Below are positions 1 to 64,000 of a stretch of DNA of 64,000 nucleotides, piece by piece. Origin of the DNA: Diphasiastrum complanatum. Lineage: Eukaryota; Streptophyta; Lycopodiopsida; Lycopodiales; Lycopodiaceae. The stretch covers positions 41,597,719-41,661,718 of the forward strand of contig CM055095.1 of NCBI GenBank assembly GCA_029204225.1, in the 5' to 3' direction. The notes below the pieces were generated by a model that did no database searches, was not told where the DNA came from, and saw only the letters and a program-made list of their open reading frames with translations. The first letter of the stretch is position 1; each line of letters begins with the position of its first letter. A program made the translations under genes and the position numbers.

Positions 1-132
1 ACATACCAGTATAGCTGGCCTGCCCGCACGTCGTGGCGATACGCCATTGCTCATATCGCCATCATGCACCTCCCATGTCGAATACCTGCTTTCCCTGCTC
101 GTTGGTGCGTCATATCGATATCCTACCCTGCA

Positions 133-1842
133 ATGGCCCGTACCAAGCAGATAGCCCACCTTACCACATTTACCCCACCTCCTCGCCCTCCTCTACAAAG
201 GACAGTGAGCACTGGTAGGAAAGTAGGTCAGCCCAGAAGACCATGGTTAAGGGATATCAGGAGACTTCAGAGGACCATGAATCTTCTGATTCCCCGTGCT
301 CCTTTCTACAGGTCTGTGAGACTGGTAACAAGGTCCCTCTCACATGATGTTTGGTGGAACATAACAGCGCTGGAAGCCCTCCCTACTGCCTATGAGGACT
401 TCCAAGTCAAATTCTTTGAGGACTCCACGCTTTGTACAGTGCACGCTAAGAGGGTTACCTTCATGCCTCAGGACATGCATCTTGTCATGAGGCTGAGGAG
501 TGCATACGATCAAGTCTTTAAAAGTGGCTTCACTTCTAGGACACCACCTACAGAGAGAGGTCTTGTTCCTCAACGAAGAAGGAAGCAGACCAAGCCCACC
601 AGGCCTGCCAAGCAAAGGGTGGTACTCAGCGAGTCACCATCCCCCCCTCACATCTCTCATCCTTTGGTTGGACCATCACACCAATCTGCAGTGCTTTCTT
701 CTCCTCCCACCACCCCTAACTATTCAAGTAGTTTCTCTTCCATTCCCTCCATTCCATCCCACAATAACGAGGATATGAACTCGACTGTAGATAAAATAAT
801 ATCGGATCTAGATTTAAGTTTAATAGGTGGATTTTATAAGGATCTTTGTGTAAGATTTCTTGTTGATCCCAAAGATTCATTTTTGGATTTTGAGAGGTAT
901 ATAATTTTTGATGAGTATGTTGCCAAAGAAATTGACAAGCTAGGAGGTCAGTTTTCTTTTTGTCTAAGTTCAATCAATTATATAAATCACATAAATAAAG
1001 ACTTTTGTGATGCCTTGAAGGAGAAGACCTCAGATATATCAGTTCCAATTGTGGAGGCTGGTTTGATGTATTTTGTAAATAGATGTCAATGCGATGATAC
1101 TAAGGACATTGGAGTTGTGCTGTCCTTTTTTGCACACAACCTTCATAGTCCAACTAAGGCGACGAAGTATCTTCTCCATACAAACTCGGAAACCAAAGTC
1201 TTTATTATTCCATACTGCCAAAAGTAAGTGATTACATAGAATATATTCTAGTAATATTTTTAATAGGTATTGTAATTCTTTTAGTTTAACTAATTATCTC
1301 TTGTCTGCAGTAAGCATTGGAGTATGCATATAATCTCCCTTAGGGAAGATTCAGATGGGATCATTAATCCCATCTGTTTAAAGATGAACTCCTTAAAGTG
1401 TACCCATGCTAAAATGGACGTGATGTACAACATAATGTTGCCATTTTTGCCAAGGCCGGATGGGGCCACTATAAATAGCCAACTGGAGATTGTTGATGCA
1501 GAAGTAAGTATTTCTCATCAAGTATTTGATAGGTAATATGATCTGTTTTTTTCAGAGCACAACTAACCTATTATACATTTTGTGATTGAAGTCAGCTCAG
1601 CAAGAGGATGGACATAGCTGTGGATGGTTCTCCATCCGCAATGTACAGGACTTTTTAGAGTGGTACATCATGCAATCCAGGGCTCCAGATGTACGAATGG
1701 TAAATAGACTAGTGAATGGCCTAACTAAGTTATTTTCGATTTGGTTTTTGATAAGTCAATTGACTCGGTTCTTTTGGATTTGCAGCATAAATGTCAAGCA
1801 TTTTCAATGAATGAGATATATGATATATACAGATGTTGGTGA
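133..1842 (+). CDS. Histone H3 (CENH3-like) fused to Ulp1/SENP-type cysteine protease, 4 exons
   Basis: Exons 133-1223, 1311-1503, 1592-1699 and 1786-1842; the three introns (86-88 bp) are GT-AG and every junction keeps frame, giving 482 residues. Residues 1-125 are a divergent histone H3: MARTKQ start, LRDIRRLQ (39-46, alpha-N), LCTVHAKRVTFMPQD (100-114). From residue 51 to 123 the match to H3 is gapless, roughly four in ten identical by eye. NLLIP (50-54) and Trp74/75 recall plant CENH3, but loop 1 is not lengthened. Residues 133-215 are a basic Pro/Ser-rich linker. The rest is a clan CE (C48) protease that would cleave SUMO-like conjugates: His366-Trp367, Asn390 where Asp is usual, Gln432 and Cys438 in QEDGHSCG. 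An in-frame ATG at 64 exists, but 133 gives the canonical H3 start. The histone half is GC-richer than the protease half. Activity and location are unknown; a chromatin-targeted SUMO protease is inference. Confidence 0.8.
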
Positions 1843-2130
1843 ACTTATTATCTCATGCAACACCCAATCCAGCTGTGGAAACGGGAGGCCAATCAAGTCC
1901 ACAACTGACACTAGTGCAGGGTGGAGATAATCCATACTACTTTGAGCTGTAAATAATAGATTAAATAGAGATATACATTTTTGATGTAATGCCCTGTGAA
2001 TAATTATGGGCATATAGAAAGATAGAGACAATGAGAAAAAAGCATCCATTGTTAAATATAGGACACGCATGTACATTCTCAGAAAATGAGAAATATATTG
2101 ATATTTATGAGAGCTTTTACAAATCTTGTA

Positions 2131-3495
2131 TCACGATTGCTCTATTATCTGAACAATTCCGTCCAAATCTTTGCATTTGATTTTCTCTTCATGTCTTTTA
2201 CGTATCTGCACAAACATACATTAATCAGATTATAGTTAGTGATCCGAATATTGACAAAAAGGGTAATGAATATAAATTAATATACAAATTCATGGATTTC
2301 ACATACCAATTTTCCATCCAATATAAAATTGAAATATTCAGGGATATCTTGCTGTAAAAGTGTCAGTTCCGTTCTAATGTAGAATAAGGTCCAATCTTGC
2401 TCAACCTCAATAGTAGTAAGTAAATCCCCATTTGCCATGATATCAATGCCTATACAATCAGTGTGTCCAATGTTGTCTAGATCTTGATCTAATGGGGCCC
2501 AAGTACCATTGTGTTCTTTCCATCTCTGATAATAAAACACCATACTAAGCATTTGCTTTTCTATACTGTATCTAAATGATATGGATGAATGTTTGATTCT
2601 ACAAGAAATATCTACAGTGCATCTTATATCCCAACCTTTGTCCATGAATTTGAATAAAAAATCATCTGAAAGATTTTTGCAAACAAACAATGTGGGAGTT
2701 CGATGCACTTCCGTGTTTGAAAAAGAGCTGACAAACAATGACATTGGAACAAACCAGCTTAAGTGCACATTTCTTGTTCCTATACTAGTTTTGAGTGACT
2801 TTTGTACATCATTATATAGCTTGGAACGAAAGCATTTTATTATATTGTCGTTGACTGCAATCCACCACACGTTATCTTGAAAATTATGTAGAGGTATATA
2901 CTCTAGTTTTTCCATTCCTCCATTTTTGTCTGAAATATACATAGCATCATAAAAAAGTATTTCATAATTTGCAAGTTCTTTTGCCGTTCGTCCTCTATAT
3001 TGCAATTTGCCAATTTCTGAATGGATGACATCCATAATACCAAAAAGAGACGCCACAGGTTCCCATTCATGTATATCTGAAGGACATAGATTTGCAATAC
3101 AAAATCATAATAAGCTCCAATTCATAAATACGATTACGTGTTAAAAATGACAAGCAATCCAAAAAATTAAGATACTTACAATTACACTTTCGAAAATCAT
3201 GTGGATTTACAGCCTCCACATTAAGTTCTGAATGCATATAAACATGTTGAATAAGCACCTCTGAAATGGTTTGTCCTCTTGGAGAAACTTTGAAATCAAT
3301 AATCCACCCTTTCCAATAAGACCTATATGTATACTTGGCCTTTTTCTTTTGGCGAAAAGCCCCTCTCGCCGATGGATGCATCAGTACCCAAGAAGCCTTA
3401 TGATATTCACGAGCAATCCATGTGCCATCGTCTTCTCTCTCATTATAAAAAATTGCAGAGCATATCAAGGATCTCGGTCTCCTTCTCATCGCCAT
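2131..3495 (-). CDS. Unrecognised spliced gene, 3 exons, 386 aa
   Basis: Read on the minus strand, exons are 3495-3180, 3076-2307 and 2205-2131; introns of 103 and 101 bp have donors GTAAGT and GTATGT and acceptors TTCAG and TGCAG, and phases agree. I do not recognise the protein. The N terminus is basic (MAMRRRPRS), followed by a Trp/Tyr-rich segment; the middle is Cys-, Phe- and Trp-rich without a membrane segment or signal peptide that I can see. The C-terminal PEYFNFILDGKLIRKRHEEK loosely recalls a small beta-grasp-like fold, but that is only an impression. It converges on the histone-protease gene; the 288 bp between the two stops hold no gene. An intact frame over three exons argues against an old pseudogene. 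It may be a second cargo gene of a DNA transposon ending near 3832. Confidence 0.6.
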
Positions 3496-3832
3496 AGCTT
3501 AAAGAGTTTACTTTTGAACTCATCAATATGAGAGTCCAGAGTATAATAGGCGCCAAACCTATTTGTGAGTCCCAAGATAATTTTAACTTGAGGTTAACCA
3601 AGTAGTTTAGTCAACCAGTCGTCACGCACGCCAACCAATAGTATGCTTCCAATCTAACGGATTGGAAATTCAAATTTGCCCAAATATGAATTGTGTTTTC
3701 CGGGTCAGGCGAGTTATGTTACATAGAAGCCACTATGTCAAGAACCGTTTGGGCCACATGGACATAAACAGAGAGGAAAAAAAAAAAAACTCGTAACAAA
3801 TGGCCCTTCTAAGTTTGAGAACTCCTATAATG
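3496..3832. mobile_element. Subterminal region and right end of a putative TIR DNA transposon
   Basis: The last ~110 bp (about 3720-3832) resemble the outer part of the MITE copies at 6677, 39193 and 52442: the end reads AACTCCTATAATG here and AACTCCTCTAATG in two of those copies, preceded by a related A-rich tract. Immediately right, at 3833, an LTR begins in mid-sequence, colinear with 6276-6399, as expected if the transposon inserted into that LTR. A matching left end is either a weak inverted copy near 3541 (a short MITE) or lies left of the window, in which case both upstream genes are inside the element. I could not find a convincing target-site duplication. Confidence 0.4.
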
Positions 3833-3956
3833 AGATTTGTTAATAGATTGCAGGATTGCTCTACAGGTGTTCTGTGTGCCATCACAAAGCATGGTCAAGA
3901 TCATTCACACATTTCTTGTGGATCCCCACACGTGTGAACTTGCTGGATTTTTCACA
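3833..3956 (+). repeat. Truncated left LTR of element X
   Basis: Colinear over 124 bp with 6276-6399; ends TTTTTCACA directly before the primer-binding site and carries the CACACGTGTG palindrome at 3927-3936. Confidence 0.85.
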
Positions 3957-3969
3957 TGGTATCAGAGCC
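3957..3969 (+). other. Primer-binding site, initiator-Met tRNA
   Basis: TGGTATCAGAGCC directly follows the LTR end. This is the usual Copia site complementary to the 3' end of initiator methionine tRNA. Confidence 0.85.
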
Positions 3970-4685
3970 ATACCATGCTTTGAATGCTACTAATATTAGG
4001 TGTATGAATTTTTCTATCAATTCAAGCTAGGAAGCTGTTTAGCAGTGTTTTGCTATCTTTTCTTGAACAATTTTTTGGTGCAAGGAAGGTGTTTCTTGCT
4101 TTGCATGTACTATTGATGGTTCCACAAGTTACATTTGGCTATGTCTTGTCTCTTCAAGTTTTATGGTGCATGTGTATGTTCCATCATGCAAAACTTTATG
4201 GAGTTATGGAGCTAATGGAAGGAGTGCACTATATGGAGTCTTGTTCAGCTATAAGCCTAAGGTTGTGTACCTTAGTGTTCTTGAAGATTATTGCTTTGCA
4301 TGTGGTTTCTTGGAAGGAAAGAAGGATGAATATCCTAGTCTCTGGATCATGGTCGGATGCTTATCCACCAAGGAAGGCTACATAACCTTTACACTCTCTA
4401 TCTTGAAGGTGTTTGAGCATGGTGATTTACTTTATTTTGAAGATCTATTTTCTATCTTGGAAGTGGCCAAGAGCACAATGTCTTAAGTGCATCACAAGTC
4501 ACTACTATGGTGAGTAATCAAGTTGTGATGGGGTCTAGGTTTGAGGAGGAGTATCCTCAACATGCATGTCCAAGAAGATCTTCTTTATTGTACAAGGCCT
4601 AGTCCTTGTTGATCTTATTTCATGGAAAAGAAAGGGTAAGTGAAGGTGGTATTCATTCTATTCTACTCATCTATGGTCTCTTTCT

Positions 4686-5231
4686 TTGTTTGATGATGTA
4701 CCTTGCTTAGTTGAGATTTGCTTATCTCAAAGATCAAGTAAGACTGTTCTAGTTTTGAATGAAGTCTTTAGTTTGGAATTAATTCTTGTCATTGGTGACT
4801 TGATTATGTTTCCAAAACATCTAGAAAGCAAGATATTGTATCATCATTTGTATGCTCTTAAATTGAGTAAGAGCAAGTATGAGTTTAGTACTCATAGTTT
4901 GAAAAAAAGAGTTTTTTCATGTTTTGAGGCATTTTGTGAATTTCTTTTGAGAGTAAGTGAAACATCCAATGAGGACACTTACATCCTTAAGAAAGTATTT
5001 AGCCTTAATTTGATCAAGTTTGAGTATGGTTTCAAGATTAGATCCATTTTGGATAGAGTTCATAGTGTTTGGACTAGTGAAGCTAGTGTGCTTAATCTTG
5101 AATATTGGCGCTCAAGGTACAATCTTGATCTATATGATCTTTGTGGTCATTATGGGGCTTGGAGGCCTCGGATTTTTCAGATTTTGGTGCAGCCAACTTC
5201 ATGCATGTGGACTTTGCAATCCCAGGATTGA
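4686..5231 (+). CDS. Pol-less LTR-element protein module of unknown function (element X)
   Basis: Open reading region in the place where pol would normally lie. It contains THSLKK, then FLLRVSETSNEDTY and VFSL, and near its end CGHYGAWRPRI. The same order of motifs occurs in element Y (56.5-58.3 kb), and the RxSE-A/S-S-xxDT core recurs at the C terminus of the gag-only ORF at 42.4-45.5 kb. I recognise no known domain. The shared motifs suggest it was once translated; whether it still is cannot be seen. Confidence 0.5.
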   Translation: MFDDVPCLVEICLSQRSSKTVLVLNEVFSLELILVIGDLIMFPKHLESKILYHHLYALKLSKSKYEFSTHSLKKRVFSCFEAFCEFLLRVSETSNEDTYILKKVFSLNLIKFEYGFKIRSILDRVHSVWTSEASVLNLEYWRSRYNLDLYDLCGHYGAWRPRIFQILVQPTSCMWTLQSQD

Positions 5232-5492
5232 CATCAGACATGTAGGAGGTACATTGGCATAGTGGCAGTGTGGTGGAATATTTTTCAAAGGCATTTGGAA
5301 AAGATTTCTGTCAAAGAGATCTTATCATGGCTACGGTAAGGGTGCTGCTATGATGGATTCTTTGATCATCTTTAATTCAAATCTAAAGCAAAGAATCCAC
5401 ACACAAAAAGTTTCTTCATCAACAATTTGACCAACCTTGGAGGATTTTCAAGTTCAAATGATCAAGCCAAGTTGATAACTTTTTAGGAGGAG

Positions 5493-6399
5493 TGTGAAGA
5501 ATAAAAAGCCATCCAACTTGTCTATAGGGGTTGATGAGAAAAATCATCTTGCTTGCGTAGTTACATATCATTTTCTAGTATGTACAAACTCGAGCTACAT
5601 GACATGCACAATGTCTAGATGGTCATATTCACTTTGTTCCATTGTATATATCAAAGGTATGTGAATTGAGCACATGACCTTGTAGATCTAGGCGAGTTTG
5701 AGTTAAGTAGATCTAGATTTGATGACATGCATAAAACTAGATGACATGCAAAATCAGTTAGTGTGCATGCATGCAACATGCAATCATTGCATGCAACATG
5801 CAAGTTAGTACACATGTTCTACACATGTCCAAGTCATCTAGGAAAGTTACATGCAAGACATGAAAATACTATTTGACACATGCATGTAGTTTTGTAGGTT
5901 CATAGTTGAGAAATTGACATTTGGCAAAGTAGGTAGGAGTTAGGTGCAATTTTAGCATGCAAGTTGTTAGGTGTCAATATGGTAGTAGTTTACACTTGAT
6001 TAGGTGTAGGGAATGCATTGAATGCAAGGAGTACCACGAATTTTGGCTCTCCTATATATGTACATATCATTCTCATTCACATCTGATGATGAATCAAGCT
6101 TTGGTAATGTCATAATGTCAAAATTGGATCTCATGTTATTTTGCTTGTTTTGATATTCTCTCTCTAACTCGAGATTGGTGTCTTCTTCATACATTCTTTT
6201 GCTTATGTATTCTCTCTATTTGTGAGGAATTAGTACTGCTTTGATCTATAGCATTCTAGATTCTGCTCTAGCCTCAGATTTGTTGGTAGATTGCAGGATT
6301 GCTCTACAAGTATTTTGTGTGCCATCACAAAGCATGGTCAAGATCATTCACACATTTCTTGTGGATCCCCACACGTGTGAACTTGCTGGATTTTTCACA
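5493..6399 (+). repeat. Right LTR of element X
   Basis: 907 bp, starting TGTGAAG after a purine tract (TTTTAGGAGGAG) and ending TTTTTCACA. It contains a cluster of CATGCA motifs at about 5600-5962 and the CACACGTGTG palindrome at 6370-6379. Confidence 0.8.
5600..5962 (+). promoter_or_regulatory. Cluster of CATGCA (RY/Sph) motifs in the LTR
   Basis: About eleven CATGCA hexamers within 360 bp, several overlapping or spaced 7-12 bp. CATGCA is the RY element recognised by plant B3-domain seed and embryo regulators (ABI3/FUS3/LEC2 class). That it drives the LTR is inference. Confidence 0.4.
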
Positions 6400-8112
6400 A
6401 AAACCATGATCGATCAAGGACGTGTTGATGCGATGGAACCATGCCCTAGATGATTGTTTCAGACCGTACATAGCTTTATGGAGTTTGCATACCTGGTCTT
6501 CTCGACCATTGAGGATATAGCCTTCTGGTTGTGGATCATATAGATGTTCTCCTTGATAACTTTATTGAGAAATGTTGTTTGTACATCCATTTGGTGTGCC
6601 TCAAGATTTGTTGCAGCAGCATATGAAAGTAGCAGTCGAATAGAGGTGTGCTGACGACTGGACTGAAGGTTTCAAACATTAGAGAAAATTTGAGCACAAA
6701 AGGGGCCTTTCAAGAAGATACCTTTTATTTTTTTTCTCACAAGTTTCTTCCACATGGTCCAATCAAAACACTCAAATTTGAAATCTACGTAACCTTCAAA
6801 TTGATTTTTTTTTCTTTCTAAAAGAACTATAATTTTGCATCGGGGGTGCCCATAAATAAGCCATTTTATTTGTAGTATAGTATGCAACTTAGCAAAAACC
6901 AATGTAACTTTTGAACGACAACTCGGATTGAGATGATTACGGTGCCATTAGAAAGCCCTCGACGAGAGCCAGTTCCAAGCTATGGCGAAGAAGTTATGGC
7001 CAGTCAAAGTTTTGGTCGGTCAACAGTTGTGGTCAACCCGATATCTCTTAACATAGCTTCCTCAACTGTGGTTGGTTCTTGAATGGAACAGTGGGTGAAC
7101 TCTTTAGTGTATCGAACAGGCTGAATTCAAATTCAAGTTGATCTTCTAGTTGAAATTTCTGGCTGTGAAATTCAACTTTGTGTGGCTGAGTCTGCAATTT
7201 CTAAGTTGCAGCTTCTTCTTCTTCTTCTGGATTTGACTGTATTGGGTGACTATAGGAAGAAATATAAATTATCTTCCGAGAAGATTCAGTTGTCGGGGTA
7301 GAAATTGTAGACTACATCTGGTCCTTTCCCTTCAAATCCATATATTGATCTTCTATGAAAGTCACGTCCCTATCAGTGAAAACTTTACAGGTGTCTATAT
7401 TATGTAGTCTATACATTTCATCAAAAGTGCAATAGCCAACAAAAATAGTCTTGAATGAATGCTCATCTAATTTCTTTTTGTTGTCCTTTGGGACATGAGC
7501 ATAAGTAGTGCATCCAAATACTCTCAAATGTTTTAATGAAGGTCTGAATCTTGTCCAAACTTCATGAAGAGTTTTGTTGTCAAGTAAGCCTCTAGTTATA
7601 CATAGGTTCTACACATAAGCTGTTGTTGATACAACATGTTTCCAAAATGATTTGGATAATGAAGCATGAATTATTATGCATTTGGCAGACTCAACTAACG
7701 TCCTAAGAATAGGAAGCAACAAACTATTGCTTGATGTTTTTGGTTGAGTAGTAATCCTTAAATTCATTTGAGATGTACTCGCCGTCGTTGTCACTCCTAA
7801 GAGCTTTGATCTTTTTGCCTATCTGCACCTCAACATTTTCTTTGTATTTCTTGAAAAACTAGAAGGCTTCAGATTTGTGCTTCAAAAAATATACAACAAT
7901 CCTTTTAGAATAGTCATCTATGAATGTAATAAAGAATCTAGCACCAAGCAGTGATGGTTTTTGCATTGGGCCACATATATCTATATGTACAATATTATCC
8001 GATCTTTAGAAATGTATTCTTGATTTGACTTAATCGGTCTTCTTGCTTGCTTTCCTATGATACAACTTTGACAGACATGAGGGTCGACAATTCGATGGTC
8101 TAGATCAAGAAC
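6400..8112 (-). mobile_element. Copia element E, integrase to reverse-transcriptase part (fossil)
   Basis: Minus-strand reading shows Copia integrase (FGCTTYAHVPKDNKKKLDEH, 7527-7312, with further integrase-core sequence up to 8112) and reverse-transcriptase pieces (7110-6400). It is broken many times and interrupted by a MITE at 6677. Its protease/gag part and LTR lie at 12113-13974, separated by Copia F. Confidence 0.65.
6677..7045. mobile_element. MITE copy (CATTAGAG terminal repeat family)
   Basis: Starts CATTAGAG and runs through a stretch matching the other copies (ATTTCAAATTTGAGTG core on one strand, AAAGCCCTCGACGAG near 6953). The right end near 7045 is degenerate. It sits inside the reverse-transcriptase region of Copia E, where some element sequence is missing. 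Confidence 0.55.
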
Positions 8113-9138
8113 TGAAGAATGAAGAAACAACATGTGTCTATTACCCAAGCTCTGCTAGGTTTCAACTCCCAATCTGACGAAAAGACACGAAAGAAAAATG
8201 TTCACGAGCAACACGACACGACACAACATGACATGAAATTGTTCGCGACACGAAACCCTTTGTGTTCAAAAGGACCAGGAAGATCAACCAAGTACTATGA
8301 AGTACAAATCCTTGATCTAATTGCACTTATGGATCTTCTATCCATCTTGTCTCTTGCAAAATTTGAATCCGAGTATGCCTTCAGTAGAAGAGTGTTAGGA
8401 TGTGCCTAATCCACCACTCTTGTAATCCATGATTAGTTATAAATGGTTTAATTTGTCTGATCAGGAATGTTACTCGAAGCAACACGAAAATGTTTGCGAC
8501 AGATATATAATTGGGATGCATCAAACATATATAGATAGACAAAATACAAAAAAAAAAGTCCGCCTGTGAGCGAGACAATTTTGAAAGCAAGATCCATAGA
8601 GATCCAAGAAGTCTGCCAGTAATTGAGACATAGTTCATGGGAGAACATTGTTTCTCTCACGCTAATGCGTTGTGTGGGTCTGTCACACAATGCTCGAAAT
8701 CAAGAGGATCAATAGATGATGTTGTAGCTATTATGCACATATCATTCTAAATTTTGTCCGATCTCGAATAAATTATTGTTTGCTATTGTTTGTGTCCCAA
8801 ATGAATCATTGTCTGCTATTATTCGTGTATCTCATTCACTTGTTTTATCAATTTTGCACACTAGTTCGATCTCGTTGAATGCTGTATTAATCTATAACAT
8901 AGATAAGTAGTGTCTGTCTACATTCAAGAGGATTGTAGGAATGATATAACAGGCAGTGACCAGCAATCATATTCGAACTCCATCCAATTGATTTCGTTCG
9001 TGACTGTTTTTGCTTCGCATTTCATTTCGTTTCGCTTCGTGATTATTTCGCTTCAGCAATATCAGAGATCGTTTAAGTTCTGCTTTGTTTAGTTTCGTTT
9101 CGTTATAGAGCTTGATTGATTGCCCAATTTTTCCATCA
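8113..9138 (+). repeat. Left LTR of Copia F
   Basis: Starts TGAAGAATG and ends TTCCATCA, one base before the primer-binding site. The second LTR is missing, so the start is judged from the TG dinucleotide and the end of Copia E. Confidence 0.5.
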
Positions 9139-9139
9139 G

Positions 9140-9152
9140 TGGTATCAGAGCC
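9140..9152 (+). other. Primer-binding site of Copia F
   Basis: TGGTATCAGAGCC, initiator-Met tRNA type. Confidence 0.8.
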
Positions 9153-12100
9153 TGTCAGAGTCTAACATAGCCACAATTCCTTCCTAGCATGGAAGGTTAA
9201 GACCTATCTTATAGTAAAGGGAGAAGGATTATTTCCTTGGGTAGATGGCACCAAGGAGATGCCTCCAACTACAAGCAAGGAGCTACGTGAATGGAGAGAG
9301 AAGAATGACAAGGCAATAGCCGTCTTATCATGACCCATCGAAGATAGCCTGGCTCTTGACCTAGCTACACTCTCATATGCAAGAGAGATGTGGGATACTT
9401 TACTCACAAGATTTCAGACGAAATCACGTAGTCAGATCATGCTACTCGAAGATCAACTGACAAATCTGCAATGGGATGGCAAAGACCTCACCTCCTTTAT
9501 CAGAAAGATGAAGGATCTATTCCTTTCATTACACAATTTTTGGAGCAGAGAATGCAGTATCAGTAGAGAAGCAGCGTACCTACCTGTTAAGAGCTTTACC
9601 ACGTTCCTTTCAAACAACCTGAACGTTGCTAGCAAAGGATCCAACGATGACACTCAAAAAGACAGTTGTTGAGATTCGAGAAGAAGTTGAAGTTTGAGAG
9701 TACTTTGATTACAAGGATGCTTCAAACCAAGCTCTCTACAACAACAACGAGAAGATGAAGAAACGATTCAAGCCTAAGAGGGAGTCAGACCGAAAGCAGG
9801 ATCAAGACCAGCAAGCAGAAGGAGCCATCAAAGGTAAATGGAAGAACAAATAAAAGTCAAAACAATAGAGTGGAGACAAGAAGATTTGTGCTGGCTAAAT
9901 CCGAAAATTGCGTGTATCCACTATCATAAGAAGGTCATGCAGCCATGGATTGCCACCAGAATCCAAGAAACAAACAAGCTCAAGGCAGATGGGAGAACAA
10001 TAATAGTTCGTCATATGTTGAAGAGCCAGAAAGCTCGCAGATGGACAAAGAAAGACCAAATCACGGAAATTCGACCACCTACATCTGTGCAAACATGTGT
10101 GCAGTATCAACACCTGACACACATGAGGTAATCCTTGATTCAGGAGCAACCTCGCACTTCGTTCATCAAGACAAAGCATGCCTGACTTCCGAAGTGCAGA
10201 TTCATCAAGATTTACCATTCTTGGAGATGAATCAAAACATCAAGTGAATGGTATTGGTTCATTATGGCTCAACACAAACAGAAGAGACAGATGACTCGAA
10301 GACATTCTGTTCGTGCCTACACTACAACAGGACTTGCTATCAGTGGCAAGAATAGCTGATGTAGGGATGCGTGTGACGTTCTCAGACAAAGCATGCAAAG
10401 TTGTTGATGCAAGCACCAGTACACTGATTACTCAAGGTAGAAGAAAAGACAACCTATATCACTTGTAGGTATGCCTACCTACAGATCAAGTTCATCAAAC
10501 CCATGATGATTCATCAGGTACTCTATGGCACATGAGACTATGCCATATGAATTCAATGGCATTGTATCAAGCAAGCCATCATGGAACAATCACAAGGGTG
10601 AGCATCTCGAATGCAACCAATTCGATGACCTATTATGCATGTATAAAAGGTAAGATGTCGCGTACTCCTTTTGTCAAGGACTCCTACAGAACAACTAGTA
10701 CATTCAGACATTTGTGGACCTTTCAACGTGATCTCAGTAGGAGGCTTGAAATACTATATCACCTTTATTGATGATTACAATAAGTTTGCCAGAGTCTATT
10801 TCATTCACAATAAGTCAGATGCATTATGTGAACTGGACAGAAAGATACACATGAAAAAAAATGAGGCGGATCAAAACAGATCAGGGTGGAGAATACATCT
10901 CAAACCGATTCACTGATTTCTGCAATGATTGAAGAATCATTCATAGAAGGACAACATCCTATACACCGCAGCACAATGGTGTTGCAGAAAGAAAGAATAG
11001 GACTCTCATGGAAGCCGCAAGATGCATGATGGCCTATTCGAAGGCTCCAAGAGTGTTTGGGCTGAAGCAATAGCTACAATTGCTTACATTCAGAACAGGA
11101 TAGGAAAATCTGGTGTCCCTCACACAACACCACATGAATTATGGAGGGGTAGAAAACCCAATCTGACTCGTATTCGAATCTTTGGCTATGCAGCATATGC
11201 ACATGTTCCTAACAAGCTTTGAAAGAAGCTTGATGAGAAAGTAGAACAAGGATATCTTGTAGGATATGACAATCATTCATCATACTACAAAGTCTATATG
11301 TCAGATACAAACATAGTGAAGACAGTTAGAGACATCAAATTCGATGAGAGTAGAACAATGGCCAACAATGATCTTGTCAATTATGAAGTCCTTGGAAGAC
11401 AACATTATGATCTACCAACCGTGATAGAGGGAGCAGAGGATGAACACTTAGACATCAAAGATGTTTGCGTCGCACCTCATTCGAGCAGCGAATCAGACGA
11501 AGAAAGATTTGCAAGCGAGCCTACTGCTACAACACCTGTAAACCGAAATGGTTCCGGACCTATTTGAACAAACAAATAAAAGAGCATTGCATTACTAGAA
11601 TGATCTCCTCGAAGATTGACAAGAGAATGAAGAGCGCCAGCAAGATTTGTGCCAGGCAGCTCAGCTTCTACATTTGAAGAATTTTGTGGATTCAGTGGAG
11701 AACCACAAACAATCGAGGAAGCAATTGAATGTCTAGAGAAGGGCAAATGGATCCAAGCCATGAATGAGGAGATGGAATCTAACATAGAAGAATGAGGTAT
11801 GGACATTGCAGCTATTACTAGATAAGCGAAAGATTGTACAATGCAAGTGGATATACAAGTTGACCGAATGGAAATATTTTAAAGTATAGAGCCAGACTTG
11901 TAGCAAAGAGTTTTTCTAAGAGATATGGTATCGACTATGCTGAGACCTTCTCTCCTATCGTGAAACATTTGTCCCTACGCCTAATGTTTGCATATGCAAC
12001 CGCTTATGATCTCAGGATTCACATCATAGCCGAAAAGACAACGTTCTTACGTGGTGAGCTAGACGAAGAAGTCTACATGGATCAACCTCCAGACTACATT

Positions 12101-12180
12101 TCGAACTCACTTCCTACTTATGCATATAGAAATATCCTTGTCTCTTTCCGAGTGCAAAAGCTTTTCTTTTATCAAGAATT

Positions 12181-12386
12181 TGACTGATTGATAGTAGGTT
12201 TGTCATCAGATTCGGGACATACAATACATTTGGTACAAGTTTTGACACTTCATTCTGAGAATTCATGATTTGACTGATTGATAGTAGATCTATGATTTGA
12301 CTGATTGATAGTAGGTTTGTCATCAGATTCGGGACATACAATACATTTGGTACAAGTTTTGACACTTCATTCTGAGAATTCATTCT
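12181..12386. repeat. Tandem duplication of ~88 bp, period 118 bp
   Basis: 12181-12268 and 12299-12386 look identical, joined by a 30-bp spacer that is itself part of the same sequence. Lying inside Copia E, its perfect match makes it younger than the element. Confidence 0.8.
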
Positions 12387-13489
12387 AACAGTACCTTCAC
12401 CTTCAATTATTTGGGAGTTGTTCTCTCCAAGGTGAACGAATCTCTTGGTGCTGTAGTTCGAATAATCAATGAACCATTTTTTATGGTTTGTCATGTGCTG
12501 CATTGTTCCAGAATCGAGGAACCATTCCTCCAATTGTTCGATGTGGTCTAAGTACCAAACCGCTCTTAGAAAACTTCTTGCTCTTCATCTTCTGAATCTA
12601 GATTCTTTTGCTTTGCATTGGCTACATGGGCTTGTTCCTCCATGACTGCTTCTTCTTGTCATTGTTGAATTTCAAGATTCGACAGTCCTAGATTTTGTGA
12701 TTCGTCCTCTTGGTGGCTAATTCTGGGTCTCTTGTGTCTGCTTCTGATTGTTGTTGTTCTGTTGGACAAATTTCTATTTCTGTTACGTCCTTGTGTTCTT
12801 CTTTGAGAATAACACTTGTGAGTCGTTGATGGAGGATGATGATGCTCCATTCCTTCTTGTTTCCTCCTGCATCAGCATGATTAGGACTCTGGACAATGTT
12901 ATATCTGAGTGTGTGGTTACCATCATCACCCAGTTTTCATAAGAGGATGGCAAACTAGTCAACAAGGTCATTGCAACATTAGAGTCTTTGACTATTGAAC
13001 CTATTGCTGCCATATGCTCTAATAGAGTCTTAAATTGATTAATGTGATTCTGAATAGAATCATTTTTTGACATTCCGAGCTTCAAAGTGACATCCCTCAC
13101 TTCATATAATTTACTCAATATGTCTCAAGCCTCTTTTGAAGATTGGGCTTATCTGATGTGGCCAATCTATGTGTTGGAGATGTTAGGGGTGATAAAGGTG
13201 AAAGCCTTGCCATCCCTTAGCTTCCATTTGGAAATGGCTTGTAGCTTTGCGGAAGTGATTTAGGTGCGGTTATTAGAGTGAAAAATTGAACACAGCTATC
13301 AGTCACATGAAACGATTTAATCTTCGAACAAGTTTATTTGCGAGCATGAATCTATCTAACAATGAAATGAAGTAAGCCTTCAACATACACAACCTAGATT
13401 AATGGAACTTTGATAGTTTAGTCGTGTAGAAATATAGTCTGAATGCAGATAGAGGCGCGTTCTTTCTGAGACAAGACTCTATGATAACA

Positions 13490-13974
13490 GAGAGAAAGAA
13501 CAATACAATTGCACTCTAATAAGTTGTTGGATATATACACATGGCTAACTAATTAAAAGAATGGTTAATCTATAGTTTACAATTAGGTTAAGGCACTATG
13601 TGTTGTTAGCAGCCATCGGACAATATTTGATTTTGTCCGGTTGTGGGGTGTGTAATTGTTGATTTGTTGATAGTCAAATTGCGGCCGATTATTCGAGAAA
13701 GGCCGAATAAGAAAATCTACCCAGATGGTCCAGGGTGTCCGACCAATTGGATATGGCCAAACAATCGATGATAGCCGAATAAGAGAAGGTGGCCAACAAA
13801 GAAGAGATGGCCGAACTATCGGAGAACATTGTCACCGATTCCTTTGTATTTCTGCAGACTATCAAGAAACATGCGTATTTCTACAAAGTGTGTGACTGTA
13901 TAAAAATTTACAACAGCTTAATGAATGGATCTAGATTAGCAGAGAATAGGAATGGAGAGGATAGAAATCCAACA
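13490..13974 (-). repeat. Probable left LTR of Copia E
   Basis: On the minus strand it begins TGTTGGATTTC at 13974 and runs to the degenerate primer site at 13489. Only one copy is seen, so the limits are approximate. Confidence 0.4.
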
Positions 13975-14790
13975 CTATCCACCAAGGACTTTCACCTTTA
14001 AAACTAGAAGAAGAGTAGATTGACAACAAAAAAAAAAAAATTCTTTTTCACTGTCCTCTCCCTCATTAGAGAGATTTTCTTGCTTGCTAAAGGCCTTTTT
14101 CTTCTTGAAACATTCAGAAGAAAAATGCCCCTTCTTACCACAATAAAAACATTTCATTTTAGATTTATTTCTCTTGCCATTTGTTGATTATTGTAATGCA
14201 TCATCACCATCCTCCTTGGCTTTGTCCTTCTTCTTGGATTGGGTCTTCCCTTTGTCTTTGCCTTTGCTATGAATGAAGAGAGCCTTCTCTTCACCTTCCT
14301 TTGCCATGATTTGCACCATCCTAGCAAGTTTGTGTTCTTGTCTACTCTCCTCGACCACCAATACACCGTGTAGGCTCTCCATCAATGGTAGCTCTCCTTG
14401 TATGGCATGGGATTGTACATTCAAGACCACTTGGACAAGCTCATTGGACTTGATAGCATCACCAATGCATGCAATTTCTCTATTACAGCACCCTCAATGC
14501 ATAGTTTTGGGCACTTTCTCCATTTTTTTTGAAAACTTTGGAGAATTTGTTTCTCAATGCGAGAAGCCTTGATGTGTTTTTGGATTCATAGATTACTTGC
14601 AAGGTGTCCCAAGCTTTTTTAGTTGTGGTACATGTTCCAATATCTCTCAAGAGTTCATTGGAAACATCCATTTTGATGCAATATAATGCCATTTTTGACC
14701 TCTTCTTGAATCGCATAGATACTTGTAGATTTTGAGGCTCCTCAATAGGAAGAGACTTATGTCCTACATGTAGTAAGCCCATGTGCTAAT
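13975..14790 (-). mobile_element. Copia element G, gag fragment
   Basis: Minus-strand gag pieces: a UBN2-like segment (MALYCIKMDVSNELLRDIG, near 14690) and a CCHC zinc knuckle (CFYCGKKGHFSSEC, near 14150). It closely resembles the gag regions at 38.5, 41.5 and 45.3 kb. The rest of the element is absent, and the LTR of Copia E abuts it. Confidence 0.7.
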
Positions 14791-15411
14791 AATAAACATT
14801 GCTAAATATAGCCATGGAGGTTAAGTAGATTAGGACTAGTTCAATAAAATAATCAATAAAAGGGCTTAAGCACCTTTGTTAATGGAAAGATTTGTAAAAA
14901 TGATTGGAAGGCCCAATTTAGTCTAATTGAGTCCCAAAATCATATTAGACGTGCAAAACCCACTATAACTAGTTGAGGTTGTCATGCCCATGACTAGTCT
15001 CGAGTAGCATGTCCACGCTAGAGATCAGTGGACCAACAACCCGTAAGTTAATTGTGACTATAAGGGAATTGGGGCCCTTATGTGTATAAGATCATAATTA
15101 ATGGTTGTAGGCCTAAACTCATGATGGTGGATAATGCGAAATCTTTTGAAACGGGTCAAAATCCTAAAGAAGAGTAATCAATTTTCAATTTTCAGGATTT
15201 TTTTTTGAAAAATCACAAAAAATTCTTACAAAATATAAGCATTTTGGCCAAAAACATCAATACATGTCCAAAAACATTAAAGTTTCTAATAAAACATTAA
15301 AAATTAAAAATATTCAAAGTGAACAGAATATTGACAAACACTTATGATATTCTAATAGTCTAAATTGAATCTCATAAAATAGCTCACATAATACATTTGA
15401 AGCCAACTACG
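14791..15411. other. No gene seen
   Basis: AT-rich DNA with poly-A/T runs near 15190-15310. I see no coding signal or terminal repeat here. Confidence 0.5.
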
Positions 15412-18230
15412 CTAACTCCACAAATGTTGAATGCTTGAAATATTATCAAGGCTCTCCTTTTCAGCTGAAAAAGTTGATGACCTATCTTCTTCATTAGAGT
15501 CTATCGACAAATTCTCATCTGAATCAGCATCCAATGTCGAGAGAAAATTGTTTATTGTGGCTTTGCTGCGTTGAATCCGAGTCGAAGATGATGGTTGTGC
15601 ACTTAGCCCAAGCCGTTCTTGTAAAATAGATATTGTGGACTTTTGTGAATGGTTCGTCATTGTTAACTCAAAATTAAATGCAAGCACATCCACATCTTCA
15701 GGATTTATGTCATTGACTTTTGGTTGGTTCTTTGCACGTTTCTGCTTGCCTCTTGGATCTAATTGCAACATTTCTAGTTCGTACCTTCCCAAGAAAGCAT
15801 TTGTTGAAATGGTACGCATCCAATGCACATGCACAATCTTGGTGTCGTTGCTCTCAATGAAGCCAATCACTTTAGCAATCCAAAATGGATGACTTTCGCT
15901 ATTTTTCGACACCAAAAGTGCAATGAGACTCCCGACCTTTAATTCATTGAGGTTACTAGACCATTTCGCATTTACAGTTCATCGACTTTTTCTTGAACCC
16001 AAATAAATTTCACGTTTTTCGTTATGAAGAAGATTTAAAGACTCAGTCCGTTCTGGAACAACAGAGGAATCAACGGCCGTTGTTGAAATTGAAGATCTAG
16101 TTGGCCACTGAAATTCTTCAGACAAGTTTGAGTCTCCTAGATCAAGCAAACGTATTTTTTGCTCCTCAAAAAAATTCGTCCACCAATGTCGATTAAACTC
16201 GTCAAAAAACTAGTATGTTGTTTGGATGGTTGTTTCCAAAAAGTTTAACGCCACAAATGGATCGACTGGCCGATGTTCCCTTTGAGCTTTTTGCTCATCC
16301 AAGACAAAAGTTAGAGGACACAAAGGTGCAAGCTTAACTTGAGAAGAAGACACAGATTGTAAACTCCTTGAGAAGGTAGCCATGCCACTAAGTTAGAGAA
16401 TTGCTTTCCCTACAATAATGTGATGCCACCAACATTATTAGCAATTTTGAACTAATGTTGGAAACTAATATCACTTATTGGTGCGATGCAATGTTCTTCT
16501 GACGTTTTGATGTAATCTCTAAAATCATATGTGCAACGCAATAAAACCACATTTCGTGCAGGGGTGTATGAATCCTCGATAATACTTTGTAAAACTGGTA
16601 AAGAAAAAACTTTTTGCGTCTGCTTTTTCAAGAAGCAACTGAACATTTGGTCAATTGATCATGAATGTGACCCACCAGTAAAAATCCTATATTGATTTTT
16701 TTTTTAATCTTCAGAGCGACTAACATTGATAAATATGCAAGCACTGTTTGATTTTTATTTTCTCTGGCAGTATTATCAAGTTGCAAGTAGAGAATCTCAC
16801 GAAGACTATTATCAAATTCAAGTATTATTTTGTGAATTATGGTAATGGTCAAGTTTGGGTCATTTCGAACGTTTGGATAGTTGAAATACACTTTAGACTG
16901 CAAAGTGTCGTTGAATATAAGAGCACCAACCAAATGAACTTGAATAAAATCAACTTCATTTAAATTCTTTGGCACTCTTACAAAATGTGGCATTAGTGTA
17001 TTCTTTTGATCCATCCCGTCGATTACGGGACCAAATACTTTTGAGAAAACTCTTTTTTAGGTATTTTGCAAGCTTTTGTCTTTCTGTTGTCTGTTGCTCT
17101 CTATGGATTTGAAGTGACTTGGTAATGTCTGCTGAAAAAATCACACACACAAAAAAAAATTGAACGTAAGTAATTGGAAGCACAAAAGAAAGTTAATTTA
17201 ATGAGTGAAACAAATTTAAATAGCAATTACCTTTTTCGTGAGACGTTTTCGCCTGATCTATGAGTGCTTTCAGCTGCTCACAGATAGTACAAACAAACAT
17301 TCGAGATTTTTTTGAAATTTTTACTAGAACAAAATCTCTTTTCCACAGCTTCACAAAATAAGAATAACTTAGATGTTGAACATTTTTGGACATTGCGAAA
17401 TCTTTGTACATCATGAATATTTCCAATTTTGTGACATTGTCTGGAAGACAAAAATACAGAGAATTTGGAAATTTCTCGGCTTTCACATTAATGAAATGAG
17501 TTAACTACACTTTCACGGCTAAGCAATCCGGAGAAACAGTTCAGAACCTTGAAGGCTTGGATCTTTTTGTAACCTCGTGTCAATGCTAGCAAGTCTTGAG
17601 TTTCCAATTGCATGAACACCATTGAAAGCTTTACGACAAACTTCAATTGTTTCCAAAAAATAAGCAAACTTTTTCGATCAGACCTTATAGATGAACAAAG
17701 ATAATAATTTTGATCAGTTTTTCTCTTTGAAAAAAACTTTGTTCAAATTTGCCTAATTTCAGCAAAGCTTAACTTTGTAAACATGAGGAAACACAACAAC
17801 CTATGTTTCTGACTTTACGGATTTCTTGAGGTTCGAGCAATTGATTTTGACGCCTCGTCAATTCACAACTTGCTTGTAAATCCCTTCAAAACTTGTCTTG
17901 GCCCTTGGATTCTACTCTGTAAGAGGAACTTGGTACATTAGCACCTAACGACTCTGGTAATATTGAAGTTGTACCTCATATGTGTGCTTCTCGAATGTCA
18001 ACTGCATCGTCTCCTTGATTTTCACCAGAAGGCTTTGCACTTTTAGAAATATTTTTTACATTAGAAAATATTGATCTTTTTGATTTTATAACATTGGATC
18101 TAATGGTTCTTCGTGTCTGTCTTGCCCTATTTAGAGAACGAGTTCCTTGACGTGGGATTGTAGACTGACTTGAATCAGTAACTAAGTGTTTGCTTGTTCC
18201 TGCAAAATTCACTAGTTTGAATTGAACTTG
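15412..18230 (-). pseudogene. Decayed DNA-transposon transposase (DUF7869-like, RNase H fold)
   Basis: Read on the minus strand. An N-terminal basic region (18212-17976) is followed by NGVHAIGNSRLASIDTRLQK (near 17630-17570), VSYSYF-like and VCTICEQLK segments (17486-17193), then the core LQLDNTARENKNQ and FLLVGHIHDQ (16830-16650) typical of DUF7869-type DDE transposase relatives. After that come an acidic/Ser-rich tail and a HPFWIAKVIGF segment (15915-15700) that may be a small chromatin-reader or BAH-like fold. The frame shifts at least twice in the N-terminal third, and there are in-frame stops between 16390 and 15915. I found no terminal inverted repeats. The family name is from memory of the motif pattern. 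Confidence 0.55.
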
Positions 18231-18239
18231 GAGTCATTT

Positions 18240-19009
18240 CATGGTACATAGTTGTAGTTTTAATGTCAGACGAAGAACTAGTAGAAACTACATTAAAGTA
18301 AGTTGCAGTAGGAAGGAAGATGAGCTTTCCATTGGAAATATAGTCAAATACTAGTTCACACCTAAGAGATGCAAGATAATTAGAATGTTACATTTATGGT
18401 CAAGACATGCAAAAACAAAGTAAAAACAAACAAACAAGAAATTCCAAGCTTAATTCTATGCCAAGCATAGGAAGATATGCTTGGCATGAGAAGCAATGCT
18501 GGCCATGAATTTCACTGATTGTAGGTATGCCAAAATGCATAGAAAACATAGGACCACAAATATCAGAGCAAAATCAAATATTTCAAGGTAAGAGTAAACA
18601 CTGAATTCAGTTCTAAGTAGTCTTCGAGATTTAGGGTCGAAGTCACAATCAAGGTAGGGTTAGGGTTAGGGTTAGGCTTTTAGCAACGCACTAAGGTCTA
18701 TCAGGACGACACCTACCCACTATGGTCCAAACCAACCACTCAGCACGACACCTACCCACAGCCCAGAAAGTATTTAAGGGTGCTTCGCCCACCGACATAA
18801 GTCACCTTTGCCCGTAGGTTATCTTAGCTTGCGCTCTAAAGCTCTCGTTATTCATCACCTTCGCTTTCTATTGATCTAAGCATACGCTTCGACCATCCTC
18901 TATGCCCAGCATAGATTGAGGGACCTCCATTTTACGTTCTTGCTACGAGGTAAAGCTTGTTTTTCATAAATTTTTATTTCTCGTTTGGTTTTTTTGATTA
19001 TTTAATAAC
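18240..19009. other. Spacer with a short TTAGGG run; no gene seen
   Basis: Contains a short palindrome pair around 18455-18490 (TATGCCAAGCATA, then ATGCTTGGCAT) resembling the array to the right, and 18655-18676 with about 3.5 TTAGGG units. No coding region is visible. Confidence 0.5.
18655..18676 (+). repeat. Interstitial TTAGGG run
   Basis: About 3.5 units of TTAGGG, 22 bp. Too short for a telomere remnant to be claimed; most land plants use TTTAGGG. Confidence 0.8.
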
Positions 19010-19815
19010 AAACCTATGGTGAGCATAAATGTAACTAGGGGTTTTGCAAGCGAGAGCCCATGCTAAGCATAGGTCATAGGTCCTATGTCAACCCATGCTT
19101 AACATATATTTTCTCTTGACCTAGGTCGAGCTTGGACTTATGCTGAGCATAAATATTGTCTCGACCTATGCTGAGCATAGGTCTTGTCTCGACCTATGGT
19201 GAGCATAGGCCGAGACAAGACTTATGCTCAGCATAAGTCCGAACTCCACCTATACTCAACATAAGCTATTGCTTGGACCTATGCTCAACATAGGTCGAGA
19301 CAAGACTTATGCTCAGCATAAGTCCAAGCTCGACCTATGGTCACACCTATGCTCAGCATAGGTCCGAGCTCGAACCATGCTCAACCGCTAACTTATGTTG
19401 AGCATAAGTCTTGTCTCGACCTATGCTAAGCATAGGTTTCCTAAGCATAGGTCGAGACAAGACTTATGCTCAGTATAAGCCCGAGCCCGAGGATAGGTCG
19501 AGACAAGACTTATGCTCAGCATAAGTCCCCTCTTGAGCATAGGTGGAGACGAGACTTATCCTGAGCGTAGGTCGAGACAAGACTTATGCTCAGCATAAAT
19601 CCCATCTCCACCTATGCTCAAGCGGGGACTTATGTTGAGCATAAGTCTGGTCTCGACCTATGCTTAGCATAAGTCAAGCTCGGACACTTGCTGAGCATAA
19701 GTCTTGTCTCGACCTATGCTCAACATAAGTCTGAGCTTTAACATAAGTCCCCACTAGACCTATGCTCAGCATAGGTGGAGACTATGTTGAGCATAGGTGG
19801 AGAGAGGATGTATGC
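19010..19815. repeat. Array of about 25 short palindromes (TATGCTnAGCATA)
   Basis: The core TATGCTGAGCATA or TATGCTCAGCATA recurs about every 28 bp, flanked alternately by CTTGTCTCGAC and its complement GTCGAGACAAG, so cores and flanks can pair into larger hairpins. Core variants (TTGAGCATA, CTCAACATA, CTAAGCATA) show divergence between units. The array runs up to the Gypsy integrase fragment at about 19845. Confidence 0.9.
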
Positions 19816-19839
19816 TGAGCATGGGTTTAATAAGAGACT

Positions 19840-20494
19840 TCGAAATATATTTTTGAACCTAAATGACACGATACGATTGCTGACAACCTATTTTCTGATC
19901 AAACACAGAAAAACTACACCGTATAATCCAAAAGCAAATGGGTTGATAGAAAGCGCTAACAGAATTTTATGTAAGATCCTGAACAAAATTACTATTGCAC
20001 ATGCAACGGATTGGGATCAGAAACTACCATCAGTTCTCTGGGCTTATCGCAACACAGAAAAAATCACGACGAAGCAGACACCATATTTTCTTACGTATGG
20101 TACGCATCCTATTTTGCCAATCAAATTTGAGGTGAAAACTTTTCGTATTCAAGCTCAACGAACAGATGCTGAATGTATAAACAAAAGGCTGACTAATATT
20201 GAAGAACTAGCTGAAGCTCGTGTGACTTCACAAAAATTAACGAAGGAAATCCATGAACAAAGAAAGAAGAAGTATGACAGTCATATTAGAAAATGTGATC
20301 TTAAAGCTTTTGACTTTGCACTGATATATGATAGTCGACATCAAAAGTTCCCCGGAAAACTCCATATGAGATGGCTTGGACCGTATAAAGTTATAGAGGT
20401 GTTTGAGAATGGTTCTGTACAACTTCAATCACTTGAAGATGAACTGTTACCTACACATATTAATGGGTCCAGATTGAAGAAATACTACCTTTGA
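19840..20494 (+). CDS. Gypsy integrase, C-terminal part (fossil)
   Basis: Reading contains the end of the integrase core (PYNPKANGLIESANRIL, WAYRNTEKITTKQTPYFL) and the C-terminal domain (MRWLGPYKVIEVFENGSVQL), ending at a stop before the AT-rich spacer. The N-terminal half is absent; the first part of the open reading lies within palindrome-array sequence. Confidence 0.8.
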
Positions 20495-21100
20495 CCAGAA
20501 TTTTATTTATTTATTTTTATTATTCTTATTCTTTTCTAGTATTTTTCTAATATTTTTTGCGACTTTTCTTTTATCTTTTCTAGAAATTTGCATGAAATTT
20601 TCTACAACCTTCTAACATTTTTCAAAATGTCTCGTGAAATTTTCGAGAATTTTTTTTGACTTCTCTCAATCTTTCAATATAATTTTTAAAGTATTTTCAA
20701 GAATTTTTAGCGATACTAAATTTGTTAATCAAATTTTCATAAATCATTTTCGAGAATTTTTATAGAATCTTTTCTAGCATTTTCTCCAATTTTTCGAGAA
20801 ATTTTCTAGTATGTTCCTAAAATTTTCGAGAAATTTTCGTGAGTTTCTGTATCATTTTTTTTTGAGATCATGAGAGAAAGTTTCGAGAAACTTTCTAGAA
20901 TCTTTCTAGCATATTTTTGAGAATCTCTCGACCTACTTTTTGTATTCCTCCATTAAAAATGATGGCCACGTGATCATCATTATTCACATGTGTGTATGCT
21001 CACATATCAAAACAGATATTGTTTCTTCTTAATTTATTTTTTTTCTTTTCACAAACGGTCTTCTGTCATTACAATTCATATCTGTCAAATCATAATTTGA
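20495..21100. other. AT-rich spacer with degenerate TTTTCGAGAA/TTTTCTAG repeats
   Basis: From about 20520 to 20940, short motifs of the type TTTTCGAGAA and TTTTCTAG recur irregularly between poly-T runs, giving a weakly periodic sequence with no coding signal. Confidence 0.6.
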
Positions 21101-21329
21101 AACTCTAAGTCATGCACGTCCTCCATAAATGGAAGTGACAGATGTCATGTCACCATGCCATGTCATCATCCCTTCCACACCGCTACTGCATATCAGAGTT
21201 ATTTTTTATTTTTCTTCCTTACACTTTATGTCTACGAGTTTATGCTTTCCTGCGCTTATTCTCATTGCGATCAAAGCTCACTCATACGAACTATTGCGAT
21301 CTACAGAACTGTCGTCAAACATTCGACCA

Positions 21330-24290
21330 ATGGCTTCTGGATCAAGTTCTAGTTCTACCATCATTTGGAAAGCACGTGCAGGAATTCGTCTGACATCTAT
21401 TCAGTCTTATTTGTATCAATGCAGGTTGGGTGATCTGAAAGTGGATCTCTTCTATAATCTTATTTGAAGTCAGCACGGAATTTGTGAGCTCCATCCACTC
21501 AATGTCTGAGGTGGACTTCAAAGTTCATGTGCGAGGCCAATTCTTCACTATCACTAAAGACTTGTTCTGCACAGCCTTCGGGTTACCTTTGGATGGGAAG
21601 ATGGTTTCAACCAACAAAGACTTAGTGAATAAAGTAGCCCACTTCTTAAGCAATTGTTTTGTACCCACAAAGAGGTACAAAATTTCAATGATCCACGATA
21701 CAACATTTAAACTATTCTGTAAATACGCGAACCAAGCAATATTTTTGACGGATGCGAGTGCCACAATTTTAGTTCAAAATTTTAGTTACATATTGGATGC
21801 ACTCGTTGGTAATCTAGTTTGCTTCGACATTATTACCTACAAGGCTTTTTTTGCGATGGATTAAGCATCAAAAGTTTTCTGGCATTGGAGCACATGTTTC
21901 TTGATTGTGTGCCAATTATGACATTTTGACTGAGCAAGAGAAAACAATACTAACGGGAAGAATGTTGGCTCCCAAGCGAATTGATCTTTCCAGCATCCTG
22001 TCTGTCCCTATTCTGGTTGAACCAGATGCTGCACCGGCAGTTGAAGTGGCAGCTACCACTGCTATGGAGATTGATGCTGCACCATTCCAACCAGATATAG
22101 TTCCAGATGGGGCAATGGATACAGATGGTGCTGCTGCTGCTTCTGATTATTCAAAACTAGCATCTGCTTCGACATCTCAGAAGCAGCAGAGTGCATCCAT
22201 CTCCGATGATGATGCAACCCAGTCCGACACATCAGATAAAGGATGAACAGCTGCTGAAGGCGACCATGGGGCACCTATTGAAGATGAAGATGAACCAAAC
22301 AACCAGCCCCAGTGATTTCGAACCATGACAGAGAAAGCCAAAAATCTAGTGGCTGAAGTGTATGAGTTGGACAAGTACCATCATAAGATTACCATGGAGT
22401 TTGCTAACTCAGAAAGGAGATGCCAAGAGGATCTTAAGGCGTCCTACTAGAAGATTGATTAGCTCAAATCAAACAACATGAAGCTGATCGAACGAAATCG
22501 TTCTCTCAAAACACAGCTTCAGACTCTAATAAACAAAGCTGATTCTTTGAAAAAGATGAATAAGACAATTCAAGCCAAGTTTGACAATTTTCAGACTCAA
22601 AATAATTCTTTGAAGCAACAATTTTTGGCTGCGAATCAACATAACATCGCCCTCCAAAACTATTTGCAGGAGGAGCGAATAACGAGAATAAAGACAGAAT
22701 CTTCTCCCTCTCTATGCACCAATGCAGGGTCTGTCACAATAGACCTCACAAAGCTGAACCAGCTCCAAGGCCAAATGCTCAAAAAATTTTAAGTCGAGTT
22801 CTTGCAACCGCTCGAGGATGCGAAGGCACTTGTCGAGGAAGAGTTGGCTGAGCTGAAGGAGCTCTCGAGTGAAGCCATCCCATCTTGCAGTGGGCCCGAT
22901 TCACACGACGAATATCTTCAATCCCTGCTTCGCATTGATGACCTCACACAACAACTTCAAGCTGTGCCATTCTGTTCTAGAGCCTCGGACCATCCTGTGT
23001 ATTTGGAGGTTGTCGCGAATCTCAACAAGCTCGAGTAGGAGCTGTCGAATCTCAAGCAACAATTGGAAGATCACAAGCTGGCTACTGAGTTGAAAACTCA
23101 GGATTTGACAACTGCATCCACACAGTCAAAGCGAACACGACGCAATCAGTCGAAGGTATGTGTTGACAGATTTCGTGCATTTGCTGAACGCTTCTGAAAA
23201 TGGGGTCCACAAGCATTTAATGTTGAAGTGCAATGGCGTGTGGATTACTGATGCTACTAGGCGCAGTAGGCATCACCTTCGACGAATGGAAGCGACCTTG
23301 GGAGAAGGACGACTTTCTCTTGTTATGGGCCCAGCTCTCTATCGAGCAAAAAGGATGTCTCTGTTGGGGCATAATCCAGGGTAAGTTCCAGGTTGTGCCT
23401 TTCGGATCAACAAAGTTATACATAGGTCTTTGGCTATGTATGCTCTAGAATATATTTGAATCAAAGAGTTTCAATTTTTGTGGAACAAAGACAATAAGCG
23501 ACATTTTTGGAAGCGACAGTCGCAGTTTCAGCTGTACAAACCACAAGCTATTGCAGATTTAGACAAATTTGACGATTCTGGGTTGTTGATTCTTGTAAAT
23601 ATGGCCTATCCAGAGTTATTCAGCCTTTATGTGGATTGGGAGCGAAATCTTGCAGATTATTTTGTGGAGATTCAACACAATTTGCAAGACAAAGAAGTCA
23701 TTTTGCTACAAGCAGTTCTGTACATATTCATTTTGGCAGTTTGGTACTTTCGTGACAAAGGCATTATTTTTCGTTCAAAATCTTTATGTTAAAAGCTCTT
23801 TTATTAGATTTTCAACTCGTTATTGTAAAGAAGTCACCCTTCATAGTGATTCAGACGAAGATACAAAGTTAACTCAAGAGATGTTCGATGGAACATTGCT
23901 CCCGATCAAGTTAGAAAAATTCGGCAACTTGCCAGTTGGCCGTTACACAAAATCCAAAAAAGACTTGCTGTTGATCGAAGCTCAACAAAACTTGGAGTTT
24001 GCTCAAAGATTATATGAAGAATTGAATCGTTCATAAAACATTCATTCATGCCTTTGTTGTGTTGATGTTTCTATGGGATGCTAAATTTTTGAAGTTTAAA
24101 GATGTTTTGAAGTTTGATTCTAGTCAACAATTCAAAGTTCAACTCAAAACAACCTATTCAATTAAAGAAATAGCAAGACACATATTCTCTAAGACGAAGA
24201 AATATCTAAAGGACGAAATATACAAAGAATTATCTTTTCGCCTTAACGAAAATCTGAAGAACAGAATGTTTCACAAATAATTCTCAAAAA
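21330..24290 (+). CDS. Extra ORF region of Gypsy J between integrase and LTR (fossil)
   Basis: Several plus-strand reading pieces in order: a Ser-rich start (21330), a segment with FKVHVRGQFFTITKDLF (21510-21560) resembling plant transposon-protein domains, an Ala/Asp-rich stretch (22000-22250), a long coiled-coil-like stretch (22320-22800, Lys/Gln/Asn-rich heptads), and a basic C-terminal part (23460-24290). Placement between integrase and purine tract matches the additional ORF that some Tat/Athila-type Gypsy elements carry. Broken several times; function unknown. Confidence 0.5.
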
Positions 24291-24337
24291 GAAGATGTTA
24301 TGTTCACAAGGACGTTTCACATTTGAGGAAGGGGATA

Positions 24338-25530
24338 TGTGATGCCACCTTATTGTTAAAAATTAAATATTAGCATAAATATGGCATGATATACTCGAAA
24401 ATGAAGATATGAGCTGGTTAAGTATAAATCATGAAGAGGCCTAAGTCATTTTTTGGGAATATATCTCCTAAGTACTTGTTTTGTAATTAAGGGCAAGACC
24501 TTAATAGAAAAGACATTGCCTTGGATAGCCTTCACTAGGTCGTCCACACGAAACGACTAGATACGAAAAGACATGTTAAACTAGAGTAACTTTAACTCGT
24601 AGTTAAGTATATCTTTTATGGTATAATTGAACGTATTTTCAATCTAATTGTTAACTAGACCCTTTCGCGGGAGCGATGCACTTGTTGTTTTAGAGGTTTG
24701 TTTGTTCGCCCCGTAGAACATATATTGATCTCACACTTTAGACTCGAGCATCGAGAGAGAAGAGTTTATGCATATGTAAGAGATTGAAGAAGTGAATAGA
24801 GTTCTGTGAGTTATTCTCTCTTATCTCTGTTCTCCGCACTACTGAGTGTGAGTGATCTTGAGTCTGCTAACAATCTCTAATGCATTACATGAATTACTCT
24901 TTGATCAGATAGACTCTCTAGTGCATTATAGTCGTTTGTTGTGTATCTGTAAAGCATGCTCTAAAGAACTATCTTAAAATCATCTTATTCGTCTGTCGCG
25001 AATACTTTCTTTTTGGCACTCGAATAACGACTATCTTTGGTACAGTCTAGCACGATCATTGAATAAAGTTGTATGTATACATATGAGATGACAGTCCCTG
25101 TCTGAAGAATTGAGTCTTTGATCTGTTTTTCTGATTGTCACTGACATAAGTTTCTAACGTGCTCTGAACCATTGGTATTCTTTAACCATTATTTTGGACT
25201 TTAGTTGTTGAGGACTTCTGTCTAGAAACGAACAGTTCGCGAATGCGATTAATGAATTGTTTGTACAATCGCGAATACATCGAACATTTCTCGACTCTCT
25301 ATTGACACCTTAATCAGCCAGAGTGTAGTACTATTGTACTACTCTGATAACATCTCATCTGGAGAACGCGTTTCATTCGATTTGATAGAGGCTAGATTGT
25401 TGTTCTGAAAATTATCAACACCACACACCCAAATATAAGTAATATTGGTTACTTTTTAATGTCTGTTGACAACCAGAATAACACTCAAAACCACTTGCCA
25501 TAATTGTACCAAATACATAACTTTCTAACA
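24338..25530 (+). repeat. Probable right LTR of Gypsy J
   Basis: Begins TGTGATGCCACC right after the purine tract; a likely end is TTTCTAACA at 25530. A second copy is absent, so the end is uncertain. Confidence 0.5.
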
Positions 25531-25630
25531 CTGTCCTCTGTGGGAACAACACTATTTGCTACAAAATCTATATTAACCTTGTTGGTATAGTACGGCAGTT
25601 TATCTAAAGCATTTTCATTGTTGTCCTTTT

Positions 25631-26250
25631 TTCAGAACTTGAAAGTGTCAATTTTGATGGTGGCTGAGGCGCTTGAAAAAAAAGAGGACCCAATGTTGCC
25701 GAAGCCAGCTAGATCAACGTCCTCTCGTAAGGGCTTGGTTTCCTCCTCACCAAAGGACTCCCAGCTCCTTGACTCCTCCAAAGATACAGCCATTCTCTCT
25801 TCTCCTAAGAGAAAGCATACCCAAGTTGAATCTGCCTCTGTTGATGCTTCAACCTCTCCTGCAACAGAAACTAGGAAATTCAAAAGCATGACTCCCAAAG
25901 GCACTGGTCCGAAAGTCTTGAATAAACTCTCTCCTCCCTCAAGTAGCTTGAATTTGCCTGGAGCTACCATTAAGTTCTATGTGTCTAGTAGAGACGTTGC
26001 AAAAATGAGAGCCTTAATTTCTGAAAACAAAAAAGTCCAAGAAACTACATTTATCTTGGACATTGAACAGTGTGAGAGGCCATCTATTGACCCTCTTACT
26101 AATGACAGGCCCTTGGAGGTCAGGGAACCTAATAGCTCCCATGTACATAATTTGAAAATAAAACTTAAAGACCACACTCAGGCCATTATAGCCCCTTTCA
26201 TTGTTCTTGTTGATCTCCTTTGTGCCATTCAAACATTCCTTTCTCCATGA
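25631..26250 (+). CDS. Unrecognised Ser/Pro/Lys-rich reading frame, possible exon
   Basis: About 207 codons open after a splice-acceptor-like CCTTTTTTCAG ending at about 25634. The first two thirds are Ser/Pro/Lys-rich and disordered in character (SSPKRKHTQVES). The last third looks folded (KFYVSSRDVAKMRAL, TTFILDIEQCE). I do not recognise it. It lies upstream of, and on the same strand as, the methyltransferase-like exons at 28.4-29.9 kb and could be an earlier exon of the same gene separated by LTR insertions. That link is inference only. Confidence 0.35.
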
Positions 26251-26620
26251 CAACTCACCATTTTCTACCTCCAAGAACCCTAACCCTAAAGACTTTGCTT
26301 GCCTTAGAAAAATACCAATTTATCATCACAAAATCTCAATATAGTCAAATTTTTCAAATACATCTTCCACTGAACATATTTCCAAACGTATTTGTACAAT
26401 ATCCTCAAAATCCCGATGAAATGAAAATAAAATTTTCTTATAACTCTAATAATTTCCTGCCCTAGAAAAAACAAATTTTGCAGCCTTACCATAAAAAACC
26501 AAATCGTTGCACCCTAACATGCTATGAATAAAATCTATCATAATTGCACAAAAAATGTGGTTTGAATCTAAGCCGTGTACATCTCGCTTGAACACACGTG
26601 CCTTATACCATTATTAAATA
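26251..26620. other. No gene seen
   Basis: AT-rich sequence between the reading frame ending at 26250 and a probable LTR. Nothing recognisable. Confidence 0.4.
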
Positions 26621-26627
26621 TAAGGTT

Positions 26628-27450
26628 TGATACCCTTGCTCATAGGTCACTAAATTTATGAACCTGATGTTTGAGTTATTGTTCATATTGTTATCCCTAA
26701 TGTTGTCATCTAGGGTTTTAGGACTATTGGGCGAGAGGCCCTTACCTATATTTAGTGAAAGTCCAGTTAGACTATATAGTTAGACATGTTCGAGATTCTA
26801 GTACTTGATTTGGAATACAAGTTTTTGCTATAGATAGGTGTTGGTGTTTTTACCATATATAGAGACATTAATTAGGCAATTGCTTTTAGGCTGCTTTTGC
26901 TTTTTGGCAGAGTCCAAAGTCTATAAGTATGTAGTGCTCATTTGCAATGGGACATAGTTGAAGTTTCTCATCGCTTGTATCATTGCTCACGTCTTTGGCT
27001 ATTGTTTCATCACAATAAGAATCTTGTTTTGGGATACTTTTATGATCAAATTAGTTTTCTAACATGGTATCAGGGCATGGTTCAAGATTCGAGAGAACAA
27101 GAGGGTATTCAATGAACAGAGTCAATCATCATATGCAGGTTTCTTCGACCATCTTCAAGATGTGGACATGGTGTCCCTAGCCAGCTCTCAAGTTTGATAT
27201 TCATCTACAATGGTGGCGACTTTTTGAGCAGATCAAGTGCTACAAGGAGAAGGGTTGTTCAACAAGAAGAGATTAGAAATCTGCCTCATTTTTCAAAGAT
27301 TCGCATTTGCAACGCAAATTAAATTGGGGAATGTGCAGGGGAAACTGCTAGAAAACATAATGCTAATTCGGATCAGATCGCTATTGTAGTTGGATCGTTG
27401 CCTATAGAATGCTAACAGACCTATTAGTTATAGATGGATCACTGGAATCA
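26628..27450 (+). mobile_element. LTR and leader of a Copia-type element (remnant)
   Basis: TGGTATCAGGGC at 27066 follows TTTTCTAACA, marking an LTR end and initiator-Met primer site; the LTR probably begins near 26628. About 380 bp of leader follow. No coding part is seen. Confidence 0.5.
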
Positions 27451-27459
27451 TATTGCTGG

Positions 27460-28425
27460 CTATGAAAGGTTATGATCCAAAATGCACTTAATGGATCTTT
27501 GATCTTGGGTCAATTTGATCAACACATCTAGAACTAGTTAGAAGGTAGAAAACAACAATTTTAGCGTGTCAGTCTTCCATAAATCACATAGATCTGATCA
27601 TGAACATAAAACCATAGTAAGATATTGTCTTTGTCCATACAACAAAAACATCCACTATAGCTCGCACGTGTGTATTTAAGATCTACAAGAAAATCAACAT
27701 TCTACACATAGAAACTCATAATACATGAGAAAATGACATTAGATGGACATAGAATCAACAAAGATGGGACACATGAATGAACAACTAATGAATTTATTCT
27801 CCAAGTAGGTACAACTATTTATAGCAGTTAATATGTCATTTGGCCCTTTCCTCCAACTACGTCCTAATATGGCAACTTCTAGTACTTAACCAAAAACCTA
27901 GAAAGACTAGTCCAAATGTACCAAATTTAACCAATTAGAATGGGTCCAAACATGACCTCATCCACGTAGCTACTTGTTAAGAATAGTAATAGCACTATTT
28001 CGAGCCCTTTTGACATTTATGAAACTAACTCTAAGTTGAGATTTCACTTTGGCCTCCAAAATTGCCAAATAAAATGTCGAAACTAGTTGACAATTTTCAC
28101 ACTCCCTCTTCAACTAGTTTTAGCATAGACTTTGAAAATGCTCCAAGTGAAGTCCTATGCTTTGTAAACAAGTCTTTTCTCAATGCTTTGGTGAAGATAT
28201 CAGCCACACACTCCCTTTATGAGACATGTTGAAGCTCCACTTCCTTTGCCATTACTTGTTCCCTCACAAAGTCGTATGCCACCTCAATATGCTTGCTCCT
28301 AGCATGAAAAATAGGATTGCTTGCCAATATTTGGGCTGAAATGTTGTCACAAAAGATGATTGGAATCTCTGAAAAATCTAGCAATGAAAATCACTTACCA
28401 TCTTCTTGATCCATAACATTTTTTT
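27460..28425 (-). mobile_element. Copia element H, RNase H tail and LTR (fossil)
   Basis: Minus strand: Copia RNase H end (ASNPIFHARSKHIEVAYDFV, about 28300-28240; then VADIFTKAL), a purine tract near 28100, and an LTR starting TGTGAAAATTGTCAAC, the same start as the LTR of the 41.7-47.3 kb element. The LTR's far end near 27460 is uncertain. The rest of the element is missing. Confidence 0.6.
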
Positions 28426-28429
28426 AAGA

Positions 28430-29928
28430 AAAAAACATCTCACCCGACTCTTGCTCCCATCCCTCAAGATATGGGAATATCTGAGTGGAAGAACATGCAA
28501 GGCATTCCTTCCCAGGATGTCGTGGTGAGTGTCCTCTCAAGAGTGGCAGATGGACAACTCAGCCTTGCAAAAATGGGAAAAGAGTTTCAAAGGTAATTTT
28601 TATTCCATTTCCTGTTTTATCTTAGTTATCATAAAATTGAAGAATTACTAACTTCATTTTCTTTCAAACACAAGTTTTTCATGAGAGTAGAAGAGGCCAT
28701 GGTGAAAAGCCTAAATTGCCAGGATTGGGCAGAATGCCAAGCCTTGTACCCAAATAGCTCCAAGGACGAGGAGCTTCAAAGATCTTTGATTTTATTTAGA
28801 GACATGGTATGCTTACATTTCAGAACTGTTTATGCTGAGCATGAGTATGTCTTTAAAGGTTTTGAGTTATCTGAGAACGGTACTGTGAACCGTACAGTTC
28901 ACAATCTTTTTTTGGGCAGAACCGTATAAACTGTGAAATGATTAACTAATTAATTATTTTTTTTTCCCCACCCCCAAAACGAGCTTTGAGGGGTTTTGGG
29001 GGAAATATTATAAAATAAATAAATAATTGATTGATTTTTAGATGAACCGTACCACAGTTCAAGGAACCGTGGTACGGTTCCTGCCACGGGTCCCAGAACC
29101 CACGGTTCTGGAAACCGTGGCTTCTATGATTAAGGGTCCAATCAACAAAACAGCTTAAATAGGTCACAAGCGCTTTTCTGTAATGGTTTCAGGCAGTCCA
29201 ACCCTACATGTCAAACACTACATCCTGAAGTGCTGAGGAACAAAACGATTGATCAATAATTGTTTTGTTCACAAAACCACCAAAAATAAATACCTCATGA
29301 TACACTCTACCTTACCCTGTGCCCCCCCCTCTTGCCATATGAAACTGATTTTTGTCGAAGTAAAAAAGAAGTTTGGAGATGCCCATTTCAGAGGGGGAAA
29401 AACTACCCTTTCTATATCATGACTTCATTATCAGAGATAAATCAAAATCTCCTTCTGAGCTAGAAGACAGTCAAACAGAAAGTGTTTTATGGAATCTGTT
29501 GTCTTTTAAACGATGTCTTTGATACATGTTTCTTATTCAACTACTTTAACCATGCTTAGCATAAGACTCTCACAATATTTTTTCAGAGTTCTGAAGACAA
29601 GAAGAGTGGACAGCTTCCTGAGCAATTTAGGACCCACCTTCAAAAAGCAAAAGCTGAAAAAAGGCAAAGGGAGAGTCATCAGGCTAGGGACACAAGCGTC
29701 GATGAAGATCCGAAGGAGACATTTGTTCAGAAGTCTGTTGATGACCCCCCTTGTTCTTACACAATTTAGCAATGCAATGCAAGAGACATCACAAAGTCTG
29801 TAAAAAAAAGACCATACACTTTGTGCATTGTTGACATTCCTTACGGTTTCAAGTTGGCGGGCTCGTTGAATGACAATCGCCCTTTTAAATACATTGAGAT
29901 GAAAAAAGTTGTTGCTAATTTTCTGGAG
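28430..29928 (+). pseudogene. Decayed multi-exon gene with methyltransferase-like DIPYG motif
   Basis: Three exon-like blocks: 28430-28591 (MGISEWKNMQGIPSQDVVV, donor GTAATT), 28675-28806 (AMVKSLNCQDWAECQALYP, donor GTATGC) and 29587-29928 (acceptor TTTTTTCAG, donor GTAAAG). The third holds a charged Lys/Arg/Glu-rich segment and then YTLCIVDIPYGFKLAGSLND, which resembles motif IV of amino-methyltransferases ([DN]-x-P-[YW]), perhaps an adenine methylase of the MT-A70 type. There is one in-frame stop in the third block, and the first junction does not keep frame. Sequence to 30350 holds further short readings without a recognisable domain. Host gene or transposon gene cannot be told. Confidence 0.35.
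28870..29130. repeat. Inverted-repeat (foldback) sequence in a putative intron
   Basis: Repeated palindromic words of the type ACCGTGGTACGGTTC and AACGGTACTGTGAACCGT lie at both ends of a ~260 bp stretch, with AT-rich DNA and a C-rich patch between. It could be a small foldback or MITE-type insertion. Confidence 0.5.
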
Positions 29929-30359
29929 GTAAAGTAGGACAACCAGTGCATGTGCTGTCCAAAAAGGAAGACATGTGGCTATTGTAGAGCTAGAGAGTTT
30001 GGTGAGTTTTAATAAAATGAGATTAATGGGAGTTTCAGTTTTGCCAGACGAATTTCAAGAAGTGGATAAACTAGGCCCCTCCGAAGATAGTATTGCTCCA
30101 CTTTCTAGCTAGTGGCATTGTAGGTGATGAAGGTGACCTAGCAGAGGTGGTTGAACAAACTTATAATGTTGTAGTAGAAGCCATTACACAGGAACAGTCT
30201 ACTGCTCAAATAGATGTAAATCCTGTAAGGGCTGCTAGCCCTAACCCAAATGATTTGGTTGAAAATTTTTTACTACAGTATACAAATATTTCTCACAATT
30301 TCTTATACAGTAGTGGACACTTTTATCTATTAAAAAAGGATGAGTATTTTTACTAGTGT

Positions 30360-31686
30360 TGATTATTTTTGAAAATTGCTAATTTTTAAACGTCTTTGTG
30401 TTGTTTAAGTTTACTATTTATTCAAATTGGTTAGTTAGACAACTATTTTAAATTTTTTACCTGAATCATTTTTTTAAGTAGCTTACTAATTATTCATATT
30501 ACTTAGTTACACAAACAAAAAAAATAATTTTCTACTAGAATCATTTTTTACATGCCAAGATATTGATAGATTTTTTTAACAAACTTTTAAAATCACATGA
30601 AAATATTATATATTGCAAAAAAAAAAAACAAACATTATAATGTTCAAAAATTTTGAATTCACTTAATTTAACAGTTATTTTTCATAATAACAAATTGATC
30701 ACAACTAATATTTATATTATTTTAACAAAATTAGCCTAAAGTTTTAAAAACATTCTGTATTACAGCCTTAAGTTTAAATTTTTGCAAAATGTAACAGAGT
30801 TCAAATCGTTTTTTTTTTTTCTATTCGAAGTTTCAAAATATATGAAAATTTAAAAAAATCTTAAAATCTCTAAAAAACATGAGTCTTCCGCTACTTCTCG
30901 TTTCAAAAGATTTTGCGTTGGATTTGTGTGGATCTATCAGTGAGTCATTGGGGAACTGGATGATGTGGCCCAGATAGGCTGCAGTGAGGTGTCACAGTGC
31001 ACTACTAGTGCTGCATGGGGTTGGAGGGTATAAGTATACCTATTGGGCTCTCACTAATATATCCTTCATTATGAGAGTAGTAGACGTATGCTGCTGGTGT
31101 GATTCCTCATTCCTCTTTGAGATTGATCCATAGCTTGGGGGCTAGATCCGATCGATCTAGGATTGGTGGCTTTTTACAGGATTTGCATGGCGGTTTCTTT
31201 TTGTTTTATAGATTTATGATGGAGTTTTCTGCAAACTAACAGTGTTTTGTAGGTTAGAGTGAATCAGTAAAGCCATCTTTATGATGGTGTGAATTACAGC
31301 AAAGCCTATTCTATGTTGAAGGAATGGCAACCTACAAATTTGAGATTTTGAAATAAATTGAGCAGCATCTACCATGTTTTTCAACTATAAAGAAATCTGT
31401 AGGATGTAAATCTGTAAAAGAGGATTGATACTGCATACTTGAAGGAAAAGCAATAGTGAAAGCGCCTAAATGCAACCTATAAAATACAAAAATAGTAGCT
31501 ATAAATGGCTTATCGCTTCAAGAAATCTTTGTGGAAACACAAATGATTGTAAATGTCTAAAAACGCCTCCAAAATCGCACATGGTTGTGCCCTCCAATGC
31601 GCCCTGCAGCCGCCTTAGACCTGCTGGTAAATTGAGAAAAAGTGGGGGAGAGATGGCACGGCCCCATCCCTCGATCTGGCCACGAT

Positions 31687-31688
<2 letters not shown>
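30360..31688. other. No gene seen; AT-rich
   Basis: Very AT-rich to 30900, then more mixed sequence. Short readings only; no terminal repeat or primer site found. Confidence 0.5.

Positions 31689-31757
<69 letters not shown>
31689..31757 (+). repeat. (CT)n microsatellite
   Basis: About 34 uninterrupted CT units followed by a short C run; readings across it are low-complexity Ser-Leu or Arg-Glu repeats. Confidence 0.95.
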
Positions 31758-31759
<2 letters not shown>

Positions 31760-33070
31760 CCCCTGGCCTTCCTTCTAGCATCCAGCAGCATGCGTGGCCT
31801 GAGAGCATTTTTTGGAGGAAAGGGAAAGAGGTGGGGGGGGGGGGGTGGCTGGAGGTTTTTTGGCAAGGATTTTTTTTTCGTTTTTTTAGTTTCCATGGGC
31901 ATTTTTTAGTAGTTATAGACTACAAAATTATTAAGGCAGTTATGTGAATTGTTGAAGCAAATGGCTTCAAAATTGCGTAAATTAGATTAGACTTGTAAAG
32001 GGTTCTTTTGGCTTTTTATTGATAGCAATCCATTTGAACAAATCATTGTATATTTTGTTAATAAGCACGCTATGTTCATTGCTTTATTATGAACCATTAT
32101 ACCCACAATGATCATTAACTGAACAAAATTTTCTTTTAAAATTTTTCAGTTTTATTTAAAATGGCCTGTGAGGGGGGCAGATTAAAATTTGCCCGACATG
32201 ACTCGACAATGATGACCCCCTGAAATTTAACCCATTGTTACAAACTTTGGGCAACGATGTGTTGGAACTTCATCAAATAAACTGAGACAACCAAATGTGA
32301 AATCTATCCAATTAAATACAAGCCATTAATTCGTTGGTTTTTGTTGTTGCTTGGGGTAAAGTGTCCTCGTGGTGGAGGATGTACCCATAACATTGGTGAC
32401 TGGGCTAAATTCCTCGAGGAATTCCATAAGGTTGTTGTCACAATTGACGAAAAGAGTTTTCGCTTTAGTAACTGCCAATTGGGCAACCAAGAATTGGACA
32501 CGTATGTCCAAGAATTCTTCGATTTTCTTGGCCAGGGTGCCATTTTTTGATCGAAAAAAGCGGGCAGGCCAAGACGGCCCTGTAGCGTAAGATGGAAAAT
32601 ACTTGAAATAAATGAAAAAAGCAATTTTTTGCTAAGCATGAAGCTAGGGTGTACCAACATATAAGAAAAAAGAACAAGTGAAGCCGATAAAAAAATATAT
32701 TATCCACTCATTCTTTGTGAGTTGGTGGTACTCTGAAGTTGGAATGTGAAATTCTTGAGAACTTCAATGGTACCGGTGTAGTTAGTCTCAATCGATTCAT
32801 GAACCAATCATATCGGTCGGGATTTTGAAACACTTTGATCAGGAAGTAAAGGGCCTTCATGACAGAAGAACCTGTGGTATGGGACGCAGGCGATTCCAAA
32901 ATGAAGATCTAAAACTAACTAGATCAGTTTGACCATAGTAAGGTCGTAAATCTAAAGGATGCCAAATACTATGGGTCATAAAATGGGTGTTTTGTCAGAA
33001 ATTTGAGATATTGGTGATGACCCCTTATGGATATCTCAAATTTACAAAACCAAAAACCCGACAACCTATT
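31760..33070. other. No gene seen
   Basis: Contains a 12-13 base G run near 31835. Short open readings at 32300-32660 on both strands show no recognisable domain. Confidence 0.45.
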
Positions 33071-33071
33071 T

Positions 33072-34330
<1,259 letters not shown>

Positions 34331-34339
34331 TTTTTGTTG

Positions 34340-37232
34340 TGTTAGCAGTTATGGCCATCATGGAGCAAGAATTATTCAGCGAGGGTATGTCATTGCCAGT
34401 TCAAAGTGTGGGAAGTTCGTATAACAATTCGTAGTCAATTATGGATGTGACAAGCAAAGTATTGCTAGAGATTCACCAGAGTAATAAGCAACGAGATGAG
34501 CAAATTAAGTTTATGTTGTCTTGACATGATACGACATCCTCCACTCACTTGAATTTTTAGCCAGAGATTTTTTCGGTGGACAAGAAGTTCAAGCAGTCGT
34601 TGAATCATGGATTAATAGATGGAATAGCTATTTTGGTCCACACTGTTCCTGAAGAAAAAAATTTCTTCTAGTTTAATTTACTTGGAAGATAAGGCCATGT
34701 CATGGTGGAGAGATCTCGATCCTAAGCCGGTCACGTGGGATGCTTTTTGAGATGTATTTCTGAAAATGTTCATGACCGTGAATGAGCGAGACTCCTATCA
34801 ACATCTTGTTGAGCTTAAGATGGGACTTGGATATGTATAATATCCAGGTCATGGATCTCTTAACCAAAGTGTCGCATTTTCATAAGAAGTACACAGAGTA
34901 GCAGATTGTGAACGAACTACCATTGGACTATCAAAATGAATATAAGCGAAATCAATTGAACTCATTGGAGGATGCCATCTGGATCTCTCATGTTTATGAT
35001 CAGATGGTGGTAGCGTCCAAGAAACTGGTTCATGATAAAGGATCGACAAATTTCTGGCCACGGAAAAAACCAAAGAAGTTTTTTGATGAACTAGAAGCCA
35101 TGGCTTACCAAAAATCCAAAATAGGAAAGAAAATTAAGAAAAAGCCTAAGTGTTGGAGTTAAATTAGGCCCAGTTCTGATAGAAAATGTCTGAACAGAAC
35201 GTAGATCAACTACTCGGATCTAGTCCAGAGTCCACAAAGTTCACTCTGAAATGTTCACTCTCAAAACATTTTGAGCAACACAAACTGACAGTGATCAGCA
35301 CCGAAGTCCTTATAACAAATTGATTTTCATTTATCAAGAACCAGTGTCTGAACTATCACGATGCTGATACACTATCAATATTTCCATGACAAGACTTCAA
35401 CACTTCTTTCACGGGACATTTGATCAAATCTAACACAAGTACACAATAACTTTTATTAGACTAAAATCATAGAGACGGGCAGTTAAGACATCTGACAACA
35501 CAACTGGATTTGTTCACTTGGGAGCCCACTTGATGCCAGATCAATTATTTGACTTGGAGAACTTACTATGGAAATACAAAGATGTATATGCTTGGAACTA
35601 CACAGAAATGAAGGAGGTACCACTCGAGATTGCAGTCCATACAATTCCCCTAGAAGAAAACACTAAGCCTATTCAGGCTAAGCCATACAGATGTAACCCT
35701 ATCTATAGAGAGCGAATTGATGAAGATATAAAAAAATTGCTTGGTGCTGGTTTCATTTACGAAGTTCAGCATACGGGTAGGGTATCGCTCATAGTTGTGG
35801 TGCCCAAGAAGAATGGAAAACTTTGTATCTGCATTGATTTAGAAAATCTTAATGTGGTTACGAAAAAAGACCATTTTCCTATGCCCTTAACCATGCAAAT
35901 CTTGGAGGAAATGATTGGAGCAGAAGCTTTCAGCTTCCTAGATGGATTCAGTGGATACTTTCTGATCCAGATAGCTGAGGAAGATAAGCACAAGATGACA
36001 TTCGCAGCAAAATTCAGCATTTATGCCTACAATGTGATGTCATTTGGCCTGTGCAATGCCCCCTCAACGTTTCAACTCATCATGCAAAATGGCGTTTCAA
36101 GATTGGTTACACCTAATCATAGAGATTTATCTTGATGACCCAGGTGGACAAAACAGCTCGAAGCACTAGAAAAGATCTTTATCCATTATAGAAGATTTGG
36201 AATCTCACTTAATTCTGAGAAGTGCCAGATCTAGGTCACTCATGGAGTAGTACTTGGACATATTATCTCCAAGGATGGTATTTCTACCGATCCTTCCAAA
36301 ATCAAGGTTATAATCAAGATGCCACTACCCGCTACTATGAAAGAAGTGTACGTCTTTTTGGGCCATACTAACTACTATCACATCTTTATAATTGACTATG
36401 CTAGTAAAACGAGGCTCATTTATATGGTTGATCCTAGGTGGACTGAAGAGCGTATTAAAGCTTTTGAGGATCTCAAAACTGCTCTTACCAGAGCACCCAT
36501 ACTCTGCTCCCCTAGCTATACAAATGAATTCCATGTGTGCACTGACGCAAGTAATTATGCCATTGGAGGTATCCTAACACCACCGGGAGAGTATGGTAAA
36601 GACTTCCCTAATAATACGTTTCTTAAGCCGACAACTTGTGTCTGCTGAAGTTAACTATACCACTACGGAATGAGAAGCATTTGCTATGGTCTATGCTGTG
36701 CAGCAATTGCGACATTACCTATTAGGCCAAACCTTTGTGTCCTATACAAACCATCAAGCTCTACTATACATAGTCAATAAATCTTGTAGGATCGGTAGAA
36801 TTGCTCGATGGCTATTAATTCTTGAATAATTTACTTTCTGTGTCGTTGTAAGGAAAGGAACGTAACATTTTATGGTTGATCAACTTTCACGGTTACCCAA
36901 CGCTGAAAAAGTTGATGCATCGGTGAATGATGATTTGCTTGATGCTTGTCTTTTTCAAATAGATGCTATGCCACTTTGGGTTGAGGAAATAACTCAATTA
37001 CTTACCACTGGGAGAATGAGAGACACATGCTGAATGTAGTATCCCAGAGAATGTTTTAAATAAAAGAGGCACCCTTCCAACTCATTGTGGGACAATTATA
37101 CAAAAGGAGTGTCGACGGGATCATACACCGATGCGCCTATGAGTCTGAGATATGTCCTATTATATCTTAGGCGCATGAAGGTATTGGTGGTGGTGACTTC
37201 TTTGTTGAAGCAACTGCCAAAGTCATACTCCA
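34340..37232 (+). mobile_element. Gypsy element K (fossil), gag to RNase H
   Basis: Gag-like reading from about 34351; reverse transcriptase from 35518 (KPYRCNPIYRERIDEDIKKL, VVPKKNGKLCICIDLENLN, FLDGFSGYFLIQIAEEDKHK, SFGLCNAPSTFQ) and RNase H-like sequence (36319-36900). It is cut off at 37232 by the LTR of Copia A. It is broken several times; integrase is missing. Confidence 0.75.
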
Positions 37233-38148
37233 TGTTGTAAAAATTACAGGAAATAAGGATCCTAAAACACTTGAAATGATGAAGAAAACAATAGATTATG
37301 ATTTCATAAGATTAGCACAAGTTGAACCATCAAAATCCATCAAAAATCTATGCTTGAACCTCACTAAATGGCCCAAATCCTTGAAGAAGGCTTCACACGT
37401 GTGAAAGTACGGCCTCCCACAGTCTGAGTACTGTACACCAGACCTACATTCAATCCTATAATCATTAGTAATCACAAGTACTCAAACAATTATGAACATA
37501 GAGAGCAATTGCACCATTATGAGAGAAAAAACATGAAATTGCTTGATTGATTTTGGTGAGATATCATCACCTATATATACATGATCCATCACGATTTTGG
37601 GCAGGTATGAGTAGCCCTAAACCTATCCCTAATGCTAATTTTGGTGGATCTTTCATCCCTACCAAGTTAGGGTTGGAATCTTGGAGATCCCTCAACAATG
37701 CAAAAATTACCAAAAATAGCTCCTATTTTTTCTCCCTTGTATCTAAGCATAATTTGGACTCATTCCAAAGGTTCTAACACTTAGGTCTACTTGAGAACAT
37801 CCTTATGAATGGAATCCTATGCTATTTGGCACGTGTGACAAGCCACATCATGACCATCTAACTATTTACAAGTCATATGACCAAAACTAGTCAAGCTAGA
37901 ATTGTGAAATTTTAACACATGCGGGGTTGTGGTGGCCATCATTGTTTAAAGATACATATGCTAAAACTTGTGATATTGACCTTACTGTTATTGTATGAAA
38001 AAAACCTGCAATATTTCATATATTTGATGTTTGACCAAGATCTTGTTGAGTTTGCATCTCTTTCATCAAGTAGATATTGATTGTGTTGTCTTCATAGGCA
38101 AAGATCAAGAGATATATTTGGATCTTAGTGATTAAAAAAATATTCACA
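37233..38148 (+). repeat. Left LTR of Copia A
   Basis: 916 bp, TGTTGTAAAA to TATTCACA, with the palindrome TTCACACGTGTGAA at 37392-37405. The mate LTR is not seen. Confidence 0.7.
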
Positions 38149-38160
38149 TGGTATCAGAGC
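38149..38160 (+). other. Primer-binding site of Copia A
   Basis: TGGTATCAGAGC, initiator-Met tRNA type. Confidence 0.85.
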
Positions 38161-39192
38161 TATTGTTGCAGGTTATTGAAGGATCAACCATATTTAGCAA
38201 GGATTTGGAGGATTTACCAATTTTAGAGTGTGCTAGATTGATTTCTACTCAAAAATCAAGCATTTTGCATGTGTAGAATTGATCTTTCGTAGGTCAAAAC
38301 TCAATATAGGGTTAGAATATTGAAGTAGTCCATTTTTCACTTTTAGAAAGTGGCAAGAGTCATTAGATTGAGAAAGATCATAGGCTGATCAAGATTCCAC
38401 TATTCTATGTGTTGATTTGCTTGATATAAGTGCTAGAAGAAAATTGAGAGTTCCATATCTTTGTGATTTATTTTTTGAAACATTTGTTGTATTTCAAAAG
38501 AGTTCATTGGAACAGGTTGAAAGATAAGGATAAAGTCATTGCAACATGGCTACAGTCACGTGGATACATGTTGGAAGGCAATGATAGGCTTACCTCAAGC
38601 AACTATTCATTGTGGAAAGTGTTGATGGAATCACTACTTGAGATGTTTTAGATATTGTTGTAGGTTTGGAGGAGATGCTAGCAACACAACAAGAACAATT
38701 GAGATATGAAAAGAGGGACAAAAGAGCTCTACATATGATCAAGATGAATGTTACCAATGAACTTCTCAAGGAAGTTGGTAAGTGTACTTCATCAAGAGAG
38801 GGTTGGGAAGCTTCCAAAAAGCTTTATGCATCCAAGTATAGTTCTAGAGTGTTGACTCTACGAAGACAAATCTTTCAATGTTTGCGAAAGAGTTAAGATA
38901 GTCCAAATACTTTTGTTTTGAGAGTAAAACTTTGAATGATGAGTTGGCTTGCATTGATGAGAGCATGAAAAAAGGAGAGATTATTCAAGTTATTCTTAAT
39001 GGTTTGTTGGATGCTGATGCTAACATTGTACAAAGTCTTTCAATTCAAAACTAAAGGGCAAGATTAAGGGGATGCTTATTCAAATGGAAAAAGGAAAAAT
39101 AGGTCAAAGCTCAAGTGCTTCTATTGTGGCATCAAAGGACACTTTTCAAGTGAGTGCTACAAGAAGAAGAGAGATCAAGGAGACAAGCAAGG

Positions 39193-39556
39193 CATTAGAG
39201 AAGTTCTTAATCCAAAAAAGACCCTTTGTAAAGATTCTTTTTATATTTTTTCTCAATTTTTTCTTACACATGGACCAATCAAAACACTCAAATTTGAAAT
39301 CTATGTAGCATAACTTTTTGGGTCCACACTAAAAATGGCATAACATTTTAGTGGTAAGTCTGGATTTAGTGAAGTTTTGTGCACTGAAAAGCGCTCGACA
39401 AGGGCTTTCCAATGATATGTTAAATGACATATTCTAAGCTATGATTAAAAAGTTATGGAAAGTCAAAAGTATTAGTGTTATAATATTTTAATAATATAAA
39501 CTATATCTTGTACGAATTCTTAAAGGGTCTTTTTGAAACTCAAAACTCCTCTAATG
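39193..39556. mobile_element. MITE copy (CATTAGAG family), 364 bp
   Basis: Left end CATTAGAGAAGTTC then AAAAAAGACCCTTTGTAAAG; right end TTAAAGGGTCTTTTT then AAAACTCCTCTAATG: imperfect terminal inverted repeats of about 45 bp. No coding capacity. It lies between the gag and protease regions of Copia A. No clear target-site duplication is visible. Confidence 0.8.
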
Positions 39557-40449
39557 TAATCTAACTCTTGATGAGGATGTATTGGATGTTCAAAATAGAA
39601 ATGATGATGCCTTTGTGATGTCTTCATCTATGCCTGCTAATGATGGAGATCTAGATCCATGGTGGATTGATAGTGGAGCAAGTTCACACATGACTTTTCA
39701 CAAAGAGTATTTCACTTCTTTGTTGGCATATGGAGATAACAAAAAGATGATCTACATGGCCAATGATGGTGAGTGTGCAATTAAAGGGATTGGCACAATT
39801 CCTATTTTTCTCTCTACAAATAGAAATTTTTATTTGGAGAATGTTTTGTTCATTCCATCTATTACCAAGAACTTACTTAGTGTGAGTCAATTGCTAAGTA
39901 AAGGTCTCAAAGTTGAGTTTGATGGAGATGCTTGTATGGTCAAAAGGAAGGATATTTTGATTGCAAAAGGTAAAAGACAAGGAAAATTGTTCAAACTAGA
40001 TGCTTGTGTTATTGCTAACCAGGTTGGATGTGTTGCAAGAGAGCAAATGTCTATTCAAGAGGTTTGGCATAAAAGGATGGGACACCTCAATTTCAAATCA
40101 GTGGAGGTAATGGCTAGGAAGCAAGTTCTGATTGGTCTTCCAAGTTCCTTAAGTAGCATCAATCTTGTTTGTGAGTCTTGTGCTTTGTCAAAGTCAAATA
40201 CACTACCTTTTACTAGATCTACAAAGCCTTTTCAAATTATACATTTGGATATTTATGGAAATACTACAATTAGCAATAGTGGAGCTAAGATGTATGTAGC
40301 TTTCATTGATGATTTTGGTAGATTTTGTTGGATCTATCTACTAAAGAGCAAAGATGAAGTGTATGATGTCTTTGTTAAGTTCAGGAATGCAAGAGAGAAC
40401 CAATTTTCCACAAAGATCAAGTGCTTAAGAAGTGACAATGGTGGAAAAT

Positions 40450-41710
40450 TGGTAGGGTTAGTAGTTTGGTGGGTTAGCAGTTTGGTATAGGAGAGAGTCA
40501 TCTTCTCTCTTCTCTATCTCATTTCATGCTTATACATGGTTCTCTTGGGTTCTACTATCCATTGGTGCACTATCTTGGTGATTGCTTGCAATTCTATGTG
40601 TAGAATGATCTATATTTGCTATTTTTGGATCCACACGTGTGAAATACAGTAGCTTGCTGGTTTTGTACGGACAGCAATAGTACATAATCATTTCATTCAA
40701 GTTTGATCAAGTTATATTAGTGTTTGCATCTCAAATTGTGTGTAGATGCTGATTTTTCTACATTGGTGAAATTGGTAGTGTATTTCTCTTTCTAACCAAA
40801 GATCATTCAAGTAGATTGGATCTTAAGGATCTGAAATCTTTCACATGGTATCAGAGCTTGTGTTTCAGGTTATGAAGGAGGAAATCAGATCTATCAATGA
40901 TTTGGTGAAGATATCAAGTCTAGAGCATGCTAGAGAGGATTCTACACCAAAATCGAATTTTTTGCTTTTGTAGATTGGATCTTTTGTAGATCAAAACACT
41001 AAATAGGTCAATATACTTGTTCAATTCCGTTTTTTGAATTCACATGCTGGATTTGGCCGATTTTTGGATCATTGGTTCAGCCTAAGTGGTGGCTTATAGA
41101 TTGCATATCAAATTTTCAGCATCTGCATGTAGATTTGGAATAGTCAATTTTTTGTGATTTTGTCAAAACCCTAATTTTGATTGGATCTCTAGATAGTGAG
41201 GTTGCTGGACTTCATTTGAGTGTGTTTCAATCTTAGGAAGTGGCAAAAGTCATTAGATTGAGGATAGATCATAGGTTGATCAAGATTCCATGATTCTATG
41301 TGTTGATTTGCTTGGATAAGTGCTAGAAGAGAATTTGTGAGATAGTTTCAAATCTTGGTGATTTCTTTTGAAAGCATTTGTTGTTCTTCAAAGGAGTGCT
41401 TTGTGCATTGAAACAGGTTGAAAGAGAAGATCAGGTCATTGCTACATGGCAACCTCAATTGGAGTCATGTTGGAAGCCAATGATAGGCTTACCTCAAGTA
41501 ACTATTCATTATGGAAAGTGAGGATGGAGTCACTTCTTGAGATGAATGATGTTTTGGATATTGTTGTAGGTTTGGAGGAGAGATCAGCAACACAACAAGA
41601 TCAATTGAGGTATGACAAGAGGGCCAAAAAGGCTCTACACATGATAAAGATGAATGTTACCAATGAACTTCTCAAGGAAGTTGGTAAGTGCACATCATAT
41701 TTGGAAGCTT
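40450..41710 (+). mobile_element. Copia element B, LTR and gag start (fossil)
   Basis: Probable LTR 40450-40845 ending CTTTCACA, primer site at 40846, leader, and gag from 41446 (SSNYSLWKVRMESLLEMND). It is interrupted at 41711 by the young gag-only element and resumes at 47267. Confidence 0.7.
40846..40857 (+). other. Primer-binding site of Copia B
   Basis: TGGTATCAGAGC following CTTTCACA. Confidence 0.85.
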
Positions 41711-42357
41711 TGTGAAAAATACAGATCCTAAGTGGATCTAAACTCCAAGATCATTGGCTTGAATGCTTGCACTCCAAACTACATAAGCTAGGAATTGGCA
41801 ACACATTCTATGCTACCTAGAATGCAAAGAACTTGATCAAAAAGCATTTATCACAAATGGAAACTTCCATAAACATCAAGTGCGGCCCAAAATAGCATTA
41901 TACAGTCCATAATACATCAGCCTACCACTTTTGGAAAGCACCTAAGATCATACACACAAAGCTTGAACTCAATCACTACACAATGCCAACAATGGAAGGA
42001 GAACCCAATAGAAAAATCTCTCATTAAGCAAATGAATACAATGGATCTGCTCCAACCTGTTTCTCCACGGCCTACCTGCTATATATAGCTGAGAGAGATG
42101 ACTCTCTCTCCTCTCTCTAGACCCTCCTTACCTAAAATATGCCCTATATAGGTAAAATTGGCATATATGTCCAAAATACATGAAAATGGACTCATTTCGA
42201 AGGTCTTGAAGTTTGACACTTCTTCATACTGAAAAAATACACTTACTAAAAATATCTAGACCTGTTTCACACGTGTGAAAAGTCAGATCCTAAACTATGT
42301 GCCATTTTTAGCAATTTTGGCCTAAAACTAGACAAGGAAATGTTGACAATTTTCACA
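41711..42357 (-). repeat. 3' LTR of the gag-only element
   Basis: 647 bp; palindrome TTTCACACGTGTGAAA at 42265-42280; TATATATAG promoter-like sequence near 42070. Confidence 0.9.
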
Positions 42358-42370
42358 CTCCCTCTTCAAC

Positions 42371-45300
42371 TTAACTTGCTAGTTTTACAACACTACTTTG
42401 TTCCAACTTAAGAATGATCTCCATCATCAGAATAGATCTCTTCTCAAGGATCCTAATATGTACAAAATAGGACACAACATAATTGATATAGATAATAGTG
42501 TCCATATAGGATGCTTCACTATTTCTTACATCAATTTTACATAGAATCATAAAAATGGTACATGTAAAAGAACATAGAATCTCAATTAATGAATTCCTCC
42601 ATGTATCCATCTCTGGTTTCTCTGTAAAATAGCAGCAAACAAGTTGTAAATGAAAGTGATCAACAAGTGTTTGCATGCCTCCTCCACATTTCACTATACA
42701 TATAGTGAATGCAACATGTATCTCCATGAATGAACTTCCATCACCACCTTGCCTTTGTAGATCTTCAATCCATGAAAGCCTTTGAGTGAATGAATGCCAA
42801 AAAGATGTGTTCCCTACTCCATTTGAATGACCAAAACCTGAACTTGAAATACTTGAAGTACCTCCACAAGATTTGCACACAACGCTTGATCCTACAATGT
42901 CAACAAGTTGCCAATTTGCCAACACTAGAATACTAGATCTTGAACTTTGTTCAAAAGAAAACATATTGACCACTTCAATACCTTTCAAGATCTGAATGAA
43001 TTCATGTACTTGATCATACAAACCAGCAATGATAACTATTCCATCTCCAAGATCCAAAGGATGCAAAACTATGGAACTAGTTTTATTGAAATTTGACAAT
43101 TTCAACACATTGACATAACAATGTTCATACATGAGATTAGGCAAGTGAGGTAGAGTAAGAAGACACTTCCTTGCAGCTCCAAAGACCTTACTTGAACCTT
43201 CAAGAACCTGTAAAAACAGATCCAAAATGCCTTGACCATTTGTCTCTTCTTTGATGCTTTTCACTAGCTTCGAATTGCCACTTGTCTCTTGGTGTTGATG
43301 AAGCAATCCAAGATCAACCTCTTGATCTTCCAATAAGACATCAAAGATCTTGCATATGTGAACATCTTCAGATCTGAAACTCTGAAGATACTCCCTCTCA
43401 AACACATGATTAAGATCCCACAAGATCTCATCAATGCTCAAATTTGACCCTTCACTATAGTTAGTGAAAACAATGCCACCATCATAAACCAAAAGATAGA
43501 TTCCAACATTTCCATTTAACATGAAGTAGAGTAGGTGAAGATGAGTATCAAACCTAATCAAAACAGCCCTCTTGAGTTCATAACAAACCTCAATAAGCTC
43601 ACCAATGATATCTCCCTTGCCTTGAAGAAGTTGCCACTTGAGTTGCTCCATGTAGTCTTCTTCAACCAACCTTTTGCCATCTTGACCATGAATGAACAAT
43701 CCACCACAATCATAGAATGCTTTGAGTTGATGAAGAGATGTTAGATCCATGCTTTGGATCTTCCCAAGAACCACTCTTCCATTGCCCTTTCCTTCACAAG
43801 ACTCCCTCTTAATGCTAGCACCACAAAAGTTAGAAACCTCCCTCTTGATAGTTGCACCATAAGAAGTAGAAGACTCTTGAATATTAGAAGCCAAGAAAAG
43901 AATCCTTAGTACCTTCAACATAAGAGTGATTGAAGTACTCTCTCTTTTCAAACATGAACTTCTACTCAATGATTTAGGTAATGAGTCATATGATAATGAT
44001 TCTTCCTCACTATCGTTCATAAAAACATCATTCAAAGTACATCCTACTTTGAACACTTCACATACTTCTCTTCCTTTTGACTTGTGATCTCCCTCACCAA
44101 GTCTCATGATAGAAACCTTTGATCTACTCTTTTTATGAAGAAATGTGACACCACTTGTTGCACAAATGACTTTATCACAAAAAGATGTAAAAGAACCATT
44201 TCCTTCAAGCATGCTCAAAGCACCATCATCTTTTCCCACATGATTACATACATCAATATGAAAAGAATTAGAAGAACAACCATCTTCTTGCAAAGAATGA
44301 CACTTAGCATCTCCATCTTTTTCCATATGAACAAACAAGTCATTAGCAACAATCACTTCCAAAGAAGAATCTTCATCAACTCCATTGATGAAGTTAGCTC
44401 CTTCCTTACCTTTTCCATTTTTGCACTTGCCATCTAGCACCATTGAAGAACCACCAAGCCTTGGAAGTCCATGAGTAGAAGAGTACAAACATGATGCTAA
44501 TTTAGCTCCACATGACTCCATATGACTAGTAGGTAACACTAGTGCATCTTCAAGATCCAATGGATCCAAAAAATTGACCATAGATTCACCAAAGCTTGCC
44601 AAGTTAGCACAACAATTATCATCTCCAAGAAGTACATTAGATCTCAACCTAGATCTAGCATTTTGTTTCTTATGGCATTCATTTGCAAAATGTCCTTTCA
44701 CTCCACAATAAAAACATTTGAACTTGGACTTATCTTGCTTCCTACTTTTCAAAGAAGAAGAATGCTTTCCATGCTCCAAACTACCTTGCTTGGACCACTT
44801 GCCTTTGAACTTGCCCTTTGTGAAAAGAGCTTCTTCATCTCCACCTTGTGTTGATGCACCACCACCTTTGGCTTGCAACCTATGCTCTTCAGCCACCAAG
44901 ATCTCTTGCAAGTCATTGACACTTGGCAAGGACTTTTGTATAGCAAAGCATTGTACAAGGTTAGAATGTTCATCAAGCAAACCATTCAACATGACTTGAA
45001 CTAGTTCCCCATCCTTTATGCTTTCATCTATGCATGCTAGATCATCATTCAAGGATTTAACCTTCAAGACAAATGAATGTGCACTCTCTCCCTCTCTTTG
45101 ACAACTTTGGAAGATTTGCCTTCTTAGGGTGAGAACCCTAGATGTGGATTTGGACTCATAGATCTTCTTCAAAGCATTCCATGCTTCACTTGAAGAAGTA
45201 CATTTACCAACTTCTTTAAGAAGTTCATTGGTAACATTCATCTTTATGATATGTAAGGCTCTTTTAGCCCTTCTATCAAAATTTAGTTGCTCTTGAAGAA

Positions 45301-45511
45301 TTAGAGGTCTTTCTTCAATTCCCACAACTATATCCATTAGCTCATTCAACTCTAGTAAAGACTCCATCCTCACTTTCCAAGTTGAATAGTTTGTAGAGTT
45401 TAACCTCTCTTTAGCTTCCAACATGATTCCACCATTGGATGTCATGATGCTAAAATCTTCTTGTGTCCTTAGGCTCTGTTCTAATGCACCTAGCACTCTC
45501 CTTTCTCTCAA
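42371..45511 (-). CDS. Gag plus long unknown extension, 1046 aa, intact
   Basis: Single uninterrupted ORF. Residues ~30-220 are Copia-type gag (NSTNYSTWKVRMESLLELNE; IIKMNVTNELLKEVGKC, UBN2-like) and a CCHC zinc knuckle follows (CFYCGVKGHFANEC, about residue 270). The remaining ~750 residues show no protease, integrase or reverse transcriptase. Their end carries CKIDVRNSEASYMDT, matching modules in elements X (near 4.95 kb) and Y (57.3 and 58.0 kb). Gag would package the RNA in cytoplasmic particles; the extension's role is unknown. An ORF this long kept open in a young element suggests it was under selection recently. Confidence 0.85.
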   Translation of the reverse strand: MRERRVLGALEQSLRTQEDFSIMTSNGGIMLEAKERLNSTNYSTWKVRMESLLELNELMDIVVGIEERPLILQEQLNFDRRAKRALHIIKMNVTNELLKEVGKCTSSSEAWNALKKIYESKSTSRVLTLRRQIFQSCQREGESAHSFVLKVKSLNDDLACIDESIKDGELVQVMLNGLLDEHSNLVQCFAIQKSLPSVNDLQEILVAEEHRLQAKGGGASTQGGDEEALFTKGKFKGKWSKQGSLEHGKHSSSLKSRKQDKSKFKCFYCGVKGHFANECHKKQNARSRLRSNVLLGDDNCCANLASFGESMVNFLDPLDLEDALVLPTSHMESCGAKLASCLYSSTHGLPRLGGSSMVLDGKCKNGKGKEGANFINGVDEDSSLEVIVANDLFVHMEKDGDAKCHSLQEDGCSSNSFHIDVCNHVGKDDGALSMLEGNGSFTSFCDKVICATSGVTFLHKKSRSKVSIMRLGEGDHKSKGREVCEVFKVGCTLNDVFMNDSEEESLSYDSLPKSLSRSSCLKRESTSITLMLKVLRILFLASNIQESSTSYGATIKREVSNFCGASIKRESCEGKGNGRVVLGKIQSMDLTSLHQLKAFYDCGGLFIHGQDGKRLVEEDYMEQLKWQLLQGKGDIIGELIEVCYELKRAVLIRFDTHLHLLYFMLNGNVGIYLLVYDGGIVFTNYSEGSNLSIDEILWDLNHVFEREYLQSFRSEDVHICKIFDVLLEDQEVDLGLLHQHQETSGNSKLVKSIKEETNGQGILDLFLQVLEGSSKVFGAARKCLLTLPHLPNLMYEHCYVNVLKLSNFNKTSSIVLHPLDLGDGIVIIAGLYDQVHEFIQILKGIEVVNMFSFEQSSRSSILVLANWQLVDIVGSSVVCKSCGGTSSISSSGFGHSNGVGNTSFWHSFTQRLSWIEDLQRQGGDGSSFMEIHVAFTICIVKCGGGMQTLVDHFHLQLVCCYFTEKPEMDTWRNSLIEILCSFTCTIFMILCKIDVRNSEASYMDTIIYINYVVSYFVHIRILEKRSILMMEIILKLEQSSVVKLAS

Positions 45512-46607
45512 TAAATGAAGAAGGAGAAGATCTTAAAAGATTTAGAACCCTAAATGACCTCTATCTTGAAACTATTTGGCTTTCAAGCATAGAAAGGAAG
45601 ATTGAAACACATGCAACACTTTGCACACACTAAGAATGGATTACAAACTCAAACCAACCTGAACACACTCTTGCTTAAACTCTCAAACTTTCCAGCAAGT
45701 GACCAAATCAAGTTATGGTGTGAAGAGTTACTTGCATTCTTAGAAAATACCCAAAACTAGGATGCCAAAATTACCTAGTAATGAACAAACTTGATCAACA
45801 TATGATCACCACACTAAGATATTGATTCAACCTGTAAAACCACATGTAAACCACACTTCTAAAAGTTTATAAACTCCAGCAAGTGATAAATACAAGATTT
45901 AGAGGTGAATGAATGAGCACACTTAGTGAATCACAAGACTAGCTTCACTATCTTGTCAAAATTTGGTGTTTAGATGTAGATCTAAGATCACTTCACATGA
46001 GAATGTTCCTCAACCTGTTAAGAACCTGAAAACACACTTGCATAATGGTTAACACCTTCCAGCAAATGCTCCAATCAAATTACATAAGGAGAGTTACTTA
46101 CATGCTCAACAAAGTACACCAAAATTTATGCCAAAATTGATGACAATCTTTACAATATGCTCTTCACAATGGAGCTTACAATATGTTCACCCAAAAAAGG
46201 GGATCTTTCATCCAAATGGGAGCTTTGCTCAGCCTTTAGGAGAATTACAACTCACTCAAAAGAGCATTTGTCATCCACTTAAGGAGAAGTTTCATCCACT
46301 TAAGGAGAGTGTTCATCCAAGAATGGAGATTGTCAACAATAGGATTGAAAAGAACATTGTTAGTATTGAATATGCACAAGCCTCACAATCAACAAATGAT
46401 TAGGTGTTATGATCTGATCCAAAATAGTTTCTTTTCAGCCTCTGATCTTCAATAGACCTGAAATATGCTTTTGATCCACAAGTTCAACTCACAAAACAAA
46501 GGTTAGTAAGATTTGATCAACAAAGCAATGCAAAATCATGCTAGAACTTGATCAAACATCCAAATATCACCAAAAATGGAATACTTACTATGAATAGAAG
46601 CCAACCA

Positions 46608-46619
46608 GCTCTGATACCA
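46608..46619 (-). other. Primer-binding site of the gag-only element
   Basis: TGGTATCAGAGC on the minus strand, next to the right LTR. Confidence 0.85.
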
Positions 46620-47266
46620 TGTGAAAAATACAGATCCTAAGTGGATCTAAACTCCAAGATCATTGGCTTGAATGCTTGCACTCCAAACTACATAAGCTAG
46701 GAATTGGCAACACATTCTATGCTACCTAGAATGCAAAGAACTTGATCAAAAAGCATTTATCACAAATGAAAACTTCCATAAACATCAAGTGCGGCCCAAA
46801 ATAGCATTATACAGTCCATAATACATCAGCCTACCACTTTTGGAAAGCACCTAAGATCATACACACAAAGCTTGAACTCAATCACTACACAATGCCAACA
46901 ATGGAAGGAGAACCCAATAGAAAAATCTCTCATTAAGCAAATGAATACAATGGATCTGCTCCAACCTGTTTCTCCACGGCCTACCTGCTATATATAGCTG
47001 AGAGAGATGACTCTCTCTCCTCTCTCTAGACCCTCCTTACCTAAAATATGCCCTATATAGGTAAAATTGGCATATATGTCCAAAATACATGAAAATGGAC
47101 TCATTTCGAAGGTCTTGAAGTTTGACACTTCTTCATACTGAAAAAATACACTTACTAAAAATATCTAGACCTGTTTCACACGTGTGAAAAGTCAGATCCT
47201 AAACTATGTGCCATTTTTAGCAATTTTGGCCTAAAACTAGACAAGGAAATGTTGACAATTTTCACA
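46620..47266 (-). repeat. 5' LTR of the gag-only element
   Basis: 647 bp, one mismatch to 41711-42357; palindrome CACACGTGTG at 47177-47186. Confidence 0.9.
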
Positions 47267-47505
47267 GCTTGGAATTCATTGAAGAAGCTTTATGAATCCA
47301 AGTCTACTTCTAGAGTGTTGACTCTAAGAAGAAAAATCTTTTCTTGTTTGCAAAAGAATGAAGAAAGTCCAAGTACTTTTGTTTTGAGAATGAAAGCATT
47401 GAATGATGAGTTAGCTTGCATAGATGAAAGCATTAAGGAAGGAGAGCTTATTCAAGTGATTCTTAATGGCTTGTTGGATGCTCATGCTAACATTGTTCAA
47501 AGTAT
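47267..47505 (+). mobile_element. Copia element B, gag continuation (fossil)
   Basis: Gag sequence (STSRVLTLRRKIFSCLQ, GLLDAHANIVQS) resumes right after the gag-only element. It ends near 47505, where unrelated Gypsy leader sequence begins. Confidence 0.7.
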
Positions 47506-48649
47506 TGTTGTATTTTGGTATTTTCATCCATGGTGCTCTCTGGACTGCTTGCAAGGGAGCGACGGATATGGGTTGGCCCATTGGAACCATTGGTGCTGGT
47601 TCCGGTTCAATCTCTTGTTGCACAATTGCTAATTTGTGAAGGTGCGGTGCTTGATTTGCTATCCTTCATGCTATTGATCGTCCCGATATCATATTCATCT
47701 GATGGTGGGTTCCAAAGTGATTGGAATGTACTTATACAGTAGGATGCAGTCTGAATCTCTAAGGATATGATCAATCTGATCAACCGGAAGTGAATTTTAG
47801 GCCCTTTATGGTGGTTTTTCCTTGATAACTTTTTACTCCTTGCACTGATTGATCTGAGATTTTGACAATAGCTGGACAGATCTTTCCATTGATCTATCTA
47901 CAAGGGTTCTCTTGTGCGAGGATTGGCCGTGCGAGGGTTCTTTAGCTATTTTTGTAGGTAAAAAACTTGATATCTTTCGAATCTCTGGGAAGTAGCTCTT
48001 GCAAGGCTCACAGTAGCTGGATCTAGGTCAGATCTCACTATAAAATTCTCTACAAAAGTTAACTCTCGCAAGAAGTGAAAATTTCACTGTCTACGAGGGT
48101 CCAAAACCACTCACGACACTTAGACATCAAACTAATTCTTGCAAGCTTCTCTGTGTCCTGGTCTCACTGAGATGGAACTTCAGAATCCTCTGCGAGAGTT
48201 CTTATGAAGATTTGAATTTTTTTGGATTTTTTCAAGGGTTTTTTGAATTTTTTATGATTTTTCTCTGATTTTTACAATCTATTTGGAACTAACTCTCGCA
48301 AGATTCTATGCAGGTCTGGGACAATACCCTGGAGCTGCTGCTATCATGCAAGGGCTAATTCTCACTGATTCTGGAGATATAAAAATCTGATGAGATTTTA
48401 GGCTCTTTTTCCCTCCAAATTCCAGATTAGTGTGTTTTTTGGGTTTTTTGGCTGGTTGGTTTGGGTTTCAAGCCCTTAGAGGCTGTTCAAGGCCTCCTCT
48501 ACCCTCTCACACCTCCTCCGCTAGCTGTGAATAGTCCAAACACAAAAAAATACAGAAAAATAACTCTAAACTCCCAAAAATCTACCTAAAACTACTCTAA
48601 AAAGCAAGAAAATAGCTAAAATGCAACTAAACTAGTTAGTGAAAACCTA

Positions 48650-48666
48650 CCCCCGGCAACGGCGCC
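48650..48666 (-). other. Primer-binding site, tRNA-Asp type
   Basis: TGGCGCCGTTGCCGGGG on the minus strand, one base from the LTR end. Confidence 0.85.
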
Positions 48667-48667
48667 A

Positions 48668-49487
48668 CTGTAGGGTCAAAGATCTTGCGTAGTATAGCCT
48701 TCCCGCCTGTCAACAAGGGTTAGATCACTGGATAAGTATCTAATTATGCATAGATGCTATTTTTAGTTAGTTTCCTACTTTCTCCCTTAACTCTACTCAC
48801 CACTAACACTACTCTCCCTTAACTCTACTCCTCTACACTAACATTCATCATGACTGTAGATAAAAGGAAAAGGATGATTAGAAAAGATGGATGGAAAAGA
48901 AGATAGAAGAGAGAGATAGAGGGAGGGTGGAGGTTAGCTCAAATGCACATTATACTTGCTAAAGGAGAAACATAAACTATTGAAACCAAAAAGCATGAAC
49001 TTGAGAACAATTGAAAATAACAAGGGCAATAGCAAACATTGGATTGCAAATGAGGATGCTTCTCTTCCAAAATTGGTAGAGTTTCCTCCTTCTCATTAAG
49101 CATCAAAATAGTGTACAAATGGTGTCTTTTTATAAAATGGGGAAGGCCCTTGCCCCTCAATCCTATTGGCTAATATTCACAATGATCCTATCCATTCATC
49201 TTGGACCCAACTTGATCCAAGGGTCCACAAAAAGTACATTGGTAATCACAAGATTCATGTGAGTCCCAATTTGGACCCAACTCTAAAAAGTAATCTCTAA
49301 GTTTAAAAATGACTTTGGGCCTCTAGTTTTATTTTAATTCCAAGGCCCAAGTCAAGTTTATTTTATTTACAACTTTACTTGCGTGCTCATTGGGCCATGG
49401 GCTTACGCGCGCAGGATGCCATGCCCTCGCAACACATTTTATTGGATGATTTTATTTATTTACACTTTGTTGGGAATACCCCCAACA
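48668..49487 (-). repeat. LTR of Gypsy L
   Basis: 820 bp; ends are a short inverted repeat (TGTTGGG/CCCTACA-like); the primer site adjoins it. Confidence 0.75.
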
Positions 49488-52064
49488 CTCATCTTCTTCA
49501 TCCAACAAAGTTAGGATCATCTACAAGTTCAATGATTCTAACTTCTACATCTGGGAGCTAAAACTCTGGATGATGCTGATAGATAGAGACCTATGGGATG
49601 TTGTAGACGGGTAGGATCTGAAACTAGAAAAAGACGTTCATCAACAATTAGCTAAGACATGGAAGATCAAGGATCAGAAGGACCTAGCATGTATCACGTT
49701 GAATCTAGCCGACTCCCAGATTTCCCACGTTATCACATGCAAGTCCTCTAAGGATGCATTTGATTTGCTATCAAATCTCTATGCGAATCATGATGTAACC
49801 ACACGGTTGTACCTTAGAAAGAAGTTCTTCACTTTTAGAATGTCTGATACTATAGCCATTACTTCTCACATCAATAACTTCAAATCATTGTTAGATTAGT
49901 TATCAAATGTAAGATGTGCTATTCAAGATGATGGCATTGTTATGACCTTGCTTTCTTCCTTACCAAAGTCCTATGAACACTTTGTTGTAATGATTTCCAC
50001 ACAACCTGATCTCACTCTTCTAAAGGTGATTGGCCATCTTTTTCAAGAAGAAATGCAGAGAAAGACCAGCGATCTATCAGTCAAAGACAAATCCCTAGCT
50101 CTATATACCAAGAAGAAAGACTATTCCAAGGACAAGAATCAAGTGCATCAGTAGCAGCAGCAGAAGCCTCATACTCAAGCTGAAAATAGTGGCTCGTGCA
50201 AGAAGCTCTTTTGCAGATATTGTAAGAGAGCGAATCACGACATCAAAGAGTGTCGCACCCTCATATGCACCGAGGCAAAGAAGCAACAACAACAACAACC
50301 TAACTCTATCAATGTGGCGGAATTCAAGGAGCACACTTCTAATAAAGACAAATCATTAGAATTGTTAATGGCTTACAACAGTAGCAGTGAAGACTGCGAC
50401 AATTGGTACCTAGATAGCGGCTACCCAACACATGACACCTTGATGAGAGTGGTTTACTGAATACGAAGCTTATACCAGAGATCAACTCATATATCTTGGA
50501 GATTCAATCACATCCACGTTGAAGGCAAAGGAACAATCAAGATAGTGTTCAAGAACACTCTCTCTATTTCTATTCCAAATGTCTTTTACGTACCTCAGCT
50601 ATCAAGAAAAAAAATAACTGATGCGAGCTACTCTGTTACTTTCTCATTTGAACAGTGTACAATCTTCGATAAAGATACTACCCTACGTACCTGTACTAGA
50701 GTCATAAATGTATATGTATTATCTAACTCAATTGCATTAGCTAGTAGTTCAAATGAAAATGTAAACGATTATGCTATAATGTGGCATAGTCAATTTGGAC
50801 ACGTGAATACAAGATCACTTTCTTACATGCGTTGTAATAATTTAGTTGATGGATTGCATTTTCCTCATTCATAAGATAGATTTTTTTTTTTCTGTGAATA
50901 TTGCATCTATGGGAAACACTTTAGAATCAAATTTCCCAGATCACATTCCATCAAAACAAAACATGTATTGAATTTTGTACATAGTGATCTTTGTGGTCCA
51001 ATGCCAACTCCATCCTTAGGAGATGCAATTTATTTTATCATCATCATAGATGATTATTCTAGATGGTCTACAGTCATGTTCATTACACACAAATCAGAAG
51101 CCTTTGAGTGCTTCAAGAGATTCAAGGCCATGGTTGAGACTCAAACATCTACAAAGGTGAAAGCATTGAAAGCACTCGAATTGCTGGTGGCGGCGAGTAC
51201 CTCTCTAATTAGATGTTCGACTACCTGGCTAAACATGTCATTCGAAGACAACAAGGTTCTCTTGTTCGTCTCAATAGAATGGAACTGCAGAAAGGAAGAA
51301 TCAGACGCTTCTTAAACCAACCAGATCAATGCTATACCAATCGTGCCTACTTGCGAAGTTCTGGACAGAAGCTACTGCCACAGCCTATTACGTACAGAAT
51401 AGATCCAGCACTAAAGATGTCAACATCAAAACTCCTCATGAAGTATGGCATGGACACAAGCCTAGTGTCATCCATTTAAAAAATCTTTGGTTGTATATGT
51501 TTCGTTCATGTTCCTAAACAACTTAGGAAGAAGCTGGATCATAGGACAAATAAATGTATTTTCATTGGCTATCCCCATGAACATAAAGCTTAAAAATTTA
51601 TGATCCAGCCACCAATGTAGCATTTGTTTCTTTTCATTAATTAAAGTGATAAGTACAATGATACTATAGATCCATGAGCTAACACAATGCTCAAACATGA
51701 TTGGACCATATTTTTGCCACCTCTTAATCCTATTGGACCATTAATCCATTCATTTCTTGATTCTATTGGACCATTCATGGATCCACCTCTAAATCCTATT
51801 GGACCATTCATGGTTCCACCTCTAAATCCTATTGGACCTCTTGAACTTCATCAAACAAAAGCATTACACTTGTTTACTATCCATTTATCTCGAGTTTTGC
51901 CTCCTACACTACTTTGGCTCAAAAGTGGCATTACATGTGGAATTGGACAAATTGCCATCTATGCCAAATTTGACCCTATCAACATCCTACACCAGATGAT
52001 TGATACAAAAAAGTATAAGACCCCTATAGCTAACATAGATAACCTTTTTGCATTTATCTATTGA
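49488..52064 (+). mobile_element. Copia element C (fossil)
   Basis: Gag from about 49510 (LVDGLHF-type element; ITLNLADSQISHVITCKSSK near 49700), protease (WYLDSGYPTHDT, 50406), integrase (MWHSQFGHVNTRSL, 50779; FVHSDLCGPMPTPSLGDAIY, 50971; TPHEVWHGHKPSV, 51434) to about 51600, then a proline-rich repeat. No LTR is seen on either side. It is broken many times. Confidence 0.7.
51700..51860 (+). repeat. Short tandem repeat encoding PPLNPIGPFM-like units
   Basis: About four imperfect units of roughly 33-39 bp with the core CTAAATCCTATTGGACCA. They lie within a 126-codon open reading (51687-52064) at the end of Copia C. Confidence 0.7.
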
Positions 52065-52069
52065 AGATT

Positions 52070-53930
52070 AAGCATTGACCTTGAGATTACTCCAAGATTA
52101 GATCTATGCTTGATGAAGGCACTCTTGCTCAAAGGCTTGGTGAGTAGATTAGCAATACAAGAGGATGTGTTGACATGCTCCAAATAGATTTCTCCTCCAA
52201 TAAGCTTTTCTCTCACAAAGTGATGTCTAGTCCGTGTAGCCAACAATGGATAGATCTTCACTTTTATAAAGTAGACCATAGTCACAAGATGAAAATACAT
52301 ATCTTAGAATCCTCTTGGCCATCTTCCAATGATGGATCTTGGGATCTTGCATAAATTGACTTAATTTGTGCACACAAAAACTCAAATCGGGCCTAGTGAT
52401 AGTAAGCCAAATCAAGGAGCCTATAAGACTCCTAAAAAGTGCATTAGAGGAGTTTTGAGTTCCAAAAAGACCCTTTAAGAATTCGTGCAAGATGTCTTTT
52501 TTATTATTAAAATATTATAACACTAATACTTTTGACTTGCCATAACTTTTTAATCGTAGCTCAAAAGTTGCCATCTAACATATCATTGGAAAGCCCTTGT
52601 CGAGCAATTACTAATGCACCAAACTCCGCTAAATTCGGACTTACCACCAAAATGTTATGCCATTTTTAGTATGGAATCAAAATGTGGACTCAAAAAGTTA
52701 CGTTACGTGGATTTCAAATTTGAGTGTTTTGATTGGTCCATGTGTAAGAAAAATTTGAGAAAAAATATAAAAAGAATCTTTACAAAGGGTCTTTTTGGGA
52801 TTTAGAACTCCTCTAATGGTGATGTCCTCGACGGATCTTTCATCACCTTTGTTAGGATCTCTCACAATTTGCTCCATTGGAGTATCTATGCTCTTATAAT
52901 TTTCCATTTGGAATTTTTTCAACATAGAATGAGCATACCTAGATTGACATATAAAAACAAAATCATCATGAAAGTCAATCTCTAGGTCTAGTATGTAATG
53001 GATCTCTCCTAGACCTTGCATTTTAAACTCACTTCCAAGTGCTAGCTTAGTTTCTTTAACTAGCATGATACAACTTCCACAAAGAATAATGTCATCAACA
53101 TAGATTAGAAGAATGACAATATTACTATCAACAAGCTTTAAATACATGGAAGGATCATAGTCCCTAAGGTCAAATCCTAGTGAGATAAGAAAAGTGTTGA
53201 GTCTTGAATACCATGATCTTGGTGCTTGCTTTAGTCCATAAAGACTTTTGAAGAGCAAGCACACTTTGGACTCATCCTTGATGAATCCTTGAGGTTGTTC
53301 CATATAGATCTCCTCCTCAAGATAACCATTTAAAAAAGCATTGGATACATCTAATTGAAACACCTTCCATTTGAAAAAACAAGCAAGAGAAATAAGAATT
53401 CTTATTGTCACCATCTTTGCAACAGGTGCAAAGGTCTCCTCATTGTCAAGGCCATGGATTTGAGCAAATCCTTTGGCACATAATCTTGCCTTGAACTTGT
53501 TGATGGTGCCATCATGATTGTACTTGATCCTAAATACCCACTTGCAACCAATCACATGCTTGTTGGATTGTAGATCCCAAGCTCCCAAGTAAGGTTGGTG
53601 ATCAATGCATCATACTCTTACTTCATGGCATCATACCACTCCTTGGTATTGAGTGCCTCTTGTACATTCTTTGGCTCTTTATGAGAAACAAAAAAAGCAT
53701 AATTAGTGGAATCAAGATCCACTTGCTTGCCTTTATCAACATATTAGAGCCTCTTAGGCTCGGATGTACCTCTCATGGATTCTTCTTGGTGAAAAAAGAA
53801 GCTCTTGAGATTGGGGTCTCTGATATAAGAGAGCTTATATCCCCTTTTCTCGAGATAAGCTTCCTTTTGAAAAACTCTATTCCCTATAATGAAGTCGGGC
53901 TTAGTGACAAGCCTCATCTAATAACAATAC
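52070..53930 (-). mobile_element. Copia element D (fossil), reverse transcriptase and RNase H
   Basis: Minus strand: a long open reading with reverse transcriptase (CKWVFRIKYNHDGTINKFKA, FQLDVSNAFLNGYLEEEIYM, LLIYVDDIILCG; 53588-52820) and RNase H pieces (TITRPDLSFCVHKLSQF, 52410; HVNTSSCIANLLTKPLS, 52170). A MITE (52442-52818) lies between. LTRs and gag are absent. It has few breaks outside the MITE. Confidence 0.8.
52442..52818. mobile_element. MITE copy (CATTAGAG family), 377 bp
   Basis: CATTAGAGGAGTTTTGAG at the left and GAACTCCTCTAATG at the right, with AAAAAGACCCTTT and its complement just inside: the same family as 39193-39556 but in inverted orientation. It sits inside the reverse-transcriptase/RNase H region of Copia D. 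Flanks give at best a 3-bp duplication (GTG). Confidence 0.8.
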
Positions 53931-54157
53931 TCATCTAGCTACCCTACCTGAAAGATCAGGTTCATTCACTAAATGTTTCATTACATAGTGATCTACGTGA
54001 AAAACAAAAGGGTATCCTAAAAGATAATGTCTAAATTTTTTTACCGAATAAATCATTCCTAGTGCTTCACGCTCTGTAGCAAAATAGTTCTTTTTTGATG
54101 CAGCGAGTTGTCTACCCGCATAATAAATTGGGTGATCTATATTTTGGTCATCTTTCT
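53931..54157 (-). mobile_element. Gypsy element I, RNase H part (fossil)
   Basis: Minus-strand RNase H (PIYYAGRQLAASKKNYFATE, FRHYLLGYPFVFHVDHY). It is separated from the reverse-transcriptase part (from 59414 rightwards) by the inserted LTR element Y. Confidence 0.8.
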
Positions 54158-54989
54158 TGTGAAAAATGCAAAAATAAGCTTGGTAGAGGCCAAAAATCTT
54201 GTATATAGATAAACACACATGTGTGGAGCCTGTTCCCACGTGTGAAAATAGTGTACTTTTCATGTACCATAATCATATAGGTCGTACATATGATTTAATT
54301 CAAGTTCTAGTGGCTAAAAAGGCCAAAAACTAGTTTTCTAGATATATGACACATGGCATCAATCTATTGATTGCATGAGCCAAATATTTTGGTTAGGTGT
54401 CACATCCCATGTGTAGAGGACAGTTCACATGTGTGGAATAAGCTGAAGTAGGCGAATTTGGACTTCTAGAAGATTTCCAAGTAGATCTCCATATAGAAGA
54501 AAAATGGACCAAAAGTGCTCAAAATAGAAGGTTTTGTCCAAGTGTCAGTTTTGCATGATGAATCATCATATGACAAATCACCTTCACACATGTGGGATCA
54601 GAGGGATGATCAGTACCATGAGCTCCCACTTATTGTATATATAGAGCCACATTTGGCCATAATCAGTGTGAGACACCAATCTTGGTTTTGAAAGCAATTT
54701 TGAGTGATTCTCTCCATTTGTCTACATTTGTTTTGATTGTTTTGAGGTTCTATCAATGTGTACATGATTTTCAGGTTGGAGTCCGTACTCAGATAGTGTT
54801 TCACACGTGTGAAACCATAAAGTACACTTACCTTCAATTAATAATTGTTCTTGTTAGGATTTTGTGTCTAGAATTGATCTAGATTGATCTTAATCTGAAG
54901 TAGATTGATAGATCAAGTAATCTGACAACCAATCCCTCTTGAGGATCAGACTAGGATTCACTCTTGGTCCTTTTTGTACTTTTTGCACA
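54158..54989 (+). repeat. 5' LTR of element Y
   Basis: 832 bp, TGTGAAAAATGC to TTTTGCACA; G-box palindrome at 54802-54811 and related copies near 54212 and 54236. Confidence 0.85.
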
Positions 54990-55002
54990 TGGTATCAGAG
55001 CC
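54990..55002 (+). other. Primer-binding site of element Y
   Basis: TGGTATCAGAGCC, initiator-Met tRNA type. Confidence 0.85.
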
Positions 55003-56502
55003 TAGTACAAGAGGTTTTGTTGAAATTGATAGGGTTAATCCAAATCAAAGCCAAAATTAGCAGTTTTTTGGAAACTAGTCAAATTTTGTGTAGCGAGTTG
55101 GATTTGATAGCTATCCTCAAAATTTTTGGTACAGATCTTGTTGTGGGCTGTAGGAACTCTTTTCACACGTGTGAGTCTGTACAGCTCCGGTTTTGGCTGA
55201 GAAATTTAAAAAATTTGTAGAATTTGACTCACATACCCATTTTGAGTGATTTTTGGTGCAAAATCAAGTGTTTTCTATAGTAAATCTAATCCTTTGATTA
55301 GTTCTTGGATTGGATCAGTCGAAAAATTAAAATTGAAGCTTGAAATAGGTGTATTGATTTATCTTCTCTGATTTTTTGAGTGTATGTTGAAGTTAAGAGA
55401 GATTTTGCTAAAAATCATAGATTAAGGAGTGATATGCAAGGTGAGAGGTTGAAATCCATTGTACCATCACTCTAGATTTTTTCAAGAGTGATAGGGTCAA
55501 GTTTAGCAGCATCAATTTGCTAGAAAACATCTTTGGATCTGTCCTCCAAGTGAAACCTTTGAGAGTTTCTAGTGCATATAGAGCATCTATACAAATCTTT
55601 TGTAGAATTTGACATAGATTGGCTTAAATTGAGTTCTAGAAAAGAGATTGAGATCCAAGTCACATTCTTCAACCCTATTCAATTTGTTTGAGTGATTGTA
55701 AGGTTTGAAAAGAGTCATTAAGGTGTCTATGACAAATGTGTAGAGAGAGATCCAATTTTCTAAGAGTTCCTTCCTTTGTAGAGGGCAAGATCTAGAAGCT
55801 CATTATGTGTTGTTATTGGTGGAGAGTTTGTCTCTTCCTAGGTGATCAAATCTTTCTAAGTGGCATTAGCTCTTTGAAGCACAATATCTTAGTGAGAAAA
55901 ATCACAACTTTTGATTTTGAATTTCATTCCAAGTCTTAAAAGGTAGAGTAATTAAGGAAATCCAATAGGAGTGATCGAATTCAATTTGTTGAGCAAAAAT
56001 TGACATAGTATGTATGAAACTCAAATTAGTTCTATTCAACTTTCTTTGTGAGAGTGTGAGGATCAATTTGAGATCCCATTGGATGTCTAGAATCAGGAGG
56101 AGTCCATATTTGAGTATTCATGCATGGTTGAGATCTTTGTGAATCTCTAGTTGTCTAATTTTTTAAGCTTTGTGAAAAATTGGTGGTATAGTTTGTTGTC
56201 AAATCAAATCAAATTCATTCTAAATCTCAAGTGTGAGATTATTTGGGTCAAGAGTGAGTCCAAAAGAAGTGATTAAGATTGATTTTCATGATCTTTTTCA
56301 TATCCATTTCAACTTTCAAAAGAAAGAGTCATTGGTATTTGATGAGTCCAATAGGAGATTGGATCTGATTTCTTTAGTGATTTGATTCAAAGATTGTGTG
56401 CTTTTGTCTTAGTGATCAAAGCAAAGTTTCCAAGTGACTAGTCATTACTGTGAAGATTGACTCTTAGGTTTGTGAGCTAGATCTTTTGTAGATCCTTCTA
56501 GA

Positions 56503-58271
56503 TTGTTGAAGATGTTTAAATCTAGTCTCTTGAAAGTCACAAATTACATTTGTAGAATCATATCACAGGTTTTTATTCACATGGCATCAATAGGTGGCAT
56601 CCTATTGAAGGAAAGAAAGGATTCTGAGTGCAACCTTTGTGGCAAGGGAGGATATTTTTTCTCAAGATGCTACAAAAAGAAGACCAGTCCATCCAAGGAG
56701 AACCAAAGCAAGGGGGCCGAAGTGAAGGATGGAGCTTCAAGTTCAAAATGCAAATACAAGAAGGACAAGTCCAAGGAAAGGTGTTTCCTTTGTGGAAAGG
56801 TGAATGAGGCTTGGAGTCTCACAAGGACTTGCAAGATTTGTCTTCAAGGGTCCATCACAACACATGTAAATTTTTTTGGAATTTTTCATTTGGAAGTGCA
56901 TTGTTTGGTTCAAAATGAAAAGATAGATGTCACTTTCACGAAAGTAACTTGGATTTATTTTATGTCCTTGGAAAGTATTTTGCTTGGAACTTTGGACAAG
57001 TTCAAACTTATTGTCCAAGAGAAATCATTCAAGAATAAGGAGCAATCACAAAATGAAAATAGTTTGATTTATGCTCTCATGTCAACTTATAAAGAACCAT
57101 TTTGCTTTGAAGAGATTTTTGTATCTCAAAGGTGGATTAAGGCAATACTAGTTGAGTGTGATGCCTTAAAAGATAGCAAAATATGTTTTCCTTGTAAGAT
57201 TACATCAGTTATGAAGTCAAGGAAATGGAAATATCTTCATAATGTAGGATCTTTTGGTTTCAATAAGATCATGAATGATGTGTTCATTCATAAAGATAAA
57301 AATTGTAAGTTTTCAATCTTAAAAGCAAGTTGTAAACTTCTTATGAGAATAAGTGAGGCATCCAAAGTGGACACTTATATCCACAAGCAAGTAGTTAGCC
57401 TTATTGAGATGGAAATACCTTTTGATTTCAATATTGGAAAATCATGCCAAGTTGTAGTGATTTTTGGACTTATGTTTCTAGCATAAGTAATCTTGATAAT
57501 CATAGGAAGTGCATATCGAATGGTCATACTTGTTGTGATCATTATGAGACATGGAGGTCTCGGATTTCCATCAAGAAAGAGCACCATGAAGAGGATCTTA
57601 AGGAGTCATCTCAAGGTTCAAATGTGCCAAGGATTGAGGAGGAGAATCCTTCTCAAGGTTCAAGTGTGCCAAGGATTGAGGAGGAGAGACCTTCTCAAGT
57701 TGAGATTCCAAAAAGAAACTCAAGAAACATGGTTGAGCCCATGTGGCTCACATTTCAAGGGAAAGAGGAGCATATCTCATGTGGTATATATCTCATACTT
57801 ACTTCTCTTATGTCATTTGATAAATCAATTTGCTTTAGTGAGATCATTGCATCTCAAAATTGGAGTAAAGCCATACTAGTTGAGTATGAAGTCTCTCTTG
57901 AAAACATAGATGATGTTCTTAAAAGGTTGAAATTGATTTTAAATCAATTAGAAAGCAAATGGTTATTTCATCAAATGTATGCTCTTGAGTCATGCAAGAG
58001 CAAAAGTGATTTGTTCACTCATAGTTTGAAAATTTGTATTGAGGCAAATTGTAAACTCTTTATGAGAGTAAGTGAATCATCTTATAAAGACACTTATCTC
58101 TATCATGAAGTATTTAGCCTCATTGGATTTGCAATTAGCATGGTAAACAAGCATGAAGATATGATGCAAACACTTTGTTATTATAGCATGCATAGTCTTG
58201 CCAATTTGGATGAGACTAATTCTCTAGATCGTGGTAGCATGATGCTAGATCTTTGTGATCCTAATAAATAA
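56503..58271 (+). CDS. Zinc-knuckle and duplicated unknown module of element Y
   Basis: Two overlapping open readings (56503-57486 and 57444-58271) in different frames. The first opens with two cysteine clusters (CNLCGKGGYFFSRC near 56630, CFLCGK near 56780) like retroviral zinc knuckles, then one copy of the shared module (SQRWIKAILVE; CKLLMRISEASKVDT, near 57345). The second has CCDHYETWRSRI, two copies of a short SQGS-VPRIEEE repeat, and a second module copy (SQNWSKAILVE; FTHSLK; CKLFMRVSESSYKDT, near 58075). No enzyme domain is recognised. Element X has the same motifs once. Confidence 0.55.
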
Positions 58272-58585
58272 AAAAGAAATCTTTATTTTCTCATGGAGGA
58301 GCATGCACATGAAGAAGGAGCAAGCCTCAAAGTCAAGCATCTACATGAAATTTGGAAGGAATCGATTTTGGAGGTGCTAGGATGGTGCAAAGCTCTCAAG
58401 GTCATCAAAGATGTCAACATCAAAGAAGCACTATCATGGATATGGTGATTTCAGATCAACATCAAGCTCATTGGCTGATCTTTACAACTTTTGAACCAGC
58501 AAAGGCCAATTTAGCCCATGGAGTCAAGCTCAAGATCATCATGTTTTCCATCAAGCTAGATCTACCAAGCTAGATTTTTGAGGAG

Positions 58586-59413
58586 TGTGAAAAATGCAAA
58601 AATAAGCTTGGTAGAGGCCAAAAATCTTGTATATAAATAAACACACATGTGTAAAGCCTATTCACACGTGTGAAAATAGCGTACTTTTCATGTACCATAA
58701 TCATATAGGTAGTACATATGATTTAATTCAAGTTATAGTGGCTAAAAAGGCCAAAAACTAGTTTTCTAGATATATGACACATGGCATCAATCTAATGATT
58801 GCATGAGCCAAATATTTTGGTTAGGTGTCACATCCCATGTGTAGAGGACAGCTCAAACATGTGGAATAAGCTGAAGTAGGCGAATTTGGACTTCTAGAAG
58901 ATTTCCAAGTAGATCTCCATATAGAAGAAAAATGGACGAAAAGTGCTCAAAATAGAAGGTTTTGTCCAAGTGTCAGTTTTGCATGATGAATCATCATATG
59001 ACAAAGCACTTTCACACATGTGGGATCAGAGGGATGATCAGTACCACGAGCTCCCACTTATTATATAGAGCCACATTTGGCCATAATCAGTGTGAGACAC
59101 CAATCTTGGTTTTGGAAGCAATTTTGAGTGATTCTCTCCATTTGTCTACATTTGTTTTGATTGTTTTGAGGTTCTATCAATGTGTACTTGATTTTCAGGT
59201 TGGAGTCCGTACTCATATAGTGTTTCACACGTGTGAAACCAGAAAGTACACCTACCTTCAATTAATGATTGTTCTTGTTAGGATTTAGTGTCTAGAATTG
59301 ATCTAGATTGATCTTAATCTAAAGTAGATTGATAGATCAAGTAATCTGACAACCAATCCCTCTTGAGGATCAGATTAGGATTCACTCTTGGTCCTTTTTG
59401 TACTTTTTGCACA
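58586..59413 (+). repeat. 3' LTR of element Y
   Basis: 828 bp, about 97% identical to the 5' LTR; palindromes at 58663-58672 and 59226-59235. Confidence 0.85.
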
Positions 59414-62400
59414 TTTTTTACTAAGCATTACACCTATTGCAAATGATGATGTGTCTACATATACATGGAACTTTTTAGCCCAATTTGGAGGTCTAACTAC
59501 AGTTGCTTATGCTAATGACTGTTTTAACTGATCAAAAGCTTGCTGATGGTCTTGTGACCAATAATACTCAACAGACTTTTTTAATAAACTTGTTAAAGGA
59601 GTTACTATTATGGCATAATCCTTAATTATCCTACGATAATATCTTGCATGTCCCAGAAAACCTCTAAGCTCTCGTAGATTAGTTGGTTCTAATAACTCTA
59701 AAATCATTTTTACTTTTTTGACGTCGGCTTGTATAAAGTCCTTTGAAATTTTATGTCCTAACAGGATGCCTTCCCTCATCACAAAATAACACTTGGCCGG
59801 ATGCAATTTAAGAAATGTCTCTTGACATCTTCTCAATGTCTTCTCTAATGCGTCTAAGTGATCTTTAGTTGATGAATAGACACAAAAGTCATCCATGAAA
59901 ATTTCTAAGAACTTCCTCAAAAACTTTTGAAAAATGTTCGTCATCGAATGTGGCAGGTGCATTACAAAGACCAAAGGACATTCACGTATACGCATACGTC
60001 CCCCAATTAGTGGTAAAACTGGTCTTGGATCTATTTTATTCCTTGATAAAAACTTGAATATAACCTGAGAATCCATCTAAAAAGCTATAATGTTCATGAC
60101 CAGCTGCCTGGTCAAGAATGGTATATGTATAAGGCAGAGGATGGTAATCCTTTGCTGTAGCAGCATTTAGTTGCCTAAAATCTTGGCAAACCCTAATCTT
60201 GCCCGTCTTCTTCTTAGGAACTATAACTATTGGTGACACCCACTCACTGCTTAGAACAGGATATATAATACCCGCTCTAAGACATCTATCTAATTTGTCT
60301 TTAACTAACAAGAAATACTGTAGATTTAATTTGCAGAAATTGCTTAATTTCTTTCTTATAAAACTGATTATCCTCTAATAAGTGTTTAAAAATTATATTG
60401 GACATTCTAGAGACAAGGTCTTCTACTATATCATATGAACGGGTTCTAAGTGGCGATAGATCTCTAGGTATCTCGCTACTTATAACTGAATCTAAAAATG
60501 TTATTTTCTTAACTTTTCTGGTTTCTTTGTCTAAAAGCTTTTTAGCTTCTGAACTAATATCAACATCATAATATTTTTCAATAGGCTTATCAAAGTCTAA
60601 TTCTTTACTATTAGAAATTTCTACTGGCTGTTCTGCGACTTTCGCTTTTTCTGTCGCGTTTTTTGCGGATTTCGTCTACTTAGTTTTCTTCTTATCTTTA
60701 AGAGTTGAAGAATATTTACTACTTCTAGTAGTATATTCAGACTCTACTTCTATCCTTTGAACTATCATGTCAGTGTTGGTTTTAGATGGCCGAAGGTCAT
60801 CTTTTCTAGGTGAGTTTACAAACCTTGGTTTAGACCGCGGTTGTTGTGGCTGAGGACATTCAGCATTGACATGCCCTTTGCCTTTACAGTTAGTACAGAG
60901 TGGCACATATCCTATTGACCTCCTGGGTTCAGGACAATCAGGCGAATAGTGACTCGGGGCTCCGCAATTGTAGCACGAACCCCTTACTTTGGATGGAGGA
61001 GTGGAATCTCTTGTCCTCCCTCTACGCAAAATAGTGTATTGTTGACTAGTACGTGGTTTTGGTATAATGTTCTTTTGGTTAGTAGGAGTTGTAGTATAAG
61101 CTACCTCCTCATGATTATTAATCGGACAGAGGAATAATTTTTCTTCTAAATAGTTAATCTATAAACTATGATAGTTGGTCTTAGAATGACCTTCCTTCCC
61201 ACAAGCAGTACACGAAACATTGGCGTTAAGCTTCGCTTTCTTCTGTTTGGCTTTAACATCATTGCTAATATCTCAACACTCTTCCTTAATGGATCCATCT
61301 TTTCGGATTTCTCCATTCTTTTCTTCCTATTTGAATTCCTACTCTTAGATTTCCTATAAGAAGATTCTTTTTTTGATGAAGAAGAATAAGATGAATACTT
61401 TGAAGACTCTTCCTCATCTGCTGAATCAGATTCCAATTCAAACTCAATAGATGATTCAGATTCTTCTATATGTTTCGATTTATGCTTTTTACTACTTTTT
61501 CTTTCATTTCTCTGTCTACGAGAAATTCGAGAAGTTTCATAATTCTCGGCAGAGGCAATGACATCTTCCAAAGAGGTCATCAATCCCTGTCAACAATAAC
61601 GATCCATTTTCTTAGGCAAACTGCCCAAGAACCATTCGTTTTGCACAGGAACCGGATATTGGGCTCCTAACTTTCCTATTAAATTCTTAACTCTATGAGT
61701 ATACTTTCTAAGTGATTCCTTCTGCTTATTCTCAACAGCATTAAGCCGAGCCAACAGTCTAGTGGAGTATCATATCTCCCTAAACTGCTTAAGAAATGCT
61801 ATTTTTAAAGCGTTCCAAGTATTAATCGTTTCCCATACTAATTGATTGTGCCAAATCCTTGTCTGCTTTTGCAAAAGACCTAGCAAAATTCTAACTTTGT
61901 CCTCGTCTGTATGTTCTTTATTTGCTATAGTAATAAATTCAAATTGAGACAAATAACTATCCACATCTTCAAACGATGATCCCTTAAAGAAATCATATCT
62001 GATTTTTGTAGATGTGGGTGGTACTGGGTTAGCCATATTATCAGGACTAGGATCGAGGCTACACTTAGAAGATGGTTCTGATGAAGAAGATTTTGACTCT
62101 GAACTTGGTTCAGAAGTGAAATCAGACGAATCTGATTTTGATGAATCTGTAGAACTTGGTATTTTAATGGATTTTTTTCTAAATAAATCTACAAATACTG
62201 TAGTAGCATTTAGAAGATCGTTAAACGCTTCAGGCGTTAATCTTGCTCTAACTGGCAAATTCTGCAAATTCTGCAAATACAAATCTCTAGATTTCCTATA
62301 GGCTTCTAATCGCTGTGCACGCTCTAAACGTTTTTGTTCAATAGTTGCGTAATAGTATGTTCTTTGCATGCGTTACATGAGAAAGATTCGTAAACTTAAT

Positions 62401-62447
62401 ACATTTAAAAATATTACAACAGATGAAATTCCAATGACACCAAATTA
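59414..62447 (-). mobile_element. Gypsy element I, gag to reverse transcriptase (fossil)
   Basis: Minus strand from the right: gag (62369-61770; FEDVDSYLSQFEF, WETINTWNALKIAFLKQF), a Ser/Glu/Lys-rich region (61583-61250), two CCHC knuckles (CYNCGAPSHYSPDC and CTNCKGKGHVNAEC, near 60960-60850), reverse transcriptase (WVSPIVIVPKKKTGKIRVCQ; YSFLDGFSGY; FMDDFCVYS; LRELRGFLGHARYYRRI; 60311-59507). I could not recognise the protease. It is broken several times. Confidence 0.8.
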
Positions 62448-63560
62448 TGTGGTGGCCTAGTCGTTATAGATTTTCACAAAATTAATGAATTAAGTAGTAT
62501 AAAAGGTTTGATTGTTCTCCAAGAGAGAGAATAATCTATTCTTTTGTATGATAAGTGTATGTAAGAAGGAAAATGGATGTGATATGTAATATTCATAATG
62601 AATACTATAGTGACATATCTGGTTATCCAAAGATATTTGGGTAAATTGGCATCCAAAAACACCAATGGTGAAACGATTTGGTCAAGGTCTGTGATTATAA
62701 AAATTACTTTATCTTTCAGGCTCTTTGGATAACAGCAAGCAATCAGATCAGACAACAATTAGCAAATAGATTCATCAAACAGAATCGTATTGGCTAATGA
62801 TTTCTCTTAATTGAATACACTGAATTAGTTCTTATCATAGGAAGCAAACAGAATAGAGCATCAAACAAGTTTATTATCTGAATACGTAGCTCATTCAGAA
62901 TTGAAAAAAGCTCTGCTTATAGTTATGCTTAACAGCTTCGGCTAATTTCTTGCATACATTATTTAGAATTGTTGCTCTCTAGTGACGCCTGAAAATCCAC
63001 GTTAGAGTAACTGAAATTCAGTAAGACATGAGAAATATGTGTGACGACGCAGACAGAGCAGTATCACAAAAAGTTACGAATCATACAGAGTGTATTCGCT
63101 CAATTGATAAGAAGTAATGCTGTAAGAGATGGCAGAGGGAAAGAACGCTCAAGCTTATAGAAACTGGCTCCCTTCTCTCTCTATTAATACTCAAATATGT
63201 GCATATGCATATGTACAATGGCACGAAGTGTCGACCTTACAAAAATGATCACCGGCCTCAATGTCGTTTACCAACCATTACGATGTCAGTTGAGATCCGC
63301 TAATGCATCTCTATAGAACGTTGCACAAAACGTCGCAAGTTCTAACCTAAAAGTGAATTTACAAAGTGCAAATAGGCCTTTACATGAATTTAGGCACTAT
63401 AGCACATTTACATGTATAAAAATTGAAATTTTTTTGCAATATAAACAATAATTTTGGATAATGTGGGATCATGAGGCTCCACACATATGAACTTACAAAT
63501 GGGTCATATTAAATTCTAGAATATGCTATGAAGGCTAAACCGTCTAGATTTCCAACACAA
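62448..63560 (-). repeat. Probable 5' LTR of Gypsy I
   Basis: On the minus strand it runs from TGTTGGAAATC (63560) to CCACCACA (62448), followed by a possible primer site (TGGTGTCATTGG, near 62443-62432) whose tRNA I cannot name. The mate LTR is missing. Confidence 0.5.
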
Positions 63561-63614
63561 ATTGGTCATATTAAATTCTAAAATATGCTATGAAGGCTGA
63601 ACCGTCTGGACATT
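63496..63614. repeat. Direct repeat of about 55 bp
   Basis: 63496-63551 and 63558-63614 share GGTCATATTAAATTCT and ATATGCTATGAAGGCT with a few differences. The proposed LTR end falls between the copies. Confidence 0.7.
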
Positions 63615-64000
63615 TGAATCTGAAAATAGAAGATGCAAAACGAATAGGATTGGAACACATGGACAACATGTTAAAACTACTTACAACATCAATCTTAACA
63701 AAGCCAACAAGCCTACCTGAAATAACATTTGCTTGCAAATTTCTATGATAAAAAGAAACGAAGTTGTTCATTATGTTGATAGTTCTTCCAAATCTTAGAT
63801 GTAGATATGTGAGTCAAAATAACACGTTGATGTTTCATCCAATTGATGTTTACGCATACAGACCTGTACAATTGGAAAACTTAACATTCTATGAATTCTA
63901 GAGTATGTACGATGTAGAGAAAAAATCAAAAGTCAATACTACTTTTGATTACATTGACAAGACATGAAACTACTTGTATCGGAGTAGGAAACTTATAAAA
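63615..64000. other. No gene seen
   Basis: AT-rich flank of the Gypsy I LTR. A 66-codon minus-strand reading overlaps it without a recognisable domain. Confidence 0.4.

Follow-up and report, generated by a model that had tools for sequence, protein, structure and literature searches.

At the left end of a 64,000-nucleotide stretch of the Diphasiastrum complanatum genome (hereafter the window; G000:C4:41597719-41661718, in an assembly of 1.74 Gb), a sequence-only reading had described an H3 histone fold and a Ulp1/SENP-type (C48) protease signature sharing one frame of four exons with canonical introns. The locus raises the question of whether such a fusion is real, what kind of gene carries it, and what a histone joined to a protease might do for its bearer. 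The explanation preferred below, at a rough probability of 40%, is that a transposon-encoded H3 variant lacking lysine 9 (K9) takes a SUMO-type protease to chromatin, where the fusion would act as an anti-silencing factor.

The histone-protease gene and its copies

The fusion of an H3-like histone with a Ulp1-type C48 protease was confirmed, as that reading had proposed. Four exons joined by GT-AG introns (window positions 133-1842, forward strand) encode 482 residues in a single frame, and profile searches for the two domains placed both above their Pfam cut-offs, PF00125 (Histone; 74.7 bits, cut-off 26.4) at residues 22-122 and PF02902 (Peptidase_C48; 24.8 bits, cut-off 20.7) at residues 348-457. 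The features of the window copy are listed here by window position.

1-3832, forward strand: part of the transposon copy inside the window, delimited as DNA common to the copies; homology breaks there
133-1223, forward strand: exon 1, with H3-like tail, histone fold and linker, to residue 363 (open frame, Pfam, copies)
133-162, forward strand: H3-like N-terminus MARTKQIAHL; residue 9 (H3 numbering) is Leu instead of Lys
196-498, forward strand: histone fold, residues 22-122 (PF00125, E 9.5e-21)
1174-1678, forward strand: C48 match, residues 348-457 (PF02902, E 2.3e-5), interrupted by introns 1 and 2
1311-1503, forward strand: exon 2 (spliced frame, copy alignment)
1592-1699, forward strand: exon 3 (spliced frame, copy alignment)
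1786-1842, forward strand: exon 4 as read in the window copy, frame-shifted relative to other copies
2131-3495, reverse strand: gene Y of the window copy (exons 3495-3180, 3076-2307 and 2205-2131); 386 residues, one frame, intact
3797-3832, forward strand: right terminal repeat, ending ..GAGAACTCCTATAATG

Exon 1 consists of 363 open codons; none of 20,000 mononucleotide shuffles kept that frame free of stops, and each of the other five contains 15-27 stops. A further in-frame ATG is located upstream at position 64, and the ATG at 133, which gives the H3-like start, is the likelier site of translation initiation. The last 16 residues of exon 1 (up to residue 363) are the first 16 of the Pfam C48 match. 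This match runs from position 77 to 190 of the 217 in the C48 profile and leaves the N-terminal third uncovered; residues 211-347 presumably form the front part of the protease.

The window copy was aligned with 19 other copies of the same type (lineage B1), and the stop at 1842 proved peculiar to the window copy. Seven of the 19 continue to a common ending 38 residues beyond it (two near-identical pairs are among these seven), and the remaining 12 are shorter or damaged in exon 4. Because exon 4 of the window copy is frame-shifted, its stop is not the C-terminus of the family.

A protein search of the plant's own genome identified at least 88 places, all of which matched exon 1, some of them partially, at 61-92% identity when the window's own locus is set aside; this is a lower bound for the family, since the best 88 of 12,551 first-look candidates were scored, and first-look candidates are not equivalent to copies. 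A genome search with the histone profile returned 153 matches, the 150 listed comprising 13 canonical H3 loci and 137 more diverged loci distributed over many contigs, likewise a lower bound with the best 150 of 6,325 candidates scored. Nine of the 13 listed canonical H3 loci are on contig C11, several of them close together. The locus under study is one copy of a dispersed mobile family and not a single-copy gene.

Related elements were assigned to four lineages, named B1 (the window type), B2, A and C. The B2 loci (L027, L031, L032/L062 and L028/L063) have the order histone-linker-protease, as in B1, at about 30% identity. In family A the H3 fold ends a long Ser/Arg/Pro-rich tail and genes here termed X and Y are adjacent, and at the single C locus (L022) an H3 fold adjoins gene X; no protease was found in either family within the stretches read. 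Family A constitutes a second large histone-bearing element family (L064; in L018-L034). Frame damage and the absence of the fusion from relatives had together been named beforehand as signs against a real fusion. Many copies are indeed damaged, but the second sign was not observed, because the fusion recurs both in other copies and in the B2 lineage.

The two halves of the protein

The best PDB matches by sequence for the window protein were H3 chains (E about 1e-20), and two structure predictions gave the helix order of a histone fold at low confidence (mean pLDDT 45 and 53). Identity to the genome's own H3 is 39% over 97 aligned residues, and the tail is nearly lysine-free. Residue 9 is Leu in 18 of the 20 B1 copies; in the remaining two the 5' sequence is foreign. 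Lysine 4 (K4) is retained in 18 of 20 copies, A7 in only nine and R8 in only seven; in 16 of 20, K4 is the sole lysine of residues 1-34. The tails of families A, B2 and C were retrieved using a pattern in which K4-Q5-T6 was required and residue 9 was left free. It matched seven family A loci, with Asp at residue 9 in six and Gly in one, the C locus, with Glu, and three B2 loci, with Asp (MDRRKQT[RK]RD). Five more family A loci escaped the pattern; among them, L020 has the sequence ARDP. Lys9 was missing from all 29 readable element-histone starts (18 B1, 7 A, 1 C and 3 B2), where D, E, G or L is found instead, and was present in 13 of the 13 listed canonical H3 loci of the same genome; as the B1 copies are of common descent, the absence counts as about four independent observations at most.

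Substitution rates were estimated from the 20 aligned B1 copies, window included, minus five near-duplicates, which left 15 copies and 105 pairs. Pairwise dN/dS was 0.25 for the H3 core (bootstrap 0.15-0.44), 1.30 for the tail (residues 1-35), 0.62 for the linker (0.36-1.10), 0.50 for residues 211-363 (0.31-0.88), 0.46 for residues 364-464 (0.29-0.85) and 0.49 for all codons, and the out-of-frame controls gave 0.73 and 0.78. When the bootstrap ranges are compared with these controls, the H3 core is clearly constrained, and the protease parts fall under the controls as point estimates only, their intervals extending above them. Stops are present within residues 1-464 in 17 of the 20 copies and absent from three, including the window copy. 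The GT or AG of the six splice sites is found, in order, in 19, 14, 19, 20, 19 and 18 of 20 copies, the weakest site being the first acceptor (altered in six).

The main rival to the preferred reading, judged unlikely, takes the histone half to be derived from CENH3 and to serve as an address that would guide element proteins or insertion to chromatin such as the centromere, with the protease shielding that complex from SUMO-dependent removal. Where canonical H3 has LLIRKLPF, the element histones have LLIP/FLIP..APF or a close variant, a type that we take to be a feature of CENH3, and both the loss of K9 and the fast-evolving tail would fit such an origin. The B2 and A histones also matched the CENP-T and CENP-S profiles, weakly and under the cut-offs. 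Against a CENH3 origin, all of the 60 top-ranking PDB matches displayed for the B2 and A histones were H3 chains, and no chain among them was named CENP-A or CENH3. In the histone tree, B1 and B2 grouped weakly (71/81), and A and C were left unplaced.

The protease half of the window protein contains HW, an Asn at the place that we take, from motif spacing, to be that of the catalytic Asp in C48 enzymes, and Q-x-D-G-x-x-C-G. HW is retained in 19 of the 20 B1 copies. Among the 18 copies with letters at the Asp place, 17 have Asn and one has Asp, and the Cys is retained in 13 of the 15 copies in which the motif was printed, with Tyr in the other two. In B2, one locus (L027) retains HW, Asn and SCGW, and its joined exon pieces matched the C48 profile under the cut-off (E 0.021); another (L062) has lost both HW and the Cys. 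A His-Asn-Cys triad can be active, papain being an example. Judged from these motifs, the domain may have a working triad of this kind, may be a weak enzyme, or may serve only to bind a modifier.

Binding alone is central to a second rival, considered improbable, under which the histone half would titrate H3-H4 chaperones or H4 while an inactive C48 half would bind SUMO or a modifier like it, with no need of catalysis. Such a decoy would accord with the Asn at the Asp place in both B1 and B2, with the Cys lost from two of the 15 B1 copies shown, and with families A and C, which have the histone without the protease in the stretches read. The retention of HW in 19 of 20 copies and of the Cys in 13 of 15, the protease dN/dS point estimates under the controls, and the activity of which a His-Asn-Cys triad is capable speak against such a decoy.

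The element and its gene set

The gene belongs to a DNA transposon, with dispersed copies, common ends and terminal inverted repeats. The aligned copies share DNA from -1302 to a right end at 3832-3838; beyond the left edge of the window, the window copy continues for 1,302 bp and is then truncated by retrotransposon-like sequence. The right end was common to all five long B1 copies compared and, read inwards, is CATTA(C/T)A(G/T)GAGTTCTCAA in four of them; the fifth has differences at two more positions. In both B2 copies the terminus is CATTAGAGGAGTTCTCAA. One B1 copy (L061) carries a similar terminus, with 3 mismatches in 18, at its left end, and a target-site duplication was looked for in B1 and not found. 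Terminal repeats of this type occur in B1 and B2 as well as in small elements within the window. Two such elements of about 370 bp, at 39193-39556 and 52442-52818, have inverted, B2-terminus-like ends (CATTAGAG.AGTT..AAAAAGACCCTTT) and are probably non-autonomous relatives; the second has GTG on both flanks and the first is without a duplication.

Three other features of the window were recorded. Direct repeats of 300 bp, 100% identical and 4,909 bp apart, flank a 1,053-residue open frame at 41711-46919, which looks like a young LTR retrotransposon. A dense array of palindromic 28- and 46-bp units (CTATGCTGAGCATAGG type), with many inverted copies, occupies 19115-19826, and a reverse-strand frame at 16631-17056 has a DUF7869 match (E 1.7e-28).

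Further left in two B1 stretches (L055 and L059/L056) is a frame that is 60-74% identical between B1 and B2. It had no Pfam match over the cut-off and is termed transposase-like on account of its linkage to the histone gene and of what we take to be a resemblance to a transposase. A genome search with the B2 frame gave at least 150 matches at 92-100% identity, most of them stop-free, the best 150 of 8,629 candidates having been scored. Of these 150 listed matches, 16 lie within 10 kb of one of the non-canonical histones listed, against a chance expectation of 0.24, though the 16 pairs are not all independent, since some look like duplicated contigs or segments. Fourteen of the pairs are on the same strand, and in ten of these fourteen the histone is 4,051-4,201 bp downstream.

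Elements of CACTA type (CMC) have the ends CACTA and a Transposase_21-type transposase. Membership of this group was rejected, as the ends here read CATTA and the scanned frames gave no Transposase_21-type Pfam match. A viral origin was also rejected: neither exon 1 nor the transposase-like frame had a relative in the phage records or in viral_contigs, the latter covered by scans that reach close relatives only.

Gene X is common to A and B2 (E 1.7e-12, 36%) and gene Y to A and B1 (E 4.6e-19, 27%), and an H3-like histone occurs together with X and/or Y in all four lineages. The order in one B2 element (L062) is transposase-like frame (+), X (-), histone-Ulp1 (+) and Y (-). In the window copy, gene X is located left of the window in broken frames, and gene Y, which has its homologue in family A, is convergent to the histone-protease gene. 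Neither X nor Y matched any Pfam family over the cut-off. A weak PB1 match under the cut-off at the C-terminal end of a family A gene Y (L064 7166-6591; E 0.011) hints that this protein may have a ubiquitin-like fold; other lineages of these elements carry a Ulp-type protease. Positions of about 7005-7161 in L004 and the window from its start to 121 resemble each other in inverted orientation (61% over 163 bp, E 0.008); the resemblance links the 5' regions of the divergent gene X and of the histone-protease gene, as if their promoters were copies of one.

Two ideas had been offered for the fusion from its sequence, and the one that gained support is that of a transposon protein using chromatin, on the evidence of the copies, the terminal repeats, the linked transposase-like frame and the gene set common to related elements. 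To that earlier account the present analysis adds the family of mobile copies, a tail that lacks K9, the element genes X and Y, and the frame shift in exon 4.

It is also improbable that the gene is a mere passenger, a host histone and a protease fragment captured and multiplied by a transposon that has no use for them. Damage to many copies is what such capture would leave, and a precedent is described in the available text on an H3 carried by a hAT element of Pseudocercospora (PMC6710886); yet the H3-core dN/dS of 0.25, the domain order identical in B1 and B2, the company of X and/or Y in four lineages, and the retained introns and spliced frame all speak against it. A domesticated host gene or an assembly artefact, to which the intact exons 1-3 and gene Y of the window copy might have pointed, was rejected as highly improbable, since dispersed copies carry the same joint and a common terminus and the window copy is itself cut off at the left and frame-shifted in exon 4.

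Proposed mechanism and known systems

According to the preferred anti-silencing reading, the B1 element encodes, besides the H3 variant-C48 fusion, the proteins X and Y and a further one that is transposase-like. The histone half would most likely pair with H4 and enter nucleosomes, or at least bind histone chaperones, and bring with it a tail that keeps K4 but could not be methylated at K9. At that chromatin, the protease half would take SUMO, or a modifier like it, off silencing proteins, and the fusion would thereby act as an anti-silencing factor of its own element. In favour of this reading are the recurrence of the domain order in B1 and B2, the constraint on the H3 core, the terminal repeats, the linkage of histone and transposase-like frame, the absence of K9 and the analogy with VANC. 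Against it stand the wide bootstrap intervals of the protease parts, the tail dN/dS of 1.30, the Asn at the Asp place, the B2 match under the C48 cut-off and the B2 locus that has lost HW and Cys, the stops in 17 of 20 copies, the stretches of families A and C in which no protease was read, and a fern protein that keeps K9. A wider proposal is put forward more tentatively: a group of plant transposons may possess H3 variants without K9 as a permanent gene of the elements, fused in one branch to a SUMO-type protease, and may form silencing-proof chromatin, in which element nucleosomes would refuse the main plant H3 silencing mark while SUMO is stripped from silencing complexes.

Both captured genes in transposons and transposon anti-silencing proteins are already known. 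In the literature searched, which left subscription papers mostly outside and absence therefore unproven, no transposon-encoded constrained H3 variant and no histone-protease fusion was recognised. If the element histones enter nucleosomes, a parasite of the genome would be supplying a naturally occurring H3 without K9, and it would become directly testable whether H3K9 methylation and SUMO hold plant transposons down.

Compared with Ulp1/SENP enzymes (C48, PF02902), the window protein has in common a profile score over the cut-off, HW and Q-x-D-G-x-x-C-G, and differs in the Asn in place of the catalytic Asp, the unmatched N-terminal third of the profile and the histone in front. With H3/CENH3 it shares the histone fold, the MARTKQ start and the HAKRVT-MP-D region, and it differs in that K9 is gone, the tail is nearly lysine-free and a protease follows the fold. 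A search of a protein collection with the full-length protein gave two matches, both through the histone; the histone part as query gave two matches among only 8 candidates, and the protease part gave none. A 312-residue protein of the fern Ceratopteris richardii (P0001) begins with MARTKQTAR and has, as in family A, a long tail followed by an H3 fold (with LLIPRRPF) at the C-terminus. Unlike family A it has kept K9, which speaks against K9 loss as a general rule, and unlike the window fusion it is without a protease.

VANC proteins act against the silencing of VANDAL elements, and a captured Ulp1 domain is present in some VANC genes, its function given as unknown in the portions available of the two reports (PMC13317346, PMC10398659). 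VANC and KAONASHI (KIU), from VANDAL and other non-TIR MULEs of flowering plants, are likewise plant transposon genes with a Ulp1 domain. No histone domain is mentioned for them in those portions (PMC13317346, PMC10398659), whereas the element here fuses one, and whereas their elements are non-TIR MULEs, this one has terminal repeats, and its scanned frames gave no match to a MULE profile. A hAT transposon of Pseudocercospora fijiensis and its relatives has captured an H3, which is present in hundreds of copies inactivated by RIP, as the available text has it (PMC6710886). That system likewise places an H3 coding sequence in a DNA transposon of many copies; all of its copies are described there as inactivated, whereas the frames here are open and constrained and the H3 is diverged and fused to a protease. 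The excerpts on VANC and on the fungal hAT element join histone and protease domains in neither case. By analogy, VANC would be the nearest working model for the fusion, and the fungal hAT element is the nearest precedent for a transposon-borne H3.
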